64,000 bases of DNA from Deltaproteobacteria bacterium (GTDB lineage Bacteria > Myxococcota > Myxococcia > Myxococcales > SZAS-1): assembly GCA_018266075.1 (NCBI GenBank), contig JAFEBB010000007.1, positions 1 through 64,000 of the forward strand, given 5' to 3'. The stretch's first letter is position 1. Each line of letters starts with the position of its first letter. The notes beneath the pieces were generated by a model. That model saw only the letters and a program-made list of their open reading frames with translations. It had not been told where the DNA came from and ran no database searches. The translations under genes and the position numbers were made by a program. This document shows, one piece after another, positions 1 through 64,000 of the stretch.

Positions 1-1
1 C

Positions 2-1444
2 GAATCGAAAGATCAGACCCCTGAATTTGGTCGGAACGATGGGGTCCACCTCACCGGGCTGCGCTTGATCCAGCGGGTCACCGTGGAGCCGCCAACGCCT
101 CTTCCGCAACTCACCATTACCCAGATCTCGGAGCACCAGCTCGTGGCGGAGTGGGACGAGCCGCACGGCACTCATGGCCAGGTGCTGGTCCTTGAGTTCG
201 AGCAAAACAATGCACCGACCATCGAGGCGAAGGTCGGCATCACGGTCACGCCCATCGCCGTCGCGCCAACTGGATCGGATGCGAACGCAGGAACGACGTC
301 GGCGCCACTGCGCACGCTCACCGCAGCGTTCGCCGTGGCTTCTTCGCACGATCTCGTCACGCTCCCAGCCGGTGACTACCCCGCGAGCCTCGAGAGCGTT
401 CCACGCTTGGCGGATCCCACCGATGCGGGCTCGTACCCGTGCAACGTCCCTGTGGACGTGGCGCTGAGCGGACCGTCGCCGACGACCAAAGCGAGGATCT
501 TCGACGACCTGGATGCAGGCGGTGCGCCGCTGGTCTTGTGCGGCGGAAACAAAGTCAGCAACGTCGAGGTCGACGGCTTCGATGTGGGAATTGCCGTTGT
601 TGGCAACGGCGACGGCTTCACGACCCAGGAACTCGACGATATCGACATCACCGGTGCTCGAAACGCAGGTCTTTACGCTCAGGCGTTCGCGAGCGGGCAC
701 GATGTGACCGTCGAGTCCTGTGGAGCGGGAGCAGTGGTTGCGCGAGCGAGCGGTATGCAGTGTGGGCTCAGACTTTCTAATGCTGTCTTCGATGACAACC
801 TGGGGTGCGGAATCGTCATCGGACCCGGCTGCGACGTTGTCCTGGGCGGCGAGGTGAAGAGAAACGGCGCCGCAAGCGATGGCGGCTTGCCAGGCGTGCT
901 TTTGAAAAACGGTATCTTCGACCCGCAGGCCGCGGTCGATATTGAAGACAACGTGGGCGATGGAATCGACGCCTTTGGACCGAACCCAGAATTGCATTCT
1001 GCAGGTACCATCTCTGGAAACCGGAATGGCATTTGGTACGCAGCCGATGGCGGCCCGTCGCTCCAGCTCATGGGCACCGCCATCACCGGGAATCGTGAGG
1101 TAGGACTTCGACTCAGCGGTCCCGTGCGCTCGGTCGTATGGGGAAATACGACTGAGATCGACCCGCAGCCGATTGCGGGCAACAGAGTCAACGTCCAGGT
1201 CGACCCCGACTTTCATGGAACTGTCGAGTTCGTCCGCACGATTCACTTCGACCCGAACGATGGCGGAGCCTTCCCCGACGCCGACGCATCCGGCCACGAG
1301 CGTCGCAATTGGAGCCTCAACGGCCAGCTGCTCATCGACGACGCGGGCTATACCACCGGCCCCTTCGACTGGGACGCAGGCGCGGGCGAAGGGCCGTACA
1401 ATTACAGGCTCTTGTCGGATGCCGGTCGGATCAAGTTCGACTGA
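2..1444 (+). CDS. Parallel beta-helix (DUF1565-like) surface protein, 5'-truncated by the window edge
   Basis: The reading frame is open to the first bases of the window, so the true start lies upstream; a TTG at 65 is probably internal. At least 480 residues are present. Near residue 100 is a DUF1565-like signature (GSDANAGT, then a proline-leucine-threonine step, then LPAGDY), typical of proteins entering a right-handed parallel beta-helix. The rest is rich in short Gly/Asn/Asp turns (NVEVDGFDVGI, ITGNREVGLRL) that fit stacked beta-helix coils. A fibronectin-like strand pattern precedes it. It is probably an exported or surface carbohydrate-binding or lyase-like protein; no catalytic residues could be assigned. 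The missing N-terminus prevents judging a signal peptide. Confidence 0.7.
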   Translation, partial: ESKDQTPEFGRNDGVHLTGLRLIQRVTVEPPTPLPQLTITQISEHQLVAEWDEPHGTHGQVLVLEFEQNNAPTIEAKVGITVTPIAVAPTGSDANAGTTSAPLRTLTAAFAVASSHDLVTLPAGDYPASLESVPRLADPTDAGSYPCNVPVDVALSGPSPTTKARIFDDLDAGGAPLVLCGGNKVSNVEVDGFDVGIAVVGNGDGFTTQELDDIDITGARNAGLYAQAFASGHDVTVESCGAGAVVARASGMQCGLRLSNAVFDDNLGCGIVIGPGCDVVLGGEVKRNGAASDGGLPGVLLKNGIFDPQAAVDIEDNVGDGIDAFGPNPELHSAGTISGNRNGIWYAADGGPSLQLMGTAITGNREVGLRLSGPVRSVVWGNTTEIDPQPIAGNRVNVQVDPDFHGTVEFVRTIHFDPNDGGAFPDADASGHERRNWSLNGQLLIDDAGYTTGPFDWDAGAGEGPYNYRLLSDAGRIKFD

Positions 1445-1592
1445 ACGCTGTCTCTGCAAAGCGGCCTGTTGCGCGAGTCACCGACGCGAATCCGCAGCAT
1501 CGCATTTGCATTCGAGCCATCTCCCGCGCGAGTCCATCGCCAAGCGGTCGCAAGGTGGCTTTGCCTGGCTTCGTTTTCCACATGCCTGAGAG

Positions 1593-2144
1593 TTACTTCT
1601 TCGCTTCGTACTGCAGCACCATCGCGCCCGACTTGAACTCCATCCGATTCACGAGCTTCAGGTCGACGTACCTGGACAATCCCGCGAACAGCGTCGGCCC
1701 ATGGCCCGCGATTCTGGGGTGCACGATGAACTCGTACTCGTCGATCAATCCCAGCTCGGCCAGCGCCTTCGGGAGCGTCACGCCACCGACGAAGAGGCCG
1801 TTCCCGGGCTGCTGCTTGAGCTCTTGAACGGCCTTCGCGAGATCTCCGCGCACGAGCTCCGCGTTCCAATCGACGCTCTTCAGCGTGCTCGAGACCACGT
1901 ACTTCTTGGCCGCGTTGATGGTGCGAGCGAAGGGCTTCATCCAATCCGGTAGCGCGGCCACGTTCTCCGGCGGCCGAAACGCCGACTCCATCATTTCGTA
2001 GATCACGCGGCCAAAGAGCAGCGCATCCGCGCGCGCGATGCCCTCGGTCGCATGGCGGTGCAACTCCTCGTCCGGGGCGATGCCGGCGCGGTGATCAACG
2101 CAGCCGTCGAGGGTGACGTTGATGGAGTAGCGAAGGGGGCGCAT
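1593..2144 (-). CDS. Dihydrofolate reductase-fold protein (RibD C-terminal family)
   Basis: This 183-residue protein matches the RibD C-terminal/DHFR-like family: an N-terminal strand (RYSINVTLDGCVDH), the ALLFGRVIYEMM helix region, a middle VSSTL segment, and the glycine-rich nucleotide-binding turn FVGGVTLPKAL, followed by the DEYEFIVHPRIAGHGPTLF strand. Members are NAD(P)H-dependent reductases of unknown substrate. The ATG at 2144 is chosen because family similarity begins there; the frame opens 25 codons earlier but that extension looks unlike the family. It faces away from the CAAX-type protease gene at 2314. A second family member sits at 38245, with different surrounding genes. Confidence 0.85.
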   Translation of the reverse strand: MRPLRYSINVTLDGCVDHRAGIAPDEELHRHATEGIARADALLFGRVIYEMMESAFRPPENVAALPDWMKPFARTINAAKKYVVSSTLKSVDWNAELVRGDLAKAVQELKQQPGNGLFVGGVTLPKALAELGLIDEYEFIVHPRIAGHGPTLFAGLSRYVDLKLVNRMEFKSGAMVLQYEAKK

Positions 2145-2222
2145 GGCGGGAGAGTAGCAAGACGCGCACCGATGAATCGGGAGCCCGCGGCTCCAAGGCT
2201 GGACGCGCTCGCCGTTCAAGCA

Positions 2223-2275
2223 TGGCGGTGCGGGTCAGCATTCTGGCGGACCAGGTCACGTTTCTTGCGCGGGCG
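2223..2275 (+). repeat. Dispersed 53-base element, copy A, with 21-base internal direct repeat
   Basis: Bases 2223-2275 align without gaps to 5056-5108 with about 43 of 53 positions identical. Each copy contains two TGGCGG cores exactly 21 bases apart (2223 and 2244 here), each followed by a GGTCA/GTCA-type block. Copy A lies 39 bases before the ATG of the CPBP protease gene. It is outside the coding regions called here, so protein conservation does not explain the similarity. A promoter or operator element, or a dispersed repeat family, are both possible. Confidence 0.6.
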
Positions 2276-2313
2276 CGCGGTAGCTCTTGGTGTGTCCTCC
2301 ACCGGAGCCTCGA

Positions 2314-3054
2314 ATGCGCCCGATCGCCGATGCCCTGTTCGTGCTCACCTCTTACGTCGTCCTCGCGCTGGGAGGCGCCCGCCTCCTCGCGCGCGCGGGC
2401 TTCTCCACCCGGCGCGGTGTCGATAATCGGCCGCGCCGGCCGGTGCTCCTGTTGGCCGCCGCGATCAACCTGGTGATCCTCGCGGTGGTGGTGGGCGAGC
2501 ACCTTCTCTTCGGCGGAGCGCTGGCGGATCTCGGATTGCGCGTCGAGGGCCGGGAGGTCCTGCTCGCCGCGTTCGCTGCAGCTGCCACAGGGAGCGGCGC
2601 AGTCCTGGTGAGCCGCGGCCGCGCCATTGCCACCCCGCACCTGGCTGGCGCTGGCGCGACCGTGGTGGCGACGCTCGCGTGCGCCGCGCTGATGGAGGAG
2701 GTGCTCTTCCGTGGGATCCTCCTCGCCGACCTGCGCGGGCTCGGCGTGATGGGCGCGGTGATCGTCTCCTCGCTGGTCTTCGCGGCGGTGCATGCGCTCA
2801 CCAACGAGGTGAGCTGGACGTCCCTCGCCGGCTGGCTCATCGGCGGCGTCTCGCTCGCGGGCTGCTTTCTCCTCTCGGGCTCGCTCGCCGTGGCCGTGGC
2901 GGCGCACCTGGCGCGAAACCTGGGGAACGTGTTCGTGGTGCAGCCGGCGCTCGAGGGCGAGAACCCCCACCCACACCGGAAGGAGCTGCGCCTGGCCTAC
3001 TACCTATCGACGGCGCTCGCGGCCACCGCCGTCGCCGCGCTCGCCCTCACCTGA
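2314..3054 (+). CDS. CPBP (CAAX protease/bacteriocin-processing) family intramembrane protease
   Basis: This 246-residue polytopic membrane protein carries the three CPBP motifs: EEVLFRG in one helix, FAAVH in the next and HLARN in a later one. The Glu-Glu/Arg and the two His are the expected catalytic and metal-binding residues of the Rce1/ABI intramembrane endopeptidases. The ATG at 2314 is preferred over a TTG at 2287 because GGAG lies about six bases before it. Its last 51 bases overlap, tail to tail, the end of the AraC-type regulator on the other strand. A second CPBP gene follows at 4288. The substrate is unknown; bacterial members include bacteriocin self-immunity and processing proteins. 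Confidence 0.88.
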   Translation: MRPIADALFVLTSYVVLALGGARLLARAGFSTRRGVDNRPRRPVLLLAAAINLVILAVVVGEHLLFGGALADLGLRVEGREVLLAAFAAAATGSGAVLVSRGRAIATPHLAGAGATVVATLACAALMEEVLFRGILLADLRGLGVMGAVIVSSLVFAAVHALTNEVSWTSLAGWLIGGVSLAGCFLLSGSLAVAVAAHLARNLGNVFVVQPALEGENPHPHRKELRLAYYLSTALAATAVAALALT

Positions 3055-4221
3055 GAGCTCGTGCGCCCGCCGAATCTTCGCCGGGGTCCTGCCCGTCCAG
3101 CGCTTGAAGGCGCGGTGGAACGCGCTGGGCTCCGAGAACCCGAGCAGGAACGCCACCTCTCCCACCGAAAGTCGATCGCTGGCCAGGTAGCGCAGCGCAA
3201 GCTCGTGGCGGACCTCGTCGAGCAACCGCAAAAAGGAGGTGCCCTCGGCCGTGAGGCGTCGGCTCAAGGTGCGCTCGCTCATCGCGAGCTGCCGGGCCAG
3301 CTCGCGAGCCGTCGGCGCCTGGCCACGGAGTCCGGCCACCAGGAGGCTGCGGACGCGCCCGGCCAGGTCGGGGGCGGTGGGCGTGGCCTCGAGCAGCGCG
3401 TGAGCCTGCGCTTCGAAGAAGCTCGCGAGGCCGGGATGGCCGTGTCGCGACGGCAGGGTGAGCCAAGCCTTCGGGAACACCAGCTCGTGGCGTTCGGCCC
3501 CGAAGACCAGCGGCGCCCGGAAGAACCCCGCCAGCGCGCTCACGTCGGCCGGCGACGCGTGGGCGAAGCGAACCTCCAGCGGGGTGAGCGCCTCGCCGGT
3601 GATCTCGCGCAACGCGCCCAGGTACTCGGCCAGGCCCAGCTCCACCAGCGCGCGTGCACCGACCGGGAACTGCCGGGCCTCGGGGACCGCACGGCGCACC
3701 AGCCGGCAGGGATCGCGTCCCGCCTCGAGCGTGTAGGCGTCGGAGGCAAAGAGCACGCGCCGGTAGCGCAGGCTTCGCTCGAGCGCGGCACCGAGGTCTG
3801 GCGCGGTGAGGCAGACGAAGCCAAGCACGCCCAGGGCGTCGATGCGAAGGCGCGCGGCGGCCCGGACCGCAAAGCCCTCGCCTCGGTCGGCCACGCCATG
3901 CTCGAGGAGGCGCAGCACCACCTCCGGGGCGCGCGCAGCGCTCGCCTGCGCGGGTGCACCTGGATCGAGCCCCAGCTCGCGCAGGATGCGGTCCGGGTCG
4001 AGACCCTCGGCGCGGAGCGCGCCGGGCAGCGGCGCGTACGATTCGATGTTGGAGATCAGGGTGTCGTTCCCGAACGGTGTCGAGCGAAGCGCGCGGGTTC
4101 CGTCTCGGGCGCGCCTCGTAGGAGTGATGGTGCCAGGGACCTCGGCGCGCGGGGACCTGGATGCTCCCGAGCTCGCGCCGGTGGTTCTCCAGCCCAGGTG
4201 GCCGTGGGCCTCTTGCGCCAT
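3004..4221 (-). CDS. AraC-family transcriptional regulator with Arabinose_bd-type N-terminal domain
   Basis: The 405-residue frame has an N-terminal sensory domain of the OruR/Arabinose_bd type (from about residue 58, IESYAPLPGALRAEG, to about 250) and a C-terminal two-helix AraC DNA-binding domain (about 306-390). The latter shows ARELARQLAMSERTLSRRL and VAFLLGFSEPSAFHRAFKRWTG, the standard first and second recognition regions. The first 55 residues are Arg/Ser-rich and unlike the family, so the true start may be a non-ATG codon near 4060. It is divergent from the CPBP gene at 4288 and overlaps the end of the CPBP gene at 2314, so control of one or both is plausible. The inducer is unknown. 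Confidence 0.87.
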   Translation of the reverse strand: MAQEAHGHLGWRTTGASSGASRSPRAEVPGTITPTRRARDGTRALRSTPFGNDTLISNIESYAPLPGALRAEGLDPDRILRELGLDPGAPAQASAARAPEVVLRLLEHGVADRGEGFAVRAAARLRIDALGVLGFVCLTAPDLGAALERSLRYRRVLFASDAYTLEAGRDPCRLVRRAVPEARQFPVGARALVELGLAEYLGALREITGEALTPLEVRFAHASPADVSALAGFFRAPLVFGAERHELVFPKAWLTLPSRHGHPGLASFFEAQAHALLEATPTAPDLAGRVRSLLVAGLRGQAPTARELARQLAMSERTLSRRLTAEGTSFLRLLDEVRHELALRYLASDRLSVGEVAFLLGFSEPSAFHRAFKRWTGRTPAKIRRAHELSGEGERGDGGGRERRR

Positions 4222-4287
4222 GTGCCCAACCGACGCCCGCGACCGGAAGGTCCCATTGATTCAGCCTCTACGATTGAGCTCTACGCG

Positions 4288-4995
4288 ATGATCAACGTCG
4301 GCATTTCAAGGATGGCCGTGCTCCGTGCGGCTCTGGCGAGTCCCATCGGGCGGCTGGGAACGCTCGCGCTCGCCATCCCGGTCTACATCTACCTGCCGGA
4401 TCTCCTCTTCCGGGGCTCCGGCCTGCTGGTCCTCGGGGCAGTGGTGCTCCTTCACGCCCGCTTCGTGGACGGCACGATCGAGCCGGTCGGCTTCACGCGG
4501 CCCGCGGTCCTCGGCCGCAGCCTGCGCCGAGGCTTCGTCGCCGCCCTTGCGCTCTACGCGCTCATGAAGTTCCTCGTGAACCCGGTCCTGCATCACCTCA
4601 CCCACCAGGCGGCAGACCTCAGCCGGCTCGATGCGCTGCGAGGCAACGTGCCCGCGGTGCTGCAATTCCTCCTGGAGGTCTGGACGACCGCCGCCGTGGG
4701 CGAGGAGGTGCTCTTCCGGGGCTTCGCGATCCGGCAGGTGACGGCGGCGCTGGGAGACTCCGTCCCAGCACGCGCATTGGCCGTGATCGTCTCGTCGGTC
4801 CTTTTCGGTCTGGCGCATGCGTATCAAGGTCTGACCGGGGTGCTCAGCACGGGCCTCACCGGAATGCTGCTGGCACTGCTCTTTCTGAGCGGTCGGCGCA
4901 GCCTATGGACGAACATCTTCGCGCACGGTTTCGTCGACACGGTGAGCATCCTGGTCATCTTCGCCAGCCTGGACCTGCGTCTGACCCGGCTCTGA
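4288..4995 (+). CDS. Second CPBP-family intramembrane protease
   Basis: This membrane protein of about 235 residues has the CPBP motifs GEEVLFRGFAIR, FGLAHAY and a final HGFVD, where Asp replaces the more usual Asn of motif three. The open frame runs far upstream, but that part is antisense to the AraC gene and is not protein-like. ATG 4288 (MINVGISR) or ATG 4312 (MAVLRAA, preceded by AAGG) are the sensible starts. It is only distantly similar to the CPBP protein at 2314, so this is not a recent tandem duplication. A small hairpin straddles its stop codon. The substrate is unknown. Confidence 0.85.
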   Translation: MINVGISRMAVLRAALASPIGRLGTLALAIPVYIYLPDLLFRGSGLLVLGAVVLLHARFVDGTIEPVGFTRPAVLGRSLRRGFVAALALYALMKFLVNPVLHHLTHQAADLSRLDALRGNVPAVLQFLLEVWTTAAVGEEVLFRGFAIRQVTAALGDSVPARALAVIVSSVLFGLAHAYQGLTGVLSTGLTGMLLALLFLSGRRSLWTNIFAHGFVDTVSILVIFASLDLRLTRL

Positions 4996-5031
4996 TTCGG
5001 AGCCGCGACGACAGCAGACCCCCAACTGCTG
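4987..5031 (+). terminator. Two short hairpins after the second CPBP gene
   Basis: CGGCTC at 4987-4992 pairs with GAGCCG at 5000-5005 around the stop codon, and CAGCAG at 5012-5017 pairs with CTGCTG at 5026-5031. There is no T tract, so these would be weak or Rho-assisted terminators at best. Confidence 0.3.
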
Positions 5032-5055
5032 CGGATGTTCAGGCGAGCGCCTGTT

Positions 5056-5108
5056 TGGCGGCGCGGGTCAGCAATTTGGCGGCGCGAGTCACGTTGCCTG
5101 CGCGAGCG
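5056..5108 (+). repeat. Dispersed 53-base element, copy B
   Basis: This is the partner of the element at 2223-2275. Two near-identical 17-base units, TTTGGCGGCGCGNGTCA, start at 5054 and 5075 (16 of 17 identical, period 21). They are followed by a CACGTT block and TGCGCG, also present in copy A. The element lies about 125 bases before the start of the Cys-rich lipoprotein gene at 5233. Confidence 0.6.
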
Positions 5109-5232
5109 GGCGATATGGATCGGTGGTCTCAACGCGCCGGCGGTGAGGTCCTGGGGGAACCCCTCTGTCCGCCGGCGAGGCAACCGGAATCGGCTCGCAT
5201 CCCGCGAGCGACCGCCGGCCCCGACCTGGACC

Positions 5233-7323
5233 ATGACCCGAACCTGTTCCCCCTGCCTGGTAGCGCTCGCGGCGGCTCTCCTCGCCGCCTGCTCTGGATC
5301 CACCTCCACCGTTGGCAGCACCGGCTCGCACGGCGCCGCCTCGTCCGCCGGTAGCGTGGGCTCGTCCAACGCCACCGCCGCAGGCGGCTCGGGCTCCACG
5401 GGAAGGACGGGGGCGGGCTCGACCAGCTCCGGCTCCTCCGGCTCGGGATCGACGGGCGCAGGCTCCACGAGCTCGGGCTCGAGCGGGTCGGGCTCGAGCG
5501 GGTCGGGCTCGAGCGGGTCGGCCTCGAGCGGCTCCACCGGCTCTGCCTCGAGCGGCTCCGGCAGCTCGGGCTCCAGCGGCTCGGGCTCGAGTGGCTCCTC
5601 GGGCTCGGGCTCCACCGGCGGCGCGAACACCGGCGACTTCTTCAGCTGCGGCTGCCTCGCCCCCTCGCCGTATTGCGATCCCCAGGGCAGCGGCTACTGC
5701 GTGCAGTGTCTGAGCGACGCCGACTGCGCCACCCCGACGCCGCGCTGCGCTCCCACGAACAGCTGCGTGGGGTGTCTGGGCGACCCGGACTGCGCCTCCG
5801 GGCAGGTCTGCGATCCCAACCTCAACCAGTGCATCGACGACTGCCGGTCGGCGGGCTGCGATTCGAACTTCAGCTGCGACACCGCGACGGGCCGGTGCGC
5901 GTGGGGCTGCCGTGCCGACAAGGAGTGCAGCCCGCAGTTCCCCTTCTGCAGCGGCTCCGATGGCGGGCTGGGGCACTGCTTCGGCTGCCGAAGCGATGCG
6001 GACTGCCCGGTGTGGACGCCCGGGTGCTCGGCCGGTGACGCGGGCGAAGGGAGCTGCGGCAGCGCCCTGAGCCAAGCCGACTGCCCGGCGCCGCTCACCT
6101 ACGACGCGAGCTTCGGCGCCTGCGTCTGCGACCCCGCCAACGACCTCTGCGGCCAGCTCTCGCCGCTCACCCCGAAGTGCGTGCTCACCCCCATCACCCA
6201 AATGCCCCAGTGCGGCTGCAGCGTGAACAGCGACTGCGCGGCCGGTGAGTTCTGCGATCTCTCCGACTTCTCCTACCTCGGTGCAGCCGGGGTGTGCGTC
6301 ACAGGCTGCGACACCGACGGCGGGCTGGCCGGCCACACCTGCGAGCAGCTCTCGACCTCCATCCCGCTCACCTGCAATCCCGCCCGGGGCCGGTGCTCCT
6401 CGTGCATGAGCAACACCGACTGCCAGGACCCGCGGCTCGGGGGGCCCGATCGCCCGATCTGCATTCCGGGCGGGGGCTACCAGGGCGGCGGCACCTGCGG
6501 CTGCCAGGTGGACACCGACTGCCCTGGCGGGGAGATCTGCGAGACCTCGATCATCTCGACCGGGCAGTGCGTGGCGAGCTGCAACGCCCCGGGCGGCCCG
6601 GACTGCCTGGACGTGGCGGCGACCAACGGGAGCGAGGCCTACTTCTGCGATTCCACGACCGGCCACTGCGTGCCCTGCAGCAGCGACGGAGAATGTCAGG
6701 GTCTCTTTGGACAGGTGAAGCCGGTCTGCGTGGGAGCGAGCACCGGCGCCGGCGAGTGCGGCTGCAGCACCAGCGCCGACTGCGATCCAGGCTCGGTTTG
6801 CCAGACAGCCGGTGGCGCCTTCGGGGCGGGGGCCTGCGCGCCCCGATGCGATGTCGCCGACGGCGGCGCGGACTACTGCACGGCCATCTCGGCCGGCTCG
6901 GCCACCGAGTGCAACGGCCTGGGACAGTGCGCGGTGTGCCTCACCGATCAGGACTGCGCGTTCAACGTGGACGGCAAGAACTACTGCGAGGTCGAGTCGG
7001 GCGGCTGCGTGTTGTGCACGTCGTACAACCAGTGTCGACAGGGTGCGCCCGGCTGTCTGAGCGATGTGGGCTGCGGCTTCTGCCACAGCGACGCCAACTG
7101 CGCTCCAGCCGCGCACTGCGACGCCAACACCGGGGTGTGTCGCTATCCCTGCCAGGTGAGCTTCGGCCAGACGGGTGGGGTGGCCTGTCCGCAGGGGCAG
7201 CCGTTCTGCAATGCGCTCGAGGGGACCTGCTTCGAGTGCCGGATCGACACGGACTGCAAGGAGCCGGGGCACACCCTGTCGGCCTGCAACACCGCGAACA
7301 ACCAGTGCGTCTACGGCGGCTGA
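5233..7323 (+). CDS. Large Cys-rich lipoprotein with Ser/Gly tether
   Basis: The protein has 696 residues. The ATG at 5233 gives a short signal peptide ending in the lipobox LLAAC (Cys20), so it should be lipidated and held at the membrane or cell surface. Residues of about 22-135 are almost only Ser, Gly, Thr and Ala. The remainder is a long array of small modules with spaced cysteines (CLSDADC, CRSDADC, CSVNSDCAAGEFCD, CQVDTDCPGGEICE), each about 40-60 residues. This resembles the Dickkopf/EGF-like Cys-rich repeats common in myxobacterial surface proteins and implies many disulfides. Upstream in-frame codons are non-coding in character. No enzymatic domain is visible; a binding or structural role is an inference. 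Confidence 0.88.
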   Translation: MTRTCSPCLVALAAALLAACSGSTSTVGSTGSHGAASSAGSVGSSNATAAGGSGSTGRTGAGSTSSGSSGSGSTGAGSTSSGSSGSGSSGSGSSGSASSGSTGSASSGSGSSGSSGSGSSGSSGSGSTGGANTGDFFSCGCLAPSPYCDPQGSGYCVQCLSDADCATPTPRCAPTNSCVGCLGDPDCASGQVCDPNLNQCIDDCRSAGCDSNFSCDTATGRCAWGCRADKECSPQFPFCSGSDGGLGHCFGCRSDADCPVWTPGCSAGDAGEGSCGSALSQADCPAPLTYDASFGACVCDPANDLCGQLSPLTPKCVLTPITQMPQCGCSVNSDCAAGEFCDLSDFSYLGAAGVCVTGCDTDGGLAGHTCEQLSTSIPLTCNPARGRCSSCMSNTDCQDPRLGGPDRPICIPGGGYQGGGTCGCQVDTDCPGGEICETSIISTGQCVASCNAPGGPDCLDVAATNGSEAYFCDSTTGHCVPCSSDGECQGLFGQVKPVCVGASTGAGECGCSTSADCDPGSVCQTAGGAFGAGACAPRCDVADGGADYCTAISAGSATECNGLGQCAVCLTDQDCAFNVDGKNYCEVESGGCVLCTSYNQCRQGAPGCLSDVGCGFCHSDANCAPAAHCDANTGVCRYPCQVSFGQTGGVACPQGQPFCNALEGTCFECRIDTDCKEPGHTLSACNTANNQCVYGG
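5475..5534 (+). repeat. 15-base tandem repeat encoding the Ser/Gly tether
   Basis: Three perfect copies of GGGCTCGAGCGGGTC occupy 5475-5519 and a variant follows at 5520-5534. They encode Gly-Ser-Ser-Gly-Ser units inside the lipoprotein tether. Such perfect repeats can change number by slippage without breaking the frame, since the unit is a multiple of three. Confidence 0.85.
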
Positions 7324-7427
7324 GCCCGCCGTCTGGCCATGGCAGCTCTCGAGGGACGATATCGTCCTGGCTCTTCAGGCGGGAACGGAAACGCGCTCTT
7401 TGGGCAAGGGAACTTGTCCAGACGATG

Positions 7428-7456
7428 CTCCAGCGGGAGCGACGCTCCCGCCGGAG
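7428..7456. terminator. Strong hairpin between convergent genes
   Basis: GCGGGAGC at 7433-7440 and GCTCCCGC at 7444-7451 form a perfect 8-pair stem with a 3-base loop. It is extended by CTCC (7428-7431) and GGAG (7453-7456) across one mismatch. It lies between the ends of the convergent genes at 5233-7323 and 7474-8115, so it could serve both. No T run follows on either strand. Confidence 0.5.
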
Positions 7457-7473
7457 AGCTACGAGCGTCACGA

Positions 7474-8115
7474 TCAGCTGGTCGAGCCGCTCGGCGTCGA
7501 GCCGTTCGCCGCGGCGCCGTTGGTCGAAGCCGCCGGGGCCGGGGCTGCCGCCTTGGCGGGAGTCTTCACGAGGGCCGCCGGGGTGGTCGTGTCGCCCTTC
7601 GCCTTCGGGCCGCCACCGGGGTAGGTGGCCGTCCACCAGTCCACCAGGTCATTGAGGCCCTCCGCGAGGCTGGGATACTCGGCCTGGAGCTCGGCGATGT
7701 CTCGCATGATCAGCGACGCCGCGTTCGCGAGGCGCACGAGCGCCGGCGCGGTAATCTGGTCGGCCATGGCCGCGCCGTGGACGAAGCGCGCGGCCACGCT
7801 CAGGCCCTCCTGGCAGAGCTCGGCGTCGTGGAGGATCTGCTCGGACTTGAGGCGGACGCCATAGAACTTGCGGACCTCCTCCTTGTTGAGCGTCGCGCAG
7901 GCTCGGCCGGTGAAGGCGTCGGCAACCGTGGGCAGGACGCGATCGGTGACGAGCGCCGGCAGCGGGTGGTTCTCGACGAACCGCACGTCCTCGACCCGTG
8001 GGGTGAGCGGGAGATTGGGATCGCCGTCGCGCGCGGGCGACCTCCCGATGGCCCTGTGGCCCGGCCCCTTCTTCTTGGTCTTCTGCCCACCGTTGCTGCC
8101 CAGTCGCTTCGCCAT
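7474..8115 (-). CDS. Hypothetical soluble protein with basic N-terminus and Ala/Pro-rich tail
   Basis: I do not recognise this 213-residue protein. It starts with a Lys/Gly-rich basic segment (KRLGSNGGQKTKKKGPGHR). A helical core of about 130 residues follows (LPALVTDRVLPTVADAF, EEVRKFYGVRLKSEQILHDAELC, then a ...SLAEGLNDLVDWW end). It finishes with an Ala/Pro/Thr/Ser-rich tail of about 45 residues. There is no signal peptide or membrane segment. The codon use matches the neighbours, so it looks like a real gene. It is preceded by a 406-base stretch holding a perfect dyad (8214-8229) and degenerate repeats. Confidence 0.75.
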   Translation of the reverse strand: MAKRLGSNGGQKTKKKGPGHRAIGRSPARDGDPNLPLTPRVEDVRFVENHPLPALVTDRVLPTVADAFTGRACATLNKEEVRKFYGVRLKSEQILHDAELCQEGLSVAARFVHGAAMADQITAPALVRLANAASLIMRDIAELQAEYPSLAEGLNDLVDWWTATYPGGGPKAKGDTTTPAALVKTPAKAAAPAPAASTNGAAANGSTPSGSTS

Positions 8116-8213
8116 GACCTACCCCCTTGCGTTCATCGGGCTCATGCCCGAGTCCTGCGACGCTTCCGTGCGCAGGCGGGAGCAACCCTCGCAAAATGGG
8201 CCGGTCGTCCGCG

Positions 8214-8229
8214 TATGCCGAACGGCATA
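8214..8229. promoter_or_regulatory. 16-base dyad, candidate operator of the 8115 gene
   Basis: TATGCCG (8214-8220) and CGGCATA (8223-8229) are perfect inverted repeats around a 2-base centre. The site is about 100 bases upstream of the start at 8115 on the minus strand. The spacing of half-sites fits a dimeric regulator; which one is unknown. The LuxR-type gene at 8522 is the nearest candidate. Confidence 0.35.
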
Positions 8230-8261
8230 GGCGCGGTCGATCGTTGTCCTGGCGGGAGCTC

Positions 8262-8507
8262 CGGAAGATGTCCCGAGACTCTCGCCCGAGGTGCAGAACA
8301 TCTCCGAGAGATGTCGCGAGACCTTTCAAAGGTCCGAGGACATCTTCTCGAGGTCCCCGGAGGATCTCTCGATGATCTCCGCGGAGGTGCCTGAGATGTC
8401 GAAGGCAGCTCGGAAGATCCCGCGGGACCTCACGAGGATCTCGGCGTGATCTCTCGGGGAGCCCCGGACCATCTCGCAGAGAGCCCGGCAGAGGCTCGAG
8501 AGATGTG
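8262..8507. repeat. Degenerate repeat-rich non-coding stretch
   Basis: The 406 bases between 8116 and 8521 hold no convincing gene. From about 8262 to 8507 the sequence cycles through variants of AGATGTC, GAGGATCTC, CCGAGGA and TCTCG. AGATGTC or AGATGTG occurs at 8266, 8309, 8394 and 8501, with the complementary CATCT forms between. The repeats are imperfect and lack a fixed period. Short open frames across it have unusual composition and were not called. Confidence 0.5.
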
Positions 8508-8521
8508 CACGGCGCGTGGGC

Positions 8522-9097
8522 TCAGCTCGCGCGCATGCCCGCGACAAGCGCCAGGAGCTCGACGAACGAACGGACGCCCAGCTTGGAATGGATGCGGAGC
8601 AAGTGGGTCCTCACCGTGCCTTCCTTGCGGCCCAGCTCGCGGGCAATGGCCTCGCGAAGCAGGCCGCGATTCCGGCGCACGAGCACCTGAGTCTCGGTCG
8701 GGGTGAGCCCGTACTTCTTGGCCGCGAGGAGGGCCTGCGCGTCCCGGTCGACGACCTGGGCCAGGTCGAGGACGACGTGGAGGCCGGAGCGCGCGAGCTC
8801 CGCGATGGAGGTCACCCGGAAGCGCTCGCCTCCGCCAGCCGGCGGGATGGCCGCCTTGAGCGCCTCGAGCAGGGAAGGGCTGATGCGGCCGCGAGGGCCG
8901 GCATGGTGGTTGGTGGCGAGGAGGCGGCCGTCGCCGGCGAGGACGTACGCGGGATGAGGGACGGCGTCGAGGAAGTCCCGGAGGAACGCGACGACGGCGG
9001 CAGCGATGTCGTCGGGGCGAGGCACGGCGAGCTCCCGCGGGCCAGACGAGGACCGGAGGCCGGACCCCATGTCCGGACCCGAGGGACCGAGGAGCAC
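8522..9097 (-). CDS. LuxR-type HTH transcriptional regulator with small PAS-like sensor region
   Basis: This is a 191-residue regulator. The C-terminal 65 residues form a LuxR/GerE helix-turn-helix: LTPTETQVLVRRNRGL, then IARELGRKEGTVRTHLLRIHSKLGV, with the turn and recognition helix clear. Residues of about 30-115 (FLRDFLDAVPHPAYVLAGDGRLLATNH) resemble a short PAS domain that may bind a ligand. There is no receiver domain. The ATG at 9097 is the first in frame; Met10 is an alternative. It is divergent from the small zinc-binding protein gene at 9245, and the space between contains three overlapping inverted repeats that could be autoregulatory sites. Confidence 0.85.
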   Translation of the reverse strand: MLLGPSGPDMGSGLRSSSGPRELAVPRPDDIAAAVVAFLRDFLDAVPHPAYVLAGDGRLLATNHHAGPRGRISPSLLEALKAAIPPAGGGERFRVTSIAELARSGLHVVLDLAQVVDRDAQALLAAKKYGLTPTETQVLVRRNRGLLREAIARELGRKEGTVRTHLLRIHSKLGVRSFVELLALVAGMRAS

Positions 9098-9156
9098 AGG
9101 GCGTGCCGGGGGCTAAGTGGCGGGAAAGTGGGTGGTTCACGCGGCGTGCGAGTTGG

Positions 9157-9210
9157 GGGGCGATCGCGGCGACGACAGGGGTGATCGCCCCGTAATCACC
9201 TCCCGGGAGG
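9157..9210. promoter_or_regulatory. Cluster of overlapping inverted repeats between divergent genes
   Basis: Three dyads are packed into 54 bases: GGGGCGATC (9157-9165) with GATCGCCCC (9183-9191); GGTGAT (9180-9185) with ATCACC (9195-9200), overlapping the first; and the perfect palindrome CCTCCCGGGAGG (9199-9210). They lie between the LuxR-type gene (start 9097, minus) and the gene at 9245 (plus). They may be operators for the regulator or alternative RNA hairpins. Confidence 0.4.
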
Positions 9211-9244
9211 GAGCGTTGGTTGAGCAGTCCGGAAAGGCCTCCGT

Positions 9245-9720
9245 TTGATCCAGAATCTAGCCGTGACTGCGGAGACCGAAACTCCGGTGCGGTGCCGCTT
9301 GCACGATCGGCTCGCGCCCTACGCGTGCTTGAGGTGCGGGAACTTCTGCTGTGGTTTTTGCTTTGAGGAGATGGCTCGCGAGCAGGTTTGTGTCTCATGC
9401 GAGAAGGCCATCGCTGCGAAGCGTGCTGACCTCGACCGCGAATCGCGCTGGACCCGAAGCGTGGCCACGGTGGCATTCGTAGAACCCGTGGCGTGCTTCG
9501 TGTTCGTCGCGCTATACGCCAATCGAATCCCGGCGTGGGTGCCGCTCTGGGGCATGGTGGCGATGGGTAGCGTGCTCCCGTTCGTCCTGGGCACCGTGGC
9601 GTTGCGGAACACGCCGAAACCGATCAACGAGAGGTGGCTTGGCGCGTCGGGCTCGCGTTTGCGCTTGCGATTGGTTGGCTTGTGATTTGGCTGCTGGTCA
9701 GGGTCGCCAGCGTTCGATGA
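9245..9720 (+). pseudogene. B-box-like zinc-binding membrane protein, probably frameshifted
   Basis: The N-terminal 60 residues contain paired cysteines and His (CRLHDR, CLRCGNFCCGFC, CVSC) in a B-box/zinc-ribbon-like order. Two membrane helices follow (VAFVEPVACFVFVALY; MVAMGSVLPFVLGTVAL). In this frame the protein then becomes Arg/Ser-rich and stops at 9685. One frame back, from about 9605-9640, the sequence reads a hydrophobic helix (GLAFALAIGWLVIWLLV) and stops at 9718-9720, sharing an ATGA overlap with the next start at 9717. A single lost base near 9605-9640 explains this. TTG 9245 or GTG 9263 is the start. A protein of similar plan is encoded at 56356. Confidence 0.6.
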
Positions 9721-10146
9721 GGTCCCCGCTCCCCTGGAGCTTCCACGCCGCGTACCTCGCGCGGCTCGACGTGGATTTGATCCACCAAGCCCTCACGCTC
9801 GAGTTGCGTTCCAAATTGACGATCACCAGGAGACCGATCAGCTCGCGCGCGTGGTCGTGAGCGGGTTGGAGCTCCTCGTCGCGCTGCCGCCGAAGCCCGA
9901 CCCGACCGACAAGTGGGCAGGTGATGAGCTCCCGTGGATCGATGCAGGTCCGGGCCGAATCGAGAACGACACGACGCCACTTCCCGACGTGCCGGAAGGG
10001 TGCTTTCTGCACTACTTCTACACCCGAGGTACCTGGCAGTACTTCCACGTGTGCGGACGCGACGCAAAGCTCGGTTGGCTCGAAGCGAATCCGGTGCCGT
10101 CGAAGTCAGGACGACGCGCATCCTTCGCTCACGACGATACTCATGA
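9717..10146 (+). pseudogene. Unknown small gene, coupled to the preceding one and probably frameshifted twice
   Basis: ATG 9717 overlaps the stop of the preceding gene and reads RSPLPWSFHAAYLARLDVD. From about 9800 protein-like sequence continues one frame back (FQIDDHQETDQLARVVVSG, then a run ending GWLEANP). Near 10095 a further step of the same direction gives VEVRTTRILRSRRYS, stopping at 10144-10146 and overlapping another ATG at 10143. The reconstructed protein is about 140 residues, soluble and not recognised. All steps equal one lost base, so sequencing error or real decay are both possible. Confidence 0.45.
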
Positions 10147-10346
10147 ACGACGCTGATCTTGCCTCGCGACCACTTCCAGCTCACGAGGACGTTGATGCTG
10201 TCGAGATACTCAAGAGCGCACTGGCATCTGACGCCTTGCCTCACCTCACGCTGGGCCCCTCATGGCGTCCGACGATCATTTTCACGCTGCAGCATCCAGG
10301 CGAAATAGTGGCCGTAATAGCCGCGGCCGACGAAGACGTCGGGTGA
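10143..10346 (+). CDS. Short hypothetical frame after the frameshifted gene
   Basis: ATG 10143 overlaps the reconstructed stop of the previous gene (ATGA) and opens a 67-residue frame starting MNDADLASRPLPAHEDVDA. Its last third is antisense to the end of the gene at 10260-10757, and may be out of frame. Only the start and the first 40 residues look coding. No family is recognised. Confidence 0.25.
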   Translation: MNDADLASRPLPAHEDVDAVEILKSALASDALPHLTLGPSWRPTIIFTLQHPGEIVAVIAAADEDVG

Positions 10347-10757
10347 CATTCCGTTTGGACAGAGTCGTTCGTGGCGTGCTCGGTACGCCACGCCCCGCTG
10401 GCCCCACTCGCCGTTGTCACCGTCGTAGAGCAACCCAAGCCGGATGGTGAGGCTCGCGACGTACAGACCTTCCGCGTCGTCCGAATGGGCTCCATCCGGC
10501 AGCAACCAAGCGTGGGCCTCGCGGAACATCCGGAGGGTGTCGCGGGACGCTTCCTTTGAGACGTCGAGCCCCGTCAGGGACGGCGGCTCGATGAGGAGGT
10601 AGAACGCCAGGAACATCAAGTGAAGGGCGAGCTCTCGCTCACGTTCTCCATCGAGCCAGGCACGTCGAAGAAGCTCAAATGCCTGGGGCAGTGTGCGCTC
10701 ATTCCTCGGAGGCACGTGCCGGGATTCCAGTTCGATGGCTTCTTGCAGAGTGCCCAT
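10260..10757 (-). CDS. Hypothetical protein translationally coupled to the GcvT-family gene
   Basis: This 165-residue protein is not recognised. It is soluble and helical (LPQAFELLRRAWLDGERERELALHLMFLAFYLLIEPP), with aromatic-rich segments near the end (RGYYGHYFAWML). The ATG at 10757 shares its A with the stop of the upstream GcvT-family gene (TGATG), so translation is likely coupled. The frame is open for 40 more codons upstream, but those lie inside the neighbouring gene. A helical, Glu/Arg-rich protein of this size could be an immunity or accessory protein, but nothing in the sequence proves it. Confidence 0.65.
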   Translation of the reverse strand: MGTLQEAIELESRHVPPRNERTLPQAFELLRRAWLDGERERELALHLMFLAFYLLIEPPSLTGLDVSKEASRDTLRMFREAHAWLLPDGAHSDDAEGLYVASLTIRLGLLYDGDNGEWGQRGVAYRARHERLCPNGMSPDVFVGRGYYGHYFAWMLQRENDRRTP

Positions 10758-13228
10758 CAGCACTTGATCTTCTTCATCTCCGGATCGAACAGCGGCTTGA
10801 TCGAGCACACCGCGGGATACTTCTTCCCGGCGATATCCACTTCCCACTTGCCGTCGTCGAAGTACTTCTGATCGCACACTTCGCCGGCCTCGATCATGGC
10901 GAGTCCCACGCTGCCGCCCACGGTCCAGCCGTAGCTCGCCGCGCGGATGTACCCCACGGCCTTCCCATTCCGCAGCACGGGCTCGGCGTGGAACATCAGC
11001 GGCTCGGGATCCTTCACCAGCACCTGCACGATGCGCCGCTTCAGCGGCCCCTCGGCCTTCTTCGCGAGCACTGCATCCTTGCCGATGAATCCGCCCGGCT
11101 TCTTCAGATCCACCGCGAAGCCCAGGCCGGCCTCGAGCACGGAGTCGGTGTTGTCGATGTCGTGGCCATAGTCGCGATAGCCCTTCTCCATGCGCAGGCT
11201 CGCGAGCGCCTTTAGCCCCGCGTGACGAAGCCCCACGCTCTTTCCGGCCTCCGTGATGAGGTCGTACACGTGCGTGGCCTGCTCGGTCGGAATGTAAAGC
11301 TCGTATCCCAGCTCGCCGAGGTAGGTGATGCGCACGCAGAGCGCCCGCGCGAAGCCGATGTCGATCTCCTTCGCACAGCGGAAGGGGAACGCCTCGTTGC
11401 TCAAGTCGGCGGTGGTCACCTTCTGCATGAGCTCGCGTGAACGCGGACCTTGAATGTTGATCTGCGCGTAGCCGCTGGTGACGTCCTGCACGAACGCGTG
11501 CGCGCTCTCCGGGATGTGCTTCTTCATCCAGGTCTCGGCGTGGCGATACGCCGTGTCGCTGGCCACCACCCAGTACTTCTCGTCGTTCAACTTTGTCACC
11601 GTGAGGTCGGCTTCCAACTTACCCATTGGGTTGAGCCACTGGGTGTAGGTGATCATCCCGGTCTTGTCGTCGACGTTGTTCGCCGAGATGTGGTTGAGCA
11701 CCTTGCCCGCATCGCGACCCTGAACCAGGTACTTGGACATGAAGCTCATGTCCATGAGGATCACGCCCTCGCGACACGCCTTGTGCTCGCTCTCCCAGTG
11801 CTTCCACCAGTCCTGACGACCCCACGAGAGCGGCCCCGGCTCGGGCTTCTCGCCCTCGGGCGCGTACCAATCCGCGCCTTCCCAGCCCGACACGTCCTTG
11901 AAGTACGCACGCTGCGCCACCAGGCGCTCATGAATGGCCGACTTCTTCGCGCCGCGCGCCGTCTGCATCGAGCGGGACGGGTAGTGCGTCTGATAAACCA
12001 TACCCAGCGATTCCACAGTGCGCGTCCGCCGGTACTCGGGGTTCGACTGGTAGACCTGCAGTCGATCGATATCCATCGCGGTCACGTCGACGTCCGGGTG
12101 ACCGTTCATGATCCAGTGCGCCATCACCCGGCCCATGCCGCCGCCGGTGAGGATGCCGATCGAGTTCAGGCCCGCGCAGACGAAGTAGTTCTTGATCTCC
12201 GGCGCCTCGCCGACGACGGGCTTCAGGTCGGGCGTGAAGCTCTCCGGGCCGCAGAAGAACTTGCGGACGCCCACCTCCATCGACGCGGGCACGCGGCTCA
12301 TGGCCTTCTCGACGTAGGGCCCCATGCGCTCCCAGTCGGGACGGATCTCGCCGAAGCTGAAGTCCTCGGGGATGCCGCCGATGTTCCAGGGCGCGCAGAT
12401 GGGCTCGAAGAGCCCAATCATCAGACCGCCCACCTCTTCGCGGATGTAGCCGTAGGAGCCCGGGTCCTCGAGCACGGGCCAGTCGCGCGAGATGCCGGGG
12501 ACCTTCTCGGTAATTAAATAGTAGTGCTCGGCGGCCTGGAGGGGGATGTTCACGCCGTTCTTCGCGCCGAGCTGTCGCGCCCACATGCCGGCGCAGTTCA
12601 CGACGTACTCGCACGCGATGTCGCCGTGCGGTGTCTGCACGCCGACCACGCGGCCCTTCTCGACCTTTACGCCAATGCACGGCGTGTTCTCGAGGATGGT
12701 CACGCCTTGCATGCGCGCGCCCTTGGCCATCGACATCGTCACGTCGACGGGGTTCGCGCGGCCGTCTTCCTTCACGTAGAAGCCGGCGAGGATGTCGTCG
12801 GTCTTCGCGAGCGGGAAGAGCTCCTTCACCTGGTTCGGGCCGATCTCGTGGACGTCGACGCCGCAGTAGCGGTTGAACGCCGAGACGCGCCGGTACTCCT
12901 CGAGGCGGTCCTTGTCGCACGCGACCTCGATGAAGCCGACCGGCGAGAAGCCCGTGGCCAGGCCCGTCTCCTCCTCGAGCTTCGAGTAGAGCTTGGCCGT
13001 GTACTTGCGCATCTCCGTGCTGGTCTCGGAGGTGCTGCCGAAGGTGACCATGAGCCCCGCGGCGTGCCAGGTGGTGCCGCTGGTGAGGCGATCGCGCTCG
13101 AGGAGGACGGTGTCCTTCCAGCCGGCGTGACCCAGGTGGTACGCAATCGAGGTGCCGATGATGCCGCCGCCGATGACGACGACGCGCGCGTGCTTGGGGA
13201 GCTCGGGGACGTTCATGGGCGCGAGCAT
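10757..13228 (-). CDS. GcvT-family FAD-dependent oxidoreductase (dimethylglycine/sarcosine dehydrogenase-like)
   Basis: The 823-residue protein has an N-terminal FAD-binding DAO domain (dinucleotide motif VVIGGGIIGTSIAYHL at about residues 14-29; GTTWHAAGLM near 55), a central linker domain, a GCV_T aminomethyltransferase domain (about 430-715) and a GCV_T C-terminal barrel (about 720-815). This is the architecture of dimethylglycine and sarcosine dehydrogenases, which demethylate N-methyl amino acids and pass the one-carbon unit to tetrahydrofolate. The exact substrate cannot be read from sequence. ATG 13228 has AAGGG about seven bases before it; ATG 13216 is possible. The next gene starts on its stop codon. 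No gcvH or gcvP is nearby. Confidence 0.92.
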   Translation of the reverse strand: MLAPMNVPELPKHARVVVIGGGIIGTSIAYHLGHAGWKDTVLLERDRLTSGTTWHAAGLMVTFGSTSETSTEMRKYTAKLYSKLEEETGLATGFSPVGFIEVACDKDRLEEYRRVSAFNRYCGVDVHEIGPNQVKELFPLAKTDDILAGFYVKEDGRANPVDVTMSMAKGARMQGVTILENTPCIGVKVEKGRVVGVQTPHGDIACEYVVNCAGMWARQLGAKNGVNIPLQAAEHYYLITEKVPGISRDWPVLEDPGSYGYIREEVGGLMIGLFEPICAPWNIGGIPEDFSFGEIRPDWERMGPYVEKAMSRVPASMEVGVRKFFCGPESFTPDLKPVVGEAPEIKNYFVCAGLNSIGILTGGGMGRVMAHWIMNGHPDVDVTAMDIDRLQVYQSNPEYRRTRTVESLGMVYQTHYPSRSMQTARGAKKSAIHERLVAQRAYFKDVSGWEGADWYAPEGEKPEPGPLSWGRQDWWKHWESEHKACREGVILMDMSFMSKYLVQGRDAGKVLNHISANNVDDKTGMITYTQWLNPMGKLEADLTVTKLNDEKYWVVASDTAYRHAETWMKKHIPESAHAFVQDVTSGYAQINIQGPRSRELMQKVTTADLSNEAFPFRCAKEIDIGFARALCVRITYLGELGYELYIPTEQATHVYDLITEAGKSVGLRHAGLKALASLRMEKGYRDYGHDIDNTDSVLEAGLGFAVDLKKPGGFIGKDAVLAKKAEGPLKRRIVQVLVKDPEPLMFHAEPVLRNGKAVGYIRAASYGWTVGGSVGLAMIEAGEVCDQKYFDDGKWEVDIAGKKYPAVCSIKPLFDPEMKKIKC

Positions 13229-13253
13229 ATGCGCCCTTGGGAACGTGCCCTAG

Positions 13254-13267
13254 CGTCGTCGACGACG
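13254..13267. promoter_or_regulatory. Perfect 14-base palindrome in a divergent promoter region
   Basis: CGTCGTCGACGACG lies 26 bases upstream of the GcvT-family start (minus) and about 70 bases upstream of the small membrane protein at 13335 (plus). It could be an operator. In such GC-rich DNA the simple CG/GTC composition makes chance plausible. Confidence 0.25.
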
Positions 13268-13334
13268 GGTTCTCGGCGCTGTGCGTCACTGCGGCCCGCG
13301 CGCCGTCCGTGGTCTGATGAGGGCAGGGGGAACC

Positions 13335-13703
13335 ATGTCCTATCTGTATGCGAAGGCGCTCGCGCCGCTCATGGCCGCATTCTTCCTGGCCACGGTGAAG
13401 CCGTTTCTCAGGGTGCTCAAGTCGGCCGTCCCGGCACCCAATCGCGAGCGTTACCTCAAGCTCGTGAACGCGCTCGGCCCGGGCTCTGATCTCGGCGCCG
13501 GACTCTTTCTGGGACTGATTCTCGCGCTCGGGACATTCGGGTTCGGCTGGTACTGGCTGCCCAACTCGACCGGCTCCAATGCGCCGACCATCGCGGCGTT
13601 GATCGCAGGACTCGTGTTCTATGCGTACTTCTTTGTCTTGATGCGGTGGCGCGCGACGCGGGCGTACCAGCACATGGAGGAAGTGATGTCTGACGAGCCC
13701 TGA
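13335..13703 (+). CDS. Small two-helix membrane protein
   Basis: This 122-residue hypothetical protein starts at ATG 13335, with GGGGGA five bases before it; an earlier in-frame ATG at 13281 lacks this. Two or three hydrophobic segments are visible (LGAGLFLGLILALGTFGFGWYWL; TIAALIAGLVFYAYFFVLM). The C-terminus is charged and cytoplasmic-looking (RATRAYQHMEEVMSDEP). The amphipathic first 40 residues may lie along the membrane. I do not recognise a family. It is divergent from the GcvT-family gene and precedes the Lon-domain gene by about 100 bases, without obvious coupling. Confidence 0.7.
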   Translation: MSYLYAKALAPLMAAFFLATVKPFLRVLKSAVPAPNRERYLKLVNALGPGSDLGAGLFLGLILALGTFGFGWYWLPNSTGSNAPTIAALIAGLVFYAYFFVLMRWRATRAYQHMEEVMSDEP

Positions 13704-13762
13704 ACCCTCGACCCCTCGTCCCACCTGCCGGAAAGAGGGCGTCAGGTCGTTAAGCGAATTGT

Positions 13763-13768
13763 TAATAT
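13763..13768 (+). promoter_or_regulatory. Possible -10 element in an AT-rich patch
   Basis: TAATAT at 13763-13768 sits in the only AT-rich run of this intergenic region (between 13749 and 13770), 33 bases before the ATG at 13801. No good -35 box is visible at 16-18 bases, so the call is weak. Confidence 0.3.
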
Positions 13769-13800
13769 CGAGCAGCTGTTCGGTGAGGTAGGCCTGAAGC

Positions 13801-15378
13801 ATGGGCGACGCGCTCATCCCTCTGGAGCAGCTCCCTGCCACCAGCGGAATTCTGCCGCTCCATAACGCGCTGCTCTTTCCCGGTGGTGTGTTGCCCGTTC
13901 GCGTCTCCAGCCAGAGCGGGATCGAGCTCTTGAAGCACGCCGTGCGCGAGGACGCCTTCCTGGTGCTTGTCGCCGAGCACGGCGCGGACGGCCTCGCCCG
14001 GTTCGGCACCCTCTCCAAGGTCACCAAGCTGTTCAAGTACCCCGATGGCTCCTACGCGGCGGAGATTCAGGGGCTCGCGGCAGTCCAGATTGGCGAGGTG
14101 ACGAAGCGGGAGCCGTTCGTCGAAGCCGTCATCTCGGGCATCGAGCGCGGCGATGACGAGACGACGCCGGACGTGAAAGCGCTCGAGACTCGGCTTCGCG
14201 CGCAAATCCACACGTTGCTCGAGGCCATGAAGGCACCACCCGAGCAACGGCAACTGATCGACTCCATCCAGCGCCCCGGGCACCTCGCCGACCTCGTCAT
14301 GGCCAATGTGCCCGCCTCACTGGCGCGAAAGGAGGAGTGTCTCGCGGCCACGACAGCGGCTTGGCGACTCACGCTCGCGCTGGCTGCCGTCTCGGAGGCC
14401 ATCAGCCGCCTCGCTCAGGGCGCGAGGCTCGATGCCTTTCCACATGCCGAGACGCCGCGGCCGTCGCCGCCCCAGCCAGCGCCTCCGAAGCCGACGAGTT
14501 TGCCCGCGCAAACGCTCCGACAGATGTCTCTGTGGCTCGGTGCGTTCTTGGCGGTGGTGGCTCTGGAAGAAGGCGTCGTCCTCCGCCAGGAGATCAAGCG
14601 GCTCGAGGTGAAACTCGCCGATCGGAAGCACCTCGTCGAACAGCGCAAGGACTTCCACGACAACTACGACGCCGATATCGAGCTCTGGAAGCAGCACAAC
14701 GCAGAGCTCTGTCCTCAGCTCGAAGCGGTCGTGCCGAAGCTCCAACTCGAGTCAGGCGCAACGGCGGCGCTCCAACCAGGGAGCGACGAGCTGGTCGTCG
14801 CAGTTCCGGGACCGGCCCTCACGAACTGGCGCCCCATCCGCCAGCTCTACGAGGCCGCGCCCGGCCTGATGATTCGTCACCTCGAGGTGAGCCCAGAAGG
14901 CTGGAAGCTGACCGCGACGACGCGCTGCCCCACGCTCAAGCATCTGCCGCGCCCCGAGCGACCGGAGTCCGTCCAGGCGCTGGTCCCCATCGAGATCGAT
15001 CCCTGGGTTCCGTTGCGACGACAGGCCGAGTCGCTGGCAAAGGAGTCGAACGAGCTCGAGCCCGTCATCGATGAGATGGCGATGCTCGCGCTGCGCTCCG
15101 AGGCAATTCCCGATCTCATCGACGAGGCTCGCGACGCCGATCGAATTCGCTCCGGCGGCATCGCCGTCCTCATCCTTTGGGACGCGCTTGCGCCCATCCT
15201 GGCGACGGGGAGGGTGGAGGGCGAGCCACACGCCATCGTCATCGATGCGGAGCTCGCTCCTGGCAGGACGTTCGACGACGTTCGCCAGGCCCTCGGTAAG
15301 CGCTTCGAGTCGCAGGTCATCGAAGCCTCTGCCACGCACGTGCGAATCCAAGTTCAAAGAAGGCCCATGGATCTGTAA
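13801..15378 (+). CDS. Lon N-terminal (substrate-binding) domain fused to a transmembrane/coiled-coil protein
   Basis: The first ~205 residues of this 525-residue protein match the LON substrate-binding domain: LPLHNALLFPGGVLPVRV, a lysine-rich middle, AAEIQGLAAVQIGEV, and the helical bundle ending HLADLVMANV. No AAA+ or Ser-Lys protease domain follows. A Pro-rich linker (220-235) leads to a likely membrane helix (about 241-262, MSLWLGAFLAVVALEEGVVL), a charged coiled coil (262-300), and a C-terminal region of about 220 residues that I do not recognise. Stand-alone Lon-N proteins exist in bacteria, but this membrane-linked form is unusual. It might act as an adaptor offering substrates to a protease. 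Confidence 0.8.
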   Translation: MGDALIPLEQLPATSGILPLHNALLFPGGVLPVRVSSQSGIELLKHAVREDAFLVLVAEHGADGLARFGTLSKVTKLFKYPDGSYAAEIQGLAAVQIGEVTKREPFVEAVISGIERGDDETTPDVKALETRLRAQIHTLLEAMKAPPEQRQLIDSIQRPGHLADLVMANVPASLARKEECLAATTAAWRLTLALAAVSEAISRLAQGARLDAFPHAETPRPSPPQPAPPKPTSLPAQTLRQMSLWLGAFLAVVALEEGVVLRQEIKRLEVKLADRKHLVEQRKDFHDNYDADIELWKQHNAELCPQLEAVVPKLQLESGATAALQPGSDELVVAVPGPALTNWRPIRQLYEAAPGLMIRHLEVSPEGWKLTATTRCPTLKHLPRPERPESVQALVPIEIDPWVPLRRQAESLAKESNELEPVIDEMAMLALRSEAIPDLIDEARDADRIRSGGIAVLILWDALAPILATGRVEGEPHAIVIDAELAPGRTFDDVRQALGKRFESQVIEASATHVRIQVQRRPMDL

Positions 15379-15408
15379 TTGCCAATCGGGAGTGATTCGT
15401 CGCGAGCC

Positions 15409-16419
15409 ATGTCCGCCTTCCCCGACGCCAACCACTCAGGCATCTACGACGTCGGCGACCTCCGCTTGCCGCGCGCGCTCGTGTCGCCGGGCCCGGTGCA
15501 CTTCGTCCTCGGTGCGCTCGCGCGTCGGCCTGAGTCTGCCGCGCTCGACGACGAGACCGATCGCGCGCGCGTCCACCTCCGCTTGACGCTCGATGCGCCT
15601 CAGCCCGATCGCGTGCACGTCGACGCACTCCAGCGCAACGTTCGCCGCTCGTTCCGCGAGGTGCTCGCCGAGCTCCGCAAGACCGGTTGGCGCTTCGAGG
15701 CCGACGGCTTGTCGCCCTGGGTGGCCGCGATTCACGGTTCGACGTCGGCCGGGTTCGAGGACCTCGATGCCGCCGAGATGTTCGCGCGCTGCATCGTGCA
15801 CTACGACGGCATCCCGCACGCGATGCCGCACCACGAGTGGGTGAAGAGGGAGTTCCGAAGCTGGAACCACGAGAGCCAGGCCAACTTCGCGCACCTCTTC
15901 ATCGACTGGTACGACCGCGACTGGTACCGCGATCTCCCCGGCATCCCCGCGGCACTGGTGTGGCTCGAGTCCAAGCGACGGTTCCTCAAGCGCTGGACCG
16001 TCGAGCTTCGCGACAAGCCCGAGCCACCGAGCGACGACGCTCGACACTTCGAGCCGCGCGTCTACGCCGCGCTCGCCGAGGCCAAAGACGCGCTCGTGCG
16101 CGCCACCGAGCCGCCTCCGCCCAATCCGCAATACCCGGACTTGAACCGCAGCCTCTGGAGCGGCACGCGCCAGCAGCTGCTTGCCGAGGTCGCCGAGCTC
16201 TCCCAGGCCGCGGGACCCATTCCGTACCTCGGGCTCGACGAGGCGCAGAAGGAGCTGGGACTGCCCGGGCCCGCGCGTTGGACCTCGCAGCTCGTGCTTC
16301 GCTCGCTGAACCTCGCGCAGACCTGGACGGACCAGCGCGTCGAAGGCCGGCCCGAGCTCGATGCAGCGTTCTCGAAGCTGCAGCGCGCGGCAGAGGATGG
16401 CTTCGGATGGAGTTGGTGA
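15409..16419 (+). CDS. Hypothetical protein
   Basis: This is a 336-residue soluble protein without signal peptide or membrane segment. It is rich in Trp, Asp and Arg, with clear helical stretches (NVRRSFREVLAELRKTGWRF; AHLFIDWYDRDWYRDLPGIP; RQQLLAEVAELSQAAGP). I do not recognise a family. ATG 15409 is chosen over a TTG at 15379. It starts 30 bases after the Lon-domain gene in the same direction, so the two may be co-transcribed. Nothing in it points to catalysis. Confidence 0.7.
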   Translation: MSAFPDANHSGIYDVGDLRLPRALVSPGPVHFVLGALARRPESAALDDETDRARVHLRLTLDAPQPDRVHVDALQRNVRRSFREVLAELRKTGWRFEADGLSPWVAAIHGSTSAGFEDLDAAEMFARCIVHYDGIPHAMPHHEWVKREFRSWNHESQANFAHLFIDWYDRDWYRDLPGIPAALVWLESKRRFLKRWTVELRDKPEPPSDDARHFEPRVYAALAEAKDALVRATEPPPPNPQYPDLNRSLWSGTRQQLLAEVAELSQAAGPIPYLGLDEAQKELGLPGPARWTSQLVLRSLNLAQTWTDQRVEGRPELDAAFSKLQRAAEDGFGWSW

Positions 16420-16511
16420 GACTTGAGCCGGTCGAGGAACTCCTCGTGCAGCTGGAAATGCCGACACTGGCCCCGGAGCGACGGGTTGTATTCGCAGCCC
16501 ACCGTTCGACT

Positions 16512-16532
16512 CAGGTAAACTGAAGGTACCTG
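16512..16532. promoter_or_regulatory. Inverted repeat upstream of the FHA gene
   Basis: CAGGTA (16512-16517) and TACCTG (16527-16532) flank a 9-base spacer, 27 bases before the ATG at 16559. It could be an operator or a short hairpin in the leader. Confidence 0.25.
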
Positions 16533-16558
16533 CGGTCACGAGGCGGGCCGACCTACCC

Positions 16559-17098
16559 ATGAACCTCGAAGCGAACGCGTCGGACGTCAAGCGCAGGGCG
16601 AAGGCGTATCCGTTCTCCGTCCTGGTGCGGCAGCACCTGGTGCTCAAGGCGAAGTTCGGCCCGCGCTATCCGAACGCGTGGCTGGTCTGGGAAGCCGGGC
16701 CGTGGCTGCCGGTTGCGGAGAACGACGGCGTCGCCAAGACGCGCTTGCCGGGCGTCTCCGAGCCGCGTCCCACGCGCACCGACCCGATGTGCTTCGACCT
16801 GATCATCGATCCCGGTCAGCGCGTGCAGGTCGGCCGCGCGCCGACGAACGACGTGGTCCTCGAGGACGCCACCATCTCCCGAAACCACCTCATCATCGAG
16901 CGCCGCGCCTCCGAGGTGTGGACCGCGATTCCCGCGCCCGGCGCCAGCACGACGGTGGTCATGGGCTCGCCGCTCGCGCCGGAAGGCATGACCCTCACGC
17001 CGGGACTCATTCTGTATCCCGGCGATCTCCTGCTGACGTTTCACAGCGCCGCGAGCTTCGAGAACCTGGTGGCGGGCGCGGCGTCGAGGCTGGCGTAG
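16559..17098 (+). CDS. Short FHA-domain protein
   Basis: The 179-residue protein has an FHA phosphothreonine-binding domain at about residues 78-165. The signature is QVGRAPTNDVVLEDATISRNHLIIE: Gly-Arg, Asn, and the Ser-Arg-Asn-His motif that contacts phosphothreonine. The first 70 residues (with PFSVLVRQHLVLKAKFG) form a separate N-terminal part also hinted at in the FHA protein at 45724. There is no kinase or output domain, so it probably acts as an adaptor in Ser/Thr-kinase signalling. It is convergent with the MFS gene, ending one base before it. Confidence 0.85.
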   Translation: MNLEANASDVKRRAKAYPFSVLVRQHLVLKAKFGPRYPNAWLVWEAGPWLPVAENDGVAKTRLPGVSEPRPTRTDPMCFDLIIDPGQRVQVGRAPTNDVVLEDATISRNHLIIERRASEVWTAIPAPGASTTVVMGSPLAPEGMTLTPGLILYPGDLLLTFHSAASFENLVAGAASRLA

Positions 17099-17099
17099 C

Positions 17100-18653
17100 T
17101 CAGCGCGCTCTCCCAATCATCCTCGCGATAATGCCCGCGCTGGTCGCGGCGAGCCCCGCGCAGATCAGCATCACCACCCGAAAGCCATCCACGAACGACG
17201 CCTGAACGGACTCGCGAACTGCGCGTGCGGTCGCGGAATCCAATCCGCTCGGCGCTTGAAGACCCGCGAGCTTCGTCTCCTCGCTCTGAAGCGCGCGCCG
17301 CTGCTCGGTCGACATGGGCACCGATTCGATTCTCGAATTCATCCGCGCGCCGAAGGTGCCCACCATCACCACGCCGAAGATCGCAATCGCCAGTACGCCG
17401 GCAACGCGTGAAACCGCATTGTTGATACCGGATGCCGTCCCCACGAGCTCGCGCGGGACGGAGCCCATCACCACCGTCGTCAGCGGCGCCACCGCGAGCG
17501 CCAGTCCCATCCCGAGCACCAGGATCGCGGGGAGGAAGTGGGTCCAGTAGCTCTGTCCGATGCCGGTGCGCGCGAACATCAAGAAGCCCACGGCCACCAC
17601 CAGCGGACCGAGGATGAGCGGCCTGCGTGCGCCGTAGCGCGTCACCAGACCGCCGGACCAGCGCGACAACACGAACACCAACAGGATCAACGGCAGCAGC
17701 GCCGCGCCCGCTCTCGATGCGGTGTAGCCCTGTGCTTGAATCAAGTTCATCGGAAAGAAAAAGAAGAAGACGGCGATCGCCGCGTAGAGAAACAGCGTCA
17801 TCGCGTTCGCGCCCGAGAAGTCACGCGAGGCGAAGAGCTTCGGCGGCACCATGGGCGAGCGCGCGCGCCGCTCCACGATGACGAATGCGCCCAGTGCGAT
17901 CGCCCCCAGCACGATGGTCCCGACGACGAGCGGGTGGCTCCAGCCCAGGTTCGTCGACTCGATGAAGCCGTACACCACGCCGCCCAGACCGAGCGTGACG
18001 AGCGTCGCTCCGAGCAAGTCCAAAGAGCCGCTCGCGTGGTTGCGCGTCTCTGGAATCTTCAGGAGTGAAATGGCGATCACCGCGGCAGCGATGGGCACGT
18101 TGATGAAGAAGGCCCAGCGCCACGACGCGTGCTCCACGAGCCAGCCGCCAAGAACGGGGCCCGCCGCCGTGGTCATCGCGGTCGCGCCGGACCAGGTGCC
18201 GATGGCTTTGCCGCGTTGCTTCTCGTCGAAGGTCGCGGTGATGAGCGCCAGGCTCCCGGGGACGAGCAGCGCCGCACCCACGCCCTGGACGCTCCTCGAC
18301 ACAATCAACTGGGCGATGCTCCCCGCGAGCCCGCACGCCGCGGACGCGATCGCGAAGCACCCCACGCCGACCACGAAGACGATTCGAAGCCCGAGCCGAT
18401 CGCCGAGCGAGCCGCCCACGAGAATCAACGCCGAGAGCAGCAAGCCGTACGACTCGACCACCCACTGCAGATCGACGACGTCGGCGTGAAACGTCGACTG
18501 CAGCGCAGGCAAGGCCACGTTGACGACGGTGCCGTCGATGAACGCGAGGCTCGAGCCGAGGATCGTCGCGGCGAGAACCCAGCTCCTCTGCGCGGGCTCG
18601 CAGCTCACTGCGGGGACCGCGCGCAGGAACGTCTCGTCGCAGGCGGGCCGCAT
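17100..18653 (-). CDS. DHA2-family MFS multidrug exporter (EmrB/QacA type)
   Basis: This 517-residue membrane protein has 14 predicted helices, the hallmark of the DHA2 drug:proton antiporters. Motifs visible are LAFIDGTVVNVALPAL in helix 1 (motif D1), GGSLGDRLGLR in the first cytoplasmic loop (motif A) and GPVLGGWLVE in helix 5 (motif C, antiporter). It should export amphipathic drugs or metabolites across the inner membrane. It is divergent from a GNAT acetyltransferase gene; the 90 bases between contain a perfect 7-base inverted repeat. The substrate cannot be predicted. No membrane-fusion partner is nearby. Confidence 0.92.
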   Translation of the reverse strand: MRPACDETFLRAVPAVSCEPAQRSWVLAATILGSSLAFIDGTVVNVALPALQSTFHADVVDLQWVVESYGLLLSALILVGGSLGDRLGLRIVFVVGVGCFAIASAACGLAGSIAQLIVSRSVQGVGAALLVPGSLALITATFDEKQRGKAIGTWSGATAMTTAAGPVLGGWLVEHASWRWAFFINVPIAAAVIAISLLKIPETRNHASGSLDLLGATLVTLGLGGVVYGFIESTNLGWSHPLVVGTIVLGAIALGAFVIVERRARSPMVPPKLFASRDFSGANAMTLFLYAAIAVFFFFFPMNLIQAQGYTASRAGAALLPLILLVFVLSRWSGGLVTRYGARRPLILGPLVVAVGFLMFARTGIGQSYWTHFLPAILVLGMGLALAVAPLTTVVMGSVPRELVGTASGINNAVSRVAGVLAIAIFGVVMVGTFGARMNSRIESVPMSTEQRRALQSEETKLAGLQAPSGLDSATARAVRESVQASFVDGFRVVMLICAGLAATSAGIIARMIGRAR

Positions 18654-18687
18654 TGGGAAATGTAGGTCCTCGCCTCTGCGTTCGGGA

Positions 18688-18712
18688 CCCTTCGCGACGG
18701 GTGAACGAAGGG
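18688..18712. promoter_or_regulatory. Inverted repeat between MFS and GNAT genes
   Basis: CCCTTCG (18688-18694) and CGAAGGG (18706-18712) are perfect inverted repeats with an 11-base spacer in the 90-base divergent gap. Position suits an operator controlling one or both genes. No regulator gene adjoins. Confidence 0.4.
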
Positions 18713-18743
18713 CGTCTCTCGTCTAACGTGTGGTCCACTTCAC

Positions 18744-19259
18744 ATGAGCTCACTCGACCTCCACATCCGCCTTGCTCGCCCCGAAGACGACGCCGCCATC
18801 GGCGACCTCCTGGTCGCCGCCTTCGAGACGCAGTACGCGAAGAAGTTGCCCGAGGTGAAGTACACCGACGAGCGTCGCCGTGAGCTTCGCGATGTGGCCA
18901 CCAAGCGCGCGCAGGGCACGGTGCTCGTGGGAGAGCTCGGCGGCGAGGTGGTGGGCACGGTGACCGTCTATCCGCCCGGCGTGAAGCTCAGCGAAGCGTG
19001 GCGTCCGCGGATGGCCGACCTTCGTGCGCTCGGCGTGCACACCGCGCACTTTGGAAAAGGCTACGCGCAGCCGTTGCTCGATGAAGCCGAGCGCATCGCG
19101 TGGGCCTGGGACATCGACTTCATTGGCTTGCACGTTCGTCGCGGCGCACTGGGCGTCGCGCGCTTGTACGAGAAGCGCGGCTGGATTCGCGCGCCCGAGG
19201 GCGACCTGGACTTGCTGCCGCTGGGGTTCCTCGAGGCGTATGCGAAGCCGCGGCCGTGA
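18744..19259 (+). CDS. GNAT-family N-acetyltransferase
   Basis: The 171-residue protein follows the GNAT fold: an N-terminal strand-helix (LHIRLARPEDDAAIGDLLVAAF), the central strands (GTVLVGELGGEVVGTVTVYP), an acetyl-CoA-binding loop region HFGKGYAQPLLDEAERIA, and a final GVARLYEKRGW segment common to family members. It should transfer an acetyl group from acetyl-CoA to an amine; the substrate is unknown. The divergent drug exporter suggests a detoxification context, but this is only an inference from neighbourhood. ATG 18744 is the first plausible start. Confidence 0.88.
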   Translation: MSSLDLHIRLARPEDDAAIGDLLVAAFETQYAKKLPEVKYTDERRRELRDVATKRAQGTVLVGELGGEVVGTVTVYPPGVKLSEAWRPRMADLRALGVHTAHFGKGYAQPLLDEAERIAWAWDIDFIGLHVRRGALGVARLYEKRGWIRAPEGDLDLLPLGFLEAYAKPRP

Positions 19260-19286
19260 GCCTGCTCGTCGCAGGCGACATCGAGA

Positions 19287-21830
19287 TCAGCGGGCGGTGT
19301 AGATCTCGATCGACGTCGCCCCTGAGCCGATGACCGCCAGATCCGATCGTCCGTCGTGATCGAAGTCCGCAACGACCGCCTGCGTTGGTGAGCTCGACGT
19401 GAAGAAGGCGGCGCCAGCTCCCAGCCCGCCGTCACCCATCCCAGGAAAGACGGTGACCAGGCCCGACGTCCCGCCCGGGACGACGACATCGGCGATCCCG
19501 TCGCCGTTCAGGTCGGCGACCGTGATGCGTGCCGGGGAGCCCAGGCCACTCAGCGGAGGGTTCGACGTGGAGAACGTTCCATCCCCCGCGCCCGACAAGA
19601 CCGTCAGCTCCGCGGTGTGGTTGGGCTCGTAGGCGATCACCAGGTCTGCGTGCGCGCCTGTGTCGAGCTTGCCGAGCGCCATGTCGAGAATGGTGTCCGT
19701 GTAGAGGAGGAGATCCGGACCCGCCGAGAAGCCGCCGTCGCCGTCGTAGAAGTGCGTGCGGCCCTGACCGTAGGCGCTGGACATGAAGACCACGTCGTCG
19801 CTTCCGTCTCCGTTCACGTCACCGACCGAGAAACGATCGGGCCACCAGCCTCCGCTGTAGCCCTGGGGCTCGGCGGCAACGGGTGGCGAGAATCCGCCGT
19901 CGCCGAATCCGAAGAGCACCAAGCCCTGGTAGCCCGCGGTGAAGACGAGGTCCGGGTGGCCATCGGCATTCAAATCGCCGGTGCCGATCCGGTCGGGTGC
20001 GAGTCCGTTCCACCAGAAGTTCGGTGATGCGAGTCCACCGTCGGAGAGGGCGAAGAGCGTCGCGAAGCCGGCGTCGCCCTGGAACGCCACCACGGCATCG
20101 TCCCGACCATCACCGTCCACGTCTGTGAGCACCGCGCTGGCAGGGCGATGCGTTGCAGCACCACCCGTCGCATAGAGCGGGTGGGGGCTGTACAGGAAGC
20201 CCGCATCCGGAAGGCCGAGGAACTCGTAGGCGTATGAGCTGTTCGAGCAGACGGCCATCAGATCGGGAAGTCCATCGCCGTTGATGTCACCGGTGGCCAG
20301 TTCGTTGGGCGTGCAACCCAGGCCGAGCTGGACCGCGCTGGAGAAGCCCGCCGAGGCCTGGCTCTGGCCGAGCAACACGCCGTTCTGGGTGCACGCCGCG
20401 AAGTCGAGCTTGCCGTCTCCGTCGAAGTCGCCGGTGGCCAGGCAGGTGCTCGAGGCCGGGAGATCGATGGCGAGCGGCGCCGCGAACGAGGAGCCCAGGT
20501 TCTTGAGCTCGAGCAGGCTCGAACCCGAAGTCGCCAGGAGATCCGGCAGACAGTCGCCGTCGAGGTCGAGCGTGGTGAGCCCCGAGATGGGACCACTGAG
20601 CGTCTGCACCAGCGAGAAGTTCCCGGTGCCGTCGTTGTGCAGCACCTCGAGTCCATGCGTGGTCGTCGCGAGGGCCACGTCCGGGTTGCCGTCGCCATCC
20701 CAATCGCCCACGGCCATGCCGTTCAGGTCGTACGAGAGATGCACGCCGAAGGGCGGCTGAAGCGTTCCGTCGCCCCGGCCGGCGCAGATCTCGAGGAAGC
20801 CGTTTGCAGGATTCGCGAAGAGGACGTCGGCGCGGCCATCGCCCGTCACGTCGGCGGCAGCCATGGGAACGGCGCTGTAAGCGGTGCCGCCCGATGCCGC
20901 GAGGAGGTTCGACGTGACCGAGAGACTCCCTCGGCCGTTGTTCAAGAGCACGTAGAGCACGCCGCTCCGTCCACCGAGAACCGCGAGATCTGGCGCTCCG
21001 TCACCGTTGAAGTCCGCAGCTGTGACGCTGCTTGGCCAGGTGTTCTGCGGAAAGCTCACCGAGGTGGAGATGACGAAGTTGCCGGTGCCATCGTTGAACC
21101 AGATCTGGAGCATGTCGGCATCCGGGTCCGGGAGCATGACGTCGAGGTAGCCGTCGCCGTTGACGTCGACGAGGAGCGCGCCGGTCACCTCGTAGCTCAA
21201 GGGAAGGGTTTGCATCTGGGTGAGCACGCCGCTCGCGTTGCTCAGGTACACGGCGACGCCGCCGGGATACCCGGGGATGCCCACGAGCAGGTCCGTCTTG
21301 CCGTCGTGGTTGAGATCGCCGGTGGCGAGGACCGTGGGCGCCGAGGGCGTCGCCAGATTGCTGACCGGTGTGAAGCCAGGCAGTCCGCCGTCGGCCACGG
21401 GCACGCAGGCGGGCGCACCTGTCGTCGAGCCTCCAGTGCTTCCGCTGCTCCCGGAGGAGCTCGCGGAGACCGTCGAGGACGTGCTCGCTCCGGATGAGCC
21501 GCTCCCGGAGGATGCGGAGGTGTTGCCGGTGGTGCTCGAGGAGGAGCCGCTGCCGCTCGAGGCGGCGGTCGATGTCGATGTGCTCGAGCTCGCGGTCGTG
21601 CTGCTCGAAGCGCTCGACTCCGAAGTTCCTGTCGAGCCCGTGCTCGCGCTGGCGGTGGAGCTGCCGGTGCTCGCGCCGGACGTTCCCGAACCCGTCGATG
21701 ACGTCGACGGCGTCGATGACGTCGACGAGGTGGATGTCGCCGTGGCGGTGGTCGAGCTGGTGGACGTTGCGGCCGTGCCGCTGCACGCGACGAGGACGAC
21801 GGATGCGACGCTGAGGAGACGGGTCTTCAT
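19287..21830 (-). CDS. VCBS/FG-GAP repeat lipoprotein, third gene of the operon
   Basis: This 847-residue protein has a signal peptide with lipobox LVAC (Cys16), a tether of about 130 residues made of Ser, Thr, Ala and Gly, and then about 13 VCBS/FG-GAP-type repeats. Each repeat carries a calcium-loop signature of the DLNGDGxPDL kind (DVNGDGYLDVMLPD, DFNGDGAPDLAVLG, DLNADGHPDLVF). Such repeats build beta-propellers like integrin alpha heads and bind calcium, giving a surface adhesion or scaffold role. ATG 21830 overlaps the stop of the upstream gene by four bases (ATGA), so the three VCBS genes are one translationally coupled unit. It differs in sequence from its two paralogues. Confidence 0.9.
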   Translation of the reverse strand: MKTRLLSVASVVLVACSGTAATSTSSTTATATSTSSTSSTPSTSSTGSGTSGASTGSSTASASTGSTGTSESSASSSTTASSSTSTSTAASSGSGSSSSTTGNTSASSGSGSSGASTSSTVSASSSGSSGSTGGSTTGAPACVPVADGGLPGFTPVSNLATPSAPTVLATGDLNHDGKTDLLVGIPGYPGGVAVYLSNASGVLTQMQTLPLSYEVTGALLVDVNGDGYLDVMLPDPDADMLQIWFNDGTGNFVISTSVSFPQNTWPSSVTAADFNGDGAPDLAVLGGRSGVLYVLLNNGRGSLSVTSNLLAASGGTAYSAVPMAAADVTGDGRADVLFANPANGFLEICAGRGDGTLQPPFGVHLSYDLNGMAVGDWDGDGNPDVALATTTHGLEVLHNDGTGNFSLVQTLSGPISGLTTLDLDGDCLPDLLATSGSSLLELKNLGSSFAAPLAIDLPASSTCLATGDFDGDGKLDFAACTQNGVLLGQSQASAGFSSAVQLGLGCTPNELATGDINGDGLPDLMAVCSNSSYAYEFLGLPDAGFLYSPHPLYATGGAATHRPASAVLTDVDGDGRDDAVVAFQGDAGFATLFALSDGGLASPNFWWNGLAPDRIGTGDLNADGHPDLVFTAGYQGLVLFGFGDGGFSPPVAAEPQGYSGGWWPDRFSVGDVNGDGSDDVVFMSSAYGQGRTHFYDGDGGFSAGPDLLLYTDTILDMALGKLDTGAHADLVIAYEPNHTAELTVLSGAGDGTFSTSNPPLSGLGSPARITVADLNGDGIADVVVPGGTSGLVTVFPGMGDGGLGAGAAFFTSSSPTQAVVADFDHDGRSDLAVIGSGATSIEIYTAR

Positions 21831-24247
21831 CGCGCGCGCGTCCAATCGATCGTGCCGCGGCCGGAGAGCAGGTCGGGCTTGCCGTCGTGGTTCATGTCGA
21901 TGAGCTGCGCGCGCATGGGGCCGTTCACGTCGGTCGAGATCGCGTAGGTGAAGATGTCGCCGGCCCCTCCGTCACCTGCGTTCATCAGTACCCGCAAGAT
22001 GGAGCCGCCCTCGAAGAGGGCCGCGTCGATCTTCCCGTCGCGGTCGAAGTCTCCCACCAGCATGGCGATGGGCGAGTCTTGCTGGCTCACGAGGAGGGGC
22101 TGTGCGGCGCCGAGGCTGAATTGGCCGGTGCCCGGGAAGACGTAGACACCGTACGGCGAGAGCCCGATCACGTCGAGGTGCCCGTCGCCGTTCCAGTCGC
22201 CGGCCGCGAGTTGGGTGAAGCTTCCGTACGTGAGCGGCGAGGCGGCCGCGGGCCCCGGCAAGCCCATTCCGCCGTCGGCGAGCCCGACGACCAGCTGGAC
22301 CGTGCCGTCGCCGTTGCCCAGCGCGAGGTCCGGAAAGCCGTCGCCGTTGAAGTCGGCCACCGCGATCGAGGTGGGCTGATTTCCGCCCAACGTCAGGGTC
22401 GGTGCCGCAAAGCCGTTCGCCGAGCCGAGCGACACGGCGATCTCACCGTGGGAGCCGACGTTCACGAGATCGATGAAGCCATCGCCGTTCATGTCGGCGA
22501 GGGTCAGCGTGGCTGCGGTGCCGTAGGAGTCGTACGTGCCGCCATCGGCGAAGCCGCCATCGGCGAGCCCCATCCCGAGGCCGACGTTGGTGCCGCTCCA
22601 GTCGCTCATCTCCACCAGGTCGACGAAGCCATCGCGGTTCAAGTCCGCGGCGTCCACCCGGCTGGGATAGCCATTGACGTAGCCGTTGTTCGTGAGCGTG
22701 TAGCCGCCGTCGGGTTGGCTGAGGAGCACGGCGTAGGCGCCCGCGACGATCGCGACGTCGGGCACGCCGTCGCCGTTGAAGTCCGCAGCGGAGATGTTGA
22801 GGGATCCGGGTTGCGAGTTGATCTGCACGTCGGTGTCGGGAAACCCGCCAGCCTCCACGAGCGTGATGGAGAGGCCCTGGAGGTAGGGATCGGTGCAGAT
22901 GATGTCGGGCACGCCATCGCCGTTCATGTCGGCGAGGAGGAGGTTGCCGTCCGGCTGCTGATCGTGGATTTCGCCCGTCGACGTGAAGCGGCCTGTGCCG
23001 TCGTTCAGCAAGACCTCAGGCGCGAGGTACTCGCCGTCGGACGCAACCAGGTCCAGCCGCCCATCTCCATTGATGTCCGCAGCCACCACGGTGGTTCGCG
23101 ATACGCCGTCCAGGGTGTTCAGCGGTGCCGCGAAGGTCCCGTTGCCGTGCCCGGCGAGCATGGCGAGCCCCGTGCCCGCGTTGGCGACGTTCGGGTCGCC
23201 GTTCGCGCCGGCGAGGTCGAGGTGTCCGTCGCCGTCGAAGTCGCCCACGGCCACCGAGGCATGATGTGCGCCCACGTGCACCAGGAGCGGGTTCGCGAAC
23301 GTGCCGTCGCCGTGCCCGAGCGCGACGAGCGTGCCTGCATCGAAGGTGACGACGAGGTCGAGCTTCCCATCCTCGTTGAAGTCGCCGAACGCGTAGTACG
23401 CATTGCCTTGGGAGCTGTAGGTCATCGTCTGCGGCGCGGAGAAGGTTCCGTCTCCAGCACCGAGCATCACCACGACGCTGGACGAGCCGAACGCGTTCTC
23501 GCCCGCGCCGCCCAGCAGGTCCAGGACGCCATCGCCGTTGAAGTCCGCGAGCGCGAGCTGAGAGATGCCTGCGTTGGTGAGGTTGGACTGCGTCTCCACG
23601 GGCGTGAAGTGGCCGTGGCCATCGTTGAGGAGAGCGATCGGTCCGTTGGGACCCCAGGTCACCAGGTCCGCATGCCCATCGTGGTTCAGGTCTCCGGTGG
23701 CCACGCCCACGCTCTGCAGCGCGTACACCTCCGCGCGCGTGAGCGAGCCATCGCCACCACCGAAGTAGACGATGAAGGTGTAGCCCTCCGCGGCGAGATC
23801 CATTGCGCCGTCTTCGTCGAAGTCCGCGGCCACCACCGCTCCAGGACTGGTCCCCTGCAGTCGGTAGACCAGCGGCGCGTGGAAGGGCCCCAGGCCGCCT
23901 TGCAGCGGCATCACCGTGGGCGCGAGGCCGCCGGTGCTCCCGCCCGAGCTCGAGCCGGATGACGATGAGGCGGTGAGGGTCCCCGTCGAGGCCGTGTTGG
24001 CGCCCGTGCTCCCGGTGCTCGCGGCGATTCCGCCGGAGCTCGAAGCGCTGCCGTCGGACCCTGCACCTGCGCTCGTGCTGCCCGAGCTGGTCGCCGACGA
24101 GGACGCCGAGGTGCTGGACGACGTGCTCGCGTTGGAGCCCGTCGAGCCGGTCGTGTTCGAAGAGGCGCTGGAGCTGCCGGTCGAGCCCGAGCAACCAGCG
24201 AACGCCGCGAGGATGAAGGGGAGAGCGGCTCTGCGGATGGTGATCAT
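21827..24247 (-). CDS. VCBS/FG-GAP repeat lipoprotein, second gene of the operon
   Basis: The protein has 806 residues: signal peptide with lipobox FAGC (Cys19), a Ser/Thr/Gly/Ala tether of about 80 residues, then VCBS repeats with DFNGDG, DLNHDGHADL and DMNGDGFIDL calcium loops to the end. ATG 24247 is chosen because it gives a perfect lipoprotein signal; the frame is open further upstream but reads as shadow of the preceding gene. It follows that gene's stop by 13 bases and overlaps the next gene's start by four. Surface display with a calcium-dependent propeller is the likely role; no enzymatic domain is present. Confidence 0.9.
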   Translation of the reverse strand: MITIRRAALPFILAAFAGCSGSTGSSSASSNTTGSTGSNASTSSSTSASSSATSSGSTSAGAGSDGSASSSGGIAASTGSTGANTASTGTLTASSSSGSSSGGSTGGLAPTVMPLQGGLGPFHAPLVYRLQGTSPGAVVAADFDEDGAMDLAAEGYTFIVYFGGGDGSLTRAEVYALQSVGVATGDLNHDGHADLVTWGPNGPIALLNDGHGHFTPVETQSNLTNAGISQLALADFNGDGVLDLLGGAGENAFGSSSVVVMLGAGDGTFSAPQTMTYSSQGNAYYAFGDFNEDGKLDLVVTFDAGTLVALGHGDGTFANPLLVHVGAHHASVAVGDFDGDGHLDLAGANGDPNVANAGTGLAMLAGHGNGTFAAPLNTLDGVSRTTVVAADINGDGRLDLVASDGEYLAPEVLLNDGTGRFTSTGEIHDQQPDGNLLLADMNGDGVPDIICTDPYLQGLSITLVEAGGFPDTDVQINSQPGSLNISAADFNGDGVPDVAIVAGAYAVLLSQPDGGYTLTNNGYVNGYPSRVDAADLNRDGFVDLVEMSDWSGTNVGLGMGLADGGFADGGTYDSYGTAATLTLADMNGDGFIDLVNVGSHGEIAVSLGSANGFAAPTLTLGGNQPTSIAVADFNGDGFPDLALGNGDGTVQLVVGLADGGMGLPGPAAASPLTYGSFTQLAAGDWNGDGHLDVIGLSPYGVYVFPGTGQFSLGAAQPLLVSQQDSPIAMLVGDFDRDGKIDAALFEGGSILRVLMNAGDGGAGDIFTYAISTDVNGPMRAQLIDMNHDGKPDLLSGRGTIDWTRAR

Positions 24248-24260
24248 GGACGTGCGTTTC

Positions 24261-27092
24261 CTAGCGGCCCAGCAGAATGGAGGTGCGGTCATTGGGGCCG
24301 GAGACCACCAGGTCCGGAACACCATCGCCATCGATGTCGACGACCAGGAGCGAGCCGCCGGGATCCCCCAGGCCAAAGCCCGTGATGCGCTCGGGACCGA
24401 AGCCGCCATCGCCGAGCCCCAGCGCGACGCTGATGCCGGACTGGCTGCCTGCAACGAGGTCGAGGCGCCCGTCGCCGTCGAGATCGGCCAGGGTCAGCGG
24501 GCTGGTGAAAGTGACCGGGATGGAGAGCGCATCCACGTAGCCGCCATCGACCACCGCGGCCATGCTCGTCGCGTTGGTGTAGGCCGTGAAGAGCTCGGGG
24601 TTGCCATCCCCGTCGAGGTCCGCGGCGGCGGTGGGCCAGGCGCAGTTGTTCTCCGACACAGGCAGCTTTGCGACCGTCGGCCCGCCTGATGCGGCCCGAA
24701 CGAGGTGAATGAAGCACTGGGTCGTGAACGGAACCTCGTCGGACACGACGAGCGTGGCCGGTCCAGGCGTTGGCGTGGTCACGGCCACGGGCCCAGCGAG
24801 GTAGCCCGCGTACTGCTCCGGCGGCACGAGCACCACGGAGGGCGCGAAGCCGCCGTCTCCGAAGCCGCGCGCCCAGTGGAAGCCGTCGTTGGACACGCCG
24901 GCAAGATCCAGGTGCCCGTCCAGATCGAGGTCGGCGGCAGCGAGGCCAGAGGGCTGGAAGTCGATGCCGCCGTCGCTCGAGACGACGGTGAAGGAGCCGT
25001 CGCCGTTCCCGTGGGCCACGTACTCGATGTAGCCGAGCTCGGTGACGACGTCCGGCACGCCGTCCTCGTCGAAGTCGCCGGCGGCCAGGACGGGCAGGTG
25101 GTTGATGTCGAAGGTGCTCAGGCCGGTATCGACGAAGGCCAACCCGCCGTCCACGAGTGTGAGCGCCGTGATGAGGTCGTTCACCCGGTTGTATTCGTCG
25201 TAGGCGTTGAGCACGACGTCGACGCGGCCGTCGCCGTTCACATCGACGGCCGCCATGGGAGTCAAGGTCGGCGTGACGTTGTAGTACGGCAGGCCCGCGT
25301 CGTACGGCACATACGTGGCCGGCGCGACGAGCCCGACGCCAGGTACGCCGAGCGAGGACAGCGCGTACGAGGTCGAGATGATGCTTCGGATGTCGACGAC
25401 GTCGGCGGTGCCGTCGCCATTGAAGTCGGCGGTCACGCCGTTGGCCGCGGTGCCTGCGATGACGGTGCCCGGCACGAAGGTCCCGTCGCCCTGGCCGAAG
25501 TACGTGAAGATGCCGCTGGTGGAGAACTCGACGACGTCGAGGCGTCCGTCGCCGTCGAGATCGCCGGCAGCGAAGCTCGCGGAGAGGTCGACGGGGAAGC
25601 CCTGGCCCACGGTGAAGGTGCCGTCGCAGTTGCCGTGCATGAAGTACAGCGTCGGGATGTAGTTCGCGTCCCGAGCGAGCCCCATCACGTCGGGTCGTCC
25701 GTCGCGATCGAAGTCGCCGAGCGCCTCGGGCGTGACGTCATTGGGCGCAGCGGTGAAGTTCTGACCGAAGGTGCCGTTCGGCATGCCGAGGGCGGTGCGG
25801 AATTGATAGCCCGTGCCCCAATTGGAGAAGTGGGCGAGCACGTCGACGTGCCCGTCGCCATTCACGTCGGCGAAGAGGGCAACATCGGGGCCGGTGTTGG
25901 TGTCCGGGTGGTTGGTGAAGAAGTACTGGAACGTGCCATCGCCGTTGCCCAGGACGACGTCCGACGACTCGTCGATGATGTCGAGGTGTCCGTCGCCGTT
26001 GACGTCGGCTACGCCGACGGCTCGCGGGTTGTAGAGGATGTCGCTCAGCGGATTCGTGATGGGGCCGTCGAAGGTCCCGTCGCCGTGCCCGCGAAGGTAC
26101 AAGGCGCTTCCACCATTCCCTCCCGGGCTCTCCGAGCCGACGACGAGATCGGTGTTGCCGTCCTCGTCGAGGTCGCCCATCGCGCACGAGTTTGCGACCG
26201 TCAAAGCCATCGGAGGCATCGCCACGAAGGTCCCATCGCCGTGACCGAGCAGCACCATGAGCTGCTGCGTGTAGCCGTCGGGCATCACGTAGGCCACGTC
26301 GAGGTGACCGTCTCCGTTGAGATCGCCCACACAGCGGGTGGTCGGCGGGTTCAGGCCCGAGCTCGGATCGCTCGTCAGCGTCGTCAGGATCGTCGGCCCC
26401 TGAAACACGGCGCCACCTCGCGCCGCCACGGCCGCGGGTCCCGTACCTTCCGCGTTCACGGCGCTCAGCCGAAAGGTCTGACGCGAACCGGGCGGGAAGG
26501 GTGCCGCGTACGTCGTGGCCGAAGCGCTGAGCGGGACAAGTCCGCCGTCGCCGCCGAGGTCGAGCAGATATCCCGTGATGGGTGAAGCGCCCTCCGACGT
26601 CGGCGCTTGCCACGAGAGCTGAGCCGCGCCGCCGCCCACGTGAATGGCGAGCTGCGTGGGTCGGCTCGGCAGTTGAGGAGGACCGGCATCGACCTCCACG
26701 GGCGCCACGCAAACCCCGAGCATCGGTCCTGTGGAGCCGCTGGAGCCGCTCGAGCTGCCCGTGGTTCCGGTGCCGCTCGTCGAGGCACCCGTCGTCGTTC
26801 CTGTGGCTCCCACCGAGGCGGTCATCGTGCTGGTCGACGCGCCGGTGCTGGTGCCGATGGAGCTGGTGCTGCTCGCTCCACTGGAACCGCTCGAGGTGGA
26901 GGCGCTCGCGCCCATGGCGCCAGACGTGGCGCTGGAGCTGGAGGCACCGGTCGTGCCTGCCGAGGTGCTCGATGTGGAGCTCGTCCCAGAGCCGGTGTTC
27001 GCGCTGGCACCCGTGCTCGATGAACCGCCCGAGCCGCTACAACCCAAGGTCGCTACGACGATGAACAGGGCGACCCACAGCTTCCCGACCAC
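24261..27092 (-). CDS. VCBS/FG-GAP repeat lipoprotein with fibronectin type III domain, first gene of the operon
   Basis: The protein has 943 residues. GTG 27092 has a near-perfect GGAGG five bases before it. The signal peptide ends in lipobox TLGC (Cys18). A Ser/Thr/Gly tether (about 19-130) precedes a fibronectin type III domain (about 150-240: PSRPTQLAIHVGGGAAQLSW, ITGYLLDL, RQTFRLSAVNAEG), then about 13 VCBS/FG-GAP repeats (DLNGDGHLDVAYV, DVNGDGRVDVVLNA). The FnIII domain is absent from its two operon partners. The strong ribosome-binding site and position make this the lead gene of the operon. A surface adhesion or polysaccharide-binding role is an inference. Confidence 0.9.
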   Translation of the reverse strand: MVGKLWVALFIVVATLGCSGSGGSSSTGASANTGSGTSSTSSTSAGTTGASSSSATSGAMGASASTSSGSSGASSTSSIGTSTGASTSTMTASVGATGTTTGASTSGTGTTGSSSGSSGSTGPMLGVCVAPVEVDAGPPQLPSRPTQLAIHVGGGAAQLSWQAPTSEGASPITGYLLDLGGDGGLVPLSASATTYAAPFPPGSRQTFRLSAVNAEGTGPAAVAARGGAVFQGPTILTTLTSDPSSGLNPPTTRCVGDLNGDGHLDVAYVMPDGYTQQLMVLLGHGDGTFVAMPPMALTVANSCAMGDLDEDGNTDLVVGSESPGGNGGSALYLRGHGDGTFDGPITNPLSDILYNPRAVGVADVNGDGHLDIIDESSDVVLGNGDGTFQYFFTNHPDTNTGPDVALFADVNGDGHVDVLAHFSNWGTGYQFRTALGMPNGTFGQNFTAAPNDVTPEALGDFDRDGRPDVMGLARDANYIPTLYFMHGNCDGTFTVGQGFPVDLSASFAAGDLDGDGRLDVVEFSTSGIFTYFGQGDGTFVPGTVIAGTAANGVTADFNGDGTADVVDIRSIISTSYALSSLGVPGVGLVAPATYVPYDAGLPYYNVTPTLTPMAAVDVNGDGRVDVVLNAYDEYNRVNDLITALTLVDGGLAFVDTGLSTFDINHLPVLAAGDFDEDGVPDVVTELGYIEYVAHGNGDGSFTVVSSDGGIDFQPSGLAAADLDLDGHLDLAGVSNDGFHWARGFGDGGFAPSVVLVPPEQYAGYLAGPVAVTTPTPGPATLVVSDEVPFTTQCFIHLVRAASGGPTVAKLPVSENNCAWPTAAADLDGDGNPELFTAYTNATSMAAVVDGGYVDALSIPVTFTSPLTLADLDGDGRLDLVAGSQSGISVALGLGDGGFGPERITGFGLGDPGGSLLVVDIDGDGVPDLVVSGPNDRTSILLGR

Positions 27093-27161
27093 GATTCCTC
27101 CAACGCCAGAGTTCCCGTTCTATCCCACTTTCTGGCGCCCGCGGAGGTGGCGTGATGGAAG

Positions 27162-27377
27162 GTGAGGGCGCTCGAGTGCGAGATCGGCCAGCGGGTTCAG
27201 CGCGGGTACCTGGCCACCTCCTTCTTCGCGACCTCAGCCGTATGGATGTCGGTCTGGTACGTGTCGAAGGTCGAAGTCGGCACCTTCGTTGTGAAGCTGG
27301 ACGCACCCGAGCCAGCGGCCGTCACGGCGAACGAGCAACGTCATCGAAGTCGCGTGGAAAGCGGATGCCAGAGGTGA
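27162..27377 (+). CDS. Possible short gene or remnant
   Basis: The 305 bases between 27093 and 27397 contain one candidate: a GTG-started 71-residue frame (ECEIGQRVQRGYLATSFF ... VEVGTFVVKLDAPEPA). Its third codon positions are almost all G or C for the first 55 codons, as in real genes here, and the composition is protein-like. The last 15 residues look random, so the end may be frameshifted. There is no recognised family and no clear membrane segment. Confidence 0.35.
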   Translation: MRALECEIGQRVQRGYLATSFFATSAVWMSVWYVSKVEVGTFVVKLDAPEPAAVTANEQRHRSRVESGCQR

Positions 27378-27397
27378 GGCTGGTGGTCGGCCATGTC

Positions 27398-28459
27398 TCA
27401 CCTGCGCTGACTTTCGCGCAGCTCATTCCCCAATCGCGCAACGAGCTCGGCCGCAGGAAGTGATCGCGCGAGCGGCGCGCCTTGTCCCGCCCACTGCGCA
27501 CCAAAGCCGAACTCGCCCTTCGCTTTGGCCGCCGCGTGCAGCGCCTTCCCGGCGTCGTACGCGATGGGATACTCGGGAATTTGATTGTCGGATATGGCGG
27601 CGCCCAGCTTGGTGAAGTGATTCTGCAGACATCGGGCAGGTCGGCCGGAAACGGCGCGTGTCATGACGGTGTGATTCGCCGCGTCGCTCGTGAGCGCCGC
27701 GCGATACCCGGCGTCGGCAGTGGACTCGGGGCAATTGATGAAGGCAGTCCCGAGCTGGGCCGCCGCGGCGCCGAGACGCAACATCGAATCGATCCCCGCG
27801 CCATCCATGATTCCGCCCGCGGCGATGACAGGAATGTCGAGCTCGCGGACGAGCAGGCGCGTGAGCGCGGTCGTGCCCAGGCAATCGTCGGGCGCGTTGG
27901 GATCGAACACGCCGCGATGTCCGCCGGCTTCGTAGCCTTGCGCAACGACCGCGTCGACACCCGCATTCGCTGCGGCGCGGCCCTCTTCCATGCTCGTCGC
28001 CGAAGCGAGCAGCACGATTCCCGCCTTTCGAAGCGCGGCGATGCGGTCAGAGGAGGGGAGGCCGAAGTGGAAGCTCACGACGGACGGCCTCTCGGCGACG
28101 AACATCTCCAGCATGGCGTCGTCTTCGAGGAAGCTCCGGTAGATCTCGCGGAGCTGCGCGGGTGGCTTGACGCCAAAGCGTTCGAACTGCGGGCGAAGCT
28201 GCTCGAGCCAAGCCGCCTCGACGCTCGCGTTCGCCTTCGCTGGCCGATGGCAGAACACGTTCACGTTGAACGACCGCCTCGTGCGCTCGCGCGTCGCGGC
28301 GATCATCTTTCGCGCGCCCTCGGCGTCGGTCGCGCCCACGCCAATGGAACCGAGCGCACCGGCGTTCGAGACCGCGGCCGCCATGGCAGGCGTGGAGACG
28401 CCGGCCATGGGAGCCTGGATGATCGGAAGGTCGATGCCGAGCTTCTCGCGGAGAGTCAT
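27398..28459 (-). CDS. Nitronate monooxygenase-family flavoprotein
   Basis: The 353-residue protein matches the NMO/2-nitropropane dioxygenase TIM-barrel family: LPIIQAPMAGVSTPAMAAAVSNAGALGSIG at the start (FMN-binding strand 1), VVSFHFGLPS, AQGYEAGGHRG (phosphate/flavin region with the family His), and IPVIAAGGIMDG followed by GAAAAQLGTAFI. These FMN enzymes oxidise alkyl nitronates; some members are enoyl reductases or of unknown function. ATG 28459 overlaps the preceding gene's stop by four bases (ATGA), so translation is coupled to a small Cys-containing exported protein, an odd pairing. Confidence 0.92.
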   Translation of the reverse strand: MTLREKLGIDLPIIQAPMAGVSTPAMAAAVSNAGALGSIGVGATDAEGARKMIAATRERTRRSFNVNVFCHRPAKANASVEAAWLEQLRPQFERFGVKPPAQLREIYRSFLEDDAMLEMFVAERPSVVSFHFGLPSSDRIAALRKAGIVLLASATSMEEGRAAANAGVDAVVAQGYEAGGHRGVFDPNAPDDCLGTTALTRLLVRELDIPVIAAGGIMDGAGIDSMLRLGAAAAQLGTAFINCPESTADAGYRAALTSDAANHTVMTRAVSGRPARCLQNHFTKLGAAISDNQIPEYPIAYDAGKALHAAAKAKGEFGFGAQWAGQGAPLARSLPAAELVARLGNELRESQRR

Positions 28460-28830
28460 GGCTGCTTCGCGCACGACTTCAAATCCTTGTGCTTTTGATT
28501 CTTCTTCACGTCGGCCTCATCGACCTGGCAATGCTTGAGCGTGTCGTGACAGTAGGTTTCGGCAGGCAGGTAGTGGTTGCTGCCTCCGAGCGGCCGGTAG
28601 GAGAGGCACCACACCGTGTGCTTCTCGACGCACGGACGAATGTAGTTGGCGGCGTTCTGATCCGTGCTCTGGACCAGGCCGTTGCAATCGTCCTCGGTGG
28701 GCCGGCACTGCAGCCAGAAGCCGAGGTGACAGGGCCCGGTGGGACACCACCAAGTCTTGTTGGGCTTGTTTGGCTTGTCGGGCTTGTCGGTCGCGCCCGT
28801 CGCGAGCAGTGCAATGAGGATGACGTGCAT
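28456..28830 (-). CDS. Small exported Cys-rich hypothetical protein
   Basis: This 124-residue protein starts with a short, weakly hydrophobic signal-like segment (MHVILIALLATGA), then a Lys/Pro/Asp/Asn stretch (DKPDKPNKPNKT). A compact domain with eight cysteines follows (CPTGPCHLGFWLQC, DDCNG, YIRPCVEK, WCLSY, YCHDTLKHC). Even-numbered cysteines suggest disulfides and a periplasmic location. No family is recognised. Its stop overlaps the nitronate monooxygenase start, and the LRR gene lies just upstream in the same direction. Confidence 0.7.
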   Translation of the reverse strand: MHVILIALLATGATDKPDKPNKPNKTWWCPTGPCHLGFWLQCRPTEDDCNGLVQSTDQNAANYIRPCVEKHTVWCLSYRPLGGSNHYLPAETYCHDTLKHCQVDEADVKKNQKHKDLKSCAKQP

Positions 28831-28894
28831 GCTCGCCAGAGTAGCTCAACGGCCCGGCGCGCTCCGAAAAGAGCAACGCACGGGCCATTGGTAA

Positions 28895-30565
28895 TTACCA
28901 GATTTGAATCTTCGCTTCTGGGAACCACGCCTGAAGCTGCGCCTTCACCTCGGGCAGGATCCCGAACGCGCCCTTGGGATCCTGGCTGAGGTTTCCGCGA
29001 ATGACCTCCAGCTTCTTCAACTTGCGGATGCTCTCGGGCACGGTGCGAATGGCCGTCGAGTGCAGCCCGAGCACCTTCAAGTTTACGAGGTCGCCGATGC
29101 TCTCGGGGAGCGCGTTGGCCTGGTTTGCGTTGGTGAGGTCGAGCTCCTCGAGCCCGGTGAGCAGACCCACCTCCTCGGGGATCGGCAGACGCTGCATCCC
29201 CTTGTGCAAGAGGTCGTAGTTCTGCTGCAGCGTGAGCCGGCGCACGCCACGCAGCTCCTTCAACGACGCCGGAAAGCGCTCCCTCAGCGACAGCGTCAAC
29301 GACTGCAGCCTGGGCAGCTTCGCGAGCACGGAGATGACCTGCTCCAGGTCGAGCAGCTCATTGCCCAGGTCGAGTGCCTCGAGTGACCGCAGCCCCGAGA
29401 AATTCTCCGCGAGCGTCTTGAGCTTGGTGTGCCCAAGCCGCAGCACTCTCAGCGCGCCGAGCTCGCCGAAGCTCTCGGGTAGCTTCGCGAGCGCGGTGTC
29501 GTTGAGCGTGAGGTTCTCGAGCTTCGACAGCGCGCCGAAGTTGTCTGGGAGCCGCCAGAGTCCCGAGCAGTACGACGCGAAGAGCTTCTTCAAGTTCCCG
29601 AGCCGACCGACTACCTCGGGCAGCTCGGTCACGTCATACGAATAGTAAATCGACAGCTCTTCCAACTTCGTCAGTTGGTCGAGCGTGTCCGGCAGCGAGG
29701 TCCAGTGGTTGTAGTTGAAGCGCAGCTTGCGCAGCTCGGTGAGCCGCGAGAGCTCCTTGGGAAGCTCGGTGAGCGGGGACATCGACAGATCGAGCGTGCG
29801 CAGCTCGCGCAACTCGAGAATCGGCCGCGGGAACTCCTTCAGTTGGGAGCGCGAGAGCACGAGCTTCTTCAGCCGCGGGCTGTCGAGCACCGCAGGTGGA
29901 AGCGCGGTGACCTGGTGCCCGTCGTAGTTGAGAATGGTCACGTCTTTGATCTTGGGCGGCTCGGACTGGCTTGGATTGAGCGCCGCGAGGTCGTCGTCGA
30001 GCCAGCCGTCGATCCACTCGAGGAAGGAGAGCTGCTTTCCGTCGCGATGAATCGGGCTGAGGTACTCGCCGACGAACCACACCGTCCCCGCCTGCTCGCC
30101 GTTCACCACGAGCGCGTACGACCAGCCGCAGCCGTAGTCGCAGAGGAAGACGAGGCCGGGGCAGGGCTCGGGCACCTCGGGATAGACGATCTCGTCGTCG
30201 TCGCCGTTCTCGATGCACGTGCGCCAGTGCTCGAGGAACGCGCGCGTGGCCGCGTTGTCGAGGGGAAAGGGCCGCGAGAGCGGATCGTCGAGCTTGCCCG
30301 CGAAGCCCTTCGCCTGCTCGGTGCCCTCCTCGAGCGAGTAGAGGCCGTAGAACGGCCCCGCGCCGCCGTCGGCGACCTCGAGCAGGTACTGGCGATAGTC
30401 GGTGGGGAGCTTCACGCCGTGGCGCTTCTCGAAGTCGGCGAGCGCTGACTCCTTCGCCACCGCATTCAGTTGATGCTGGTGCTTGCTCGCGCCAAAGCGC
30501 TGCTTCTGGGGATCGAGCTTGCCGAGCTGCTCGAGCTTCTGGCGAATGGTCTGTAGAGAAATCAC
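28895..30565 (-). CDS. SMI1/KNR4-domain protein with C-terminal leucine-rich repeats
   Basis: GTG 30565 is the likely start, with GGAGG six bases before it; the frame is open for 34 more codons. The 556-residue product has an N-terminal SMI1/KNR4 domain (about residues 20-190: FEKRHGVKLPTDYRQYLLEVADGG, and GCGWSYALVVNGEQAGTVWF). Roughly 14 leucine-rich repeats follow (LTELPKELSRLTELRKLRF, LPESFGELGALRVLRLGH) to about residue 540. SMI1/KNR4 domains often occur in immunity proteins of contact-dependent toxin systems; LRRs bind proteins. There is no signal peptide, so it acts in the cytoplasm. It is divergent from a lipoprotein gene at 30682. Confidence 0.88.
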   Translation of the reverse strand: MISLQTIRQKLEQLGKLDPQKQRFGASKHQHQLNAVAKESALADFEKRHGVKLPTDYRQYLLEVADGGAGPFYGLYSLEEGTEQAKGFAGKLDDPLSRPFPLDNAATRAFLEHWRTCIENGDDDEIVYPEVPEPCPGLVFLCDYGCGWSYALVVNGEQAGTVWFVGEYLSPIHRDGKQLSFLEWIDGWLDDDLAALNPSQSEPPKIKDVTILNYDGHQVTALPPAVLDSPRLKKLVLSRSQLKEFPRPILELRELRTLDLSMSPLTELPKELSRLTELRKLRFNYNHWTSLPDTLDQLTKLEELSIYYSYDVTELPEVVGRLGNLKKLFASYCSGLWRLPDNFGALSKLENLTLNDTALAKLPESFGELGALRVLRLGHTKLKTLAENFSGLRSLEALDLGNELLDLEQVISVLAKLPRLQSLTLSLRERFPASLKELRGVRRLTLQQNYDLLHKGMQRLPIPEEVGLLTGLEELDLTNANQANALPESIGDLVNLKVLGLHSTAIRTVPESIRKLKKLEVIRGNLSQDPKGAFGILPEVKAQLQAWFPEAKIQIW

Positions 30566-30681
30566 GGTGTCCTCCGCGCCTGTGAGCGTAGCAGGACGCG
30601 CGGGTTCATCCCCCCATGACATGGCCCGCGCGCGCGGCCTCGAACGGACTAGAGTGCGAACACCCACGACTGGGGCAACGC

Positions 30682-31377
30682 GTGATCCGCTCTGCGACTC
30701 TCGTTTTGATCATCCTCGGTGCGGTCTTGATCGGTTGCGGCAGCAAGGCGACCTGCAGCCCGCTCAACTGCGCTGGATGTTGCGATGCCACGGGTGCGTG
30801 CGTGCCCTCGTCGGATTCGCAGTGCGGAGCCAACGGCGTGTCGTGCTTCGCGTGTGCGGCGGGCCAGCATTGTGCTCTCGGCGCCTGCACGACGAGCTCG
30901 TCGAGCGGATCCTCGAGTGGATCCGCGAGCGGCTCATCGAGCGGCGGCAGCTCGGGGAGCACCGGCTCGAGCAGCGGCACCACCGGGACGACTGGCGTGA
31001 CGAACGCCGCGAGCACCGCCAGCTCGGGCTCGGGCGGAAGCACGGGAGGCGTCTTTTGCCGCGCCGACTCGGACTGCCCGCTCGGGGAAGTGTGCAATGT
31101 CAGCAATGGAATCTGCATGACCAGCTGCACACAAGGCAGCGACTGCCCGAATACCGAGAAGACCTGCGCGGCGATCAGCGGCGCCCCGGGCGACGTCTGC
31201 CAGTGCGCAACCGACGCGCTCTGCGGGACCGGCTTCGTTTGCAACACGTTCGATCTCGTTTGTCAGCAGAAGTGCTTCCAGGATTCGAACTGCGTGAACT
31301 ACGCGGACGCGCGCCACTGCGACCTCCCGAGCGGCCAGTGCGCCCCGGTCTCATCGACGAATGATGCGGGCCACTGA
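30682..31377 (+). CDS. Cys-rich tether lipoprotein
   Basis: The protein has 231 residues. GTG 30682 gives a signal peptide with lipobox LIGC (Cys19). A first Cys-rich block (CSPLNCAGCCDATGACVPSS ... CFACAAGQHC) precedes a Ser/Gly/Thr tether of about 65 residues. A second Cys-rich block follows (CRADSDCPLGEVCN, CTQGSDCPNTEKTC, CFQDSNC), similar in spacing to the modules of the protein at 5233. The tether lies between two folded parts here rather than directly after the lipid anchor. A surface or periplasmic binding role is likely; no catalytic motif is seen. Confidence 0.85.
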   Translation: MIRSATLVLIILGAVLIGCGSKATCSPLNCAGCCDATGACVPSSDSQCGANGVSCFACAAGQHCALGACTTSSSSGSSSGSASGSSSGGSSGSTGSSSGTTGTTGVTNAASTASSGSGGSTGGVFCRADSDCPLGEVCNVSNGICMTSCTQGSDCPNTEKTCAAISGAPGDVCQCATDALCGTGFVCNTFDLVCQQKCFQDSNCVNYADARHCDLPSGQCAPVSSTNDAGH

Positions 31378-31416
31378 CTTCACAAGAAGCAACCGCGACC
31401 TGCGGGAGAACCAAAC

Positions 31417-31773
31417 ATGATCAAGCTCATCGAACGTCCTTCTGTCATCGAGTCCTCGGGCAACAAGCCCAAGCGGATTGAAGAGTACGTGGGCCGCGTG
31501 AACTCGGGCACCAGCGCGGCGAGCGTCGCGCGCATGGTGAGTCCGGCGGGTTGGGTCGAGCCCGGGCAGACTCCTGAGTTTGACGAATACACCCTCGTCC
31601 TGCGCGGGATGCTGCGCGTGGAGACGAAGTCGGGAACGCACGACGTCCAGGAGGGACAGGCGATCATCACCGGTGCCGGCGAGTGGGTGCGCTACTCGAC
31701 GCCGGAGGGCGCGGAGTACGTGGCCGTGTGCTTGCCCGCGTTCTCGCCCGCGACGGTGCACCGCGACGCGTGA
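31417..31773 (+). CDS. Small cupin protein
   Basis: This 118-residue single-domain cupin shows the family's two motifs in degenerate form: GWVEPGQTPEFDEYTLVLRGMLRVE and VQEGQAIITGAGEWVRYSTPEG. The usual His residues of motif one are largely replaced (PEFDEY), so metal binding is uncertain. GGGAGAA lies eight bases before ATG 31417. It probably binds a small ligand in the cytoplasm. It ends six bases from the convergent MprF-like gene. Confidence 0.82.
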   Translation: MIKLIERPSVIESSGNKPKRIEEYVGRVNSGTSAASVARMVSPAGWVEPGQTPEFDEYTLVLRGMLRVETKSGTHDVQEGQAIITGAGEWVRYSTPEGAEYVAVCLPAFSPATVHRDA

Positions 31774-31779
31774 CCAGAT

Positions 31780-32721
31780 CTATTTTCTAAACAATCCGGT
31801 GATGCCGGTGGCGCGCATCATCTCCAGGAGGTCGCGCGGCCCGAGCGTGGGGAACCCGGCCAGCGCGCGCGGCTCCCACGTGGGCTCGAACTTGTTCTTC
31901 CACTGGTACAGCCCCTGGACGTCGTAGTGGTGCGCCACGAGCTTGCCCAACCTCGGCGCCAGTGAGGCGAGCGCGCGGTTCACGGGCCCGAAGCGATCCC
32001 AGCCGATGATCTGCTCGCCGTCGTCGCGGGGCATCACCATGGGCACGTCGCCGAGGTTGAGCGCCTTCGCGCCCTCCTTGCGCAGCAGCTCGGCCACCTC
32101 GACCACGAGGTGCTCCATGGTTCCTTGCGGCGCTTCGGGATGCCGCACCAGGAGCTCCACGTGCCACGACGCGGGGCCGTAGCGGGTGAGCGTGAGCAGC
32201 CCGACCCAGCTCTTCGTCGCGTTCGACTCGGCTGCGAAGACGCGGGCCGCGCTCGAGGGCAGGGTGCGGTAGGCGTAGAGGATGCGCGGCTCGGCGGTGC
32301 CGCGTACGGCCGCGAGCAGCGCCTCGGCCGAAGCATCGGTGCTCGCGTCGCGCGGCACCTCGCGAATCGCGACCTCCTTCGCGCCCTTCTTGGCCAGGTT
32401 TCGCGCCTTGTGCGGGGCCTTGTAGCCCTCGAGATCGATGCGCGCGGAGTGGCTGAGCACCACCGACTGCCCGCCGGCGGACTCGATGTCGTTCGCCAAT
32501 TCGGCCGAGCAACCCTTGAGCACCACGCCCCGGCGATCGAGGTTGCGCAGTCGTTCGCAGAGCGCGCCGAGCGTGGGCATGGCGTCGATATCGGCGCAGT
32601 GCAGGAAGGTCTTGCCGTGGGGCAGGGCGACGCTGTGCAGCGCCTCGTTCCCGGGGCGCAGGCACCAGCCCAGCGGCAGCTCGGGCAGCACGGCGGCGGG
32701 TGGGTGGAGGGCGCGCACCAT
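31780..32721 (-). CDS. DUF2156 / MprF C-terminal-like acyltransferase-fold protein
   Basis: The 313-residue protein resembles the C-terminal catalytic domain of phosphatidylglycerol lysyltransferase (GNAT-like double fold): SARIDLEGYKAPHKARNLAKKG near residue 95-115, KALNLGDVPMV, and the terminal LYQWKNKFEPTWEPRALAGFP signature. MprF itself has an N-terminal flippase domain of many helices; this protein lacks it and is soluble. Such stand-alone DUF2156 proteins use aminoacyl-tRNA or are of unknown substrate. It is convergent with the cupin gene. The 303-base stretch upstream (32722-33024) holds no gene. Confidence 0.75.
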   Translation of the reverse strand: MVRALHPPAAVLPELPLGWCLRPGNEALHSVALPHGKTFLHCADIDAMPTLGALCERLRNLDRRGVVLKGCSAELANDIESAGGQSVVLSHSARIDLEGYKAPHKARNLAKKGAKEVAIREVPRDASTDASAEALLAAVRGTAEPRILYAYRTLPSSAARVFAAESNATKSWVGLLTLTRYGPASWHVELLVRHPEAPQGTMEHLVVEVAELLRKEGAKALNLGDVPMVMPRDDGEQIIGWDRFGPVNRALASLAPRLGKLVAHHYDVQGLYQWKNKFEPTWEPRALAGFPTLGPRDLLEMMRATGITGLFRK

Positions 32722-33024
32722 GACGATGCTCCTCGCTTCGGCGCACGATTCTATGACGGTTCAAATCGCGAATGCGGCGTCGTGGTTTGCCGCGTGGTCG
32801 TCGGCGGCTATCCGCCGGGGTCGACATCCCCGTCATTGGCGCTGCACCTCGGGCGCGGTGGCGCCGCGGCTCAAGTTCGGCGGGCGCGGCGAGCCCGCGA
32901 GCTTCATCGGAGGGCTCCTTGAGAATTCACAACCAGGGACCAGGAACCAGGAGCCCATTTCGGTTTCTCGAGCGCAGATTGCGAGCGAGAGCTAATCATT
33001 CGCGCTCGTCACTCCGGAGAACCC
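32722..33024. other. Intergenic stretch without a gene, with short CCAGG tandem repeat
   Basis: These 303 bases separate the divergent MprF-like and aldo/keto reductase genes. No frame looks coding. At 32932-32952 are three 7-base tandem units, ACCAGGG, ACCAGGA and ACCAGGA. A related ACCAGCC run occurs before the second M16 gene near 52282-52296. Promoters for both flanking genes must lie here, but no clear -35/-10 pair was found. Confidence 0.5.
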
Positions 33025-34101
33025 ATGCGCTACAACCCACTCGGTCGCACCGGCCTGTTCGTCTCGGAGCTCTGCCTCGGCGCCATGACCTTCGGCGGCA
33101 AGGGCATGTGGCAAGCCATCGGCCAGCTCGGGAACCAGGAGGTCGAGCAGCTCATCGGCACCGCGTTCGACTCGGGCATCAACTTCATCGACACCGCCGA
33201 CGTGTACTCCGAGGGCGACTCCGAGAAGCTCGTGGGCGCCGCGCTCAAGTCGCTGAACCGACCGCGCGAGCAGGTCGTGGTGGCCACCAAGGTGCGCGGC
33301 CGCGTGGGCCCGGGCGTGAACCAGGTGGGCCTCTCACGCGGCCACATCCTGGCGAGCATCGACAACAGCCTCCAGCGCCTCGGCCTCGACTACGTCGACC
33401 TGTACCAGATCCACGGGTACGACAACGCCACGCCCATCACCGAGACGGTGCGCGCGCTCGACGACGTGGTGCGCTCGGGCAAGGCCCGCTACGTGGGCTT
33501 CAGCAACCTGCCCGCGTGGACGGCCGCCAAGGCCATCACCTTCGCCGAGGAGAACGGGCTCGCCCGCTTCCAGAGCGCGCAGGTCTACTACTCGATCGCC
33601 GGCCGAGACATCGAGCGCGAGATCGCGCCGCTGAGCGCTGCCGAGGGCGTGGCCATCCTGCCCTGGAGCCCGCTCGCCGGCGGCCTGCTCTCGGGCAAGT
33701 TCGACCCCAGCAAGAAGGGCCCGGCCGACGCGCGCCGCAGCAACTTCGACTTCCCGCCCGTGAACATGGAGCGCCTGCCGCGCGTGCTCGACGCCCTCCG
33801 CGACGTGGCCAAGGCGCAGAACGTCTCGGTCGCGCGTGTGGCGCTGGCCTGGCAGCTCACCAAGCCGTTCGTCACCAGCATCATCGTGGGCGCGAAGAAG
33901 AAGGAGCAGCTCGTCGACAACATCGCGGCCACGGAGCTCGAGCTCACCGCCGAGCAGCTCAAGACGCTCGACGACGCCAGCTCGCTGCCCGCGGAGTACC
34001 CGGGCTGGATGGTCGACTTCCAGAACGGCCGTGATCCGCGCGGGCAGGGCAAGATGCCCACCGAAGCCGAGATTCGCGCGGCGTTCGAGAAGGCCAGGTA
34101 A
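33025..34101 (+). CDS. Aldo/keto reductase
   Basis: The 358-residue TIM-barrel oxidoreductase has the catalytic tetrad in place: Asp56 and Tyr61 in FIDTADVYSEG, Lys89 in ATKVRG and His130 in YQIHGYD. The NADPH-binding end is visible (VALAWQLTKPFVTSIIVGAKKKEQLVDNI). Length and the LGRTGLFVSELCLGAMTFG start match the AKR family closest to the YakC/AKR13 or Kv-beta-like groups. It reduces aldehydes or ketones with NADPH in the cytoplasm; the substrate is unknown. It stands alone, converging on the gene ending at 34107. Confidence 0.93.
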   Translation: MRYNPLGRTGLFVSELCLGAMTFGGKGMWQAIGQLGNQEVEQLIGTAFDSGINFIDTADVYSEGDSEKLVGAALKSLNRPREQVVVATKVRGRVGPGVNQVGLSRGHILASIDNSLQRLGLDYVDLYQIHGYDNATPITETVRALDDVVRSGKARYVGFSNLPAWTAAKAITFAEENGLARFQSAQVYYSIAGRDIEREIAPLSAAEGVAILPWSPLAGGLLSGKFDPSKKGPADARRSNFDFPPVNMERLPRVLDALRDVAKAQNVSVARVALAWQLTKPFVTSIIVGAKKKEQLVDNIAATELELTAEQLKTLDDASSLPAEYPGWMVDFQNGRDPRGQGKMPTEAEIRAAFEKAR

Positions 34102-34106
34102 CGCTG

Positions 34107-34745
34107 CTACTTCACGCAGATCACGCACTCGGTGTGCGAGGTGGTCGTGCCGTTGGTGCTGCTGTTCGCGACCCACGTCGGGTTCGCGCCAGGGTTGGTG
34201 CTCGTGCCGGCCGTGGACAGCGCCGAGAAGGCCGTGAGCTCGTTGATGCGCGTGTCCGGGCCGAAGCAGGCATATGCGGGCGACTGCACGGCCGTCAGAC
34301 TCTGGGTGTACGAGAAGAACGCCGTACCCGTGAGCGCCGTCGTCCAGCCCGTCGGACAGGTGTTCGTGCCGATGAGCGTCAGCTCGCTCACCGAGCTGCC
34401 CGTGACGGCTGCGTCGACGTAGGCCTTGCTCGCGCCGTCGTCGGCGGCGATCGGCGCGGCGAGGTTCAGCACGCGGTTCGAGGTCGAGCCGTCGCCCGGG
34501 CCCTGCACGATGTTGGAGACACGCGTGGCCTCCGTGCTCAGCGTGGCGAAGTTCTCGTTCACGTCGCTCGCGAGCGCGGTGGTGTTGGGCTGCATGAGGT
34601 GGGGCACGGTGATGCTCGCGGCGGCGAGCAGGCCCGGCATCGAGAGCCCCAGCGCCACCACGCCACCCAGCAACCAGCGGCGATCGCTCTTGCGCTGCTC
34701 GGCGCGCACCACCTGAAGCAGCTCCTTCATCTCCTGTTCGGTCAT
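34107..34745 (-). CDS. Exported protein with tail-fibre-like N-terminal motif, second gene of a pair
   Basis: ATG 34745 has GGGAGAA six bases before it; the 212-residue product starts with a cytoplasmic Glu/Lys-rich segment (MTEQEMKELLQVVRAEQRK) and one membrane helix (LLGGVVALGLSMPGLLAAA). It then shows the motif VPHLMQPNTTALASDVNENFATL, common in bacterial exported proteins related to tail-fibre stalks. The C-terminal part has TCPTGWTTALTG and ends with CVICVK. It follows the tether lipoprotein at 34763 by 17 bases, so both are likely made together. The function is unknown; type II membrane anchoring with a periplasmic domain is the simplest reading. Confidence 0.75.
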   Translation of the reverse strand: MTEQEMKELLQVVRAEQRKSDRRWLLGGVVALGLSMPGLLAAASITVPHLMQPNTTALASDVNENFATLSTEATRVSNIVQGPGDGSTSNRVLNLAAPIAADDGASKAYVDAAVTGSSVSELTLIGTNTCPTGWTTALTGTAFFSYTQSLTAVQSPAYACFGPDTRINELTAFSALSTAGTSTNPGANPTWVANSSTNGTTTSHTECVICVK

Positions 34746-34762
34746 GGCTTCTCCCGTGGGCC

Positions 34763-35236
34763 CTAGCCCCAGATGTCGTTGTTCCACTTCATCACGTTCC
34801 ACTTGCGGGGACCGGTGGTGCCGGTCGAGCCGCTCGTGGTCGAGGTGCCGGTGCTCGAGCCGGCGGTTGTCGAACTGCCTGTCGTCGAGCCCGCGGACGT
34901 CGAATTGCCTGTCGTCGAGCCCGCGGTCGTCGAGCTCGTCGACGTCGAGCTGCCCGTCGTCGATCCCGCTGAGGTCGAGCCCGTCGCCGTGGAGCTGCTG
35001 CTCGCCGTGGTGGAAGCGGTCGTCGTGCCGCTGCTTCCCGCACTCGAACCGGCCGTGCTGCCCGTGGTGTTCGACGTCGAGCTGGACGTGGCGCCAGCGG
35101 TCGAGGCCGTCGCGCCCGTTCCGGACGCGCTCGTCGTGGAGTTCGTGGTGGTGGTGCTGCTCGCGCTCTTCGTGCATCCGGCGCAGAGGGCCGACGCGAT
35201 TGCAGCGAGCAAGAGTGCTTGCGCCACTCGGAGCAT
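34763..35236 (-). CDS. Low-complexity lipoprotein ending in a Trp-rich tail
   Basis: The protein has 157 residues: signal peptide with lipobox CAGC (Cys21), then about 110 residues of almost only Ser, Thr, Gly and Ala, then a short non-repetitive tail (PRKWNVMKWNNDIWG). There is no folded domain, so the tether itself with its aromatic end is the product. The tail contains three Trp and alternating Asn, unlike anything else nearby, and may be a docking peptide or processing signal. The gene is 17 bases upstream of the exported protein ending at 34107. Confidence 0.8.
   Translation of the reverse strand: MLRVAQALLLAAIASALCAGCTKSASSTTTTNSTTSASGTGATASTAGATSSSTSNTTGSTAGSSAGSSGTTTASTTASSSSTATGSTSAGSTTGSSTSTSSTTAGSTTGNSTSAGSTTGSSTTAGSSTGTSTTSGSTGTTGPRKWNVMKWNNDIWG
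34869..34928 (-). repeat. 30-base tandem repeat inside the tether
   Basis: Two copies of a 30-base unit (34869-34898 and 34899-34928) differ at two positions only. A third, decayed copy follows. They encode ten-residue Ser/Thr/Gly/Ala units, so tether length can vary in steps of ten residues. Confidence 0.75.
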
Positions 35237-35293
35237 GAAGGCTCACGGTAGCTGGAGTGTTGAGCTTGTCGCAATGTGAGAGCTTCGACGAAC

Positions 35294-35845
35294 ATGAACG
35301 CGATGCGACGCTTGGCCCAGCTGATGATCGCGCTGGCGTTGGCCTCGAGCGGCCTCGCCGCCTGGGCGCTCGCGACGCGCGCACGTCCTGTCGCGCCGCA
35401 ACGACAGCCGCAGCCGCCGGGCGAAGTGCGAACCGTTCGCGGTGGCTCGATGGAAGGCATCGTCGAGCCCGGACAGCGCGTGCAGATCCTCCGCGGCTAC
35501 TTTCGCGACCATCCGGTCCAGCGCGGCGACCTGGTCGCTTACGGCGAGCCGCAGCCGATCGTGAAAGAGGTGCGCGCAGTGCCCGGCGATTCCTTCGAGG
35601 TCCGAAGCATCGACGGCGCGCAGCGGCTGTTCGTCAACGCGGAGCTCGTGCGCACCAGCAATGGAACGCCGTACGCGCTCGACGCCCACGCGGCGCGCAT
35701 GCTCGGCCTGTACGCCCACGACTACCAGGGCAAGGTGCCGGCCGATGCGTTCCTGCTCCTCGGCAACCTACCCGGCGGCTCCTTCGACAGCACGCACTTT
35801 GGGCTCGTGGCGCGGCGCGATTTGGTAGGCAAGGTGGAGCGTTGA
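35294..35845 (+). CDS. S26 signal-peptidase-like protein, first of a pair
   Basis: The 183-residue protein has an N-terminal membrane helix (LAQLMIALALASSGLAAWAL) and S26 landmarks: RGGSMEGIVEPGQRV with the candidate nucleophile Ser52, IVKEVRAVPGD with the candidate general base Lys91, and a late LLLGNLPGGSFDSTHFG that resembles a degenerate box E (GDNRxxSxDSRxxG). It looks like a small type I signal peptidase or TraF-like relative. A GTG at 35276 is an alternative start. Its stop overlaps the TTG start of a second S26 gene. Confidence 0.75.
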   Translation: MNAMRRLAQLMIALALASSGLAAWALATRARPVAPQRQPQPPGEVRTVRGGSMEGIVEPGQRVQILRGYFRDHPVQRGDLVAYGEPQPIVKEVRAVPGDSFEVRSIDGAQRLFVNAELVRTSNGTPYALDAHAARMLGLYAHDYQGKVPADAFLLLGNLPGGSFDSTHFGLVARRDLVGKVER

Positions 35846-36447
35846 AGGCGGCGGAGCAGGTGCAGCGCTGGGCCGTGGTGGTGGCTTGCCTGGCGGCGGT
35901 CGTCGCGATTCGCACCTGGGTGGGACGGCCGATGCTGGTTCGCGGCCACTCCATGAAGCCCACGCTCTTCGACGGCGATTTGGTGTGGCTGGATGCGCTC
36001 CATCGCAACGTCGAGCTCGGCGACATCGCTGCGTACACCGCGCGAAACGGTGAGCAGCGGGTCAAGCGCGTGGTCGCCATCGGCGGAGAGCGGATCGGCG
36101 TCCAGGAAGGGCAGTTGGTGCGCGCGGGCGCGGTCGTTCCCATCGAGCGGCTGGGCATGGCGGAGAACTGGAAGGACGCCGCGCAGGTGTTGCCGCTGGC
36201 CAAGCTGAACGCCGAGCGCTTTCGCGAGACGGTGGGCCGCGAGCACGAGGCGCAGCGATTCCATCCGAGCACGAGCGCGCCAGATCAAGCGGTGCCTTCC
36301 GACGCAATCTTCCTGGTGGGCGACAACCGCGACGACTCGATCGACGACCGCGCCGACGGACCGACCCCGCGTTCCAAAATCGAGGGCAGGGTCCGCTGGG
36401 TGCTGATCTCGATGACCCGCCGGAGGTTCTTCCTCGAGGCGCCTTGA
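35842..36447 (+). CDS. Signal peptidase I (S26) homologue, second of a pair
   Basis: TTG 35842 overlaps the previous stop (TTGA) and follows GGTGGAG. The 201-residue protein has one N-terminal helix (WAVVVACLAAVVAI), box B with Ser37 (GHSMKPTL), box D with Lys75 (QRVKRVVAIGGERI) and a good box E (VGDNRDDSIDDRADG). These are the catalytic Ser-Lys dyad residues of type I signal peptidases, which cut exported preproteins on the outer face of the inner membrane. It is shorter than E. coli LepB. Its coding overlap with another S26 gene suggests a paired system. Confidence 0.85.
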   Translation: MKAAEQVQRWAVVVACLAAVVAIRTWVGRPMLVRGHSMKPTLFDGDLVWLDALHRNVELGDIAAYTARNGEQRVKRVVAIGGERIGVQEGQLVRAGAVVPIERLGMAENWKDAAQVLPLAKLNAERFRETVGREHEAQRFHPSTSAPDQAVPSDAIFLVGDNRDDSIDDRADGPTPRSKIEGRVRWVLISMTRRRFFLEAP

Positions 36448-36492
36448 TTCAGGTGAACTTCCGGGCCCCTCGCCGGTCAGACGTAGACTCTG

Positions 36493-37044
36493 ATGCAGGT
36501 GCACATGAACCAGATTCGCCTTCAACGCTTCGTTCTGCCGTTGCTGCTCGTGCTCGGGAGCTGCGGCCTCAATGAGTTCGACGTCACCCAATCCGGCTCG
36601 GCCACCGTGCCCGGCGGCGGCGCGCTCGCGGGCCTGCTGGGTGCGTTCCCAGCGGTGTCGGGGTTCAACAACTTCGACTTCTCACAGTCGCAAGACTTCA
36701 AGAATCAGAACGCGCAGAAGTCGCACGTGAGCTCGGCGAAGTTGAAGTCGTTCACGCTCAAGATCACCTCGCCCAACGACGAGGGCTTCGCGTTTCTCGA
36801 TTCGATCGCGTTCTTCGCCGAGGCCAACGGTCAAAGAGTTCGCGTGGCCCACAAGGAGAACATCGCCTCGCTGGGCTTGAACGCGCCGAACCCGACGCTC
36901 ACGCTCGAGCTCGACAACCAAGAGCTCGCGTCATTCGTGAAAGCCGACAGCATGACCCTCTCGACCGAGGCGAGCGGTCGGCAGCCCACCGAGGACACCA
37001 CCATCGTGGCGACCGCGGTGTTTCACGTGGGTGTGTCGCCGTAG
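36493..37044 (+). CDS. Hypothetical lipoprotein without tether
   Basis: The frame starts at ATG 36493, but ATG 36505 (MNQIRLQRF) gives the cleaner signal peptide with lipobox LGSC. After the Cys the protein is a compact, beta-rich domain of about 150 residues (LKSFTLKITSPNDEGFAFLDSIAFFAEANGQRVRVAHKENI; TLTLELDNQELASFVK). There is no Ser/Thr tether, unlike most lipoproteins in this window. I do not recognise the family. It ends at the same point as the convergent VWA-like lipoprotein. Confidence 0.78.
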   Translation: MQVHMNQIRLQRFVLPLLLVLGSCGLNEFDVTQSGSATVPGGGALAGLLGAFPAVSGFNNFDFSQSQDFKNQNAQKSHVSSAKLKSFTLKITSPNDEGFAFLDSIAFFAEANGQRVRVAHKENIASLGLNAPNPTLTLELDNQELASFVKADSMTLSTEASGRQPTEDTTIVATAVFHVGVSP

Positions 37045-38172
37045 CTACGGCTCGTTCGGCAGCGCGCTGAGGTCGAGGCCGGTCGGCGGGTTCTTCTCCA
37101 CGCTGGCGCCGCCGCCGTGGGTGGCGAGCTCGGACATGAAGTGCACCGCGGCCGTGTGAGCGTCGGTCGCGCTCAAGCCGAAGAGATCCTGCTGCTCTGG
37201 AGTGGCCAGCGTCGCGTAGTTCGCGTCGTTCCAGAGGAGCACCGTGTCGAGCTGCACGCCGCCGACGCTCGAGCCCAGGGCCTTGAGCTGATCCGCGAGC
37301 GCGTAGAGGTCCGTGGGCTGATCGAGGTTCCCGCCGGCGACGAGTCCCGAGATCGACGGGTTGCCGTCGTTGCACACGCACCCGGCGCCGCCACCGTCGA
37401 CCGGGCAACCTGCGCCAGGGCTGTCGGGCCAGGTGAGATCGGGGCTGCTCGCCGACGCGAGCTGGCTGGCCGGGAGCGCGTCGTTGGAAGCACAGAACGG
37501 GAAGGGCATCCCGTCGGCGATGAAGACCACCAGGTAGCGCGTGTTCGACTTGTCAGCGGCGGCGAGGTGGCTGATGTCGTCGGTGATGCGAGCGAGCGCT
37601 GCCGCAAGCGCGCCTTGCCAGTTGTTGGCCTGACCCAGCGAGCCCTGCCAGTCGTTGATGGCCGTGACCCACGCGCCGAGGTTGTTGTCGCCCACCGGCG
37701 CGAAGTCCGTGGTCGCCGGGTACCCGCCGCTGATCTCCGACTCGTACGGAACCAGCGCGGCCTCGACGTTTGCGTTGTCCTTGAGGCGGGTGATCTCGTT
37801 GTAGAGCGCGCAGACACGCTGCGGGTGCGGGTTGCCATCGGGCTCGCAGAACGCCTCGGGGTGTGCGCTCTGGGTGATGGCGACTGCGAAGGTCTGGCAG
37901 ATGCTGTTCACGTTGGCTTGCGAGCCCGGCGGATCGGTGATGCAGGACGAACCCGCCTTGGTCACGAGGTAGAGGAGGCGGACGTTCGTCGCGCCGCTGG
38001 TGCCGCTCGATCCACCCGAGCCTCCGGTACTGCCTGAGCTGCCCGTCGTGGAGCCGGTCGCGGCGCCCGTGCTGCCCGAGGTGCCACCGTCGGACGTCGT
38101 GGAGCTCGCGCTGCAACCCCACACAGCGAGCATTCCCAGTGCGAAGATGAGCCCCGCTCCGTGACGCCGCAT
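37045..38172 (-). CDS. VWA-like tether lipoprotein
   Basis: The protein has 375 residues: signal peptide with lipobox VWGC (Cys20), a Ser/Gly/Thr tether of about 50 residues, then a von Willebrand factor A-like domain. Visible are the first strand (VRLLYLVTKAG), the mid-domain strand followed by DGMP (YLVVFIADGMPFPF) and LDTVLLWND. The usual metal-site DxSxS of strand one is replaced (VTKAGSSC), so classical MIDAS metal binding is doubtful. Several cysteine pairs are present. GGAGG lies seven bases before ATG 38172. A surface adhesion or sensing role is inferred. Confidence 0.75.
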   Translation of the reverse strand: MRRHGAGLIFALGMLAVWGCSASSTTSDGGTSGSTGAATGSTTGSSGSTGGSGGSSGTSGATNVRLLYLVTKAGSSCITDPPGSQANVNSICQTFAVAITQSAHPEAFCEPDGNPHPQRVCALYNEITRLKDNANVEAALVPYESEISGGYPATTDFAPVGDNNLGAWVTAINDWQGSLGQANNWQGALAAALARITDDISHLAAADKSNTRYLVVFIADGMPFPFCASNDALPASQLASASSPDLTWPDSPGAGCPVDGGGAGCVCNDGNPSISGLVAGGNLDQPTDLYALADQLKALGSSVGGVQLDTVLLWNDANYATLATPEQQDLFGLSATDAHTAAVHFMSELATHGGGASVEKNPPTGLDLSALPNEP

Positions 38173-38202
38173 CGGATTCCTCCAAGTTTGGAGGGGAAAC
38201 GA

Positions 38203-38217
38203 TAACATGTTGGTTAC
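38203..38217 (-). promoter_or_regulatory. Candidate promoter of the VWA-like lipoprotein gene
   Basis: Read on the minus strand the site is GTAACCA, three bases, then TGTTA, about 30 bases before ATG 38172. The same arrangement, GTAACCA N3 TGCTA, lies before the lipoprotein gene starting at 41557. TGNTA resembles an extended -10 element. Confidence 0.35.
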
Positions 38218-38244
38218 GTCGTAAACGCCGAATCTCGAGCTCAC

Positions 38245-38892
38245 ATGTCCAAGCTTCGCGTGCATGCCTTCTCCATCTCGGCCGACGGCTTCGGTGCCGG
38301 CCCGAGTCAGGACCTCGAGAATCCGCTCGGCGTGGGCGGGCCCCAGCTGCACGGGTGGATGCTCCCCACGCACACGTTTCAGAAGACGCTCTTCGGCAAG
38401 GACGGCGAGACCGGCGTCGACGACGACTTCACCGCGCGCGGCTTCGAGAACCTGGGTGCGTGGATCCTCGGCCGAAACATGTTCGGCCCCATTCGCGGGC
38501 CGTGGCCCGACGAGGCTTGGAAGGGCTGGTGGGGCGAGACGCCGCCGTACCACTGCGACGTCTTCGTGCTCACGCACCACGCGCGCGCGTCGTTCGAGAT
38601 GAATGGCGGCACGTGCTTTCACTTCGTGACCGGCGGAATCCACGAGGCGCTTGCGCGCGCGAAGCGGGCCGCTGCCGGCAAGGACGTGCGGCTCGGCGGT
38701 GGCGTGGCCACAATCAGGCAGTACTTGAAGGAACGGCTCGTGGACGAGCTGCACTTCGCCATCTCGCCGGTGCTGCTCGGCAGCGGCGAGCACCTCTTCG
38801 CGGGGATCGATCTGCCGAAGCTCGGCTATCGCGTGGTGGAGAGCGTCACGACGAAGAAGGCGATGCACATTCGAGTGGGCCGAGCGGCCTGA
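38245..38892 (+). CDS. Dihydrofolate reductase-fold protein (RibD C-terminal family), second copy
   Basis: This is a 215-residue NAD(P)H reductase-fold protein: KLRVHAFSISADGFGAGP at the start, LGAWILGRNMFGPIRGPW, CDVFVLTHHAR, the cofactor loop RLGGGVATIRQYL and ELHFAISPVLLGSGEHLF. It is about 30 residues longer than the homologue at 1593, mostly by an insert near residue 30-50 (GVGGPQLHGWMLPTHTF). It is divergent from the VWA-like gene and 19 bases upstream of the NAD(P)-binding protein gene, likely one operon of small redox proteins. Confidence 0.88.
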   Translation: MSKLRVHAFSISADGFGAGPSQDLENPLGVGGPQLHGWMLPTHTFQKTLFGKDGETGVDDDFTARGFENLGAWILGRNMFGPIRGPWPDEAWKGWWGETPPYHCDVFVLTHHARASFEMNGGTCFHFVTGGIHEALARAKRAAAGKDVRLGGGVATIRQYLKERLVDELHFAISPVLLGSGEHLFAGIDLPKLGYRVVESVTTKKAMHIRVGRAA

Positions 38893-38911
38893 GCGTCATC
38901 GGGGACAACAC

Positions 38912-39547
38912 ATGCGAATCCTGGTCGTGGGTGCGTCGCAAGGCACGGGCGCGGAGTGTGTGAAGAACGCGCTGGAGAAGGGCCATCAGGTCACGGCCTT
39001 CGCGCGAAGCCCGAAGAAGCTGGCCATCGAGAACGCCGCGCTCACGAAAGTGGCCGGCGACTTCTTCAATCTCGCCGACCTCGAGCGGGTGATGCCCGGG
39101 CATGACGCGGTGATCGTCACCGCGTCGGTGTCGAAGCTGAGCACGTTCAAGGAGAAGCCCGACTACTTCTCGGCAGGCACGGCGTTCACCGTGCAGGCGA
39201 TGAAGAAGGCGGGCGTCAAGCGCCTGGTGATCCTGAGCGCGCTGGGCGCCGGTGAGAGCCGCGCCCTCGCCAACCCCATCCTGCGCTTCCTCGTCGTGGA
39301 CCGGATCCTCAAGGCCGCGTTCCTCGACCACAACCGCCAGGAGCAGCTCGTGAAGGAGAGCGGCCTGGAGTGGGTGATCGCGCGGCCCACGCGGCTCACC
39401 AACGGGCCGTCGCTCAAGAAGTACCAGGCGAAGACCGCGGTGGAGTCGGTGCCGGGCGCCATCTCACGCGGCGACGTCGCCGACTTCATGGTCGAGGCGT
39501 GTGTGAAGCCCGACTGGGTGGGCCACGCGGTGCAGCTCGGCGGTTAG
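38912..39547 (+). CDS. NAD(P)-binding SDR/NmrA-like protein
   Basis: The 211-residue Rossmann protein starts with RILVVGASQGTG, the NAD(P)-binding glycine motif of atypical SDR proteins. It continues with VTAFARSPKKL (cofactor phosphate site), VIVTASVSK, RLVILSALGAGESR and WVIARPTRLTNGP. Family members (PF13460) are NAD(P)H-dependent reductases or redox sensors such as NmrA-like proteins. No Tyr-x3-Lys pair of classical SDRs is seen. It overlaps the convergent ABM monooxygenase gene by four bases. Confidence 0.88.
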   Translation: MRILVVGASQGTGAECVKNALEKGHQVTAFARSPKKLAIENAALTKVAGDFFNLADLERVMPGHDAVIVTASVSKLSTFKEKPDYFSAGTAFTVQAMKKAGVKRLVILSALGAGESRALANPILRFLVVDRILKAAFLDHNRQEQLVKESGLEWVIARPTRLTNGPSLKKYQAKTAVESVPGAISRGDVADFMVEACVKPDWVGHAVQLGG

Positions 39548-39852
39548 CTCGCGCCGGGCTGCTTCGCCGCGAGGAGATCGATCTTCTCGATGCTCGGCGG
39601 CTTGGCCAACAGCTCGGCGGCCTTCGACTTCAGGGCGCTGGCGATGCGGCCCTCGAGGTGCGCCTTGCGCGCGTCGTCGTCGTTGAAGGTGTCGAAGACG
39701 GCGAACACGCTCGGGCCCAGGCGGATGGCGTACCAGCTCATGGTGCCCTCTTCGGACTCCGCGAGCGGCAGCGCGCTGGCGAGGAACTTCGCGACCTCGT
39801 CCTCCTTGCCGGGCTTGGCCTCGAGTCGAACCCAGAGTCCGCAGCGAACCAT
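39544..39852 (-). CDS. Antibiotic biosynthesis monooxygenase (ABM) domain protein
   Basis: ATG 39852 has GGAGG six bases before it, so the product is 102 residues; 18 more upstream codons are probably not used. The ABM dimeric alpha-beta barrel is visible: WVRLEAKPGKEDEVAKFLASAL, EEGTMSWYAIRLGPSVFAVFDTFNDDDARKAHL. Family members are cofactor-free quinol monooxygenases or signal-metabolite enzymes. It is convergent with the SDR-like gene, overlapping it by four bases. Confidence 0.88.
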   Translation of the reverse strand: MVRCGLWVRLEAKPGKEDEVAKFLASALPLAESEEGTMSWYAIRLGPSVFAVFDTFNDDDARKAHLEGRIASALKSKAAELLAKPPSIEKIDLLAAKQPGAS

Positions 39853-39916
39853 TGGCGCCTCCGTGAAGCTGGCGACGAAGGTGCGCACGGCGCTCGGGCG
39901 CGGCAAGCCCCGACGA

Positions 39917-41557
39917 CTAAAGGTGACCGGTGATGGTGTAGCTCACCTTCTCGGTTTCGTTGTCGCCGCAGGTCTTGCTCACCTCGAAGTAGATGAAGGT
40001 GTCGTCCGAGAACTGGTTGGAGAGGTGGCTCATGCTGCAGCTCCCGGAGCTGTCGGGGGTGCAGGTGTAGGTCTGGGAGTTGGTGATCACGGTGAACGTG
40101 TAGCAGTCGGGGAGGAACGCGCCGGTCTCGGTGAAGGTGAGCACCAGGTCGTTGTCGCAGAACGTGTGGCCCTGGCCGGTGATGACCATCCAGTCGGGCG
40201 CCGAGCCGCTGTACGCGTCCCAGCCGTTGATGCTCGGGTTGAGGTGCTGCCAGGTGTCGCTGAGCAGTGTGCCGGAGATGTTGATGTCGGTGTTGCCGAC
40301 CTCGCAGTCGCTCACGGTGCCTTCGTTGGCCGCGGACGTCTGCTCGTGGTTGCCGGTGGGCGAGTCGAGGTCTTCGCAGCCGTTCTGCTGATTGCCGTCG
40401 ACGTCGTAGTTCTCGCCCACGCAGGAGAAGCTGCAGGTGAATGGCGCGTCACAGCTCACGGTGTCCGTGGACTGCGTGACGCCCGGGCAGGTGTAGCCGC
40501 ACTGGCCGCAGTCGTTGGGGCTGGCGACGGCGTTCGAGCAGAAGTCCTCGATGCAGCCCGCGGGATCTTGAGTGGCGCAGGTCTGCTTGCATGCTGGCGT
40601 GAACGCGTTGCAGGCCTGGAAGCGGTGCGTGGTGGTGTCGCAGGTATGCTGGCCGCTGCAGTTGCCGTCGCTGTTGGTGCGGGCGCAGTCAATCGGCGTG
40701 GTGTAGCGATCGCAGTAGCCGCCGAGCGCGTCCTCGCAGCCGGTGGCGATGATGGGGCGGCAGAGCTTGCGCGCGTCGCCGTTCACGTTCTCGTCGGTGC
40801 ACTCGTAGTCCGGCGGGCACGCGGCGTTGCCGGAGATGCTGCAGTCCACGTTGCAGAACGGCGCGCTGTCGCCCGGCGCCTGGTAGCAGATCTCCGCGAG
40901 GATGCCGCAGTCGCTGTCGCTCTGGCAGGCGAGGCAGTGCGCCGGGCTCTGGGGCACGCAGAAGCCCTGGGTGGAGTCGGCGGCCACGGGCTCGCAGAAG
41001 AACGACGGATCGGTGCCGCAATCCGAAGCCTGGGTGCAGTTCTGCACGCAGACCTTGTTGCCGAGGAGGACGCCACGGCACAGGCCCGAGGCGCAGTCGG
41101 TGTCCTGGTTGCAGGCGTCGCCGAGCGGGATCGGCGCGGCGCCCGTGGTGCCGCCGGAGCCGCTCCCGCTGCCGTTCGCGCTCCCGCCGGAGCTGCCCGA
41201 GCCGTTCGACGCGTTCGTGCCCGCGCTGGTGCTCGAGCCGTTGGACGCGTTCGAGCCGCCGCTGCCGCTCGAGGCGCTCGAGCTCGCGCTCGTTCCCGAG
41301 GAGCCCGTCCCGCTGCTGCTCGCCGACGAGGCGCTGCTGGCGTGGCTGCCGCTGCTGTTGCCCGAGGCGCCGTTGGCGCTGCCGCTGCCGTTCGAGCTCG
41401 ACGAGCCATCGCTGGCGCCGGTGCTGCCCGAGGCGCCCGTGGCCCCCGTGCCGACGCTGGTGCTGGAGCCGTTGCTCCCGGTGTCCTTGTCCTTGCCGCA
41501 GCCGACGACGAGCAGCGAGAGGGTGAGCGCGGCCAACACCTTCGACGAAGTGGACAT
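39917..41557 (-). CDS. Cys-rich tether lipoprotein with C-terminal beta domain
   Basis: The protein has 546 residues. ATG 41557 follows GGAGG and gives a signal peptide with lipobox VVGC (Cys20). A Ser/Gly/Asn/Ala tether of about 120 residues follows, then a Cys-rich region with module spacing CNQDTDCASGLC, CTQASDCG, CLACQSDSDC, and a final non-Cys-rich beta domain of about 130 residues (NTDINISGTLLSDTW ... CGDNETEKVSYTITGHL). Alternating tether and modules echo the protein at 5233, but the C-terminal domain is distinct. It should sit on the outer face of a membrane; no catalytic motif is visible. Confidence 0.85.
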   Translation of the reverse strand: MSTSSKVLAALTLSLLVVGCGKDKDTGSNGSSTSVGTGATGASGSTGASDGSSSSNGSGSANGASGNSSGSHASSASSASSSGTGSSGTSASSSASSGSGGSNASNGSSTSAGTNASNGSGSSGGSANGSGSGSGGTTGAAPIPLGDACNQDTDCASGLCRGVLLGNKVCVQNCTQASDCGTDPSFFCEPVAADSTQGFCVPQSPAHCLACQSDSDCGILAEICYQAPGDSAPFCNVDCSISGNAACPPDYECTDENVNGDARKLCRPIIATGCEDALGGYCDRYTTPIDCARTNSDGNCSGQHTCDTTTHRFQACNAFTPACKQTCATQDPAGCIEDFCSNAVASPNDCGQCGYTCPGVTQSTDTVSCDAPFTCSFSCVGENYDVDGNQQNGCEDLDSPTGNHEQTSAANEGTVSDCEVGNTDINISGTLLSDTWQHLNPSINGWDAYSGSAPDWMVITGQGHTFCDNDLVLTFTETGAFLPDCYTFTVITNSQTYTCTPDSSGSCSMSHLSNQFSDDTFIYFEVSKTCGDNETEKVSYTITGHL

Positions 41558-41578
41558 GGAAGCCTCCGGCGGGCTTCT

Positions 41579-41593
41579 TAGCACAATGGTTAC
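41579..41593 (-). promoter_or_regulatory. Candidate promoter of the Cys-rich lipoprotein gene
   Basis: On the minus strand GTAACCA (41587-41593), three bases, TGCTAA follows, about 22 bases before ATG 41557. It matches the arrangement before the VWA-like lipoprotein gene (38203-38217). Confidence 0.35.
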
Positions 41594-41814
41594 ATTTGTC
41601 GCCGCTCTCGAGCGCGCGCGCATTCGTGGAGCCAACTGACAGCTTCGTTGCGCTGGTGGCTCTCGCACGACGTTGCAGGATACGCGGACGCGCAACGCGG
41701 GCGCGTTCGACGCCACGAGGCTCGTGAACCGAACCGGCTGCCCCGACGCGCGCTCGAGCTGACGCAGAAGGGGCGTGGAACAGAGCCCGGCCGGCTTTGT
41801 GCTAGCTTTTTTGG

Positions 41815-42681
41815 ATGCCCAACCTCGATCTCGTCCACAAAGACGACCTCTCCAGCTTCCGCAAGATCGCCATCGGCACCTGGCAGACGGCGTACGACCC
41901 GTCGGTCTACGGAACGATGGAGCTGCGCATGGACAAGGCGATGGACTACATCGCCCAGTACCGCGCGGCCACGGGCAAGCGGCTCACGGTGACGCACCTG
42001 CTGGCCAAGGCCACGGCCATGTGCTTCCAGCGCTGCCCCGACGCCAACGCCGTCATCCGCTTCAACCGCATCTACCTGCGCAAGATCATCGGCGTGTTCA
42101 TGCAGGTGGTGATGACCGACGAGGGCGCCGACAAGATCGACCTCTCCGGCGCGACCATCTACGAGGTCGAGAAGCTCTCGCTCACCGAGATCGTGGAGCA
42201 GGTGGAAGCGAAGGTCGACAAGGTCCGCAAGCGCCAGGACCCGGCGCTCGAGGGCACGCGCAGCTCGTTCAAGAAGATGCCGCACTTCATCTTGAACGCG
42301 TTCCTGAAGGCGCTGGCCTTCTTCTCCTTCGAGCTCAACCTCGACCTGCGCTGGGCCGGCGTGCCGAAGGATCCGTTCGGCAGCGTGATGATCACCAACA
42401 TCGGCTCGATTGGGCTCAACCAGGCGTACGTGCCGCTGGTGCCGTACTCGCACGTGCCCATCTTGCTGGCCACGGGCAACGTGGTGGAGCAGCCGGTCGT
42501 CGAGGACGGGAAGATCGTGGTGGGCAAGGTGATGAAGATCAACGCCACCTTCGATCACCGCATCATCGACGGCTTCCACGCGTCGATCATGAGCAAGACG
42601 CTCAAGGAGTTCCTCGAGAACCCGTTCGAGAAGTTCGATCCCATCCCCAGCGGCGCGGCCAAGGCGGCGAACGCAGGGTAG
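41815..42681 (+). CDS. Stand-alone 2-oxoacid dehydrogenase acyltransferase (E2 catalytic core) protein
   Basis: The 288-residue protein consists only of the E2 catalytic domain: VTHLLAKATAMCFQRCPDANAV, MITNIGSIGLNQAY and the active-site DHRIIDGFHA with His248 and Asp252. Lipoyl and E1/E3-binding domains, always present in true E2 subunits, are missing. It cannot work as a normal dehydrogenase core without lipoyl donors in trans. It may be an acyl-CoA transferase such as those with chloramphenicol-acetyltransferase-like folds. No E1 or E3 genes are near. It ends two bases from the convergent histidine kinase gene. Confidence 0.85.
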   Translation: MPNLDLVHKDDLSSFRKIAIGTWQTAYDPSVYGTMELRMDKAMDYIAQYRAATGKRLTVTHLLAKATAMCFQRCPDANAVIRFNRIYLRKIIGVFMQVVMTDEGADKIDLSGATIYEVEKLSLTEIVEQVEAKVDKVRKRQDPALEGTRSSFKKMPHFILNAFLKALAFFSFELNLDLRWAGVPKDPFGSVMITNIGSIGLNQAYVPLVPYSHVPILLATGNVVEQPVVEDGKIVVGKVMKINATFDHRIIDGFHASIMSKTLKEFLENPFEKFDPIPSGAAKAANAG

Positions 42682-42683
42682 GG

Positions 42684-43826
42684 CTACTCGACGGTCGGCA
42701 GCTCGAAGAAGAACGTGCTCCCTCGTCCGGAGTCGCTGTCCACGCCGATGGAGCCCTCGTGCAGCGCGAGGATTCCCTGGCAGATGAACAGGCCGAGCCC
42801 CAGGCCGTGGTTGCTGCCGCTGCGGACGCCGGTCGTCTGAAACACCTGCGTGAAGAGCCCGGCCTGCAGCGGCTTGGGGATTCCTGGGCCGCCGTCCACC
42901 ACCTCCACGCGGACTTGCCTCTCGCTGGGGCGCACGCGCACCTGCACGCTGCCCTGGGGCACGCCGTGCTTCATGGCGTTGTCGAGGAGGTTGTAGAGCA
43001 CCTGCTGGATGCGCACGGTGTCGGCCTCGACGAAGATCACGGGCCGCGCTCCCGCGTCGAAGACCACCCGGCCCGGCGCGAGGATGGCGAAGTCCTCCAC
43101 GACCTGGTTCACGAGCGCGCCCAGATCGGTGCGGCTGCGACGGAGCGAGAGGCGCTGGCGTTCGAGCCGGGCCACGTCCACGAGGTCGTTCACCAGCTCG
43201 GTGAGGTGGCTCAGCCGGCCGCGTGCGCGCTCGAGCGCCTGGCGCGGCGGCGCGCCGGCCTCGAGGAGGTTCGACGCGAGCTGCACGGAGAGCACCACCG
43301 CGGCGAGGGGCGTCTTGAGCTCATGCGCGGCGATGTTGAGGAACTCCGACTTGAGACGACTCGTCGCCTCGGCAGCTTCCTTTGCGGCGGTGAGCGCCTC
43401 GCGAACCTGGATGCGGGTGGTGATGTTGCGCGCGTAGCCGCAGTTGTACTCGCGGTCGCCGAGCTTCACGTACGACGCCAGGATCTCGATGGGGAAGTCG
43501 GTGCCGTCCTTTCGGTGCAGCGTCGTCTCGACCTGGTAGGTGCCCTCGCTGCGCAGCACGTTCCAGACCTGAGCCATGCGCTCCGGAGTGGCCATGCGGT
43601 TGATGAAGAGGAGGTTCTTCCCCACCAGCTCCTCGCGCGCGTAGCCCAGCGCCGAGCACGCGACCCCGTTCAGGTAGACGAAGTTGTCGTGGGCATCCAT
43701 CCAATACACGCCGTCGGGGTGGGCCTCGAGCGCGCGCTGGATGAACGCGAAGGCCTGCTCCTGGCCGCCGAGGAGGCGCCAGAAGTCGTCGGACCAGCCC
43801 GGTGGTGCAGCCGGTGAGTCGCGCAT
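42684..43826 (-). CDS. PAS-domain sensor histidine kinase
   Basis: The 380-residue cytoplasmic kinase has one PAS domain (about residues 32-145: HPDGVYWMDAHDNFVYLN, CGYARNITTR), a HisKA dimerisation domain with phosphoacceptor His168 (IAAHELKTPLAAVVLS) and an HATPase domain with N box (NLLDNAMKHG, Asn283), G1 (DGGPGIP) and G2 (GLGLGLF). There is no membrane segment, so it senses an internal signal, perhaps a small ligand bound by PAS. No response regulator gene is adjacent, making it an orphan kinase, common in myxobacteria. Confidence 0.93.
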   Translation of the reverse strand: MRDSPAAPPGWSDDFWRLLGGQEQAFAFIQRALEAHPDGVYWMDAHDNFVYLNGVACSALGYAREELVGKNLLFINRMATPERMAQVWNVLRSEGTYQVETTLHRKDGTDFPIEILASYVKLGDREYNCGYARNITTRIQVREALTAAKEAAEATSRLKSEFLNIAAHELKTPLAAVVLSVQLASNLLEAGAPPRQALERARGRLSHLTELVNDLVDVARLERQRLSLRRSRTDLGALVNQVVEDFAILAPGRVVFDAGARPVIFVEADTVRIQQVLYNLLDNAMKHGVPQGSVQVRVRPSERQVRVEVVDGGPGIPKPLQAGLFTQVFQTTGVRSGSNHGLGLGLFICQGILALHEGSIGVDSDSGRGSTFFFELPTVE

Positions 43827-43930
43827 GGTCTCGGGTTCCCGTTCAGAGCGTAACGAGCGGGGGAGGCCCGCCGCACGGCTCTCCGCCCGCCACGTTCAGG
43901 TGCCGGTTCCCTCGGCTGCCTGCCTGAGGC

Positions 43931-44911
43931 CTACGGCGTGGGCGTGCTCGCGGCGTTGTGCGGGACGGCGGGTGCCTCCGCGGCGAAGTCGGTCGCGTTG
44001 TCGCCCGAGTCGGTGCAGTTGTTGCCCGTGGCGCCGCCGGGAATGCGGACGATGCTCGAGTCCACGTTGCTCGCGTTGGCGCTGGTGTTCGTGTGGGGTG
44101 CGTTGCTCACCGGAGTGCCCTCGCAGGTCGCGGTCGCGAACTGCGTGATGGCATTCGCCAGCGTGACGGTGGTGTCGTAGAAGCACACCGCGTCGGCAGT
44201 GGTGTTTCCGTGGTTGAGGATGACGCTCGACGTGTCGCTGATGCCGTTGCTGGAGAGCGTGTCATCACCCGCGGGAGTCTGGTTGTACGCCGAGCCGACG
44301 ATCAAGAAATGGCCCCAGGCCGGCAGGTTCTGGCCCGCGCCCGTCCAGTGCGTGGAGTAGGTGCTGGTGGTGAAGACCTTGATGACCCACGAGCTGTCCA
44401 GAGTCACGTCTGTGCCGCTCGCGTTGTAGAGCTCGACGAACTCATCGCTCGCGCCGGCCGCGCCACGGCTGCGGATCTGGCTGATGAGCACGCCGCCCAG
44501 CGCGCAGCCGCTGCCCGTCGTGCCCGAGGTGCTGCCGGTGCCCGTGCTCGCTGCGCCCGTGCTCCCGGTGCCGGTGGAGCCGCTGTCGCTTCCGCTCGAC
44601 GCGCTCGCGGTGGTCGTCGAGCCGCTGCTCGATGCCGTGGACGTCGAGGAGCCGCTGCTGCCGCTGCTCGCGCTCGACGCGGTGGATGAAGCTGAGCTGC
44701 TGCTGCTCGACGACGTGCTCGAGCTCGCGCTCGACGACGCGGTTCCGCTGGTGCTTCCCGAGCCCGAGCTCGAGGCCGAGCCGGTCGCGGTGCCGCTGCT
44801 CGACGAGCCGTGCGTGTGGGCGCTGGTCGAGCCCGTGCCGGGAGCGATGGGCTCCACGTTGTTCAAGCAACCTGCGAGCGCCAGGCAAGCCAAGCCACCG
44901 AGCCACTTCAT
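43931..44911 (-). CDS. Lamin-tail-domain tether lipoprotein
   Basis: The protein has 326 residues: signal peptide with lipobox LAGC (Cys15), a Ser/Thr/Gly/Ala tether of about 110 residues, then a lamin-tail (LTD)-like domain (GVLISQIRSRGAAGASDEFVELYNASGTDVTL, WVIKVFTTSTYSTHWTG, GHFLIVGSAYNQTPAGDD, SVILNHG). Bacterial LTD domains are beta-sandwich modules found on many exported proteins and nucleases. ATG 44911 is chosen by the signal peptide, with GAGGTG seven bases before it. A -10-like TAGAAT lies at 44935-44940 on the minus strand. It is divergent from the tether protein gene at 45071. Confidence 0.85.
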   Translation of the reverse strand: MKWLGGLACLALAGCLNNVEPIAPGTGSTSAHTHGSSSSGTATGSASSSGSGSTSGTASSSASSSTSSSSSSSASSTASSASSGSSGSSTSTASSSGSTTTASASSGSDSGSTGTGSTGAASTGTGSTSGTTGSGCALGGVLISQIRSRGAAGASDEFVELYNASGTDVTLDSSWVIKVFTTSTYSTHWTGAGQNLPAWGHFLIVGSAYNQTPAGDDTLSSNGISDTSSVILNHGNTTADAVCFYDTTVTLANAITQFATATCEGTPVSNAPHTNTSANASNVDSSIVRIPGGATGNNCTDSGDNATDFAAEAPAVPHNAASTPTP

Positions 44912-44934
44912 TCGCGCACCTCGTGGAAGGTGCC

Positions 44935-44940
44935 ATTCTA
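44935..44940 (-). promoter_or_regulatory. -10-like box of the lamin-tail lipoprotein gene
   Basis: TAGAAT on the minus strand differs at one base from the TATAAT consensus and lies 24 bases before ATG 44911. The sequence at the -35 position (44958-44963) does not resemble TTGACA. Confidence 0.35.
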
Positions 44941-45070
44941 CTTGGAGCGCGCGCAGTGCAGGGCGATCGTCGAAACGATTTTTGCAGCACGCTTGTAGAG
45001 CGATTCGAAACTTGCGCTCGCCGATCAACGCTGCATGATGCGGCCCCCATTTCGGAACTCGGAGGTTGCC

Positions 45071-45661
45071 ATGCGCAAGGCTCTCATTCTCTCGGCGGTC
45101 CTTTTCGCCATCGGCTGCGGCGGCTCGAGCAGCAGCTCCAGCAGCAGCGGCTCCACCGGCACGACGGCCGGCACCACCACGGGCACCGGCACCACCACCG
45201 GCGGTACGGGCACCACCACGGGCGGCAACGGCGGCAACACCAACGGCTCGACGGGCGCCTCGCCGATGACGCTCTCCGGCGTGGTCTCGGGCACCAGCAG
45301 CATGACGCCGACGTCCAGCACCGCGGCGGTGGGTGGCCAGACCCAGTTCAACATCACCGGCATCTTTGCCAACGGCGGCACCTCGCAGGTGATCGGCCTG
45401 CTCAACACCGCCAACATCACCCAGACCACCTACAACACCGGCGACTTCGCCTCGTTCTCCGCGAGCATCAACGTGGGCGGCACGGTGCTGAGCGCATCGG
45501 GCGATCCGAGCGACACGTACACGCTCAACGTCACCTCGGTGACCAGCGCCAACGGCGTGAGCCTCGTCCACGGCAACGGCACGTTCGTGGTGGCCGTGAC
45601 CGGCACCTACCCGGATGGCGGCGCGGCGAGCGGCACCGAGACCATCAACACCGGCTTCTAG
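45071..45661 (+). CDS. Small tether lipoprotein with beta domain
   Basis: ATG 45071 has GGAGG six bases before it. The 196-residue product has a signal peptide with lipobox AIGC (Cys16), a tether of about 50 residues (Ser then Thr/Gly repeats) and a C-terminal domain of about 120 residues rich in beta strands and small residues (MTLSGVVSGTSSMTPTSSTAAV, GTSQVIGLLNTANITQTTYNTG). It is not recognised. It is divergent from the lamin-tail gene; the 159 bases between hold both promoters. Confidence 0.78.
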   Translation: MRKALILSAVLFAIGCGGSSSSSSSSGSTGTTAGTTTGTGTTTGGTGTTTGGNGGNTNGSTGASPMTLSGVVSGTSSMTPTSSTAAVGGQTQFNITGIFANGGTSQVIGLLNTANITQTTYNTGDFASFSASINVGGTVLSASGDPSDTYTLNVTSVTSANGVSLVHGNGTFVVAVTGTYPDGGAASGTETINTGF

Positions 45662-45723
45662 CAGGGGCATGGCGCGCGGCGGGGCCTCGGCTAGGATGTG
45701 CAGGGGAAGCCGAGGACGCCGCC

Positions 45724-46239
45724 GTGTTGACCCTGTCCGAGCTGCAACACATCGCCGCAACCCTCACGGGGGCCCGCTTCGTCAAGCAGGTGGGCCCCTT
45801 CGTGTTGCTGCAGCACGCTGCGGCCGCGCTCCTTCAAGACGGCGACGAGCGCAAGCGCACCGCGCTCATCTCCAAGGGCGCGATGATCAAGAAGAGCGCC
45901 GAGATCAAGACCGACCTCTCCAAGCTCGAGGTCACCCTGCTGCCGCCGATGGCCGCGGGCGGCTCGCTCAAGGTGGGCCGCGCGCCTGACAACGACCTCA
46001 TCCTCGAGGATCCGTCGGCGTCGAAGTACCACGCGCTGCTCGCGTGGAAGAACGGGCACGGCGAGCTCACCGACCTCGGCTCGATGAACGGCACCACGGT
46101 GAACGGCCAGGGCGTGGAGGCCAACACCCCGCGCCAGCTGCGCGACGGCGAGGTCATCAGCTTCGGCGGGGCGCAGTTCGTCTTCTACAGCTCGCCGCGC
46201 ATCTTCGACATCCTCAGCTCCTCGTCCGTGGTGCGCTGA
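45724..46239 (+). CDS. Short FHA-domain protein coupled to a hydrolase
   Basis: GTG 45724 (with GAGGA upstream) starts a 171-residue protein. The C-terminal half is an FHA domain: LKVGRAPDNDLILEDPSASKYHALLAW, then LTDLGSMNGTTVNG, with Gly-Arg, Ser and the Asn of the phosphothreonine-binding loops. The N-terminal half (VKQVGPFVLLQHAAAALLQ) resembles weakly that of the FHA protein at 16559. Its stop shares a base with the start of the metallo-hydrolase gene (TGATG), so the two are translationally coupled. It lacks kinase or output domains. Confidence 0.85.
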   Translation: MLTLSELQHIAATLTGARFVKQVGPFVLLQHAAAALLQDGDERKRTALISKGAMIKKSAEIKTDLSKLEVTLLPPMAAGGSLKVGRAPDNDLILEDPSASKYHALLAWKNGHGELTDLGSMNGTTVNGQGVEANTPRQLRDGEVISFGGAQFVFYSSPRIFDILSSSSVVR

Positions 46240-46892
46240 TGCCGGCGCCGTACGTGCGCCAGCTCCAGCTCGGGCCAATGGACAACTTCGTCTACCTGCT
46301 CGGCGCGCCCGATTCGAAGGGCTGCGTGGTCATCGACCCGGCCTGGGACGTGGACGCCATCGTCCGCGCGGCCGCGGAAGACGGGCGCAGGCTCGAGGCG
46401 GCGTTCGTTTCGCACGGGCACGCCGATCACATGAACGGCGTGGCGCCGCTGCTGGAGAAGGTGCCGCTGCCCGTGTACGCGCAGCGCGACGAGGTGGCGT
46501 TCTTCGAGTCGCTCCGAAAGCTGGGCAACGACGTGAAGGGCGTCGGACCGGGCGAGGACATCGACGTGGCCGGCTTGCGCATCCGCTGTCTGCACACGCC
46601 CGGGCACACGCCGGGCTCGCAGTGCTTTCATGCATCGGGCGCGCTGGTCACCGGCGACACGCTGTTCATGGGCGCCTGCGGACGCTGCGATCTCCCCGGC
46701 GGCGATCCGGAGCAGATGTTCGGCTCGCTCGCGAAGCTGCGCGCGCTCGATCCCGCGACGGTGGTGTATCCGGGCCACGACTACGGCGACACGCCCACCA
46801 ACACCCTGGGCAGCGAGATTGCCGTGAACCCGTACCTCAAGCTGGCCACCGAGGACGCCTTCGTGGCGTACCGGATGCGGCCGCGACGCTGA
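46239..46892 (+). CDS. Metallo-beta-lactamase-fold hydrolase (glyoxalase II-like)
   Basis: The 217-residue protein has all metal ligands of the MBL fold: HGHADH (His59, His61, Asp63, His64), His123 in HTPGHTPGS, Asp140 in VTGDTLF and His180 in VYPGHDYG. The HTPGHTPGS and GDTLFMGACGRCDLPGG segments match the glyoxalase II/persulfide dioxygenase-like subgroup, which hydrolyses thioesters or oxidises persulfides; no further proof of substrate is visible. Start ATG 46239 overlaps the FHA gene's stop. The FHA protein may regulate or recruit it. Confidence 0.92.
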   Translation: MPAPYVRQLQLGPMDNFVYLLGAPDSKGCVVIDPAWDVDAIVRAAAEDGRRLEAAFVSHGHADHMNGVAPLLEKVPLPVYAQRDEVAFFESLRKLGNDVKGVGPGEDIDVAGLRIRCLHTPGHTPGSQCFHASGALVTGDTLFMGACGRCDLPGGDPEQMFGSLAKLRALDPATVVYPGHDYGDTPTNTLGSEIAVNPYLKLATEDAFVAYRMRPRR

Positions 46893-46994
46893 CTTCACTT
46901 CCGGCGGCTGCCGTGCGTTGAGCGTGCGGGCCCTCTGATGCTCGCCGCTGGACGATCGGCTAAGTTGCGCGAGCTTCATCGACAAGGAACTTTC

Positions 46995-49529
46995 ATGCGC
47001 CGCGCTCTGCTGCTCTCCACCCTCATCCTCGCTGCGGGCTGCGGCTCGACGCCGGTCAAGGAGACGAGCGCGTCCTCGGGCTCCACGGGATCGCACACCG
47101 CCTGCGTCCCCGGACAATCGATCTCGTGCACGGGGCAGGGCGGCTGCGCCGGATTCCAGTCGTGCAAGGCCGACGGCAGCGGCTACTTTTCCTGCGACTG
47201 CAGCGGAACCACATCGACGACGGCATCGGGGGCCTCGAGCGGCAGCGCTTCGACCACGAGCTCCGGCAGCAGCGGCGCGGCGTCGACCAGCGCGACCACC
47301 ACCGGGTCCACGGGCGCCACCAGCGCCACCACGTCGACCGGCTCGACCACCACGGCGACCATCGGCTCCACCGGCGTGACCACCGCAGCCAACACCACGG
47401 GCAGCACGTCGACGACAGGCACGACCGGCTCGACGGGCACCAGCAGCACCAGCACGACCACGTCGACCACCACCGGCACATCGTCGAGCAGCACCACGAC
47501 GACGACCGGCACCACGGGCACCACGGGCTCGGGCTGCGCGTCCGATGTCGAGTGCCAGCAGGCTCACGGCGGCTCGCCGGCGTGGTTCTGCGCCCCGGGC
47601 GGCGCGGGCACCTGCGAGCTCGGCTGCGTCGCCGACGCGCTCTGCAGCCCGCCCCAGACCGGCTGCTGCAACCTTCCCAATGGCCAGAGCTGCAACCCCA
47701 GCACGCACGCGTGCCAGGTCGTGGGCACGACGACCACCACCACGACCGGCACGACCGGAACCACGGGCACCACCGGCACGACCGGCACGACCGGCACGAG
47801 TGGCTCCACGGGCATCACCGACTGCCCGCCGCTCCCCGACGGCGGCGCTCGCGCCATCACCGACAACGCGGGCTGCGACTTCTGGGGCGCGGTGCTCTCG
47901 AACAGCGGCCTGGCTGCCGAGTTCACAAATACCGGCGACGGCGGCAGCGAGTTCGCGATCGTGGTGACCAACCCCGACCCGCAGGTGACGGCACACGCCA
48001 CCGTGAACAGCAACGGCCGGACGCTGGGCACCGCCGCGGTCCCTCCCGGTGGCTCGACGGCGATCCATCTGCCCTGGCAGCAGATCTGCGGCACCGGCAA
48101 CGCCAACTACGGCTTCCACGTCACCACCGACGTGCCCGTGACCGCCTACCAGTTCAACCCGCTCGAGACCGGCCTGCCCAACGGCACCTCGTGCAGCACC
48201 GACGCCGACTGCACCACCTTCGGCGCCTCGGCGTTCTGCAAGAACAGCCAGTGCTACGACGGCGCCTACAGCGCCGACGCGTCCATGCTGCTCCCCACGC
48301 GCGCGCTGGGCACGAGCTATGCGGTGATGGCCGCGAACGAAGAGACCGTCGACGAGGGCACCGGCGCGGTGCCGCTCCCGGGAATCATGGCCATCGTGGC
48401 CACCCAGAACGGCACGCAGGTGACGGTGCACTTCGCGGGTTCGGCCATCTCCACCACGCAGTCGGCTTCGCTCAGCTCCTGCCCCTCGGGCACGACGGTG
48501 GGGAACCTCACCGGAGCGGCGTCGAACTCGACCGTCGTCTACAGCCTCAACGCGGGCGACATGCTGCACTTCTGGAACGGCCAGACGGGCGCGGCCATCA
48601 ACACCGCGCCCAACGGCATCGCGGGGACCGGCGGCTCGGCCACGGCGTCTCTCTACGCCGACGACTTCAGCGGCAGCCTGGTGACCAGCAACCTCCCGGT
48701 CGCCGTCTTCGGCGGCGCGGACTGCACCTTCGAGCCCTTCGACCAGTACGCGTGCGACCACATCGAGGAGCAGGTGCTGCCGTACACCTCGTGGGGCCGC
48801 ACCTATGTGGGCGTGAAGAGCCAGACCTACGCAGGCGCGACCGCGGTCTATCCGGACTATTGGCGCGTGATGGCCGCGTGCGGCGCTGGGTCGTGCCCGA
48901 ACGGGACCACGGTCACCGTCGTCCCGGTGATTGGCCGCGCGCGCTACGCGCCCTCGTGCAACGGCGCCTGCAGCTGCACCACCACGAATGGCGTGACCAC
49001 CTGCCACCTGCCGCCCGTCGCGTCGGGCCAGACGGCGCCCTGGATCGAGTTCCAGCACGGCAGCTCGTTCGTGGCCTCGTCCGACAACGCCATCTCCGTG
49101 GCGCAGTACATGGTCTCCGAGAGCGTGGCCGGCGTGACCGCGAGCGGGCTCCCCTCGGCCGCGGTGGGCGATCCCTCGCTGGTGATCATGCCGCCCATGG
49201 AGCAGTGGCGGACCAACTACACCGTGCTCGCGCCCACGACCTACGCGTCGAACTACGTGAACCTCGCGGTGCAGGGTCAGGCGGCGACGTCGCAGGTGTT
49301 CGTGGACAGCGCGCCGGTGCCGTCGAACGAGTGGGCGCAAGTGCCCAACAGCAACGTGTATGTGGCGGTGCACGTGCTCGGGAACGTCGGCTCGGGCGTG
49401 CACGCGATCGTGGGCAACGGCGGCACGCCGGTGGGCGCGGTGATCTACGGCTACGACTCGTACGTGTCGTACGGCTACACCGGCGGCTCGGGGCTGCAGG
49501 TGATCAACACCGCGCAGCTCGGGAACTAA
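46995..49529 (+). CDS. IgGFc-binding-like tether lipoprotein
   Basis: ATG 46995 with AAGGA before it starts an 844-residue lipoprotein (lipobox AAGC, Cys16). A first tether of about 115 residues is mostly Thr/Ser/Gly/Ala and is interrupted by a Cys module (CASDVECQQAHGG ... CNLPNGQSC). A second Thr/Gly tether follows (TTTTTGTTGTTG). The C-terminal 560 residues match the N-terminal domain of IgGFc-binding proteins (NSNGRTLGTAAVPPGGSTAI, LLPTRALGTSYAVMAANEE, VAVFGGADCTFEPF, VLPYTSWGRTYVGVKS, GYDSYVSYGYTGG). In bacteria this domain occurs on surface proteins and may bind glycans or proteins. Confidence 0.85.
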   Translation: MRRALLLSTLILAAGCGSTPVKETSASSGSTGSHTACVPGQSISCTGQGGCAGFQSCKADGSGYFSCDCSGTTSTTASGASSGSASTTSSGSSGAASTSATTTGSTGATSATTSTGSTTTATIGSTGVTTAANTTGSTSTTGTTGSTGTSSTSTTTSTTTGTSSSSTTTTTGTTGTTGSGCASDVECQQAHGGSPAWFCAPGGAGTCELGCVADALCSPPQTGCCNLPNGQSCNPSTHACQVVGTTTTTTTGTTGTTGTTGTTGTTGTSGSTGITDCPPLPDGGARAITDNAGCDFWGAVLSNSGLAAEFTNTGDGGSEFAIVVTNPDPQVTAHATVNSNGRTLGTAAVPPGGSTAIHLPWQQICGTGNANYGFHVTTDVPVTAYQFNPLETGLPNGTSCSTDADCTTFGASAFCKNSQCYDGAYSADASMLLPTRALGTSYAVMAANEETVDEGTGAVPLPGIMAIVATQNGTQVTVHFAGSAISTTQSASLSSCPSGTTVGNLTGAASNSTVVYSLNAGDMLHFWNGQTGAAINTAPNGIAGTGGSATASLYADDFSGSLVTSNLPVAVFGGADCTFEPFDQYACDHIEEQVLPYTSWGRTYVGVKSQTYAGATAVYPDYWRVMAACGAGSCPNGTTVTVVPVIGRARYAPSCNGACSCTTTNGVTTCHLPPVASGQTAPWIEFQHGSSFVASSDNAISVAQYMVSESVAGVTASGLPSAAVGDPSLVIMPPMEQWRTNYTVLAPTTYASNYVNLAVQGQAATSQVFVDSAPVPSNEWAQVPNSNVYVAVHVLGNVGSGVHAIVGNGGTPVGAVIYGYDSYVSYGYTGGSGLQVINTAQLGN

Positions 49530-50845
49530 CCGAGGTCGGTCGCGTCGCCCACGAAGACGTCGCGCTCGACCTTCTCGCCCGCCTCGTCGAGCCGCGAGGG
49601 CAGGGTGCGCAGCACGGGATAGCCGTGCACGAACTCGTTGAACGCCTTCTGCGGCAGGTAGCAGAGCGTGGTCGGCTCCGGCGCCCAGATGCTCGCCCGC
49701 GTCGGCAGGCCCGCCAGCGCCGAGACCACGCCGTAGTAGCGGCCGCGTGAGAGGTCGGCGAGGGTCTTGTCCTTGCCTGGGCTGTCGCGACGGCTCACCA
49801 CCACCCGTCCGGACGTGATGAGGGCGATGCCGTTCTGCACCTCGCCCGGCGAGAGCAGCACCTCGCCCGCGGCGACCTTGCGATCCTCGAAGTGCGAGAT
49901 GAGCGCCGCGCGGCCCACGGCGTCGAGGTTGCGGAACAGCGGGCTCGCCGCGAGGAAGCTCTCCAGCAGCCGCTCCTTGAAGTAGCGCGCCAGTGCCTGG
50001 CGAACCGAGGGGTAGCCGCGCGCGGCGGCGTCGAGGCGCGCCGCGCGGAACTCGAGCACGCTCGCTTCGCCAATGGCACGGACGGTGGCCGTGCGCACCT
50101 TGCGCGTGAGCAGCCCGAAGAGCCCGAACGGCTCGTTGTCGCGCACGTGCAGCAGCGCCACCTCGCCGTCCGGCCCGGAGCAGACGACCTCCATCACGCC
50201 GCTCTCGACGACGAAGAACGACTCCGCGCCGGCGCCCTCGCGGAAGGCCGGCTGCCTATTGACCAAATGGTGTCGAACGACGCCGGGCACCAGCGTCTGC
50301 AACGCCTCGGACGCGAAGTCCTGTAGCACCTTCGCGCGCTGCAGCGCGGCCATCGCTTCTGCCTCGTCGGCGTGCTCGCTCACCACCTCGAGCTCGTCGT
50401 CGTCGAGGGCCAGGTGCTCGCCTTCGTCGTCCTCGTAGTAGTCGGCGTCGGCTTCTTCCTCGGCCAGCGCCTCGGCCTCGAGCAGCTCCTCCTCCTCGCG
50501 GGCGATGGCCTCGAGGATGTCCTGGGGGATGAGCGAGCGCGTCGAGGTCAAAGGGATCTCCACCGGCTCTGGCTGAAACGCATCGAACTTGCCCGTGCGG
50601 TGGAACTCTACGCCCACGCTCTCGGGGTCGAACACTTCATCCGGCAGGAGCGGCACATCGCCCGTGATGTGCAGCTCCACGCCCAGCTCGTCGGCGTCGT
50701 GGATGCGCGCCAGCTCGTGGGCGGGAACGGGCTCGGTCTCGGGGCGGGCGAGGGCGCGGGCGCGCTTGGTGTTCTCGCGCTCGCCCGTGGCCTTGAAGGT
50801 GCCCAGCGGTGTGTGGGGACGGCGGAACCGAGGCTCGCCTTCCAT
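49526..50845 (-). CDS. Protein with two cyclic-nucleotide-binding domains and acidic linker
   Basis: The 439-residue cytoplasmic protein starts at ATG 50845. The N-terminal 190 residues are Glu/Asp-rich and partly low-complexity (EAIAREEEELLEAEALAEEEADADYYEDDE). Two cNMP-binding (CAP_ED) domains follow: about 190-310 (ESFFVVESGVMEVVCSGPDGEVALLHVRDNEPFGLFGLL) and about 320-435 (LFRNLDAVGRAALISHF, GEVLLSPGEVQNGIALITSGRVVV). No helix-turn-helix is present, so it is not a CRP-type transcription factor; it may be a cAMP or c-di-GMP sensing scaffold. It overlaps by four bases the convergent IgGFc-like gene and is divergent from the M16 operon. Confidence 0.85.
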   Translation of the reverse strand: MEGEPRFRRPHTPLGTFKATGERENTKRARALARPETEPVPAHELARIHDADELGVELHITGDVPLLPDEVFDPESVGVEFHRTGKFDAFQPEPVEIPLTSTRSLIPQDILEAIAREEEELLEAEALAEEEADADYYEDDEGEHLALDDDELEVVSEHADEAEAMAALQRAKVLQDFASEALQTLVPGVVRHHLVNRQPAFREGAGAESFFVVESGVMEVVCSGPDGEVALLHVRDNEPFGLFGLLTRKVRTATVRAIGEASVLEFRAARLDAAARGYPSVRQALARYFKERLLESFLAASPLFRNLDAVGRAALISHFEDRKVAAGEVLLSPGEVQNGIALITSGRVVVSRRDSPGKDKTLADLSRGRYYGVVSALAGLPTRASIWAPEPTTLCYLPQKAFNEFVHGYPVLRTLPSRLDEAGEKVERDVFVGDATDLG

Positions 50846-50923
50846 GGGAAGCACCCCGCCCGGGTGGCCTGGCCCGGAGTGGCGCTTATGGCGGAAAGGT
50901 GACTGCCAAGTCAACCAAGCGTG

Positions 50924-50973
50924 ACCCGGGCGTGTCCCGGGTGGAACTTCCTTGCGAACACCGGGACACGCCC
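50924..50973. promoter_or_regulatory. Two mutually exclusive inverted repeats between divergent genes
   Basis: GGGCGTGTCCCGG (50928-50940) pairs perfectly with CCGGGACACGCCC (50961-50973) across 20 bases. Overlapping its left arm, ACCCGGG (50924-50930) pairs with CCCGGGT (50936-50942) around a 5-base loop. The two structures cannot form together. They lie 31-81 bases before the first M16 ATG (51005) and 79 bases upstream of the start at 50845. An operator for a dimeric regulator, or a switchable leader hairpin, would fit. Confidence 0.5.
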
Positions 50974-51004
50974 CTAGCGTTCCGGCTCCCACGCAGGAGG
51001 CCGC

Positions 51005-52282
51005 ATGGCGAAGCCCGCGCGCGCCGCGATCTCTCCCGACTTGTTCCCGGTGCACGAGCACACGCTGCCCAACGGGCTGCGGGTTCGGCTCATGCCCGAC
51101 CACGCCGTGCCCACGGTGAGCTACTACACGTTCTTCCGCGTGGGCTCGCGCAACGAGCGGCCGGGCATCACCGGGATCGCTCACCTGTTCGAGCACATGA
51201 TGTTCAACGGCGCGGCCAAGTACGGGCCCAAGGAGTTCGACCGCGTGCTGGAGAGCCACGGCGGCTACTCCAACGCCTACACCTCGAACGACGTCACCGC
51301 GTACTACGAGGACTTCAGCTCCAGCGCGCTGGAGAAGGTCATCGACCTCGAGAGCGATCGCATGCGCTCGCTGGCGATCACGCCGGAGACGCTGAAGCAG
51401 GAGCGCGAGGTCGTCAAAGAGGAGCGCCGGCTCCGCACCGACAACGACATTTTGGGCATGCTCGACGAGCAGCTCGGCGCGACGCTGTACCTCGCGCACC
51501 CGTATCGCTGGCCGGTCATCGGCTGGATGGGCGACATCGAGCGCATCAGCCGCGAGGACTGCCTCGCGTTCTTCCGCACCTACTACGCGCCCAACAACGC
51601 CACGCTCTTCGTGTGCGGCGACTTCGAGCCGAACGCGGCGCTGGCGCTGATCCAGAAGTACTACGGCGACATTCCCTCGGGCCCCGAGGCGCCCGAGGTG
51701 CCCGCCTACGAGCCGCCGCAGAAGGGCGAGCGTCGCGCGCAGGTGCGCTATCCCGCGCAGGCGAGCGCGGTGGCGATGGGCTGGCATGCGCCCAAGGCTT
51801 CCGACCCGCTCACGCCGGTGATGGACGTGCTCCAGTACGCGCTCTCGGCGGGCGAGGGCGCGCTGCTCACCAAGCGGCTCGTGTACCAGGACGAGCTCGC
51901 GGTGAACGTGATGGTCGACTACAGCTGGCGAATCGATCCCGGCGCGTTCTCGGTCTACGTGGAGCTCAAGCCCGGCGTGGACCCCAAGAAGGCCGAGGCC
52001 GCGGTGGACAAGGTGCTGCAGGGCGTGGCCGAGAAGGGCCTCGCGTCAGCGGACCTGGAGCGCGCGAAAAATCTCCTCCGTTCGCGCGCGTTGCGCGAGC
52101 TGGCCACGCACAACGGCCGCGCGCACGCGTACGGCAACGCCGAGGTGTTCATGGGCGATTGGCGGCTCGCGCTGGCGATGATCGACCACTACCAGGCCGT
52201 GACCAACGCGCAGGTGAAGGCCGCGGCGAAGTCGCTCTTCGAAGCGGGCAGGAAGAACGTCGTGACGCTTGTTCCGTCCTAA
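51005..52282 (+). CDS. M16-family zinc peptidase, catalytic partner
   Basis: The 425-residue protein has the inverted zinc motif HLFEH (His60, Glu63, His64) with the third ligand Glu138/139 in VVKEERR about 75 residues on. This is the signature of M16B peptidases such as processing peptidase beta and PqqF-like proteins. No signal peptide is visible. It lies upstream of a second M16 protein lacking the zinc motif, the usual catalytic/structural pair forming a closed clam-shell. It probably degrades or processes small peptides. A strong inverted repeat precedes it. Confidence 0.93.
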   Translation: MAKPARAAISPDLFPVHEHTLPNGLRVRLMPDHAVPTVSYYTFFRVGSRNERPGITGIAHLFEHMMFNGAAKYGPKEFDRVLESHGGYSNAYTSNDVTAYYEDFSSSALEKVIDLESDRMRSLAITPETLKQEREVVKEERRLRTDNDILGMLDEQLGATLYLAHPYRWPVIGWMGDIERISREDCLAFFRTYYAPNNATLFVCGDFEPNAALALIQKYYGDIPSGPEAPEVPAYEPPQKGERRAQVRYPAQASAVAMGWHAPKASDPLTPVMDVLQYALSAGEGALLTKRLVYQDELAVNVMVDYSWRIDPGAFSVYVELKPGVDPKKAEAAVDKVLQGVAEKGLASADLERAKNLLRSRALRELATHNGRAHAYGNAEVFMGDWRLALAMIDHYQAVTNAQVKAAAKSLFEAGRKNVVTLVPS

Positions 52283-52313
52283 CCAGCCACCAGCCACCGA
52301 CCCGAGCGAACCT

Positions 52314-53648
52314 GTGACCCAGAACGGAACCCCGCTCTCGCTTCCCGCCACGCGCACCAGCCAGCTCGCGAACGGCATGCACCTCGTCATCGCCGAACGG
52401 CCCGGGCTGCCGCTCGTCGCGGTTCGGCTCGAGCTCACCAGCGGCACCGCACACGACCCGCGCGGAAAGGCCGGGCTCGCCGAGTTCACCGCCCAGCTCC
52501 TGCGCCGCGGGACCAAGACGCGCACCGCAGATCAGATCGACGAAGCCATCGAGCGCGTGGGCGGCTCGCTCGGCATCGACGTCGATGCGGACTCCACCGC
52601 GATCGGCGCGAGCCTGCCCAGCGAGCACTTGCCCGTGGCCGTGCAGATCCTCGCGGACCTCGCGCAGCAGCCGAAGTTCGCGCCGAATGAAGTCGCGGCG
52701 GCCAAGGCGCGCACCCTGGCCGGGCTCGCGAACGATCTCGACGATCCCTCGAGCGTCGCCGACAAGGCCATCTCCCACTTCGCGCTCGGCGCGCATCCGT
52801 ACGCGCACCCGGGCGGCGGCTTCTCGCGCACGGTGAAGACCTTCACGCGCGCGGAGGTCGTGGAGCACCACGCTCGCGCGTTCGGGCCGGACTGCGCGGC
52901 GTTGTACGTGGTGGGCGATCTCGGCGGCGCGGACGTGGAAGCGCTGGTGCAGAAGCGCTTCGGCAAGTGGACGCGCGCGGCGCCGCCGTTCGAGGAGACG
53001 CCCGAGGTGACGGAGCCGACGGAGCGGCAGGTGATCGTCGTCGACAAGGGCGACGCCAGCCAGACGCAGATCCGCGTGGCCTCCAGCGGTATCCCGCGCA
53101 ACTCGCCGCAGTACTTCGACTGCATGGTGGCCGCGGGCGTGCTCGGCGGCGGCTTCACCAGCCGCTTGATGGAAGAGATCCGCGTCAACCGCGGCTTGAG
53201 CTACGGCGTGAGCTCGCGCTTCTACAGCATGCGCCGCGGCGGTGAGTTCGCCATCTCCACGTTCACCAAGAACGAGACCGTCATCGAGGCGCTTCAAGTC
53301 TCGCTGGAGACGGCGCGGGCGCTCGCGGCGCAGGGCCCGACGGCCGAAGAGATGGCTCGCACGCGGACCTACGTGAACGGGCTCTTTCCGCTGCAGCTCG
53401 AGACCAACGAGCAGCTCGCGCGGATGATGGCCGACCTGCGGCTGTACGGCATCGGCGACGAGTACGTGGCCACGTTCCGCGATCGCGTGTCGGCGGTGAC
53501 GGCGGAGCAGGTGAAGGCCGCGGCCCAGGCGCACTTCCCGCTCGAGGCGTACACGATCGTCTGCGTGGGCCCGGCGAAGCATCTGAAGACCGCGCTCGAG
53601 CCGTTCGGCGCCAAGGTGCAGGTGCGCAAGCTCTCGGAGCTCAGCTAG
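52314..53648 (+). CDS. M16-family peptidase partner, non-catalytic
   Basis: This protein of about 444 residues has the M16 fold but reads AGLAEF where HXXEH should be, so it lacks the zinc site. It keeps the C-terminal substrate-binding pair, Arg and Tyr, in RVNRGLSYGVSS. This is the expected partner of the catalytic protein at 51005. GTG 52314 is the likelier start; a TTG at 52269 inside the preceding gene is possible. The gap from the first M16 stop carries tandem ACCAGCC-like bases. The pseudouridine synthase gene begins on the base after its stop. Confidence 0.9.
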   Translation: MTQNGTPLSLPATRTSQLANGMHLVIAERPGLPLVAVRLELTSGTAHDPRGKAGLAEFTAQLLRRGTKTRTADQIDEAIERVGGSLGIDVDADSTAIGASLPSEHLPVAVQILADLAQQPKFAPNEVAAAKARTLAGLANDLDDPSSVADKAISHFALGAHPYAHPGGGFSRTVKTFTRAEVVEHHARAFGPDCAALYVVGDLGGADVEALVQKRFGKWTRAAPPFEETPEVTEPTERQVIVVDKGDASQTQIRVASSGIPRNSPQYFDCMVAAGVLGGGFTSRLMEEIRVNRGLSYGVSSRFYSMRRGGEFAISTFTKNETVIEALQVSLETARALAAQGPTAEEMARTRTYVNGLFPLQLETNEQLARMMADLRLYGIGDEYVATFRDRVSAVTAEQVKAAAQAHFPLEAYTIVCVGPAKHLKTALEPFGAKVQVRKLSELS

Positions 53649-54350
53649 GTGCCCGACATCCGCGTGCTGTACGAGGACCCGGGCCTGCTCGTGGTCGACA
53701 AGCCGGCCGGGCTGCTGACGATTCCGGGCCGCGGACCGGACGCCGGACCCGACGCGCAGCACGTGCTCGAGGGCCAGCGCGGCGAGCGGCTCTGGGTGGT
53801 GCACCGGCTCGATCGCGGGACGTCGGGCGCGCTCGCGTTCGCGCGGAATCCCGCGGTGCATCGCACGCTCTCGATGGCGTTCGAGCACGGCAAGGTTGAG
53901 AAGCGCTACCAGGCGCTCGCGTTCGGGATCGTCATCGACGACGAGGGCGTGATCGATCGTGCGCTGGTGCCCGCGCGGCGCGGCAAGATGCGGCCGGCGA
54001 TGCCGAGCGAGGACGGCAAGCCCTCGCGGACGCGCTTTCGGGTGCTCGAGCGCTTCGCTGCGGGCTACACGTGGCTGGAGCTCGAGCCGGAGACGGGACG
54101 TCAGCACCAGATCCGCGTGCACCTGGCGTCGATTGGGCACCCGCTCGCGGTGGACGAGATGTACCGGAGCGCGTCGCAGCGGACGGCGATGGAGCTGGGC
54201 GGGCAGGGCGACGAGGTGATCCTCGCGCGGACGCCGCTGCACTGCGCGCGGATGGTGTTGCCACTTGGCGAGAAGAGCGTGACCGTGGAGGCGCCGCTGG
54301 TGGAGGACCTCGCGCGCGCGCTGGAGATCTTGCGGCGGGCGGGCGCCTGA
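53649..54350 (+). CDS. RluA-family pseudouridine synthase
   Basis: The 233-residue enzyme has the RluA core: YEDPGLLVVDKPAGLL, the catalytic VHRLDRGTSGAL with Asp55, KRYQAL, and TGRQHQIRVHLASIGHPLAVD. It converts uridine to pseudouridine in rRNA or tRNA; the target base cannot be told. No S4 domain precedes it, so it resembles the short RluA/TruC/RsuA-like group. GTG 53649 follows directly after the M16 stop, suggesting co-translation, though the functional link is not obvious. It converges on the gene ending at 54354. Confidence 0.92.
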   Translation: MPDIRVLYEDPGLLVVDKPAGLLTIPGRGPDAGPDAQHVLEGQRGERLWVVHRLDRGTSGALAFARNPAVHRTLSMAFEHGKVEKRYQALAFGIVIDDEGVIDRALVPARRGKMRPAMPSEDGKPSRTRFRVLERFAAGYTWLELEPETGRQHQIRVHLASIGHPLAVDEMYRSASQRTAMELGGQGDEVILARTPLHCARMVLPLGEKSVTVEAPLVEDLARALEILRRAGA

Positions 54351-54353
54351 CGA

Positions 54354-55286
54354 CTAGCCGAAGATCGGCCCCTTGTTCGTCTTCGTCCCCTTCTTCGGCG
54401 CGGTCTCGAAGGCCTGGTCCTTGTTGCTCCACTCCTTCTGCACCGCGAAGCCATCCACCTTGCCGTACACGCTCTTGAGCGGCAGCGCGTCGATGGCCTC
54501 GTCGCCGATCTCGCCGTTCTGGTCGTTGTACCAGCCGAGCTTCTTGCCCTTGATCGGGCTGTTCACGTCGGGGTCGGTCTCGGCCTCGCTCCACTCGTGC
54601 GACTCGACGATGGAGATCGCGTCGGCGGGCTTGCCGTCGAAGTCGATGCCGTTCTGGCCCTGCCCGTACACGATGGCCGCGTAGTACACGGGCTTGCCGT
54701 CCGGGCCGGCGTAGCTGCCGTGGTAGCCGCCGAGGCCGTTGGTGGAGTCGTTGCTGCCGTCGGTGAGGATGGTGCCCGGCGGGAGAATCACGGTGTGGAT
54801 GGTCTGCGGATCGCTCGACTGCGTGCCGCTGGCGATGGCCTGCTTCACGATGCTCTGGATCTGCGACTCGTTCACTTCCTTGGGCGACGCGCCGGGCACC
54901 ACCGTCGAGCCCGCGAAGCTGCCCTTGCCCACGCCGTACTGCGCGAGCACGCCCATGTACGAGCTCTGCTCGACATCCTTGGCGAACGCGTCGTTGTGGG
55001 TGGAGATGGTCTTGCCCGCGGTCGTGTTCCAGAAGTCGCCCAGGTAGATGTTGTTGATGACCGGCTTGGAGAGCACCGAGCCGCCGCGGCTGGTGAGGTT
55101 GTACTGACCGGAAGCCGCCGTACCCGTGGCCGCCTCGCCCGGCGTCCAGTTCGAGGGCCGCTTCTCGTCACTGTCGAAGCCATCCTTCGTGGTGCGCGGC
55201 GCGTGCGCCTGGGTCTCGGAGACCTCGTCGAGATCCTCGGTGGACTGGGTGGCGCTCACATGGCTCAGGCGGCTGACGCGGCTCAT
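54354..55286 (-). CDS. Metalloprotease-like protein with HExxE-TDP signature
   Basis: ATG 55286 follows GGAGG, giving a 310-residue protein. Its key feature is ESHEWSEAETDP followed by GWYNDQNGEIGDEA. In bacterial EXORDIUM-like proteins and related putative zinc metalloproteases the same order (HExxE, TDP, a Trp-Tyr-Asp turn, EIGD) is conserved, with His and Glu as candidate zinc and catalytic residues. Upstream are SKPVINNIYLGDFWNT and HTVILPPGTILTDGSNDSTNGLGGYHGSY, also in line with that family. The N-terminus (SRVSRLSHVSATQSTEDL) is hydrophilic, not a signal peptide, unlike family members, which are usually secreted. Confidence 0.72.
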   Translation of the reverse strand: MSRVSRLSHVSATQSTEDLDEVSETQAHAPRTTKDGFDSDEKRPSNWTPGEAATGTAASGQYNLTSRGGSVLSKPVINNIYLGDFWNTTAGKTISTHNDAFAKDVEQSSYMGVLAQYGVGKGSFAGSTVVPGASPKEVNESQIQSIVKQAIASGTQSSDPQTIHTVILPPGTILTDGSNDSTNGLGGYHGSYAGPDGKPVYYAAIVYGQGQNGIDFDGKPADAISIVESHEWSEAETDPDVNSPIKGKKLGWYNDQNGEIGDEAIDALPLKSVYGKVDGFAVQKEWSNKDQAFETAPKKGTKTNKGPIFG

Positions 55287-55418
55287 GCATTCCTCCGTGC
55301 GGCGTGACCCTCTCATTCTCGGACGGGCCTGCACGAAGTTGCGTCACGCTGTCCTGAAACCACGCGGTCTACAGGTTGCCAAATCTCGAATCTGTCGCGG
55401 AATCGGTCGATCCGGGGG

Positions 55419-56264
55419 CTAACCCCGCAGGAACTGGAGCAGGAGCTTGTTCACCTCTTCGGGCGCGTCCTGCTGAACCCAGTGGGAGGCGTTGGGGATG
55501 CGCTCGATCCGCAGATCGCGCGCGAAGGGCTCGAGCCCCTCGAGCAGCTCCAGACCCAGCGCGGTGTCGCGCTCGCCCCAGATGAGCATCGTGGGGCGCT
55601 CTGCCGGTGGAAGCTTGAGGTTCACCTTCGGGTAGCGGAACGCGGCGCGGTACCAGTTGAGCGCGCCCGTCGCGGCGCCGGGCTGGGCGTAGGCCTCTTC
55701 GAAGCGGGCGATGTCGGCGTCGCTGAAGCGGACCTTGTTCACGGCCATCCCGCGGAGCGCGCGGCGCATGAAGTTCGGATCGCGGGTGGCGCGCTCGGGC
55801 AGGAACGGGAGCTGGAAGAAGAACATGTACCAGCTCTTCGCGAGCTGCTTGCGCGTGCGGAACGCGCGCAACATCCGGCCCGGCGGCGGAGCGTTCATCA
55901 CCACCAGCTTGTCCACGTGCTCGCCGTGCCGCGCGCCGAAGGTCCACGCGAGCGCGCCGCCCCAGTCGTGGCCGACGACGTGCGCCTTCTCGTGTCCCAG
56001 CGCCTTCAAGAGCCCGACGACATCTTGCTCGATGCGATCGAGCCGGTAGGCGCTCACGTCGCGCGGCTTGTCGCTCTTGTTGTAGCCACGGAGGTCGGGC
56101 GCGATGGCGCAGAAGCCCGCGCTGGCGAGCGCGTCCATCTGGTGGCGCCACGAGTACCAGAACTCGGGAAAGCCGTGCAGGAGCAGCACCGGCTTGCCTT
56201 CGCCCTGGATGGCGACGTTGAGCCGCACCTCGCCCACGTCGATGAGCCGCTCGGTTGGCGCCAT
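55419..56264 (-). CDS. Alpha/beta hydrolase, epoxide-hydrolase-like
   Basis: The 281-residue hydrolase has the oxyanion motif HGFPEFWYSWR, the nucleophile elbow GHDWGG with Asp100, a second GYNKSDKP loop and catalytic His261 in NASHWVQ. An Asp nucleophile with HGFPE and GHDWGG marks the epoxide hydrolase/haloalkane dehalogenase branch. Soluble epoxide hydrolase-like use is most probable. ATG 56264 follows GGAGGGGAC. The frame is open upstream but runs in another gene's shadow. It is the downstream neighbour of the zinc-binding membrane protein gene at 56356. Confidence 0.9.
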   Translation of the reverse strand: MAPTERLIDVGEVRLNVAIQGEGKPVLLLHGFPEFWYSWRHQMDALASAGFCAIAPDLRGYNKSDKPRDVSAYRLDRIEQDVVGLLKALGHEKAHVVGHDWGGALAWTFGARHGEHVDKLVVMNAPPPGRMLRAFRTRKQLAKSWYMFFFQLPFLPERATRDPNFMRRALRGMAVNKVRFSDADIARFEEAYAQPGAATGALNWYRAAFRYPKVNLKLPPAERPTMLIWGERDTALGLELLEGLEPFARDLRIERIPNASHWVQQDAPEEVNKLLLQFLRG

Positions 56265-56355
56265 GTCCCCTCCCTGGAACCGTTTCAAGACCTGCTTCCG
56301 AGCACGCCGGCTGCGCCAGCGCGACGACCCGCCGGTCCTGAAACTCCCGCGCAAG

Positions 56356-56898
56356 CTACGAGGGCGTGGCGCGTCCGGCAAGCCTCCGCGCCGACCACGC
56401 GCCGCGCAGCTTTCGCAATCGGATGACGGTCCAGGTGGCGTGCACGGGCACGAGCAGCGCGCCCAGGTAGAGCGGCTCGCCCTCCGCCGCCATGACCATG
56501 CCCACCGCGAAGCCCCACTGCACGAGCATCCCCAGCCACATCGTGGCCTGGTGCCGGCCCTCGCCATAGAGCAGCTCGCAGATGACGAGCTCGACGATCG
56601 CCGCGACGAGGATGCCGCCGCTGAAGTCGGTGTCGAGCGCGAAGGCCTTGCCCGCGGCGGTGATCACCCCGAGCGCCATCGCCTGCACGACGGGGTTCGC
56701 GAGCAGCTCCCAGGTCAGCGTGCGCTCGCGGCGCGCGCCGTCGGCCTGCTCGCGATCGCGGCAGCGCGCGCAGCGGCCGGTGAGGCCCAGGCAGCGCTCG
56801 CACAAGAAGCGTCCGCAGCCCGGACACGCGCCCTCGGCGAAGGCGCGCGCGTGCTCGACGCAGAAGACCTGCTCAGGCGCTGGCGCCACCGGTGCCAC
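56356..56898 (-). CDS. B-box-like zinc-binding membrane protein
   Basis: The protein of about 180 residues starts at a GTG near 56898 or 56889, inside the end of the upstream gene. It has an N-terminal Cys/His cluster (CVEHARAFAEGACPGCGRFLCERCLGLTGRCARC) resembling a B-box or double zinc ribbon. About three membrane helices follow (LGVITAAGKAFAL; GILVAAIVELVICELLY; LGMLVQWGFAVGMVMAA; YLGALLVPVHATWTV). The same plan, zinc module then helices, is seen at 9245. Such proteins are frequent in this lineage but unstudied; the zinc module may bind a partner at the membrane. Confidence 0.75.
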   Translation of the reverse strand: MAPVAPAPEQVFCVEHARAFAEGACPGCGRFLCERCLGLTGRCARCRDREQADGARRERTLTWELLANPVVQAMALGVITAAGKAFALDTDFSGGILVAAIVELVICELLYGEGRHQATMWLGMLVQWGFAVGMVMAAEGEPLYLGALLVPVHATWTVIRLRKLRGAWSARRLAGRATPS

Positions 56899-57412
56899 CG
56901 GTCTCGGGCTGCGCGGGGTCGGCGACGACCGCGGCCTCCACATCGGGCTCGGTCACCGGCCGTCCGGTCGGCGCCGGGCGCGCGGGTGCGGGCTTGCCGT
57001 TGCGCGCGTGCACCAGGGTCTTCACGAAGCTCTTGAAGACCACGTCGATCTTGTCGGCGCGCGCGGCGGCCACGAAGCCCCGGCCGAAGGTCGGGTGATC
57101 CACGACCTGGTCGACCACGAACTTCTCGTTGATGTTGTAGCTGCGCGCGGTGGAGCCGTCCTTGCCGGCGAGCTGCTCGTCGAAGCTGGCGGCCGCGCTG
57201 CGGCTCCGGGTCTCCGACTTCGCGCCGCCCGAGCTCGTGTTGCGCGGCTTGGACGTGCCGGGCGCGGCCTTGTAGGCGTGCTCGCCCATGCAGGTGTTGC
57301 AGCGGACGCGCGCGATGCGCTCGCCCACCATCGCCAGGATGGTGTGCGCGAGGAGCATCTTGCACTTGGTGCAGAAGCTGTCGACCTCGCCGCCGACGCT
57401 GTGGGCTGCCAT
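56873..57412 (-). CDS. CxxC zinc-ribbon protein with disordered middle
   Basis: The 179-residue product starts at ATG 57412. A zinc-ribbon-like motif opens it (FCTKCKMLLAHTILAMVGERIARVRCNTCMGEHAY), with two CxxC pairs 28 residues apart. A Ser/Lys-rich disordered part (about 50-90) follows, then a short conserved-looking domain (VDHPTFGRGFVAAARADKIDVVFKSFVKTLVHAR) and an Ala/Pro-rich tail. The HPTFGRGFV segment resembles a beta-barrel fold seen in other myxobacterial proteins. It overlaps the next gene and is divergent from alanine racemase. Confidence 0.75.
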   Translation of the reverse strand: MAAHSVGGEVDSFCTKCKMLLAHTILAMVGERIARVRCNTCMGEHAYKAAPGTSKPRNTSSGGAKSETRSRSAAASFDEQLAGKDGSTARSYNINEKFVVDQVVDHPTFGRGFVAAARADKIDVVFKSFVKTLVHARNGKPAPARPAPTGRPVTEPDVEAAVVADPAQPETGGTGGASA

Positions 57413-57535
57413 GGTGAACGACCTCGGGGATTTCGAAGGGGGCTGAGGTTTAACAAGCATGGCCCGCATGCGAAAGGGGCAAGGGGGCTTGGCCGGAAGC
57501 TTGCTTTCCCCAGGTCGCGAAGGGCGGGGCGATTC

Positions 57536-57564
57536 TTGACAGCGCCCTGCGCCTTTGCGCTACT
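57536..57564 (+). promoter_or_regulatory. Candidate sigma70-type promoter of the alanine racemase gene
   Basis: A perfect TTGACA at 57536-57541 is followed after 17 bases by GCTACT at 57559-57564, a partial -10 match. It lies about 58 bases before ATG 57622. Confidence 0.5.
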
Positions 57565-57621
57565 GGCCCGAAGGGTGGCCCAAGGTCGCGAGTTGCGGTC
57601 GTGGGCGAAGGACATCGAGCA

Positions 57622-58854
<1,233 letters not shown>

Positions 58855-58902
58855 CGACGACGGTTGCGGACAGCCGGGCTCCTTCGGCATAGAACCTAGG
58901 TC

Positions 58903-59712
58903 GTGGCCACCACCAAGCCAGGGTTCCGCGGGTTCGTCGAGGGCATCGGCCAGGGTGCGATCACCTTCGTCGAGCAGGTGGGCGAGCTCGGTCAGGCGGG
59001 CGTGGAGGTCTTTCGGCGCGGCTTCTTGCCGCCGTACCGGCCGCAGCTCTTCTTCGAGCACATGGAGTTCATCGGCAACGGCTCCACGTTGCTGGTGTGC
59101 CTGACCGGCCTGTTCACCGGGATGGTCTTCGCCAAGCAGACCGTCTACGCGTTCGGCCTGTTCCGCGCGCAGAGCCTGGTGGGCCCGACGGTGGCGCTCA
59201 CGCTGACGCGCGAGCTGGCGCCGGTGCTCACCGCGCTGATGGTCACCATGCGCGCGGGCTCGGCCATCTGCACCGAGCTCGGGACGATGCGGGTCACCGA
59301 GCAGATCGACGCGCTCTCCACGATCGCCGTGAACCCGTCGCACTACCTCATCGCGCCGAGGGTCATTGCGGGCACGATCATGGTGCCCGCGCTGGCCATC
59401 CTCTTCGACGCCGTGGGCATGATGGGGTGCTACCTCATCGTGGTCTACGTCGAGCGGCTCTCACCTGGAACGCTGCTCACGCGCGTGCAGAGCTGGGTCG
59501 ATCCGGAAGACTTGTACGAGACGGTCATCAAAGGCGCGGTCTTCGGCCTCGTGGTGATCCTGGTGGCTTGCTACAAGGGCTTCAACGCGCGCGGCGGCAG
59601 CAAGGGCGTGGGCCGCGCCACCACCGAGGCGATGGTGATGAGCGCGGTGGCCATCTTCTTCCTCGACTACGTGCTCGACCTGGTGCTCGTGGGCAGCTCG
59701 CACCAGCGCTAG
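58903..59712 (+). CDS. MlaE/YrbE-type ABC transporter permease
   Basis: The 269-residue membrane protein is a MlaE permease: an amphipathic N-terminal helix (GFVEGIGQGAITFVEQVGEL), five membrane helices and the signature region LTRELAPVLTALMVTMRAGSAICTELGTMRVTEQIDAL, which includes the EQIDAL motif contacting the ATPase. In Gram-negative bacteria MlaE moves phospholipids between inner and outer membranes with MlaF, MlaD and MlaB. None of these genes is adjacent, so its ATPase and MCE partner must be elsewhere. GTG 58903 is the start. It overlaps the convergent MscS gene by four bases. Confidence 0.92.
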   Translation: MATTKPGFRGFVEGIGQGAITFVEQVGELGQAGVEVFRRGFLPPYRPQLFFEHMEFIGNGSTLLVCLTGLFTGMVFAKQTVYAFGLFRAQSLVGPTVALTLTRELAPVLTALMVTMRAGSAICTELGTMRVTEQIDALSTIAVNPSHYLIAPRVIAGTIMVPALAILFDAVGMMGCYLIVVYVERLSPGTLLTRVQSWVDPEDLYETVIKGAVFGLVVILVACYKGFNARGGSKGVGRATTEAMVMSAVAIFFLDYVLDLVLVGSSHQR

Positions 59713-60532
59713 ACCTTCGCCACGGGCACGGCCACCACCGGCAGCGGCACCTTGGCCTGCTGCAGCGCGCGCAAGCCGGCCTCGAGGAGCTGGCCCGCGA
59801 GGTCGAAGCCGTCCATGGGCGTCTTGGCCCAGGCGAAGAGCTTCACGTGCACGGCGGCGTCGGTGAGCTCGGCCACGCCGAAGCTCACGTTCTTCGACGC
59901 ATCCAGCGCGGCGCACGTCCGCGCGGCCGCGAGCAGGAGCTCCTTCACCTGCGCGAGATCCGCGTGGTAGCCCACCGAGAACTGCGCGCTCGCCAGCGAC
60001 GAGGGATCGCGCAGCGAGTAGTTGCGGATCACCTCGTTGGAGAGCACGTCATTCGGGATCGCGAGCCGCCGGTTGTCGCCGGTCTTGATGAACGTGTAGC
60101 TCAGCGTGATGTCCTCGACCTCGCCGGTCTCGTTGCGGATGTTCACCACGTCGCCCACGCGGATGGGCTGGGTGAACGCGATCTGCATGCCGGCGATGAC
60201 GTTGGCGAACGTGGAGCGCGCGGCCACACCGACGATCACGCCCACCACGCCGGCCGAGGCGAGCAACGTGGTGCCCAGCGTGCGCAGCGTCTCGAACTGA
60301 CTGGCGACCAGCGAGAGCGTGAGCAGCCACAGCGACGCGCGCGTGAGCCGCCGCGTGAGCGCGAGCCGCGTGGTGACATCCGGGTGTTGGCTGGCGGCGG
60401 AGCGGAGCATCGTCCGCGAGAAGCCGAGCTGGAGCAGGAAGTCGACGAGCCCTGCAAACAGGAACAGCAGCAGCGCCACGCCCAGCGCGTGGACCGGCAC
60501 GTGCTGAGCTTCGAGCTGGTCGAGCCAGGTCA

Positions 60533-60533
<1 letters not shown>
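59709..60533 (-). CDS. MscS-family mechanosensitive channel
   Basis: The 274-residue protein has three membrane helices (ALGVALLLFLFAGLVDFLL; LWLLTLSLVASQFETL; LGTTLLASAGVVGVIVGVAA), the last running into the MscS pore helix region (SAGVVGVIVGVAARSTFANVIAGMQIAFTQPIRVGDVV). A cytoplasmic beta domain (ETGEVEDITLSYTFIKTGDNRRLAIPNDVL) and C-terminal alpha/beta domain follow. ATG 60533 shares a base with the stop of the upstream ABC ATPase gene (TGATG). Coupling of a pressure-release channel with an ABC-2 exporter is unusual. Confidence 0.92.
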
Positions 60534-61461
<928 letters not shown>

Positions 61462-61465
<4 letters not shown>

Positions 61466-62283
61466 AGGTCCCTCGCGCGCAGCACGCCGATCGCGCCGCC
61501 CAGGAAGACCACTGCGAACGCCACCAGCGCCACGATCGACATCGCCGCCGTCCCCAGGTTCGGCGAGATGAGCCCCGACGAGTACGTGCCGGGCAGCAGG
61601 TAGATCAGCGGGTGCAGCGCGTCGACCCAGCGCCCGAGCAGCCCCACGATGCCCATCACCACCAGCACCACCGCGCCCGCAACGAGGGCGAGGAACGGCG
61701 TGCGGAACCAGGTCGACACCAGCGTCACCAGCGCCACGTACGCCATCCCGTAGACGATGGAGAGCAGCCAGAGCACCACCAGCCAGAACAGCGCCGGCCC
61801 GATGGCGATGTTGGGCACCGTCGCGAACGAGACCCCCAGCACCACCACGTTCGCCACCAGCGACAGCCCGAAGAGCGCCACCAGCTGCGCCAGCGCCTTG
61901 CCCAGCGCCCAGCTCGACCGACGGCTCCGGAACGCCAAATAGCGCACCGAGCGCGAGGAGAGCTCGCCGGAGATCTGGTCGAAGCCCATGAGCAGCACCA
62001 GCAGCGGCATCACGAAGAGCGTGAACCAGTACGCGAAGAGCACCGGCACCGGGATCTGCTGGAGCCGCTCGGCCAAGGCCTTATCGCCGCCCGACGCGAC
62101 GGCCGCGAGCAGCCCCGAGTTCATGAGCTGGCCCATCCCGCTGCGCGAGAGCACGGCGAAGAGCACGCCGCCCGCGCCCTCCACGAGGCCGTAGAGCAGC
62201 AGCAGCACCAGGCCCTTGCCGGAGCGGAAGAGGCGCGCGAGGTCCGTGCGCGTGAACTCGATGATCTCCCGACCGAGCTCCAT
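61462..62283 (-). CDS. ABC-2 type permease
   Basis: The 273-residue membrane subunit has an amphipathic start (MELGREIIEFTRTDLARLFRS), six membrane helices (LVLLLLYGLVEGAGGVLFAVL; LFAYWFTLFVMPLLVLLMGF; LVALFGLSLVANVVVLGVSF; ALFWLVVLWLLSIVYGMAYVAL; LVAGAVVLVVMGIVGLL; IVALVAFAVVFLGGAIGVL) and the ISGELSSRSVRYLAFRS loop between helices two and three typical of NatB/ABC-2 permeases. ATG 62283 follows GGAGGGC; 16 earlier codons are probably not used. It is the first gene of the operon with the ATPase and MscS. Confidence 0.92.
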
Positions 62284-62334
62284 GCCGCCCTCCGCGGCGC
62301 GGGCTCTATCGGGAGCCTGGGTGCCCGTCAATCG

Positions 62335-63822
62335 TCAGTTGCAGGCCGGCATGCAGACCGTCTGGCCGCCGCCGTCGGGCGCCACGCAGAGGCCGTCGGT
62401 GCAGAGCGAGCCGCCGTCGGCGAAGAAGCTGCAGCTCTCGTTGTTGTGGCCGCACTCGAAGCGGGTGGGGTCACACGCCTGGCCCGCGGTCTTGAAGGCC
62501 GCGCAGTGGCTGGTGCTGTCACAGTAGCCGGTCAGGCACGCCTGCTGGATGGTGGGGTCGCACGCGGCGCCCTGCGTGCCCTCGATGTGGCAGGTGCCGG
62601 TGCTGTCGCAGTAGTCGCCGCCGCGGCAGGTCTGGCTGTTCGACACCGCGAGGCAGGGCTGCCCGTTCGACGGCAGCGGCTGGCAGGTGCCGTTCTGGCA
62701 GCTGAGCGTGCCCGAGCACTCGTCGCTGGGCGTGCAGGCCGCGCCCTGGGCGAGCTTGGCGGTGCAGGTGCCCACGCTCCCCGTGGGGTTCTGGCAGTAG
62801 CCCTGGTTGCAGTACGCGTACGAGCCGCAGCGGCCACCGAGGCCGGGGCTCGAGGTCGAGCAGGTGCCGCCGAGGCACGCCAGGCCCGTGGCGCAGTTGC
62901 CCTGTCCGCCGAACTGCACCGTGCACGCCTGGCCGTCCGTGGCTGCCGTGATGCATACCGATTGGAAGCCGCCGTCCGGGGGCGCCGGGCACGCGAGCCC
63001 CGCCGCGCAGTCGCTGCTGGTGGTGCAGGGCGCGCCGGAGCCGCCCAGGGGCGAGCAGGTCTCACCGGTGCCGCTGAAGGTGCAGTGGTCGATGCTCGGG
63101 TCGCAACCCTCGAAGTTGGTGCTGCAGTCGCCGCCCTCGGCGATGAACGCGGTGCAGACGTTCGTGGTGAAGTTGCAGTAGCCCGTGAGGCAGACGCCGT
63201 TGGTGCACGAGTCGCCCACGTTGGCGCCGGCCTGGCAGACGCCGCTGCACGAGCCGGGCGGCTTCACGCAGAAGCCGTTCCCGCTTCCGCCGGCCGGCGG
63301 GAGGCACTCGTTGTCGTGGGTGCAGCTGCCGCCCGCGGGCGTGCCCGGCTGGAACACCTGGTTGCACGCGGAGCTGCTGTTGTTGTTGGAGAAGAGGCTG
63401 TCGCAGAGCGAGCTCCCGCCGGCCTGCAGCTCCTCCAGGCAGCTCGCGCCCGCAGTGGCGTTGTACGACTCGCCGGGCTCGCCGCACTGGCCGCCGAGCA
63501 ACGCGAAGATGTTGGTGCAGTCCACTGCGGGGTCGATGAGGCCGCAGGTCTGGAAGACGGTGCAGAGCTCGGGCTCCGCCGAGTTGCAGAACTGCTGCGC
63601 GCTCCCGCTGCTGGTGCCGGTGAGGCCGGAGGTGCCCGTCTGGCCCGTGGAGCCGCCGGCGCCGTTGCCGCTGCCCGTCCCGTTGCCGGTTCCGTTTCCG
63701 GTGCCCGTTCCGGTTCCCGAGCCCACCGAGCCGCTGCTGGAGCTGCTGCTGCCACCGCCGGAGCACGCCGCGAACGCAAGGGCGAGCCCGAGGACCAACA
63801 CAGCCGGACGAAGACGGGTCAT
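62335..63822 (-). CDS. Cys-rich tether lipoprotein
   Basis: The 495-residue lipoprotein (lipobox FAAC, Cys20) follows GGGAGGT before ATG 63822. A Ser/Gly/Thr/Asn tether of about 55 residues includes a Gly-Asn-Gly-Thr repeat. The rest is an array of Cys modules with spacing like CTHDNECLPPAGG, CQAGANVGDSC, CTTSSDCAAGLAC, CTPSDECSGTLSC and CDPTIQQACLTGYC. The order resembles the protein at 5233 but the modules are more divergent and Gln/Thr-rich. No catalytic domain is present. Confidence 0.87.
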   Translation of the reverse strand: MTRLRPAVLVLGLALAFAACSGGGSSSSSSGSVGSGTGTGTGNGTGNGTGSGNGAGGSTGQTGTSGLTGTSSGSAQQFCNSAEPELCTVFQTCGLIDPAVDCTNIFALLGGQCGEPGESYNATAGASCLEELQAGGSSLCDSLFSNNNSSSACNQVFQPGTPAGGSCTHDNECLPPAGGSGNGFCVKPPGSCSGVCQAGANVGDSCTNGVCLTGYCNFTTNVCTAFIAEGGDCSTNFEGCDPSIDHCTFSGTGETCSPLGGSGAPCTTSSDCAAGLACPAPPDGGFQSVCITAATDGQACTVQFGGQGNCATGLACLGGTCSTSSPGLGGRCGSYAYCNQGYCQNPTGSVGTCTAKLAQGAACTPSDECSGTLSCQNGTCQPLPSNGQPCLAVSNSQTCRGGDYCDSTGTCHIEGTQGAACDPTIQQACLTGYCDSTSHCAAFKTAGQACDPTRFECGHNNESCSFFADGGSLCTDGLCVAPDGGGQTVCMPACN

Positions 63823-64000
63823 GACGACCTCCCAACATCACGCTAGCGCGCTCCGACGCCGCGGTGGGCCGAAAATTCAGACCCGCAAAGGCGCGAGCCG
63901 CCCGAGAACGACCGGGCGGCCCGCAGGTGCTGCATGGTCAGCTCAGCGCGCGGCGAGGGAGGGGAGCGCCGCGCGGCGCCCGACCGGTGTGCCGCGGCTC
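63823..64000. other. Right-edge intergenic sequence
   Basis: No gene, repeat or clear promoter is seen in the last 178 bases. The upstream part should contain the promoter of the lipoprotein gene starting at 63822. Confidence 0.4.

Follow-up and report, generated by a model that had tools for sequence, protein, structure and literature searches.

A candidate composite operator between divergent cNMP-domain and M16 peptidase genes in a Myxococcales genome

The divergent promoter region between a gene for a cNMP-domain protein and a pair of M16 peptidase genes carries an 11-bp word three times, as a tandem pair and an inverted third copy, and with it a perfect 13-bp inverted repeat. We tentatively favor reading this arrangement as a composite DNA operator for a candidate regulator, with a confidence somewhat short of even. 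An operator array is the most economical reading of the region; from it we infer protein binding, the promoter under control and the direction of that control. A dimeric or cooperatively binding regulator would bind the three copies of the word (CGTGwCCCGGk), of which R1 and R2 would be presented head-to-tail at one helical turn and R3 inverted about 30 bp off. From this array the regulator would control the cNMP-domain gene, the M16 operon or both.

Results

The setting of the array

The window, by which we mean the whole stretch of DNA analyzed, comprises the first 64 kb of contig C7 in a genome of 7.84 Mb. Within it, an intergenic region of 159 bp and 70% G+C (50846-51004) lies between divergent genes. 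The gene on the minus strand (49526..50845) encodes a protein with two stretches matching the cyclic-nucleotide-binding domain PF00027, the only family that Pfam matched in it, and its start at 50845 is backed by codon usage. Extension of this gene through the repeat was considered and rejected: the minus frame is open, but by codon usage the intergenic region is non-coding (GC3 of 0.65 versus 0.92 in the cNMP gene). On the plus strand, two M16 peptidase genes, each matching PF00675 and PF05193, occupy 51005..52282 and 52314..53648, the latter start having been inferred by a codon-usage script where the ORF list has 52269. The next gene on the same strand encodes an RNA pseudouridine synthase (53649..54350; PF00849), and the three genes form a plus-strand run spanning 51005-54350. 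Pfam identified no recognizable DNA-binding regulator among 11 neighboring proteins, three of which had no match. Beyond the cNMP gene, positions 46995-49529 encode a protein with an IgGFc-binding domain (PF17517), preceded by a long stretch rich in Ser, Thr and Gly.

A sigma-70-like promoter candidate for the cNMP gene is located on the minus strand at 50885..50914, with TTGACT (50914-50909) and CATAAG (50890-50885) separated by 18 nt. It scores 9 of 12 positions, a value reached in 7 of 500 shuffles; it is a consensus match only, and a stricter promoter scan missed it. This candidate lies just left of the array, which would extend from about 42 to 95 bp upstream of the start inferred. For the opposite strand, no promoter-like site (at least 8/12) was found in the 159-bp region. 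The M16 operon begins to the right, where a Shine-Dalgarno-like AGGAGG (50995..51000, plus strand) precedes the first M16 gene; the ribosome site would thus stand 21 nt, and the start codon 31 nt, past the end of the array. A sigma-54 promoter was also considered in the loop of the long repeat (TGGAACTTCCTTGC), where GG-N9-GC can be read by eye. The usual spacing of sigma-54 promoters is GG-N10-GC, and this candidate, being one short, was not adopted.

A perfect 13-bp inverted repeat

The left arm of the repeat (GGGCGTGTCCCGG; 50928..50940, plus strand) and the right arm (50961..50973, minus strand) are separated by a 20-nt loop and pair at 13 of 13 positions, confirming the first-pass description. 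At the scale of the window such a repeat is not rare. Although it is the sole perfect repeat there with arms of at least 11 and a loop of at most 60, each of 15 dinucleotide shuffles of the window gave between 1 and 8 (mean 3.9, above the single repeat of the window), and arms of at least 13 arose four times altogether. Within its own 159-bp intergenic region, the repeat is rare: among 2000 shuffles of that region, none reached 12 bp and 33 reached 10 bp.

A survey of intergenic regions of at least 40 nt was made in an 864-kb genome sample that included the window, with gene calls from a simple script based on codon usage. Perfect arms of at least 12 with a loop of at most 40 numbered 4 in 48 convergent, 5 in 250 tandem and 2 in 134 divergent regions, against shuffled means of 0.0, 0.4 and 0.1, respectively. 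Some of the repeats in convergent and tandem regions, with T-rich sequence after them, are probably terminators, of which a divergent region has no need.

These figures bear on a chance or mutational origin, in which a GC-rich intergenic stretch would have acquired a quasi-palindrome devoid of function through a template switch and a short tandem duplication. We consider such an origin unlikely, if deserving of serious attention. The four arms of at least 13 in the window shuffles are in its favor, the feature was picked from 64 kb, its paired arms are single-copy in the genome and no conservation was seen at M16 loci of other genomes. Set against this are the failure of any of the 2000 region shuffles to reach 12 bp, the rarity of long repeats in divergent regions and the common core of the two that were found.

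Three copies of an 11-bp word

A second, 7-bp hairpin (50924..50942, plus strand) has the arms ACCCGGG (50924-50930) and CCCGGGT (50936-50942) on either side of CGTGT. The first-pass annotation reported this hairpin correctly and had it share the left arm of the longer repeat. The two structures do overlap, but not through one common arm, as both hairpin arms overlap the long left arm (50928-50930 and 50936-50940). The hairpin is ordinary in itself, arms of at least 7 with a loop of at most 8 being present in 64 of 500 region shuffles. It is better read as the by-product of a tandem repeat, one that would require no function of its own.

The tandem repeat consists of the operator-like modules R1 (CGTGACCCGGG; 50920..50930, plus strand) and, immediately after it, R2 (CGTGTCCCGGG; 50931..50941, plus strand), which agree at 10 of 11 positions. 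They read CGTGaCCCGGG and CGTGtCCCGGG, each with the palindromic core CCCGGG, and because this core is its own reverse complement, copying it in tandem makes the hairpin. The right arm of the long repeat is formed by a third, inverted copy of the word, R3 (CGTGTCCCGGT; 50960..50970, minus strand), again 10/11 to R2.

A tandem 11-mer with 10/11 agreement at offset 11 was matched in 4 of 2000 shuffles, and with offsets 10, 11, 20, 21 and 22 all allowed, 25 of 2000 gave an 11-mer repeat as good. Since 11-bp direct repeats of at least 9/11 occur in 6 of the 134 divergent regions of the genome sample, the tandem alone is not unusual. Shuffling of this region placed three copies of an 11-mer inside 60 nt in 2 of 1500 cases. 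Three-copy arrays were present in 13 of 384 sampled upstream regions (this one counted) versus 0 to 6 in eight shuffled sets, and such arrays therefore exist elsewhere in the genome, built from other words. In one other upstream region (L238 11053-11111), GGTAACGGTGATCGG and its inverted copies make up a three-copy word that may be regarded as a candidate operator of similar general construction.

Recurrence of the arms and words

The search of the genome for the same arms, as proposed in the first-pass annotation, recovered the paired arms once. Single arms, one mismatch being allowed, were more frequent than a reversed-pattern control, with 27 forward and 18 reverse places (45) against 8 and 7 (15), an excess of which base and codon composition is the likely cause. 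A repeat family or mobile remnant was rejected, the paired arms being single-copy and the other matches of a 125-bp query being pieces of 15-25 nt. REP and MITE elements are likewise short intergenic inverted repeats, but the paired arms of the window occur once in the genome. A REP-like word of another kind, GTGGGAGGCGCTTCCCAGCGCCGAC, does recur in this genome (L171 19014-19088, L225 about 84-193 and L170 about 19948-19972); in the first of these places, two copies constitute a 26-bp perfect inverted repeat within a 75-bp element between two genes.

When the arms were relaxed to GTGTCCC-N18-48-GGGACAC, the whole genome contained two places, the window and C8:95118-95173, and none for the reversed-pattern control. 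The second place (L181 15117-15174) adjoins a Ser/Thr kinase gene and a gene without a Pfam match, and it harbors the only other repeat with arms of at least 12 among the 134 divergent regions sampled. Both repeats carry GTGTCCCG...CGGGACAC in the same polarity. The centre-to-centre spacing of the inverted pair is 30 bp in the window versus 48 bp at the second place, and one fixed complex is therefore not suggested.

In the sampled upstream regions, three GTGTCCCG pairs were present when up to one mismatch was allowed, two being the window's own; permuted motifs averaged 0.4, and 6 of 150 of them reached three. No enrichment was detected for single GTGTCCCG sites upstream of sampled genes (6 versus a permuted mean of 6.6) or for pairs with two mismatches in the sampled upstream regions (4 versus a mean of 6.3). 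The tandem form GTGWCCC-N4-GTGWCCC is found at two places in the genome, window included, and the inverted form of GTGwCCC, with either W, at three distinct places. A wider GTGwCCC regulon was considered and rejected, as the extra places (on C122 and C14) sit in coding-looking frames, leaving the window and C8:95118; the tandem place on C122 is just outside a script-called gene and was judged coding from a CxxC-rich open frame.

Across the order, the pattern GTGTCCCG-N16-46-CGGGACAC matched 33 times in the forward direction, in 26 of 142 genomes, and its reversed control matched 4 times. Eight of the 33 represent one conserved site beside a peptidase gene. Several others, judged at the best loci only, are located within coding sequence or where two genes converge, and no common role is therefore read from these matches. 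One locus, L121, lacked the pattern. The conserved site is a 33-bp GTGTCCCG...CGGGACAC repeat with small changes in its loop, situated directly ahead of a peptidase-like gene in eight genomes of the genus g24 (L196, L198, L199 and L202-L206); from the sequences, we take this gene to be of the M28 type and its neighbor to be cysS. Another genome, G003, has two near-identical 52-bp repeats (L188 1501-1552 and G003:C50:3671-3722) with GTGTCCCG/CGGGACAC ends and an inner hairpin, GCCGCAT/ATGCGGC; these perhaps form a small repeat family.

Folding of a putative leader

As RNA, positions 50915-50985 fold at -35.3 kcal/mol (z -2.8), with 2 of 200 shuffles as good, and the 13-bp and 7-bp stems folded alone attain -30.0 and -13.3 kcal/mol. 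The 13-bp stem has a probability of 0.96-0.97 from the five transcript starts tried that include it. A stable fold of this kind, its stem ending 31 nt ahead of the M16 start codon, is consistent with a non-switching hairpin in the M16 leader, a 5' UTR stem that would protect the mRNA or keep the leader open. Transcription of the stem is putative, however, because no plus-strand promoter-like site was found in the region; furthermore, a perfect repeat together with three copies of a word exceeds what a stem needs, and at 78 M16 loci the 220 nt upstream contained nothing alike. Such a leader hairpin is improbable in our estimation, though it merits more than passing consideration.

The first-pass annotation had also proposed that one structure forms at a time, and the 7-bp and 13-bp forms do exclude each other. 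In minimum-energy folds of the growing transcript, the 7-bp hairpin appears first and is displaced by the 13-bp stem once most of the right arm has emerged. This succession would suit a ligand- or condition-switched leader in which the two hairpins swap and alter M16 translation. Forcing the 7-bp form lowered access to the Shine-Dalgarno sequence in 16 of 16 folding contexts (four starts by four ends), from 0.21-0.70 to 0.04-0.19, and for the start at 50879 from 0.62 to 0.07-0.08. The drop was slight in some contexts, two of them passing just from 0.24 to 0.19, and access to the AUG rose in about as many contexts as not. Forcing this form costs 4.5-7.1 kcal/mol in ensemble energy, and its equilibrium probability is about 1e-5 to 5e-5 (four starts that include the 7-bp hairpin). 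As noted above, the hairpin is itself ordinary, and so is the complementarity between leader and ribosome site: complementarity as good was present in 692 of 2000 shuffled leaders and in 102 of 364 other genes, and 164 of 2000 shuffles equaled the loop taken by itself.

Attenuators and riboswitch leaders resemble the region in having mutually exclusive hairpins ahead of an operon. They differ from it in that, here, terminator and Rfam match are absent, the alternative structure is far less stable and transcription is putative. No T-run follows the right arm, CCGGGACACGCCC being succeeded by CTAGCGTTCC. A terminator scan of 48000-56000 returned one site, elsewhere and not at the repeats, and an intrinsic terminator or attenuator was rejected. 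A described RNA family, riboswitch or leader was likewise rejected, an Rfam search of 49500-52400 up to an E-value of 1 having produced only two sub-threshold mir-339 rows at 51926-52020. We hold a switched leader to be highly improbable. In a more specific form, a factor would hold the 7-bp hairpin, or bind the 11-bp tandem words in RNA, and so free the loop UUCCUUGCG (50948-50956) to pair with CGCAGGAG (50992-50999), closing M16 translation, with the same words in DNA serving as an operator. Folding allows such a translational switch as a possibility, its support does not rise above chance, and this dual form is the least credible of the schemes that we weighed.

The first-pass annotation had left the choice between an attenuator-like leader and overlapping operator sites. 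The operator half of that proposal fits the three words, the divergent genes and the second region with the same core, whereas the attenuator half fails for want of a T-run, a terminator and an Rfam match.

Matches to MrpC and FruA consensus sequences

Composite sites of the developmental regulators MrpC and FruA offer a weak lead. In Myxococcus xanthus, MrpC has the consensus TGTYN8RAC and FruA the proposed consensus GGGYRN4-6YGGG, according to PMC4320627. Matches lie at 50933..50947 and 50928..50941, respectively, both on the plus strand, and the two matches overlap in the left arm, as at cooperative M. xanthus sites. Matches to both no more than 10 bp apart arose in 13 of 5000 region shuffles; of 171 upstream regions in a first, 464-kb sample, this region was the only one with such a pair. 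Taken singly, the consensus sequences are too loose here to be telling: a lone MrpC match arose in 212 and a FruA match in 1128 of the 5000 shuffles, and upstream of genes MrpC matches are no commoner than in shuffles (12 versus a mean of 12.9). At relatives' M16 genes the site is not conserved, with an MrpC match in 3 of 47 upstream regions (48 minus L070) against 2.5 expected. Moreover, the right arm is left unexplained, and the motifs were picked after the sequence had been seen.

The genome does contain a gene for a CRP-family protein (L213 1483-2196, minus strand; C14), 64% identical to one in genome G033, and by eye each of these two genes adjoins a sigma-54 activator gene. The established gene order is mrpB-mrpC. 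We consider the CRP-family protein to be MrpC-like from its family and its neighbor, not from a named record. The region upstream of its gene contains a single TGTYN8RAC match, placed toward the far end just as in G033; 183 of 1000 shuffles yield the same number. The enhancer-binding protein MrpB activates mrpC, as described in PMC10701913, and the motif analysis of PMC4320627 detected no motif of the FruA type near the top 500 MrpC sites. A joint MrpC and FruA site in the left arm is, in our view, very unlikely.

Relatives and conservation

Comparison with relatives covered 109 M16 loci from other genomes, 29 of them best matches only and the other 80 the best of 581 relatives; some come from the same genomes and some have little upstream sequence. 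The relatives of the first M16 gene are at most 65% identical (best 80 of 581). A cNMP gene beside the M16 genes was found at none of the 109 loci (tblastn, E 1e-4), and no homologous intergenic region was found among them. Perfect arms of at least 10 in the 220 nt upstream of M16 were present at 6 of 78 loci (the 80 minus two with short upstream sequence), none of them like the 13-bp repeat. Conservation was thus not seen among the M16 loci compared. The 145 genomes of the order that were searched include no second genome of the same family. As for the cNMP protein itself, 115 of the order's 142 genomes, its own counted, contain a match at E <= 1e-20, and the best match outside its own genome shows 45% identity over residues 91-435 of 439.

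Discussion

Taken together, an excess of repeat in the 159-bp region, a tandem 11-mer, a three-copy array and a non-coding setting point to an operator, as does a second divergent region in which the core recurs as an inverted pair. Weighing against an operator, the inverted pair is limited to two places, too few for a regulon, single GTGTCCCG sites are not enriched, and the tandem form recurs once, in a coding-looking frame.

The operators of the OmpR/PhoB family consist of tandem half-sites at 11 bp in a 7 + 4 layout. R1 and R2 are similar in being direct repeats at exactly 11 bp, GTGaCCC-N4-GTGtCCC, with the 10/11 agreement seen in 4 of 2000 shuffles. They are dissimilar in that the third half-site of the array is inverted; the likeness is one of layout only, and a binding protein is putative. 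Among the matches listed in a literature search with CGTGTCCCGG and like words, titles and abstract openings held nothing on this feature. Searches for literature on an M16 peptidase promoter in M. xanthus, or on response regulators with 11-bp direct repeats in that species, found nothing.

If the array is an operator, it would be an ordinary kind of feature, useful for annotation and not a new kind of system. It would define one regulated gene pair, the cNMP-domain protein and the M16 peptidase pair, from a lineage for which the collections searched contain no close relative. It would also supply a candidate half-site, GTGwCCCGG, and a second candidate target ahead of a Ser/Thr kinase gene.
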